A stretch of DNA of 21,494 nt, taken from positions 1 through 21,494 of the IMG/VR virus record IMGVR_UViG_3300031696_000076. One strand, 5' to 3'. The DNA comes from a virus. A model generated the notes under the pieces. That model made no database searches. It was given only the letters and a program-made list of their open reading frames with translations, and was not told the DNA's origin. A program made the position numbers and the translations under genes. The first letter of the stretch is position 1. Every line of letters starts with the position of its first letter. This document shows, in pieces, positions 1-21,494 of the stretch.

Positions 1-3000
1 TCTTGAATTACACTGTTATTGGTATTATCAATACTAGCTTGATTTGAGGTATTAGCATGAGCAATATTAAAGGTACTTCCGGCCGTTTGGTTAGCAGACC
101 AAGTACTATCTCCAGTAAGGCTTATACCTGCAGCCGTGGCTGTAATTGTTGTAACACCATCACCTAGTGTGAATGTACCTTGAGTAGCAGAACCAGATGT
201 TACGTGACCAAAAGTATCTACGCCTAAAGCAATATCTCGTACAAACGACATAGTTGTTGGACTAGAATCTCCTGTAGAAGTATAGCCACCAAAGTTTGAA
301 GTATCTTGGTGTGTGATAGTAATATCATTTCCATCAAAAGCTAGATCGATACCAGCGCCTTCATCGAACCCTACCCTTTCGCCTTGAGTGATTGTATCTG
401 CAAGAGAATTATTTACATATAGTGCCCAGTTTCTTAAATAGTAATCATCGAAGTCGCCAGAAACAACACCTGTAACATGACCTTGAGAATTAACTGCAAA
501 GCTTTGAATATATGTACCATTATCTACAGCACTACCAGTTGATAAACCAATGTTATCATGGTTGAATGTGATAGTATCGCCAGATCTTACTGATCCAAGA
601 GCTGTACCGCCATGAAGAGTTAAAGTATCGTTATTGATATTAGCAGTTGCTGTACCACCTGAATTAGCTGTAATATTCTTAAAGATTGCTTGTGAAGAAC
701 CTAAATCGCTGTTAGTAATAGCAACTTCAAAGTCATTACCATTTACAACACCTGCTAGACCTATACCTGTTCCTGCTTTAAGGTCTAGTGTTTTAGAACC
801 GGCCAATATTCCTAAATCAATTCCATTAACTTCTATTCCTGGATTCGATTGAGTCGCTTCTGAAAGTAAAAGAGAACCGTCTGCTTCCCATTGTCCAGCA
901 CTATAATTGTATAAGAAAGTATGAGCAATATTACCAGATGCATCATTAACTTTTAGTCCAAATTCTCCAACACTTTGATTTAAAGAATTTGTAATAATGA
1001 TACTGTCTTCTACTTCTAAAGTAGCAACATTTAATTCTGTCCTAGCACCTTGTACATAAAGGTCACCAGCAACATATAAGTCTTCTCCAATACCCACACC
1101 ACCGGCTACAGTTAATGCACCAGTTGATGTATCACTTGCACCAGTAGTACCTAATATTTTGACTGTCCCTGGAGCTCTAAAGTCAGTAGGAATAGAGAAT
1201 GTTGCTGCTCTACCTTCTGTTCCAGCACCACTTACTGTAATCTGATTAGTAGTACCTGTTGCTGTTCTAACATAATCGCCAGTAGTATGAGTAGTAAGTG
1301 CAACTGAATTATTATCCAGTGTAGTATTAAATGTTGCATTACCTAAATTAGTAATAGTTACATTACCACTAATAGGTCCTGTACCAAGTGTAATAGTTGG
1401 ATCATTAACATTGAAGTCAAAGTTTTCGTTAGTAGCATCCCAAGTTACGTTAATGCCCGATTCGGCATTACTTGTAATTAAGTCTTTAGCATTATAGAAA
1501 GTTACAATGTCTGTTGTGTGCGATGCTGATGAATCATTAAGACCTTGTATTTGCCATGCACGACTAGGTTTAGTTGCCGAAGTACCATCAGCATAATTTT
1601 CATTCCATTGGAATCTTACATCACTTTTATCAACTATAGTTGCAACGTGCTGTCGGTCAACACTGAAACCTTGAATTTGCACGTTGCCATCTACTTCCAA
1701 GAAAGAAGTACTAAAGATGTTAACGTTAGAAGCATTACCGGGCAATAATAAAGAAGCATTACTTAAGTCTAATGTAGTACCCGAGTTGAATGTCATGGTA
1801 TCGTTATTAGTACCACCATCTTTAAATGTTACATTACCAGTAAGACCTAATTTAGATGCAATCTCTTGTTGACTTGCAGAAGATAGATAAACCTTTTCAG
1901 TCTCTAATTCTCTTAGAGCGGCCGATATGTCATTTGCCGCAAATACTGTTAGAACAGAATCACCAATCTCTGCATGTAATTTTTGTAATGCGCCTGTTAC
2001 AGTATCAGTAGTTCCGATATTTGCAATAGAAGTATTACCGATGAAACCCGACATGGTATTTGTCGCAGTTGTAAGATCGGTTATAGTGTAGGTGTAATCG
2101 GTTGGTAGATTATCAATTAAAGATAAAGTACCAACATCTGCAAAGAGGTTAGTAATATCAGTGTCGTTATTAATCATACCTGTTTGAAGACTAGTTAATA
2201 CACCTGAAATAGTAGTAGAACCATAAGTTCCACCCTCATAAGAAGCAACTGTACCAATCTCTGCATCAATAGAATTAATTGCGGCTGTAAGATTAGTTAA
2301 TCCATCCGCTGCAGTTCCTGTTCCTGTTATAACAGCATTGCCCATCTCGTCATGTAATTCATTAAGAGCAAGTTTTACGTTATTTCTATTTGTGAATTTA
2401 GCATTTAATTGGCCGATATCAACCACACCACCAATTGTAGTATTACCATCAACTTGTAGTGTAAGTGCCATATCAACAGCACCATCAATATCTACAACAT
2501 CTAAGTTAGAAACACCATCAACATCTAAGACTCCGTGAATGGTTGCATTAGTTGAAACATCAACCGAACCATTAAGGTCTAGGTCACCATCAATAGTAGT
2601 ACCGTTTAAGGTTGTAGTACTATCGACATTAAGTGTACCATCAATTTGTGTATTACCATCAACAGCCGTAACATTGAACTTATCTCCACCAGATGAACCA
2701 ACTCTAAAGTTTCCATCTACTCCAGCAGTTCCATCTACTTCTAAAGTTCCATCAATCTGTGTATCACCACTAGAAGCAGTAACATTGAATTTATTAGTAC
2801 CTACTCTTAGGTCTCCATCAATTCCTGCCGTACCATCAACTTCTAAAGTTCCATCAATTTGTGTATTACCAGTAGCAGCTGCGACATCAAACTTAGATGT
2901 ATTACTTGAGCCAACTCTAAAGTTTCCGTCAACACCTAGGGTACTATTTAATTCAGCAGTACCGTCTACGTTTAAATTTCTGTCTATATCTACATCACGA

Positions 3001-4262
3001 TTAACTGTTACGTCTTGTGCAAAGGTAGCACTTGCTCCAGCACCAGTTAGCATTGTAGTAGTACCAGATTTAACTAATATGTTACCACCAGTATTTTCTA
3101 ATGCGGCGTATTGAACGCCGCCATCTTTTACATTAACGGCTCCACCATCAGCATCCAGATTAATAATACCACTTGAATCAAGATTAAAGGTTCCTGAAGT
3201 TACATCAAACTGGTTTGTTCCAGCCGTAATTTCGTGAGTTGATGCATCAAAGACTGCTTCGATTTCATTTACAGCACTAGTAAGATCAGTGGCTACAGTT
3301 GTAAGATTTTCTGTAACACCAACATCGTGTTGAAGTTCGTTAAGCCCAGCAACTGCGTCCATTGAGAATATTTTAATATCATCATTAAGAGTGGCTGGAG
3401 TATTAAGCTCAATAGTATTACCTATTGTAGTATTATGCGAAGTTAATCCACTATGATCTGCAGCAGCAATGGTTGTACCATAACCCAATACTCTTATTAC
3501 TTGAGAAGTACTAAAAGATGAATTTACATTTGACCAGGTTTTAATTAATAACTGAGTAGAAGTAGATTTTAATATAACACCATACCAGTTAGAAGTAGAC
3601 TCAACTAGAGATTGAGTGGCTAACTGAGTAGAATTTTGATATACTACCTCGCCCTCAATAAAATTTGTAAGTGTAGGATTATTCGAAAGTATAATAGTAC
3701 CAGCGTGATTTGCTACGTGGAATCCAGTAGCCGTAACACCTTGAGTCATTTCAACAGAGTTTTTGTATACTCTTAGAATACCCTTTGGAAAAGCTTCACC
3801 AATAAGTCTAATAACATTAGCATTTGCTATTGTTTGAGAGGCACCAACTTTAAGATCAGCAGATGAACTAAAAGTACCTGCAGTATTTCTTACTAAGATT
3901 TTATCTGAAGTTATAGAACTAATCAGGCCATTCCATGTAGGACTACCTGAAGTGCCTTGGTATATTACAGCATCTACAATAAATGCTGATGGAATAGATG
4001 GGCTATTTTTTAGAATTACATATCCGCCAGTATTATCTACTGTTACTGATGGACTAACTTCAAATCTAACAGTCTTAGCACCATCGCTTTGACCAGTAAA
4101 AATAGAAGATCCGGCAGCTACGTCTACGAAATTATAAGTCTTATCTGATAGATTAGAATTTAATTGTTCGTTGTCGCCTAAGTGTAATGAAATCTCATTA
4201 GACTTTTGTCTTAAGTTTTCTAAGGTATCATCCTTTAGAATTCGAGTTTCTTTATTAGCCAT
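1..4262 (-). CDS. Fibre-like virion structural protein, C-terminus outside window
   Basis: The frame stays open from the ATG at 4262 to the left edge (1420 residues visible, no stop), so this is a 3'-truncated gene. The start reads MANKETRILK and overlaps the upstream stop by one base (TAATG). Visible parts: an N-terminal helical stretch (about 1-50); two related beta modules of about 75 residues (about 79-154 and 187-260) sharing FI..V.YQ and a W.G.I.S core; short helical segments of the LNELHDEMG type; three tandem 34-37-residue repeats (see separate entry); then long Gly/Asn/Thr/Asp-rich beta sequence with DGT and VDGN turns. This composition is typical of trimeric phage fibres and of large 'structural proteins' in marine T4-like phages. 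Its place downstream of the baseplate genes fits a host-contact fibre. The receptor-binding tip would lie beyond the window. No specific T4 gene (34, 36, 37 or 12) can be assigned. Confidence 0.85.
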   Translation of the reverse strand, partial: MANKETRILKDDTLENLRQKSNEISLHLGDNEQLNSNLSDKTYNFVDVAAGSSIFTGQSDGAKTVRFEVSPSVTVDNTGGYVILKNSPSIPSAFIVDAVIYQGTSGSPTWNGLISSITSDKILVRNTAGTFSSSADLKVGASQTIANANVIRLIGEAFPKGILRVYKNSVEMTQGVTATGFHVANHAGTIILSNNPTLTNFIEGEVVYQNSTQLATQSLVESTSNWYGVILKSTSTQLLIKTWSNVNSSFSTSQVIRVLGYGTTIAAADHSGLTSHNTTIGNTIELNTPATLNDDIKIFSMDAVAGLNELQHDVGVTENLTTVATDLTSAVNEIEAVFDASTHEITAGTNQFDVTSGTFNLDSSGIINLDADGGAVNVKDGGVQYAALENTGGNILVKSGTTTMLTGAGASATFAQDVTVNRDVDIDRNLNVDGTAELNSTLGVDGNFRVGSSNTSKFDVAAATGNTQIDGTLEVDGTAGIDGDLRVGTNKFNVTASSGDTQIDGTLEVDGTAGVDGNFRVGSSGGDKFNVTAVDGNTQIDGTLNVDSTTTLNGTTIDGDLDLNGSVDVSTNATIHGVLDVDGVSNLDVVDIDGAVDMALTLQVDGNTTIGGVVDIGQLNAKFTNRNNVKLALNELHDEMGNAVITGTGTAADGLTNLTAAINSIDAEIGTVASYEGGTYGSTTISGVLTSLQTGMINNDTDITNLFADVGTLSLIDNLPTDYTYTITDLTTATNTMSGFIGNTSIANIGTTDTVTGALQKLHAEIGDSVLTVFAANDISAALRELETEKVYLSSASQQEIASKLGLTGNVTFKDGGTNNDTMTFNSGTTLDLSNASLLLPGNASNVNIFSTSFLEVDGNVQIQGFSVDRQHVATIVDKSDVRFQWNENYADGTSATKPSRAWQIQGLNDSSASHTTDIVTFYNAKDLITSNAESGINVTWDATNENFDFNVNDPTITLGTGPISGNVTITNLGNATFNTTLDNNSVALTTHTTGDYVRTATGTTNQITVSGAGTEGRAATFSIPTDFRAPGTVKILGTTGASDTSTGALTVAGGVGIGEDLYVAGDLYVQGARTELNVATLEVEDSIIITNSLNQSVGEFGLKVNDASGNIAHTFLYNYSAGQWEADGSLLLSEATQSNPGIEVNGIDLGILAGSKTLDLKAGTGIGLAGVVNGNDFEVAITNSDLGSSQAIFKNITANSGGTATANINNDTLTLHGGTALGSVRSGDTITFNHDNIGLSTGSAVDNGTYIQSFAVNSQGHVTGVVSGDFDDYYLRNWALYVNNSLADTITQGERVGFDEGAGIDLAFDGNDITITHQDTSNFGGYTSTGDSSPTTMSFVRDIALGVDTFGHVTSGSATQGTFTLGDGVTTITATAAGISLTGDSTWSANQTAGSTFNIAHANTSNQASIDNTNNSVIQ
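2613..2936 (-). repeat. Three tandem 34-37-residue beta repeats in the fibre gene
   Basis: Three in-frame units: 2936-2826 (37 residues), 2825-2724 (34) and 2723-2613 (37). Each begins G(V/I)DG(N/D)(F/L)RVG, continues with KF(D/N)V and G(N/D)TQIDGTL(E/N)VD, and restarts. DNA copies are similar but not identical; for example, the antisense of the TQIDGTLEVDGT part recurs with third-base changes. Looser DG-type turns continue to about 2400 (DLDLNG, GVLDVDG, LQVDGN). This periodicity suits a trimeric beta-helix or beta-prism shaft. Confidence 0.8.
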
Positions 4263-4498
4263 TATTTCCCACCAATTAATTTTTCTAACATTCTTTTAAT
4301 TTCAGCAACATCAGATTTAAGGTTATCGATATCATTTCGTTGCAGTTGATCAATCTGTTTTTGATTTCTATCTCTAGCAATCTGTTTTCTTCTAGCTTCG
4401 TAAGCATTACTATTTGTATTTATAATAGCTGAAGTAGCCGTATCTCTTATTAGCCCAGGATTGTTCTCAACTTTGATATCTTTTTTCTTTTTTGGCAT
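4262..4498 (-). CDS. Small basic protein with C-terminal coiled coil, unknown function
   Basis: A 78-residue protein starting MPKKKKDIKVENNPGL. It has a lysine-rich start, a polar middle rich in Asn, Ala and Arg, and a C-terminal helix with a clear heptad pattern of hydrophobic residues (I57, L60, V64, I67, L71, L74) ending in GGK, as in a short parallel coiled coil. There is no signal peptide or membrane segment. A good Shine-Dalgarno (AAGGAT) lies about nine bases before the ATG, the gap to the upstream gene is 12 bases, and the stop overlaps the next ATG, so it is expressed with its structural neighbours. I recall similar small proteins in marine T4-like phages but no proven role. Its position between a large virion protein and a fibre suggests a connector, trimerisation clamp or assembly factor; this is inference. 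Confidence 0.8.
   Translation of the reverse strand: MPKKKKDIKVENNPGLIRDTATSAIINTNSNAYEARRKQIARDRNQKQIDQLQRNDIDNLKSDVAEIKRMLEKLIGGK
4417..4424 (-). promoter_or_regulatory. Candidate T4-type late promoter before the fibre gene
   Basis: The minus strand reads TATAAATA from 4424 to 4417, followed by CAAATAG. T4-type late promoters put transcription start about six bases after this octamer, so near 4411, giving a leader of about 149 bases before the fibre ATG at 4262. The element lies inside the 78-residue gene. It could be chance in A+T-rich DNA, so support is moderate. Confidence 0.4.
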
Positions 4499-4510
4499 TA
4501 TATATTATCC

Positions 4511-7500
4511 TTATGTTGAAGCAATTGCTCTAAAGTCTCGTATTGTTGGTATAGCAGATGTATTATTAGATCTCAATACTATTTTAAATGCCATAGAACC
4601 AAAGCTTCCTGTAGGATCAACTGCATATTTAACTTCGGTATAAGCATTTGGATTATTATTAACTGGTATAGCATCAGAAGAAGCCATGGCTACCCATAGT
4701 TCTGCACCAAAGTCATCGTCTGAACCAGCTGGTAAGACTTTATAATATACATCAATAGAAGATCCAGAAGGTCTATTTGCTGTCATGTATAAATCAATTG
4801 TATCTGCTTCTTCGGCCAAATCGATCTTCTTAGTTATATATTTACATAATTCAGATCCACCAGTTGCCGCAGTCTCTGCAACATAGTTATTATATGAACC
4901 TTGATTATTAATAGCATCTCCAATAATATTTTGAACTGTAATTATTGAAGCTCTATTTTGATCAATGACTGGAGATAAGTGATCGCCTGTACTGCTTAGA
5001 ACAGCTCTAATACTAAACGTTTTAAGATTTCCAGAACCTTGGGCTGTTGAAGAAACAACCTTAGGGTTAGCAAAATATGAATTTGAATTTGCTAGTACTT
5101 CAAATTCATCAACTGCACCGTAAGCTGTTTGTGTTCCATCAACTGCTGTTTGTTCTAATGTAGATACATAGTATCTAATCTCTGTTCCAGGAACCTGTAT
5201 ATTTTGAATTTGTGGATGAAGAACATCAAACTGTCTATTCTCAGTAGCAAGGATTGTTGATCCACCGCCAGAGCCAGTTGATGTTGCCGAAGCTCCAGTT
5301 AAAGTAATAAGATATGAATCTTGCTCTGAGCCAGTAACGTTATGTGTACCTTCTAATTGAGCAACAGTTATACCATTAACAGTTCCACCAACACCAGCTA
5401 TAGTAACCTTAGAACCTCCACTATACATTCCGTGATTAGTGTGAGTAACTCTAACTACGTTACTGCCACTAGTAGTACTAAAGGGATCGGCCTTTAGATT
5501 TACTAATGGAATATCTTCGTTACAAAAAGTTACTTGAGAAGTATTAGTACCACCATCAACCATGGCCGATCCTGAACCTTGCTTAAACTTAGCTCTTCTT
5601 AGTACAAACTTCAAATCTTTACTTTGATCAGGGGTCCAAGTAGAAGCATTTTGAGAAGTAAAGAATGATCCACCATGTGGCTGTTTTGTAATTCTAAACG
5701 TAAGGTCTGTAACATCAAACCCACCCATTTCAGCAACCCAAGCTTCATATTCATTACAGGCAGAGATAATAACAATAGCATACTCAGCGTCTTGCTCTAA
5801 GTAAACAGGATGATCGAATGTAAATGCAGTCGCGCTGTTTGCAGTTGCTGACACATTAACCGATCCAGGGTTTAAAGTAACTTCAGTTCCTGGAACTACT
5901 CGTTGTGTGGGTATACCATTTACAACAGCTCTAATACTAATAGAAACAGGAACCTGGGTTTTAGTTGCCTTTGTCCTAAAGAATAGATCTACACCTGTTG
6001 CAAATAAACCACCTTTCTTTTCTATTAAGATAGTTTGAGCAAGAGGATCCGTCCATTTTACTTTAGTGCGTACAAACGTCTCACTTAGAGTTTGATTATC
6101 ACCAACTTCAGTGGTAACTAGTTTAGGAACTTTAGTATTAGTAATAGTATTCTGTACAGATTCAATAACTCCTTGCGCAAAGAACGGCGAAGAACAATAC
6201 GTGGTTTCAGTCTCAGGATCATTAGTTATTGTATCGGATAGTTTAAATTCCTTTACTCCAGTTTTAAATTTAATTGCTTCGTTTCTTGGAATAATAAATG
6301 TACCACTAACAGTACCATTACCATCAGTTATTAAAGATCCAGATGAAGCGCCTGGATGCGATGTAAGTCCAGTATAAAGTTTAGATTGATCGCTTGATTG
6401 ATCAGACCATTCTTGGAAAGCTTCGGATTTACAATACGCTGTAACGTTAATATTATTAAAGAACGCAAATACTTTTGTATTGGGTTTCATTAAGGTGCCT
6501 TCAAAGAATATCTTTCTAGATCTCATGAATGGTACAAAGTTTGTTTCAACTACTCTAGCGCCAGTTTCTTTACTAACAGTATCAAATCCAACATCAGTTC
6601 TAAGGCCCGATCTAGATTGATCACTGGTAACAGTCGTAGTGGTTACAGTCGTGGTCTTTCTTTGATCAAAGTTCATACCTGCCTGGCGAGCTCTGATTGA
6701 AGTAACATCTTCGTTAACTTCTCGCCCGACCCAGTTAGTTTCCCACTCATTCCAAACAGTTCCTAGAATACCAGTTTCATTTGCCATTGTAACAAATTGA
6801 TCGTATTGACCATTCTCATCAATAATAATATCTGGTCTAACATCAACTTCTTTCCACTCATCTGATTCAGGAGATAATCTAACTTGTCCACCCCAATCAA
6901 ATACATTATACGGGTTGACATTAATAGCTACTGATGCGTAAGGTTGTACTGTCTCGTTATGTTGATCATAAGGCATAGTCCAAATTGAACCATTCTTCGA
7001 TGCAGTGTCTGTAACTCCAGGCTTTTTAATCAAGTTTACATTTCTAGAATCATACTTAGCTCTTAATACACCTTGAACTTTATCAATAGAACATTTATGA
7101 TCTGGGTTAGCTGGGTTACCGATTGAGTGATCTTTAAAAGTATCAACAATAAATCCATTTTTAAATCTTGGCAAGCCAGCTGCATCAACAATATGTGTAT
7201 CGGCCGCACTTTGCTCTAACAAAGAAAGCGAAGTATAATACTCGACATTTTTCAGCCGCTTATCAAGTTTGCCGATATCTCTCATTGTGTATCGTTTGTT
7301 ATCTGTAATATCTGGTACAATATCAGCTAAGGTAAAGCCATAAGGCTTCATTCTTAATTGATATAATGTAAGAGCATCTTCTCTGTCTTCAGGAGGAGCC
7401 GGCCTTTCAGAAGGAACACCTTTAGCAATTTCAAAGGCGCCATCTCTTTTAATGAATAGCTTATCAATTCTTGGCATGTAGTACGCAATATCAGCTTTAA

Positions 7501-9829
7501 GAGCATGTCCAACTTTAGGGGCTGGAGATAAAACAAATCCGGACCCTGTACTAAATTCAGAACCAGCAGTTGCTCCGCTTTGAGACTTAAGTGGTCTAAA
7601 GTCAATACAATCTCTTAATTCTAATGTTCCTGCAGTACTAGCAAAGGTAGGTATAGTATCATAATCGTTAGAGCTATATGAATCTACTGAGAAATAATCT
7701 CCAACCGAATGAGCATAATGCTTAAACGTTACAACCATATTACCCGTGGCCACTGCTGCCGTAGCAGCTAGTTTAACAATTTTACCTTCAGCATAGAAGT
7801 TATCTCTTTGACCATTGTCAAAAGTAAATCTATCAGTAACATTGACACTAGCGCTATCAACAATAGATGTAATACTAATAATATCGGCTTTTTCTAATTC
7901 GTATGAAGCTGTGTTGCCATTAGTAACATTAATAGTAGTTGTGGCAGTAGTATTAGTTTTTTGTTTTTGAGCTGCATTCTTTTCAATGGTTGATATTACT
8001 CTACATACAGTGCCATTTGGAATATTTAATCCACTACCGGTACAATCGAATGTAATTGTTTGAAAGTTTGCAGCAACAGTAGCATTTCCAGCGGTACCAG
8101 TCTTAACATCAATGCCGATAGGCGCAATAGTAATATCAGCAGTATCTGCAAATTTACCAACACTCTCAGTTATAATTAATTGTCCACTGCTCACAATAAC
8201 AGGTATAACCTTTTTAACTTTATAAACAGTATCATTAACACCATTTGTTCTTAAAGTTTTAATAGCGTCTTGAGGTAGTTTAAATACATTTCTATTGTTA
8301 CCGGCGTCATATCTAATACCATCTGAGTCCGGCACGAAATTACCTACGAAGTTTTCTGTATAGCCACCGCCTGCAGCCAGCTGATATACATTATCAACCG
8401 CACTAAAAGCTCCAGTCGTCATGGTTATATCAAACAAGTATAATCTTACATGGTCTGAATAACTTTCAAATCCACGAACTCTAGCAGTACCTACGCTAGC
8501 TCCAACAGCTTTTAGCGTAATAGTTTTATAAGTTTCTAAATCTGGAATTCCTCTTAACCCACTTAAAGATAACTTAACATAGTTACCAAGTTGAATTTGA
8601 GTATACGATAAATTCTGGAATCCAGTAGAATTAGCTCCTCGTGGCTTATCAACATTTACATATTCTGTTACTAGCTTTTCAGCTCTAAAGCCTTGAACAT
8701 AAGCAACTGATGGTTCAATACCAAGAGCAATCTTATCAGCGCTTCCGCCATCACTGGCAAGATACTTACCAAAGTTTGTTCCAGTATTAAGATGTTCTAA
8801 TATTTCTAATTCAAAAGGTTTAGTAACATAACTGCCAGACTCTTCATATGTTCTACGAGCTAAACGCAGAGTTAATCCAGTATCCGAAGTTTTATCTGAA
8901 GTATCAACTGATACAATGCCATTAGTTACAGTTAATAATGGAATATAGTTAAGAATTGTTCTAGCACTATCACCACTGGCTGAAGCATCTGTAGGATCAC
9001 CTAGGTTAACGCTTTCTTTAATAAGTGTAGTTGCTATTTGATATCTTGAAGCACCGGGAGCTGCAGTGTTTGGAACTCCTTGAGCATTATCATTTAGATT
9101 CCCATCTTCAGCAGAAGTTACTAGATTCTCAGCAACTTGTAAACCAACAATGTATGTTGGAGCACTAGTATACTTGTCTAATATTAAAGTAGCCTCTGGA
9201 ACATATGTAAAACAACCAGATATAAAGTATACACCTTCTCTTATTGAAGCTGATGAACCTTGACCAATAGCATTAGCAATAACAGAATCTGCGCCAGCTC
9301 CATCAGTGTTAGTACCACCACCAACCATTCCGTATTTAAGTCCTATTGAAGTAGTTGCAGTAAATACTTCTCCTACAACAAACTTATCAACGTCTTTTGC
9401 AGGACCACCTTTACTTTGATAGGCAATATATAATGTATCAGCATCTCCACCAGCAGCTACAATTACATCTAATACCACAGCAGTTACTTGGTTTCCTGAT
9501 TGACTAGAACCAGTTATGATCTCACCTTTAAAATTAGATAAGCCCGCAACATTACCAGTGCCAGCTGAATGTGTAAAGGTTGATTCTACTTTAATATAAT
9601 CATATTCGATATTAATAGAAACTTCGCCATTAACAACTCTTGATCCATCTTTGAAAGCATATTGACCATGTCTATCAATTTGAGCTTGGAGAGCCGTTTG
9701 CATTTGAGTAAGCTCTCTAGCTTGAACAGCATATCCAGGACGGAATAAAACTCTATGATAATTTTTGGTTTCGTCAAAAGTATCCCAATACGGCTGATCT
9801 GGAAAAATTTTTATTGATGTTGTTGACAT
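4511..9829 (-). CDS. Large DUF4815 / VrlC-like virion structural protein
   Basis: A 1772-residue protein. The N-terminus has the pattern I associate with DUF4815 proteins: FRPGYAVQARELTQMQ (residues 29-44) and FKDGSRVVNGEV (59-70). Further family-like stretches are YYMPRIDKLFI (near 785), YTMRDIGKLDKRL (about 850), and GTVWNEWETNWVG near 1020 followed by a Thr-rich run and VPFMRSRKIFFEG. An inserted beta module with THTNHGM and GI..AQLEGTHNV lies at about 1445-1527, like the FCCH-type modules seen in other phage virion proteins. The end (IPTIRDFRAIAST) is also typical of the family. Cyanophage homologues are often named VrlC. It fills the place where T4 has genes 9, 10, 11 and 12, so it probably forms a peripheral baseplate or fibre-attachment part; that role is inferred. 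The start is backed by a strong GAGAGGAC ribosome site. Confidence 0.85.
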   Translation of the reverse strand: MSTTSIKIFPDQPYWDTFDETKNYHRVLFRPGYAVQARELTQMQTALQAQIDRHGQYAFKDGSRVVNGEVSINIEYDYIKVESTFTHSAGTGNVAGLSNFKGEIITGSSQSGNQVTAVVLDVIVAAGGDADTLYIAYQSKGGPAKDVDKFVVGEVFTATTSIGLKYGMVGGGTNTDGAGADSVIANAIGQGSSASIREGVYFISGCFTYVPEATLILDKYTSAPTYIVGLQVAENLVTSAEDGNLNDNAQGVPNTAAPGASRYQIATTLIKESVNLGDPTDASASGDSARTILNYIPLLTVTNGIVSVDTSDKTSDTGLTLRLARRTYEESGSYVTKPFELEILEHLNTGTNFGKYLASDGGSADKIALGIEPSVAYVQGFRAEKLVTEYVNVDKPRGANSTGFQNLSYTQIQLGNYVKLSLSGLRGIPDLETYKTITLKAVGASVGTARVRGFESYSDHVRLYLFDITMTTGAFSAVDNVYQLAAGGGYTENFVGNFVPDSDGIRYDAGNNRNVFKLPQDAIKTLRTNGVNDTVYKVKKVIPVIVSSGQLIITESVGKFADTADITIAPIGIDVKTGTAGNATVAANFQTITFDCTGSGLNIPNGTVCRVISTIEKNAAQKQKTNTTATTTINVTNGNTASYELEKADIISITSIVDSASVNVTDRFTFDNGQRDNFYAEGKIVKLAATAAVATGNMVVTFKHYAHSVGDYFSVDSYSSNDYDTIPTFASTAGTLELRDCIDFRPLKSQSGATAGSEFSTGSGFVLSPAPKVGHALKADIAYYMPRIDKLFIKRDGAFEIAKGVPSERPAPPEDREDALTLYQLRMKPYGFTLADIVPDITDNKRYTMRDIGKLDKRLKNVEYYTSLSLLEQSAADTHIVDAAGLPRFKNGFIVDTFKDHSIGNPANPDHKCSIDKVQGVLRAKYDSRNVNLIKKPGVTDTASKNGSIWTMPYDQHNETVQPYASVAINVNPYNVFDWGGQVRLSPESDEWKEVDVRPDIIIDENGQYDQFVTMANETGILGTVWNEWETNWVGREVNEDVTSIRARQAGMNFDQRKTTTVTTTTVTSDQSRSGLRTDVGFDTVSKETGARVVETNFVPFMRSRKIFFEGTLMKPNTKVFAFFNNINVTAYCKSEAFQEWSDQSSDQSKLYTGLTSHPGASSGSLITDGNGTVSGTFIIPRNEAIKFKTGVKEFKLSDTITNDPETETTYCSSPFFAQGVIESVQNTITNTKVPKLVTTEVGDNQTLSETFVRTKVKWTDPLAQTILIEKKGGLFATGVDLFFRTKATKTQVPVSISIRAVVNGIPTQRVVPGTEVTLNPGSVNVSATANSATAFTFDHPVYLEQDAEYAIVIISACNEYEAWVAEMGGFDVTDLTFRITKQPHGGSFFTSQNASTWTPDQSKDLKFVLRRAKFKQGSGSAMVDGGTNTSQVTFCNEDIPLVNLKADPFSTTSGSNVVRVTHTNHGMYSGGSKVTIAGVGGTVNGITVAQLEGTHNVTGSEQDSYLITLTGASATSTGSGGGSTILATENRQFDVLHPQIQNIQVPGTEIRYYVSTLEQTAVDGTQTAYGAVDEFEVLANSNSYFANPKVVSSTAQGSGNLKTFSIRAVLSSTGDHLSPVIDQNRASIITVQNIIGDAINNQGSYNNYVAETAATGGSELCKYITKKIDLAEEADTIDLYMTANRPSGSSIDVYYKVLPAGSDDDFGAELWVAMASSDAIPVNNNPNAYTEVKYAVDPTGSFGSMAFKIVLRSNNTSAIPTIRDFRAIAST

Positions 9830-9856
9830 AAGTCCTCTCTTTTAATAATATCTATA

Positions 9857-11248
9857 TTAGAATTCGATGATGATTTTAATATCTTCAATCTGAGTAACAG
9901 TTCTATTAATTGGGTTTCTATTCTCTAAGAATATAATATCTCCAGAATGCTTATCTACTTCTTCATTAAGTAAGAACCCCGCTGCTGTTGTTTTTGTTAC
10001 GTGACTAGCTGCAGAAGTAGCACCAACAACTGCTACACTTTCTACGAAAGGACCATATCCGGTTTTACTATTTTGATTAAAATATACATCCCCAGTTCCA
10101 GCATTAATAAATGTAACATACGCTTGAGGAGAATCTGGGTTACTGCCTTGAGTAATTAATTCATCTACTACAAAAGTTGGAGCAGTAGTGAACTTCAATG
10201 CTGGAGTAGCATTTAATGTAGTCGAAGTTGAAACCGTAGTAGTACCAAAGTTAAATGGGTTTTTCACTAATGTGATTTGTCTAAAGTCGTTACCAACAGT
10301 TAGATCGGCTCCTTCATTACCAGTCAACAAAGTATTAATAGCAATGAAGAATGCACCAAGATCTTTTACAGGATCTATACCATGTCCATTTACTGGAGAA
10401 AGCGCGGCCCGTACGGTAGCATCAGCAGCTGAACCACCACCACCAGAAATAACAATATCCGATATTGAATAATTAGTACCCTTAGCCGTAACTGTAATAG
10501 CAGTAACAGATCCGCCTGAAACAGTAGCCGTAGCCGTAGCTCCAGTTCCACTGCCAGTGATACTTACAACAGGAGCTTGTGTATATCCAGTTCCAGGATT
10601 AGTGACATGTATCTTTTCAATGCCTGCAGCAGTAACTGAATCTCTTGAAGCTTTTTGGTTTAAGTACTGAGCATAATCACCTTCAGATAAAGCAGTCTCA
10701 GCAGCGGCATCGTCAGCGTAGGCAAGGGATACTGTTTTAACTGGCATATAAGAAGTAGTTAAGAATTTCTCTGCATCAGCAACAGAAACAGTAAACATAT
10801 ACTTCCAAACATATCCATCAGATTCTGGTTGAGGATCTGTCAAAGTTTGTACAGGCTCTTGAGTTGATCCACTAGTACCAGCGATAATACACTTATAAAC
10901 TTTAAAGTCTTTTGTGATAATGTAAAATGCTTTATCAAAAATATCAGCATCATTAGAATCCCAAGCAACATAAGTAGAATTAGTAGTCCATGTATGTCTT
11001 GGGACTACGTGCGATATATCTGAAGCTGCCAGTCTTTTCATTCCGAACAGGTTTTCGCGGGCTTCTGTTATACTGTCCAGCGTATCATAAGGAACGAATG
11101 GGGTTGTGTCTGTTGTATCAGAAGTAGTTAAAGACCACGCATCGGTTTTACCGATTCCAACAAATACTTCCGTACCTGCTGATGATATATCTTCTTTAAA
11201 ATTTTCTGCATTCAACACTCTGAATTTAGAAGTTACGATTGCTGTCAT
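9857..11248 (-). CDS. gp8: Baseplate wedge subunit gp8
   Basis: A 463-residue homologue of T4 gp8 (334 residues), a dimeric wedge protein of the baseplate. Conserved stretches can be matched from memory to T4 gp8: AIVTSKFR at the N-terminus, VVPRHTW near residue 80, DGYVWKYMF near 141, FRQITLVKNP near 320, and the C-terminal HSGDIIFLENRNPI..T.IEDIKIIIEF (434-463), all in T4 order. The extra length is largely a glycine-rich insertion at about 212-282, two copies of a GTGYTQAP / GTNYSISD type beta repeat absent from T4. The ATG at 11248 has an AGGA ribosome site about eight bases upstream and follows the gp7-position gene by 15 bases. A TATAAATA element 51 bases upstream may give it its own late transcript. 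Confidence 0.95.
   Translation of the reverse strand: MTAIVTSKFRVLNAENFKEDISSAGTEVFVGIGKTDAWSLTTSDTTDTTPFVPYDTLDSITEARENLFGMKRLAASDISHVVPRHTWTTNSTYVAWDSNDADIFDKAFYIITKDFKVYKCIIAGTSGSTQEPVQTLTDPQPESDGYVWKYMFTVSVADAEKFLTTSYMPVKTVSLAYADDAAAETALSEGDYAQYLNQKASRDSVTAAGIEKIHVTNPGTGYTQAPVVSITGSGTGATATATVSGGSVTAITVTAKGTNYSISDIVISGGGGSAADATVRAALSPVNGHGIDPVKDLGAFFIAINTLLTGNEGADLTVGNDFRQITLVKNPFNFGTTTVSTSTTLNATPALKFTTAPTFVVDELITQGSNPDSPQAYVTFINAGTGDVYFNQNSKTGYGPFVESVAVVGATSAASHVTKTTAAGFLLNEEVDKHSGDIIFLENRNPINRTVTQIEDIKIIIEF
10405..10615 (-). repeat. Gly-rich 'G.GY..P' beta repeat inserted in gp8
   Basis: Codes residues about 212-282 of gp8. It holds two degenerate units: NPGTGYTQAPVVSITG with GATATATVSGG, then TAKGTNYSISDIVISGGGG. 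T4 gp8 has no such segment. Closely related units occur in the adjacent gp7-position protein. Confidence 0.7.
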
Positions 11249-11263
11249 GTCTCTGTCCTGTAA

Positions 11264-13885
11264 TTAATCTATGTGAATAAATGTATTCGTATTATATTTA
11301 TTTATATCATTTATAGAGGTACTTTGCAATTCTACGTTAGCTAATGCCTCTAAGGTTTCATTATAATCATATAACTTACTATACGTTACCATATTAGATT
11401 TTTGGTTATAATAGCTGTTTTCTGGTATAGATCTGTATCCAACTGCTGCTACTGTAACTTCATGAGCTACATTCCAAGCATCATTAGTTATAGCCGATTG
11501 TGTTATTGTCCAGTTTGTCCCGCTACTCAATGCTCCAACTTTTAAAAGAGAACCATTATATAAAGTACGTCCTCTTTTTGATGAGGATGCTTGCGCTGGA
11601 TTTGAAATTTTAACAAATGGCTGCGCTATATCGGTATGATTAGAAAGTATAATTTGTCGATGAGTTCTAAATTTTACTCTATTTTCACTTGAAGCTCTAG
11701 ATGAAATATATAGAGTGGGATCAATACCATATCCAAACCCTGGATTTGTGATTACACCACTAGCTATTTCTGATGGAACCAACCTAGCGATTGCGGTACC
11801 ATTCCCGCTAATAGTTATAGTAGGAAGTTCAACGTAACCAGTTCCTTTGTTAGTAACTACAATAGTTGATAGCGAATTGTTTTCTATAATAGCTATGGCT
11901 GTTGCAGTAGTTCCAGAAGGTGGTGCTGAGATAGTTACAGTTGGAACTGAAGTATATCCACTTCCTCTATTTAATATTTGAATAGAATCAACTGGCGTAG
12001 GAGCTAATAAGTACTTGCCTAATGCTGTAACGTTTGTAGGTAAGAATACACCAAGAGAATCTTTAGCTGTCGGAGCTGAGATATTAATTCCAGGATTTAC
12101 ACTATATAGTCTGGTAGTGTTTGGAGCAACCTCAATTGAAGAAACCTTAGATACATTAGGGTTACCTGCAACATTAGCAAAGGCTGCACTGTAATTTGCT
12201 CCAGCTGAAGTTATTGTTGCAGTTGCAATTTCCCCAAGAGAATTAATAGTAGTAGTGATCGTGGCTTGAGTAATAGTGGTTCCAGTTCTAGCAACACCAT
12301 TAACCACAACCGATGGAGCCGATGCATAACCATACCCAGTATCTGCTATCTCTACTCCAGTAACTTTACCATAATTTGGATTGTTTATTGCTGGAGAATT
12401 AATCTGTACTCTCAAATCTACTGTTAACGAGAATCTACCAGATTTATGAATCTTAACATGAGTATCTGGTAAATGAGAAGCTACAAAGGCTTCTACTAAC
12501 AAAGCCACATCTTCTAATCCAATAACTCCTGGTTGTAAATCTGGCATAGAAGATAGAGTAAAACGATTCTCTCTACCGTAACCAAAATACGATCCACCGG
12601 TTAATTGGTTATGCTTAGGTCCACCAATATGCTTAAGCGCTCTAGCTTCTTTTGTATCATCTCCTAACTCATTTCTAGTGCCAAACAATAGCAATAGAAT
12701 TTCAGCAAAATATTTAAATCCTGCCGGATGAACTAGTCTATCAAAGACCGCGGCCCAGCTGCTAAGGTTTTGACCTGTTCTAATCAGGTATGAGAATCGT
12801 TGATATCTTAAAGAATCCTGAACCTTAATAGTATCTGATAAGAATCCTTTTTTATCTAAATATCTACCACCCTTTGGAAGATCAGCATTTGGCTCCCAAT
12901 TACCGGAAGAAGGAATAAGCGTTTGATCCCACGGATATTCTACTTCAACTGAATCATCAAATAGTAATCTAAAGAATACTTCAATAGAATCTGATGACCC
13001 TCGAATTCTATAATATTCTATGATATTTTTATATAGATTTCTTTTGTTAACTTGAATAGACCTAGGTATAACTGCTGCAATTTCTTTTTGAATTAATTCT
13101 AAGTACGCGGCCGATGTTTCATCGATATCCATTGATTCTTCAATGGTGTTTAATACATAAGAAGCACCAGGACCAGCCCAATATTTTATTGGTGTTGTCA
13201 ACTCGGCAATTTGAGTATTAAACGTGAATGTTAGGGTTGTACCATTAGTAACAGATATTGAGGATTTTAATACAAGAGTAGTTGCATTAATACTTACAAC
13301 TTCAGAAGATACACCTAAAGCTTTGACCGATTGCCCTGGGTTAATATTAGTGTTAGGCGAATCTAAAACTATTGTTGAAACATTAGTAAAATTTCCACTA
13401 ACTACAGATGATGTGCCTAATGGAGTTACTGTTAAAGTTTTACCAATTTCAGAAGTACTTAAAGCTAACGACCCTGGTAGATCATTACCATTCGTTATAT
13501 TAACGTTACCAGAGTTTAAAGCCAGCGATACTGACACACCATCAGAATTGGTGAGCTTAAGAGTTGAACTTGCTCCAGTTTCATCTGTAAAGAAATGATC
13601 GTTTTCATTTTTTGGATCAGACACTCTAAACACTGCTTTGTTATCCAAAACAACATCGCTATACACGCCGGCTTCAGAATAAATGAATTCTTCTAAATTC
13701 ATAAAACGATAGTATGCTTCTAATAATAACTTAAGACCACCAGCATTATCTAATATTTCTGATGGTATTAATTCTTCATTTCTTAAATGCTCTTTTGTTT
13801 TTCTTTTTGAAGACGCAACAGACTGGATATATCCAGGCGATGAATTATCAGAAGAAAATAGAGTTCTATCAGTATGTTTAGGCAT
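11264..13885 (-). CDS. Large wedge protein in the gp7 position
   Basis: An 873-residue protein between gp6 and gp8, where T4 has the wedge initiator gp7 (1032 residues). The start abuts the gp6 stop directly (TAAATG) with an AAGG ribosome site. N-terminal region: SPGYIQSVASSKRKTKEHL (16-34) and LLLEAYYRFMNLEEF (near 53-67). Middle: a predicted helical block at 271-319 with NIIEYYRIRGSSDSIEVFF and a following EYPWD, then RFSYLIRTGQ and LVHPAGFKYFAEILLLL. I recall the YYRIRG..DSIE motif from the gp7-slot proteins of marine T4-like phages. From about 506 to 728 it carries Gly-rich repeats (GYGYASAP, GSGYTSVP, GTGYVELP, GFGYGIDP). I could not align it to T4 gp7 by eye, so the gp7 label rests on position. 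Wedge assembly is the inferred role. Confidence 0.85.
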   Translation of the reverse strand: MPKHTDRTLFSSDNSSPGYIQSVASSKRKTKEHLRNEELIPSEILDNAGGLKLLLEAYYRFMNLEEFIYSEAGVYSDVVLDNKAVFRVSDPKNENDHFFTDETGASSTLKLTNSDGVSVSLALNSGNVNITNGNDLPGSLALSTSEIGKTLTVTPLGTSSVVSGNFTNVSTIVLDSPNTNINPGQSVKALGVSSEVVSINATTLVLKSSISVTNGTTLTFTFNTQIAELTTPIKYWAGPGASYVLNTIEESMDIDETSAAYLELIQKEIAAVIPRSIQVNKRNLYKNIIEYYRIRGSSDSIEVFFRLLFDDSVEVEYPWDQTLIPSSGNWEPNADLPKGGRYLDKKGFLSDTIKVQDSLRYQRFSYLIRTGQNLSSWAAVFDRLVHPAGFKYFAEILLLLFGTRNELGDDTKEARALKHIGGPKHNQLTGGSYFGYGRENRFTLSSMPDLQPGVIGLEDVALLVEAFVASHLPDTHVKIHKSGRFSLTVDLRVQINSPAINNPNYGKVTGVEIADTGYGYASAPSVVVNGVARTGTTITQATITTTINSLGEIATATITSAGANYSAAFANVAGNPNVSKVSSIEVAPNTTRLYSVNPGINISAPTAKDSLGVFLPTNVTALGKYLLAPTPVDSIQILNRGSGYTSVPTVTISAPPSGTTATAIAIIENNSLSTIVVTNKGTGYVELPTITISGNGTAIARLVPSEIASGVITNPGFGYGIDPTLYISSRASSENRVKFRTHRQIILSNHTDIAQPFVKISNPAQASSSKRGRTLYNGSLLKVGALSSGTNWTITQSAITNDAWNVAHEVTVAAVGYRSIPENSYYNQKSNMVTYSKLYDYNETLEALANVELQSTSINDINKYNTNTFIHID
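11299..11306 (-). promoter_or_regulatory. Candidate late promoter for gp8
   Basis: The minus strand reads TATAAATA (11306 to 11299) then AATATAAT. The expected start near 11293 gives a 45-base leader to the gp8 ATG at 11248, a normal length for a T4-type late transcript. The element sits in the last codons of the upstream gene. The octamer is exact, and the position just before a gene start favours function over chance. Confidence 0.5.
11704..12370 (-). repeat. Gly-rich 'G.GY..P' beta repeats in the gp7-position protein
   Basis: Codes about residues 506-728. At least four degenerate units are visible around the anchors DTGYGYASAPSV, NRGSGYTSVPTVTIS, NKGTGYVELPTITIS and NPGFGYGIDPTLYIS, separated by Ala/Thr-rich strands. 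They match the insertion in gp8 in pattern, but the copies are too diverged to be recent exact duplications. Confidence 0.75.
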
Positions 13886-15739
13886 TTATCTTAACCTTGA
13901 ATTCGTAGTATAGTCAATAGTACCAGAAGAACCGCTTAATGCGATAGTATCAATTTGTGGTGTGATGGTAACTCTTAATGGATCAATAGCAACAAGCTGA
14001 TCTCTCTTTGGACCTAAATCCAATGAGTTTGGAGTAACAGTAATTCTAATAGTCGTAGGAGAATTAGAATCTGGAATAAAGTTCTTCAACGTAACTTTAC
14101 CAGCAGTTGCTTCAACTAAACCGCAATCAGCAATCACTGTTACATTTTCGCCTGCAACAATTTTATATGCAATGATTTGTCTGTTAGAGCTGTTAGTTAT
14201 TGGTATATCACCAAAGTAAACAGTCTCAGTATTATATAACCATGGCGTAGAACTTATCGTATTGACTGTAGATCCAGTACTATAAAATGGAGAAGTAAAA
14301 CTCATTGAAAAGTTATTAGCTGCAGTAGAAGACGGAGTAACATTCATAAACATATATGGTCTAACCGAACTGTTTTGAATAGAAGGATCTGCGTTATCAA
14401 TAGCTTTTAATAGTTGTGAGTGCCTAAACACACCATCAAATTTATTCAATTCGTTAAAGTTATAATCCGAAATAGTATCTCTAACAACAGCTTGTAATTC
14501 AACCGAACTTCTATCAGTTAAGTTTGGATTATATTTAAAGAACACATCAAGTTCTATGTAAGTATAATTTGGATCAACAATTTGTGGCGTTATAGAAACT
14601 ACGTTTTTGCCTTTTAATATAGTACCAATAATTTGAGATTTTTCTCCTTCAGTCAGAGAATCTCCAACCAAAGGTTTAATAGCAATATAAACTTTACCAT
14701 AATCTGGTGGATCATTATCTTCACCGCCCCAAGCAGATATAGAATTAATATTTGTAAATGATTTTTGAATAATAGCTCTATAATCATCTGAAGTTACTGC
14801 TCTATTTTGAGAAGTAAAAGTAAGAGGAGCATTGAATCGAATAGACTCAGTGGTCTCTTTGCCGGTACCACCAGAAGAAGCAGTGACAGTAGTTACAGTT
14901 TTATTAGCAAAGCCGCCAATATTATCAACTATAGTAAATGCATTGGCTCCATTAGACTCACCACCTTTAGTATATACATAATCTAAAGTTACGATATTAT
15001 TATTAGTTGGTTTTTTGCCAGTAACACCATCACCAAAATATATTTCAAAATATTCTGCAGAATTTTCTTGCAAGTAATATACTTTTGAAGCTGAGGTAAC
15101 ATTAATCAAAGATTCGAATTTAGTATAATTGTCATAAGATGTCGATTGATCGTTTGCTTGAATTAAAACTCTAAGCGTAGAAGTATCAGCATCAGGATCC
15201 GAAATTTGGAATTTTTGGTTTTCAATATCATTATCAACTCTATATAAAAGAGTCTTTCTAGTTCCTTCAACAATATTAACATTGTTAAAAGTAAAGGTTG
15301 TTCCACCACTGTCAATCAATGCTGATTGCTCTTCTAACACTACATACCTGTATTCTGATCCATCAACGTTAGTAGTTAATTTTGTACCACGTGGCAAAGA
15401 TAAAGATCCAGGAATAGTTCCTTGAGCACCTGTAATATCAACAACAATATTAACAACAGCTCGAGGAGCTAGTACCGACCTTGGTGTATATCCTAAGAGC
15501 TTAGCCCTTGTGACTACGTTACCACGAATTTGAGCAGAATCTAAGAAAGCTTCATTCAACGCAAAGTGAGCAGTCATAGCATTATAATGTGTATTATAAG
15601 CCAAGACGTCAAGTAGGGTCGATAATCCAGATCCTTCAAAATTATGATCGTTAAAATCAGACTGAGTCTTTAGATAGTTCTTAAGATTCTTTTTGATTTG
15701 ATCGAAATCGAGTTCCGTTACATTTAAATTTGTTGCCAT
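13886..15739 (-). CDS. gp6: Baseplate wedge subunit gp6
   Basis: A 617-residue homologue of T4 gp6 (660 residues), the protein whose dimers form the inner ring holding the six wedges together. The N-terminal hallmark is FEGSGLSTLLDVLAYNTHYN (residues 34-53), then LNEAFLDSAQIRGNVVTRAK and LGYTPRS, a pattern shared by gp6 and other baseplate J-type proteins. The middle contains NRAVTSDDYRAII and WGGEDNDPPDYGKVYIAIKP, typical of the J-like core. The end (about 500-617) is beta-rich. The ATG at 15739 lies four bases after the gp25 stop, with an AAGGT ribosome site inside the end of gp25. The order gp25-gp6-gp7 slot-gp8 fits a wedge operon. Confidence 0.95.
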   Translation of the reverse strand: MATNLNVTELDFDQIKKNLKNYLKTQSDFNDHNFEGSGLSTLLDVLAYNTHYNAMTAHFALNEAFLDSAQIRGNVVTRAKLLGYTPRSVLAPRAVVNIVVDITGAQGTIPGSLSLPRGTKLTTNVDGSEYRYVVLEEQSALIDSGGTTFTFNNVNIVEGTRKTLLYRVDNDIENQKFQISDPDADTSTLRVLIQANDQSTSYDNYTKFESLINVTSASKVYYLQENSAEYFEIYFGDGVTGKKPTNNNIVTLDYVYTKGGESNGANAFTIVDNIGGFANKTVTTVTASSGGTGKETTESIRFNAPLTFTSQNRAVTSDDYRAIIQKSFTNINSISAWGGEDNDPPDYGKVYIAIKPLVGDSLTEGEKSQIIGTILKGKNVVSITPQIVDPNYTYIELDVFFKYNPNLTDRSSVELQAVVRDTISDYNFNELNKFDGVFRHSQLLKAIDNADPSIQNSSVRPYMFMNVTPSSTAANNFSMSFTSPFYSTGSTVNTISSTPWLYNTETVYFGDIPITNSSNRQIIAYKIVAGENVTVIADCGLVEATAGKVTLKNFIPDSNSPTTIRITVTPNSLDLGPKRDQLVAIDPLRVTITPQIDTIALSGSSGTIDYTTNSRLR

Positions 15740-15743
15740 AGGG

Positions 15744-16190
15744 TTACCTTATTCGTCTCAACACGATTTCTACTTTATCTTCTGAATCGTGTTCTTTTAT
15801 TCTAAATTTTACTATTATATTATATGCGTTTGAATCAGCCTGATCATCAACTTTAATATAGATTAATTCAACTCTAGGTTCGTGATCTGATATTGTTCTA
15901 GCGATATTATCTCTTATAGCAATCCTGGTGATAGAATCTGCGGGCTCAAATAATAGGGCTCTCATATTAGCGCCAATGCCCATGTTAAATGGCCTTTCAT
16001 AGAAGTTTGTTAGTAACAAATTTTTAATTGAATTGCGAAGAGCAGCATCATCTCGTAATGGCATGATGTCTTTTCTAATTGGGTGCAAGGTTAAAGATAA
16101 GTCTAAATCAGACCATTGCTTAGACCTAGAAACTCTAGAAGAGTTTACGCCTGGTGATACTCTTTTATCTGCTTGTATATATGTAGACAT
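15744..16190 (-). CDS. gp25: Baseplate wedge subunit gp25
   Basis: A 148-residue homologue of T4 gp25 (132 residues), a small sheath-initiator-like wedge protein also related to type VI secretion TssE. The EPR motif of this family is present (DHEPRVEL, E104-P105-R106). Further family-like stretches are LRNSIKNLLLTNFYERPFNM (51-70), GANMRALLFEP (73-83) and IRDNIARTI (92-100). The C-terminal strand pattern (YNIIVKFRI..VEIVLRRIR) also fits. It is a little longer than T4 gp25 at the N-terminus. Its start has an odd context: the only purine-rich site (AGAGG) is about 13 bases from the ATG, and a TATAAATA element lies between them. Confidence 0.97.
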   Translation of the reverse strand: MSTYIQADKRVSPGVNSSRVSRSKQWSDLDLSLTLHPIRKDIMPLRDDAALRNSIKNLLLTNFYERPFNMGIGANMRALLFEPADSITRIAIRDNIARTISDHEPRVELIYIKVDDQADSNAYNIIVKFRIKEHDSEDKVEIVLRRIR

Positions 16191-16195
16191 ATAAC

Positions 16196-16203
16196 TATTT
16201 ATA
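16196..16203 (-). promoter_or_regulatory. Candidate late promoter abutting the gp25 start codon
   Basis: The minus strand reads TATAAATAGTTATATG, where the final ATG (16190) is the gp25 start. The octamer overlaps the TAA stop of the upstream gene. With T4 late spacing (start six bases after the octamer) the first transcribed base would be the A of the gp25 ATG, giving a leaderless message. It could instead be only an A+T-rich intergenic spacer. Confidence 0.4.
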
Positions 16204-17098
16204 CCTCTTGAGCTGCAAGTTTAGCTTTTCTTCTAGCTAAAGCTTCAGTCGCTGCTTCTTTAAAACTTCCAGCTGCATCGAACTTTGGAGAATTAGCAGC
16301 TTTTACTAGGTCATATGTTTCTTTAAATATTTGTCCTTCTTTTTTAAAGTCCCATGACGATGGATATGTGTTTAACAATTTTTGTTGTTTCATTCTATAA
16401 TCTGCCGCTGTCATAGTGCCAAGCTTTCTAATCTCAGTATCGTGATCAGCTCCTACAACATCAGCTAACTCTAAATATAATTCTCCTTTAGTCAAAGTAT
16501 AGTAACGAGTATTTTTCTTTTTGGCTCCAAACCCTTTAAAGATTCCACCAGCCTTTGAAGAAGATGCAATATACTTTACAGAATTAGAAAACGCTGTATT
16601 CATCAACTTTTGGTTTACTTCATATTGATCTTGTTCTATTACTGGAGTAGCAACAGGAGCAACAGGAGGTTCTTCAGGAACTTTAGGTTCTGATGGTTCT
16701 TCTTTAACTGTGCCATCAGGTTTTACTTCAACGTTAGGAATTTTAGCGCAAACGTCGGCTTTAGCAGTATCTAATGCAGATGTAAGCGCATCAGGCCCGA
16801 TGCCCAAATCGGCTATCAATGAATCAAGCGAAGGAACTGATGCTCCAAACTTTTCTTTCAATTCAGCTATCTTACCTGAGATATCAATAGGGTTACTCAA
16901 ACCTAACAGCTCATTAACTTTAGTTTGAAGACTTTCAACGGCTGGAATAGTAGGTTTAAACGAAGTCAGATCAGCTTTCATAGCAGTTAATTTAGATTGC
17001 ATAGCCCCAAGCTGATCTTTACCTCCAGCTAAGAGACCATCTAATTCTGCTTGCTTAGCCTTTAAATCATCTAAGGCTTGATTATTGCCACAACTCAT
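16199..17098 (-). CDS. Conserved-looking 'MSCG' protein of the hub/wedge operon, unknown function
   Basis: A 299-residue protein that I cannot name. Residues 1-120 are strongly helical with coiled-coil character (LDDLKAKQAELDGLLAGG, LGAMQSKLTAMKADL, ISGKIAELKEKFG) and contain both cysteines, C3 and C117. Residues 122-156 form a Pro/Glu/Val linker (EEPSEPKVPEEPPVAPVATP). Residues 157-299 are mixed helical with a basic patch (FKGFGAKKKNTRYY) and an alanine-rich basic end. There is no signal peptide; the early Cys is not in a lipobox after a hydrophobic segment. It starts nine bases after the gp5 stop with a strong AGGAG site and is followed directly by gp25, so a hub-wedge linking, tape-measure-cap or chaperone job is plausible but unproven. 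I recall similar MSCG-starting proteins in cyanophages at this spot. Confidence 0.85.
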   Translation of the reverse strand: MSCGNNQALDDLKAKQAELDGLLAGGKDQLGAMQSKLTAMKADLTSFKPTIPAVESLQTKVNELLGLSNPIDISGKIAELKEKFGASVPSLDSLIADLGIGPDALTSALDTAKADVCAKIPNVEVKPDGTVKEEPSEPKVPEEPPVAPVATPVIEQDQYEVNQKLMNTAFSNSVKYIASSSKAGGIFKGFGAKKKNTRYYTLTKGELYLELADVVGADHDTEIRKLGTMTAADYRMKQQKLLNTYPSSWDFKKEGQIFKETYDLVKAANSPKFDAAGSFKEAATEALARRKAKLAAQEV

Positions 17099-17107
17099 TT
17101 ATATCTC

Positions 17108-18484
17108 CTATGTAGATGCGTTTGGCGCACTTGAATCATTTGTTGAACCCGAATTAGCGCCATCCCCAGTATCCATCGATGTTGTTGGATGAGTATGAGT
17201 ATGTAATGTAACGGTATTAGATGTAATATTACCGGCTGGTAGATCAATACTTCCTGTAGGTGAATCCAATGTCATAGAAGTAAGAGCGTCAATATCCATT
17301 GTATTAGCTGATGTTGTTTGACTACCGATAATACCAATAATTTGATTTGTATTAACGCTTAACGTATAATCTTTAAGAGAGGTATGACTAAATGTACCAG
17401 CGTTCATAACACTAATATTATTCAAAACAGTCGTTCCCATATTATTTGTTATAGCAGAAGTAAAGTCATTACCAACAGTTAACAGTTTATCGTTTATCGT
17501 ATTAGTAGTAGAGTTATTCATAACACTTAGGTTATCATCAACACCAATATTAGTAGATCTACTTCTGATAACTTCTGTTTCAATATTACCACCAATCTTC
17601 TGTTGTAAAGAACCTTTGATATTCATTGTCATATCTTTCTCTACTTGAAGATGATAGTTACCATAGACCATCTGTCTTAAATCACCATCAACTGTCATAC
17701 TACAATTGCCTTTGATATGGATATTCTTATTACTAAATACTACTTCATAATCATCACCAACAATTTTTACGCTGCGTGTACCATCGTTATAGATTTCTTC
17801 GTAAGATCCAGCAGTATGTGATCGTTGCGTACGTTCAAATCCTGGTGTGTCATCGATTTCTGTTATATGCCCGGACTCTGATTGATTAACTTTATTGTAC
17901 GGATAATCAGGAACATGGCCATTCAATGGAGGAAGTTCAGCCCAAGGAGTTTCTGCATAATATGCATCAGATTTATCGACAGATACAGAAGGAATTTTAG
18001 GTGGAACTGCTACTTGAATAGGAGAAATTGCTGTGCTTGGAAGTCTCTTATCTAAAGCATCGCTTACTTCATACTTACTTTGTCGAGCCGCGAAGTTTAC
18101 ATCTGATTCTGTTTCATATTCTGATAACGGATAATCCTCTCCAGTGAAACCTAAACTCTTTGATCGAGGAGAATTCTTAGATGCAATAGAGCCCATGATA
18201 ATTGGATCTTGTGCTGAAGCCCCATCTCTAAAAAACCCTACAACCCATGAACCTTCCATCAAACCATGTGGGGTATCACCTATACCAGATGTGCCAGATG
18301 AAGTTGTAGGTAACATGACAGTAGCCCACGGTAGATCATCAACACTAATAGATCCTGTATCTTCTGTATGAAATCCAAAGCATCTAACTTTTACTCTATT
18401 CATTTCTTCAGGATCAAATCGATCTTCTACTACTCCGGTGAACCAAGTAAAACCACCACCCATAAATTGATCAATATTATTCAT
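17108..18484 (-). CDS. gp5: Baseplate spike gp5, without lysozyme domain
   Basis: A 458-residue spike protein. Residues about 13-99 form the gp5/VgrG-type OB fold (WFTGVVEDRFDPEEMNRVKV and GSWVVGFFRDG..QDPIIMGSI). A polar linker follows to about 215, then a long stretch of short repeating strands (VKIVGDDYEVVF, IHIKGNCSMTVDGD, MTMNIKGSLQQKIGGNI) to about 420, as in the triple-stranded beta helix that forms the membrane-piercing needle. T4 gp5 has 575 residues with a lysozyme domain between these parts; nothing of that size or character is present here. Near the C-terminus is HTHTHP (about 428-433), then a Ser/Asn/Gly-rich tail. The start overlaps the gp27-like stop (ATGA) and has an AAGGA ribosome site five bases upstream, so hub and spike are probably translated together. 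Confidence 0.93.
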   Translation of the reverse strand: MNNIDQFMGGGFTWFTGVVEDRFDPEEMNRVKVRCFGFHTEDTGSISVDDLPWATVMLPTTSSGTSGIGDTPHGLMEGSWVVGFFRDGASAQDPIIMGSIASKNSPRSKSLGFTGEDYPLSEYETESDVNFAARQSKYEVSDALDKRLPSTAISPIQVAVPPKIPSVSVDKSDAYYAETPWAELPPLNGHVPDYPYNKVNQSESGHITEIDDTPGFERTQRSHTAGSYEEIYNDGTRSVKIVGDDYEVVFSNKNIHIKGNCSMTVDGDLRQMVYGNYHLQVEKDMTMNIKGSLQQKIGGNIETEVIRSRSTNIGVDDNLSVMNNSTTNTINDKLLTVGNDFTSAITNNMGTTVLNNISVMNAGTFSHTSLKDYTLSVNTNQIIGIIGSQTTSANTMDIDALTSMTLDSPTGSIDLPAGNITSNTVTLHTHTHPTTSMDTGDGANSGSTNDSSAPNAST

Positions 18485-19773
18485 TTTCCTTCCGCCTTAT
18501 AAATATCATCTAAATCACATATAAAAGAATCTTTCTTTATTTGACAAGACATGATATATTCATTTCCAAATTTATGAGCTATAGATGTAACAATATAGTA
18601 CCCTGATACTAATTTATCTTTAGCTGTTTTTTGAGCCTCAATCCTAGTCACGTCTAATTCAATTTTATCTCCAACGCTAAGTTCAAAATCTCCAGCAATA
18701 TCAATTGTGACAGTCATAGTATCTAAATTGCTGATATACGCTCCGGCTTTTAGCATCGCTGGATTTGAAGGAGTGTGATAATTTGAAAACCCTTCAAAAG
18801 ATTTGCTATTAAGAGATACAAAGTAGCTTTTTGAATTGGAATATTCTTCTATATTTCTATCATCAAATTTTACTGATTTACTAAATGGGTTATTTTTATT
18901 TAACTTTTGATTGCCATTATAGTTATATGTTGGTGTACTATATTGTTTATTAGCTATATCAATAGTGTGCAACGTCGAAGCATACGCTCCTTCTGAAGAT
19001 TGAATATATTTAGACATTCCATAATCAGAGGATAGCTTTCTTATCTTTACTCTATCAACTTCATATTTGCTATCACTTCCAGGAACTTCTTTAGTAAATG
19101 GTCTATGGAAATATTTATCATGAGAATCTCTTTGTATCATGTTTTCGTATGAATCAAAAACAACACCTGACTTTAAAGTTTCATAAAAATAAAATGGAGT
19201 TGAATTATCGAATGCATTTTTAGTTAACCATGCGATTGCATACAAAGGTCTAAACTTAGGGATTATACCTTTGATACTATCAGTAGTATCTGTATTAATA
19301 GTTAATTCTTTTTCAAGAATACCTAAGTCGTCAATGCAAATTTGTTTTACAACAGGTCCAATAGCTCCCTCAAAAGATCTACATACTGTTTTTAATTGAT
19401 TCATATATGCATGCTTTGATACACATCGTAAAGCGTATGTCGATTGTCCAGGCGCCGATTTAGAAAAAGAATGAATCTCAGCAATGTATATTTCTTTTCT
19501 ATAATGCTGGGTATTACCATCTAAGCCTTTGCGACTAAACGCTATATCTATCTTTTCATTACCTGAAATTTTTAAAAGTTCTAAGGTATTAGAACCATCC
19601 AAAACATATAGTTCATATTCTAAGGATGAACGATATAAACTTTCAGTTATATCTATTTTTTTAATAATATCTCTAATATCAAATTTAGTGCCAGCGTTAG
19701 TTGTTATTTGACACTTGTCAAGATAGAAAGCACTAGGCAATATTGATTTACCATTTTCTACGAAATCAGTCAT
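18481..19773 (-). CDS. gp27: Baseplate hub protein, gp27-like
   Basis: A 430-residue protein encoded directly before gp5. T4 gp27 (391 residues) forms the trimeric ring that carries the gp5 spike and continues the tail tube. Seen here: an N-terminal beta-rich region (CQITTNAGTKFDIRDIIKKI, SLEYELYVLDGS), a helical stretch with AYMNQLKTVC, the stretch TPFYFYETLKSGVVFDSY (about 192-210), which resembles the hub-domain signature shared by gp27-type and VgrG-type hubs, and a C-terminal beta domain with LSVGDKIELDV and SGYYIVTSIAHKF. Order and the four-base overlap with gp5 support a hub partner. Similarity to T4 gp27 itself is weak by eye. The ATG overlaps the gp53 stop by eight bases and lacks a good ribosome site (only AGAG far upstream), which suggests translation coupled to gp53. 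Confidence 0.82.
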   Translation of the reverse strand: MTDFVENGKSILPSAFYLDKCQITTNAGTKFDIRDIIKKIDITESLYRSSLEYELYVLDGSNTLELLKISGNEKIDIAFSRKGLDGNTQHYRKEIYIAEIHSFSKSAPGQSTYALRCVSKHAYMNQLKTVCRSFEGAIGPVVKQICIDDLGILEKELTINTDTTDSIKGIIPKFRPLYAIAWLTKNAFDNSTPFYFYETLKSGVVFDSYENMIQRDSHDKYFHRPFTKEVPGSDSKYEVDRVKIRKLSSDYGMSKYIQSSEGAYASTLHTIDIANKQYSTPTYNYNGNQKLNKNNPFSKSVKFDDRNIEEYSNSKSYFVSLNSKSFEGFSNYHTPSNPAMLKAGAYISNLDTMTVTIDIAGDFELSVGDKIELDVTRIEAQKTAKDKLVSGYYIVTSIAHKFGNEYIMSCQIKKDSFICDLDDIYKAEGK

Positions 19774-20596
19774 TATTTAATAATCTCTGGTATTCATCTA
19801 CAAACGCTCCAATATATCTCGGATCAATGATTTTAATACTAGAACGAGCTTCATTAGCTTCAAATAAGTAGCTGCGATTTGTTTGAAATTCTAGGATATT
19901 AGAAACAGTGCCACCTGGAATAAAGTTTGCATTGGTTTCTTGTCTTCTATCTCCATCTCCAATCAAGTAATATGAGTGAGGAGCATCAATATAGTTATAG
20001 ACGTCATAGGTGTTAACATTATCTTGATCGGTAGAACCATTAACATTTTCAGTAGCTGTCGATGGTCTACCATATCCACCGGAAGATCCGATGAATGCAC
20101 CACTTACATCTTGAAGTACAAGCTGATTCATATCAGTATTCTTTTTAACTAATGTTCCTGTTGCTCCAGAAGTAGTACCAGTTATAGTTTCGCCTAATGT
20201 AAATCTACCAGCAATTGAATTTGGAGATAATCCAAAAGCAACCCCAGAATCTCCAGAATCTCCAGGACTTGGCTTAGTAGTAATAACCACACCTTCATAT
20301 TCTTCTGCCATATAATCATGTAATTTTTCTTGACTCATTGGCCATGATGCTAAGCCATCATGTAGGAAATCGTTTATAATAAAGAATGTCCAATAATATT
20401 CGGTAGTACCATATAATCTATACGATACTAAGTCAGGTCTTTCGCCGTTCTTTACTTGATAAAACGTATAGGTATTTAATTCATCAGCAAACGCTTTCAA
20501 TGGCTGCACATGTCTATAAATGTTTACTACGTTTTGAAATATACCGTTACGATCAAAGTCATATGGTATATTTGGAAATTGCTTAAAGAAGCTCAT
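19766..20596 (-). CDS. gp53: Baseplate wedge subunit gp53
   Basis: A 276-residue homologue of T4 gp53 (196 residues), which clamps inner wedge proteins in the baseplate ring. The conserved N-terminal half is clear: FPNIPYDFDRNG (7-18), NTYTFYQVKNGERPDLVSYR (41-60) and LYGTTEYYWTFFIIND (61-76), followed by W85 P86 M87 S88 Q89. The C-terminal SSIKIIDPRYIGAFVDEYQRLL is also family-like. Between them lies an extra segment at about 108-190 containing RFTLGETITGTTSGATG and LVLQDVSGAF, a small module found in other phage virion proteins and not in T4 gp53. The ATG is preceded by a perfect AGGAGG-type ribosome site formed by the end of the upstream gene, whose TAA ends one base before the ATG. Confidence 0.93.
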   Translation of the reverse strand: MSFFKQFPNIPYDFDRNGIFQNVVNIYRHVQPLKAFADELNTYTFYQVKNGERPDLVSYRLYGTTEYYWTFFIINDFLHDGLASWPMSQEKLHDYMAEEYEGVVITTKPSPGDSGDSGVAFGLSPNSIAGRFTLGETITGTTSGATGTLVKKNTDMNQLVLQDVSGAFIGSSGGYGRPSTATENVNGSTDQDNVNTYDVYNYIDAPHSYYLIGDGDRRQETNANFIPGGTVSNILEFQTNRSYLFEANEARSSIKIIDPRYIGAFVDEYQRLLNND

Positions 20597-20597
20597 C

Positions 20598-21404
20598 TTA
20601 TCCTCCTGCCGATGGTGAAGTTGATGATGAATCTTTACTATCGGAATCGCTAATATACATTAGGCCATTATCAGGATATAAATCATCTCTTGTTATAGCT
20701 CGTACTTCTTGGAATGTTAATGCTACATCTATTTCTACAGGAGCTGCGCCATCACTGTTTTTGTGAAACGAATTTCCGGTAGAGTTATATGTTGCAGTCA
20801 TATTAATAAGATATGTATCGATTATGCGTGGCATATATTTATTAACAGATTCTCCATTCATAAATTTTACTTTCCATGTTGGAGGATATTCTAAAGACCC
20901 TGCACCAAGATCCTTAGGATATAGATATTTTCTGAAAATATTTTCAATGTCTCTGGCTGTAACTGATTCAGCGGCTGACTCCGGAACTAGCTTAAACGCG
21001 AAGGCGAATGATCTAAGCACTGTACCATCAAAGGTCATTGTAGTATATGGGTTGACTATTACTGCTGAATTCAACTCAGCAAGTTGACCTGCAGACCCAG
21101 TAACTCCACCCAATCCTTTTGCCGCTTTAGTAACCTGTCCTATAACATCGGATCCGGTAATTTCGTCAGATCCTGATGCAGCATTAGCTGCGCCAGCAAG
21201 ACCTAGATTAGTAGTTCCATAAGATGCTCCGTCAGCAGAAGCTACTCCTTGAGGCATAAACAAATGAATTGATTTAAAGTCAGGAGCTCCTTTCCTAGCC
21301 ATAGTAAACTGAACATGTGGAAACCCTTTGTCGATTTTAGACCGCAATGAATCTGGAAAGGTTAGGACCTGCTTGTCTGGTTTCTTTTCGCTTTCTACCG
21401 CCAT
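20598..21404 (-). CDS. gp48: Tail-tube/baseplate junction protein, gp48-like
   Basis: A 268-residue protein, the first gene of the leftward operon. T4 gp48 (364 residues) caps the hub and starts tail-tube growth together with gp54. Family-like parts: FPHVQFTMARKG and SIHLFMPQGV near the N-terminus; NPYTTMTFDGTVLRSFAFAF (118-137), then helix IENIFRKYLYP (153-163); PPTWKVKF (174-181); and the C-terminal APVEIDVALTFQEVRAITRDDLY (221-243), which parallels the 'TFTLEITMREIITLNRASLY' type end of gp48. The middle (50-115) is Gly/Ala-rich, and the last 18 residues are Ser/Asp-rich and probably disordered. gp54 is a paralogue, so gp48 rather than gp54 rests on the C-terminal match. The ATG at 21404 has AGGAT eight bases upstream and a late promoter about 50 bases upstream. 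Confidence 0.82.
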   Translation of the reverse strand: MAVESEKKPDKQVLTFPDSLRSKIDKGFPHVQFTMARKGAPDFKSIHLFMPQGVASADGASYGTTNLGLAGAANAASGSDEITGSDVIGQVTKAAKGLGGVTGSAGQLAELNSAVIVNPYTTMTFDGTVLRSFAFAFKLVPESAAESVTARDIENIFRKYLYPKDLGAGSLEYPPTWKVKFMNGESVNKYMPRIIDTYLINMTATYNSTGNSFHKNSDGAAPVEIDVALTFQEVRAITRDDLYPDNGLMYISDSDSKDSSSTSPSAGG

Positions 21405-21457
21405 ATCTTTATCCTATATAAATAACTATACAATTTTACTATTATAGAACTATTTAT
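21405..21457. promoter_or_regulatory. Divergent intergenic control region between gp48 and gp4
   Basis: These 53 bases are the only space between oppositely oriented genes in the window. They hold the AGGAT ribosome site of the gp48-like gene and two TATAAATA octamers, one on each strand, that point towards each other. The outer parts form an imperfect inverted repeat: TATAAATAACTATA on the left and, read on the other strand, TATAAATAGTTCTATA on the right. No terminator hairpin is visible. Confidence 0.75.
21417..21424 (+). promoter_or_regulatory. Candidate T4-type late promoter for the plus-strand gp4-like gene
   Basis: The plus strand reads TATAAATA followed by ACTATAC, close to the T4 late consensus TATAAATACTATT. 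The predicted start near 21430 gives a 28-base leader to the ATG at 21458. Recognition would need a phage late sigma factor of the gp55 type. Confidence 0.65.
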
Positions 21458-21458
21458 A
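21451..21458 (-). promoter_or_regulatory. Candidate T4-type late promoter for the leftward baseplate operon
   Basis: The minus strand reads TATAAATA (21458 to 21451) followed by GTTCTATAA. The predicted start near 21445 gives a leader of about 41 bases to the gp48-like ATG at 21404. The first base of the octamer is also the A of the plus-strand start codon, so promoter and coding sequence overlap. It is the best candidate for the main promoter of the whole operon. Confidence 0.65.
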
Positions 21459-21494
21459 TGGCTTACAAAGGTAGATACACAGTAAAGAACAAAG
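21458..21494 (+). CDS. gp4: Start of a gp4-like head-completion protein (partial)
   Basis: Only 12 residues are visible before the right edge: MAYKGRYTVKNK. This matches my memory of the N-terminus of gp4 head-completion proteins in marine T4-like phages (an MAY.G.Y.VKN.KKY type start). In T4, gp4 acts with gp50/gp64-type proteins to finish the filled head before tail joining. It is transcribed away from the baseplate operon. The ribosome site is weak (AGAAC about eight bases upstream). So few residues make this tentative; a plus-strand late promoter at a sensible distance supports a real gene. Confidence 0.6.
   Translation, partial: MAYKGRYTVKNK

Follow-up and report, generated by a model that had tools for sequence, protein, structure and literature searches.

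Textbook descriptions of T4 place the tail lysozyme inside the spike protein gp5. The locus studied here comes from a marine virus of bacteria whose gp5 has no lysozyme domain, and it raises the question of what is done by the protein encoded immediately after gp5. The window is the whole stretch of DNA that was analyzed, 21,494 nucleotides of IMG/VR record IMGVR_UViG_3300031696_000076; by its gp6, the nearest isolates are Methylophilales and Pelagibacter phages (about 40%). A sequence-only reading had proposed the gene order gp53, gp27-like, gp5, X, gp25, gp6, where X denotes the protein left unassigned, and Pfam and PHROGs upheld this order (Table 1). No wall-hydrolase domain of a known kind was detected by Pfam in gp5, gp25, gp53, gp6, or their neighbors. 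Elsewhere in the window (3-4262, minus strand), an open-ended 1,420-aa ORF carries repeated TQIDGTLEVDGTAG units and is fibre-like.

Table 1. Features of the baseplate region, in positions of the window
Feature	Positions	Strand	Basis
gp6 baseplate wedge	13886..15739	minus	Pfam, PHROGs
gp25 baseplate wedge	15744..16190	minus	Pfam, PHROGs
X (two-domain protein, 299 aa)	16199..17098	minus	ORF, dN/dS, relatives
X C-domain (residues 155-299): basic, predicted all-helical, no clear fold match	16202..16636	minus	predicted structure, fold searches
X linker (residues 118-154): PNVE..DGTVKE.P.EPKVPEEPP, near-invariant among close relatives	16637..16747	minus	alignment; many pairs with a linker dN close to 0
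X N-domain (residues 1-117): acidic, predicted helical; C3 = 17090-17092, C117 = 16748-16750	16748..17098	minus	alignments, cysteine check, low-confidence models
gp5 spike: OB domain and needle, without lysozyme domain	17108..18484	minus	Pfam, PHROGs
HTHTH near gp5 C-terminus (HxH)	17189..17203	minus	sequence; gp5 end is LHTHTH
gp27-like hub/tail protein (phrog_350)	18481..19773	minus	PHROGs

Reality and make-up of gene X

The ORF with an MSCG start was present where the sequence-only reading had placed it; it is encoded on the minus strand, which that reading did not specify, and the plus strand is crowded with stops at these positions. Its 299 codons compare with 186 for the longest stop-free run (median, 74) when the stretch was shuffled 500 times at the mononucleotide level. 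AGGAG precedes the ATG, which lies 9 bases past the gp5 stop. In 19 pairs of relatives, dN/dS was at most 0.61 wherever the ratio was computable (four X entries gave no ratio, with dS either 0 or saturated), and X thus evolves as a protein. The maxima were 0.29 for the N-domain, 0.61 for the linker, and 0.59 for the C-domain, and gp25 reached 0.34 in the same pairs. X is a real coding gene, beyond chance.

The layout that had been described from the letters was borne out by alignment and by the structure model: two domains, cysteines at residues 3 and 117 only, a linker rich in Pro, Glu, and Val, and a basic C-terminal part (net charge, +6; pI 9.4). Residues 1 to 117 have a net charge of -5 and a pI of 4.5.

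In Pfam and PHROGs profile searches, no curated family gives X a name. The suggestion that X has no T4 counterpart agrees with profile searches of X and 23 members of its family, none of which matched a T4 baseplate or hub-assembly family; for the T4 hub assembly proteins gp26, gp28, and gp51, no hub or hub-catalyst family was matched by X. In PHROGs, some of the 23 members match tape-measure families, weakly and in the manner of coils, and a Pfam scan of these members turned up eukaryotic coil families. Pfam detected no OB domain, lysozyme, or beta-helix in X, the OB domain and needle belonging to the adjoining gp5, and the Pfam and PHROGs scans of X and its relatives gave no PAAR match. A profile search of the PDB returned, at 0.0022, a designed helical protein and, from 0.16 upward, HMG boxes; all were taken as chance. 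No description of X was found in the accessible parts of PMC3037559, PMC7029224, PMC9004378, PMC6116203, and PMC4576200, subscription papers being mostly outside the scope of the search.

A family with a constant N-domain beside gp25

Successive scans of IMG/VR proteins with X yielded relatives in 17, 42, and 48 loci, respectively, and two further scans anchored on gp6, of at least 80 loci each, added diverged members. Among the loci collected, a model of the N-domain hit at least 157 ORFs, at least 49 of which had distinct last 100 residues; on a slightly larger ORF set it hit at least 159 (redundant loci). On these sequence comparisons, the N-domain (about 117 residues) and linker can be taken to define an unannotated phage family, here also called X, with at least 49 distinct members. 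The window protein has the cysteine-paired N-domain, the linker, and the place just upstream of gp25 that characterize the family. Its N-domain hits are not compositional: reversed or shuffled ORFs gave no hit at E ≤ 1e-5 with any of three models (A2, A5, and N-domain), and the hits of reversed ORFs at E ≤ 0.01 (6 with A5, 19 with the N-domain model, and 0 with A2) are the expected trace of helical composition.

A gp25-like ORF directly follows X in all 36 loci examined for gene order. Among the matches listed, which include redundant loci, the N-domain hit ends no more than 2.5 kb upstream of gp25 in 156 of 159 cases, a fixed place that is partly built in because the loci overlap and some were collected via gp6 next to gp25; the remaining 3 are in cut or excerpted loci. 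Loci collected by X alone (the sets of 17, 42, and 48) likewise show X beside gp25. Two extra ORFs separate the two genes in L210, and a PAAR gene does so in L212. The earlier description of X as specific to this phage lineage proved too narrow: diverged phage contigs linked to gp25 also encode the N-domain, with identities to that of the window as low as 23%.

Among isolate records, none yielded a credible X. In a tblastn search of a phage collection, X and the N-parts of four relatives (L016, L059, L045, and L214) gave either no hits or chance hits (E, 4 to 9). Profile A2 found no X in any of 13 named phage records and, among 15 records, reached the L041 contig alone, a search of limited reach since it also missed the diverged L059. 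A genome scan added a single relative; it lies in an Opitutales MAG, on a contig of 5,151 bases, which does not suffice to name a host. Scanning for the motif EPKVPEE gave 83 stretches, and the 34 that were translated and not previously known as X were unrelated by eye.

Across 32 sequences with 23 to 95% identity, the near-invariant positions of the N-domain and linker are C3-G4, L9, G26, L44, Q58, L64, C117, P121-N122, and G129. Among the matches listed, both cysteines occur in 44 of 46 complete N-domains and neither in the other 2 (L259 and L302), and a single one never occurs; this count leaves out 3 of the at least 49 members (L005, L278, and L213), whose N-domain is cut or broken. The co-variation of C3 and C117 suggests a disulfide or a shared ligand. 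Among close relatives the linker motif EPKVPEEPP is almost fixed, with dN often 0. Folded alone, the N-domain gave a poor model (mean pLDDT, 53), so it may need a partner. In one member (L311:217-1338), the N-domain is lengthened by NPLGAAQNALGG-type repeats.

C-domains, GH19-bearing relatives, and the spike tip

Unlike its front, the end of X is exchanged within the family. At a BLAST E value of ≤ 1e-3, the C-termini of the at least 49 members fall into 11 clusters (36, 3, 2, and eight singletons), a separation that does not prove the C-domains unrelated. The cluster of 36, the window and 35 others, has a basic helical C-domain of about 140 residues; the cluster of 2 is L216 and L281, and L259 has almost no C-domain (51 residues). 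Since L053 and L054 share 64% identity in the N-part versus 85% in the C-part, the two parts can travel apart.

In the model of the window protein, the C-domain is predicted to be all-helical (pLDDT about 76 to 93 over residues 161 to 290). Only four C-domain residues are invariant in 23 sequences (N162, E206, G216, and P246); the surface is basic and variable, E206 is the sole invariant acidic residue, and the alignment has no stretch suited to a scan. Foldseek searches with X, in which the N-part was barely tested, gave best E values of 0.28 (PDB) and 0.099 (viral; A0A2H4N7H2, 560 aa), and with VIA the best match was a designed helical protein (Z 7.1; 100 residues aligned at an rmsd of 3.1). 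The modeled C-domain has no convincing fold match.

The cluster of 3 (L214, L278, and L279) carries GH19 C-domains above the Pfam curated cutoff (2.2e-9, 1.7e-12, and 4.2e-8, respectively). The GH19 domain of L214 matches solved endolysins (9eoi, 6.5e-28; 4ok7, 1.6e-21) and, among the 25 matches listed of 1335 to phage records, endolysin-type proteins with 41 to 47% identity. The gp5 of L214, the one gp5 tested from a GH19-bearing phage, has OB and needle domains without lysozyme. In the window protein, Pfam gave no GH19 (PF00182), the one match at E ≤ 1 being a chance coil match, and hhalign of the C-domain family with the L214 domain gave a probability of 0.2; judged by these profiles, the window C-domain is not detectably GH19.

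The combination is already embedded in PHROGs. The profile of phrog_181 ("endolysin") holds the X N-domain alongside GH19, with the GH19 part further on: L279 X aligns with residues 1-196 on profile positions 1-196 (1.6e-96), and L214 X with residues 240-465 on positions 310-531. The window protein matches its N-terminal segment (5.4e-5; residues 2-107 on positions 5-108), as do all 23 A2 members the profile (best, 4.1e-8); L302 X has no match at 0.001, and the profile is also matched in 1 of 14 control genomes. Window X is thus like phrog_181 in the N-domain and unlike it in having no GH19 part, and the PHROG label refers to the enzyme part rather than to the N-domain. The label nevertheless spreads to X proteins without GH19, which is a trap for automatic annotation. 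Two long relatives with a window-type X have separate phage lysozyme (PF00959) frames elsewhere, of 161 and 164 aa, which makes a role as the lysis enzyme unlikely for X; together with the survey of C-termini, these frames led us to reject it as a lysis endolysin. In nine records no SLT domain was found, and GH19 was found only in the L214 contig, absences that say little because the records are fragments.

Spike tips were surveyed in 81 distinct gp5-gp25 intervals among the matches listed, HxH being scored by a crude pattern match over the last 75 residues. In P2, phi92, and R2 pyocin, HxH is described as binding iron in the spike (PMC6116203), and the T4 gp5 is described as capped instead by the PAAR protein gp5.4 (PMC4576200). 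Among the 38 X-bearing intervals listed, 17 have HxH and no PAAR, 17 have PAAR (a separate gene in relatives) and no HxH, 4 have neither (L214, L218, L275, and L279), and none has both. The listed intervals without X comprise 16 with PAAR only, 8 with HxH only, 3 with both, and 7 with neither, plus 9 further ones that have neither tip and contain a second slot protein, termed LPC. L049 (PAAR) and L050 (HxH) have X proteins with 100% identity in the N-part and 97% in the C-part. X is independent of the spike tip, as the 17/17 split and this near-identical pair demonstrate, and it was rejected as the tip itself, the tips being the gp5 HxH or PAAR. The same two neighbors document an exchange of tips: one combines a PAAR gene with a gp5 that lacks HxH, and in the other gp5 ends in HxH and there is no PAAR. 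The PAAR ORFs of L009 to L014 and L049 have a conserved tail ending CTYFDWNNNTCLDQSS...YYVSP, possibly an extra tip part.

The role of X and known systems

X is a real, unnamed, modular protein family. Given its modularity, fixed place, cysteine co-variation, GH19-bearing relatives, and tip independence, it is probably a spike/hub-associated protein of the virion, in which the N-domain docks and an exchangeable, envelope-acting domain is carried. The partner of the N-domain and linker would be a spike or hub component that phages with either tip type share, such as the gp5 needle, the gp27 ring, or the inner wedge. Upon contraction, the C-domain would be carried through the outer membrane and act in the periplasm, replacing the job of the lysozyme domain kept inside gp5 in T4. 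In the window, it could be a wall hydrolase of an unrecognized kind or could bind a component of the host envelope while the DNA enters. Counting against a carried effector are the four invariant C-domain residues, few for an enzyme, and the presence of GH19 in just 3 of at least 49 members.

A special case, which we regard as fairly unlikely, is that the window C-domain has a new fold and hydrolyzes peptidoglycan itself. GH19 sits at the same position in relatives, E206 is invariant, and the window offers no other known wall-hydrolase domain in its spike and wedge proteins; an active site would, however, have one invariant acidic residue to draw on, on a basic, variable surface and in a fold without a clear match.

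It is unlikely that X is instead a permanent component of the structure, serving as a plug in the hub, a partner of the tape measure, or a bridge in the wedge, with a purely structural C-domain and the GH19 fusions as occasional add-ons. The conserved linker and the 46 of at least 49 members without a recognized enzyme (for those scanned) fit such a part, and 12 of 23 members match the tape-measure family phrog_4704 (best, 2.3e-4), but these weak matches sit amid many coil-family matches and X is short at 299 aa. A 113-kb relative has, away from X, both a phrog_150 hub protein and a 635-aa ORF without PHROG match that is placed like the tape measure of HTVC008M, and a bridge should not tolerate 11 different C-terminal clusters.

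It is quite unlikely that X only helps the spike or inner wedge to assemble, as a chaperone or scaffold that the virion does not keep and whose C-domain varies with its client. The gene lies between spike and wedge genes, the N-domain is long and helical, and few C-domain residues are invariant; yet a GH19 hydrolase, found in the same place in three members, would be useless in a cytoplasmic chaperone, and X stays nearly unchanged when the adjoining tip is swapped. Of the structural, chaperone, or tape-measure roles first suggested for X, the structural one is kept, with position and GH19 fusions favoring the spike or hub, the chaperone fits the fusions badly, and the tape measure draws on weak matches. 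A hub-assembly protein was rejected, given no profile match and the separate phrog_150 protein in a relative.

If X is indeed a spike-borne carrier, it answers how the cell wall is opened by the marine T4-like phages examined, whose gp5 lacks lysozyme, and the slot next to gp25 is where to look for a constant docking part with exchangeable tools. Two questions are then raised together, that of non-PAAR docking on a contractile spike and that of the job of the unread C-domains. The exchangeable C-domain, the enzyme-bearing relatives, and the cysteine pairing are what is added to the sequence-only reading.

The T4 gp5 tail lysozyme is described as OB domain, lysozyme, and triple beta-helix in one chain (PMC4576200). 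Its spike complex offers a wall hydrolase, which for X would hold by extension from the GH19-bearing relatives; in T4 the enzyme is inside gp5, whereas the window gp5 has none and the tool would be on a separate protein, as GH19 is in three relatives. Among isolates, the slot between gp5 and gp25 holds PAAR in HTVC008M, Mosig, and Melnitz, and it is empty in LIMEstone1, where an endolysin-type domain is inserted into gp5. The picture from isolates is that different proteins in the neighborhood of the spike carry wall hydrolases. Both gp5-type proteins of Melnitz EXVC044M (L060:2625-3665 and 3665-5668) match endolysin families (phrog_2649 and phrog_465; phrog_894), in contrast to a statement in the part of its description consulted that the phage lacks other lysin-like genes (PMC9004378).

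The LPC family (L199:3392-4534, L203, L207, L211, and, in Phage C48C1, L064:5172-6527) has frames of 336 to 453 aa with two invariant cysteines far apart and goes with neither HxH nor PAAR; in 8 of 9 intervals the gp5 frame is short (170 to 207 aa), some frames perhaps being cut by contig ends. An hhalign comparison of X with C48C1 and the LPC family was negative. In Sinorhizobium phage phiM19, gp98 is a peptidase M15 between a gp5-like gene and gp25, which shares with X the slot, a Ser-Cys start, a helical front, and a wall-hydrolase-type end; by hhalign (probability, 0.6), homology between it and the X N-domain is not detectable. The PAAR-endolysin protein of Vibrio phage 1.244.A (phrog_281 and phrog_894) also occupies the slot just before gp25 and joins a spike-tip part to a hydrolase-type domain, its docking part being PAAR and not the X N-domain.

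In type VI secretion, cargo effectors and adaptors are encoded beside spike or PAAR genes and combine a constant docking part with an exchangeable effector part. We tentatively propose, as a possibility short of an expectation, that some marine T4-like phages moved the wall-breaking tool from gp5 to a tip-independent carrier closed by a cysteine pair, with interchangeable effectors (mostly unread helical domains, more rarely a GH19 hydrolase), which would make X a phage counterpart of this spike cargo. X resembles that cargo in gene place and in its constant/exchangeable layout, a likeness of architecture; unlike it, X is not PAAR-bound, since it keeps its place with either tip.
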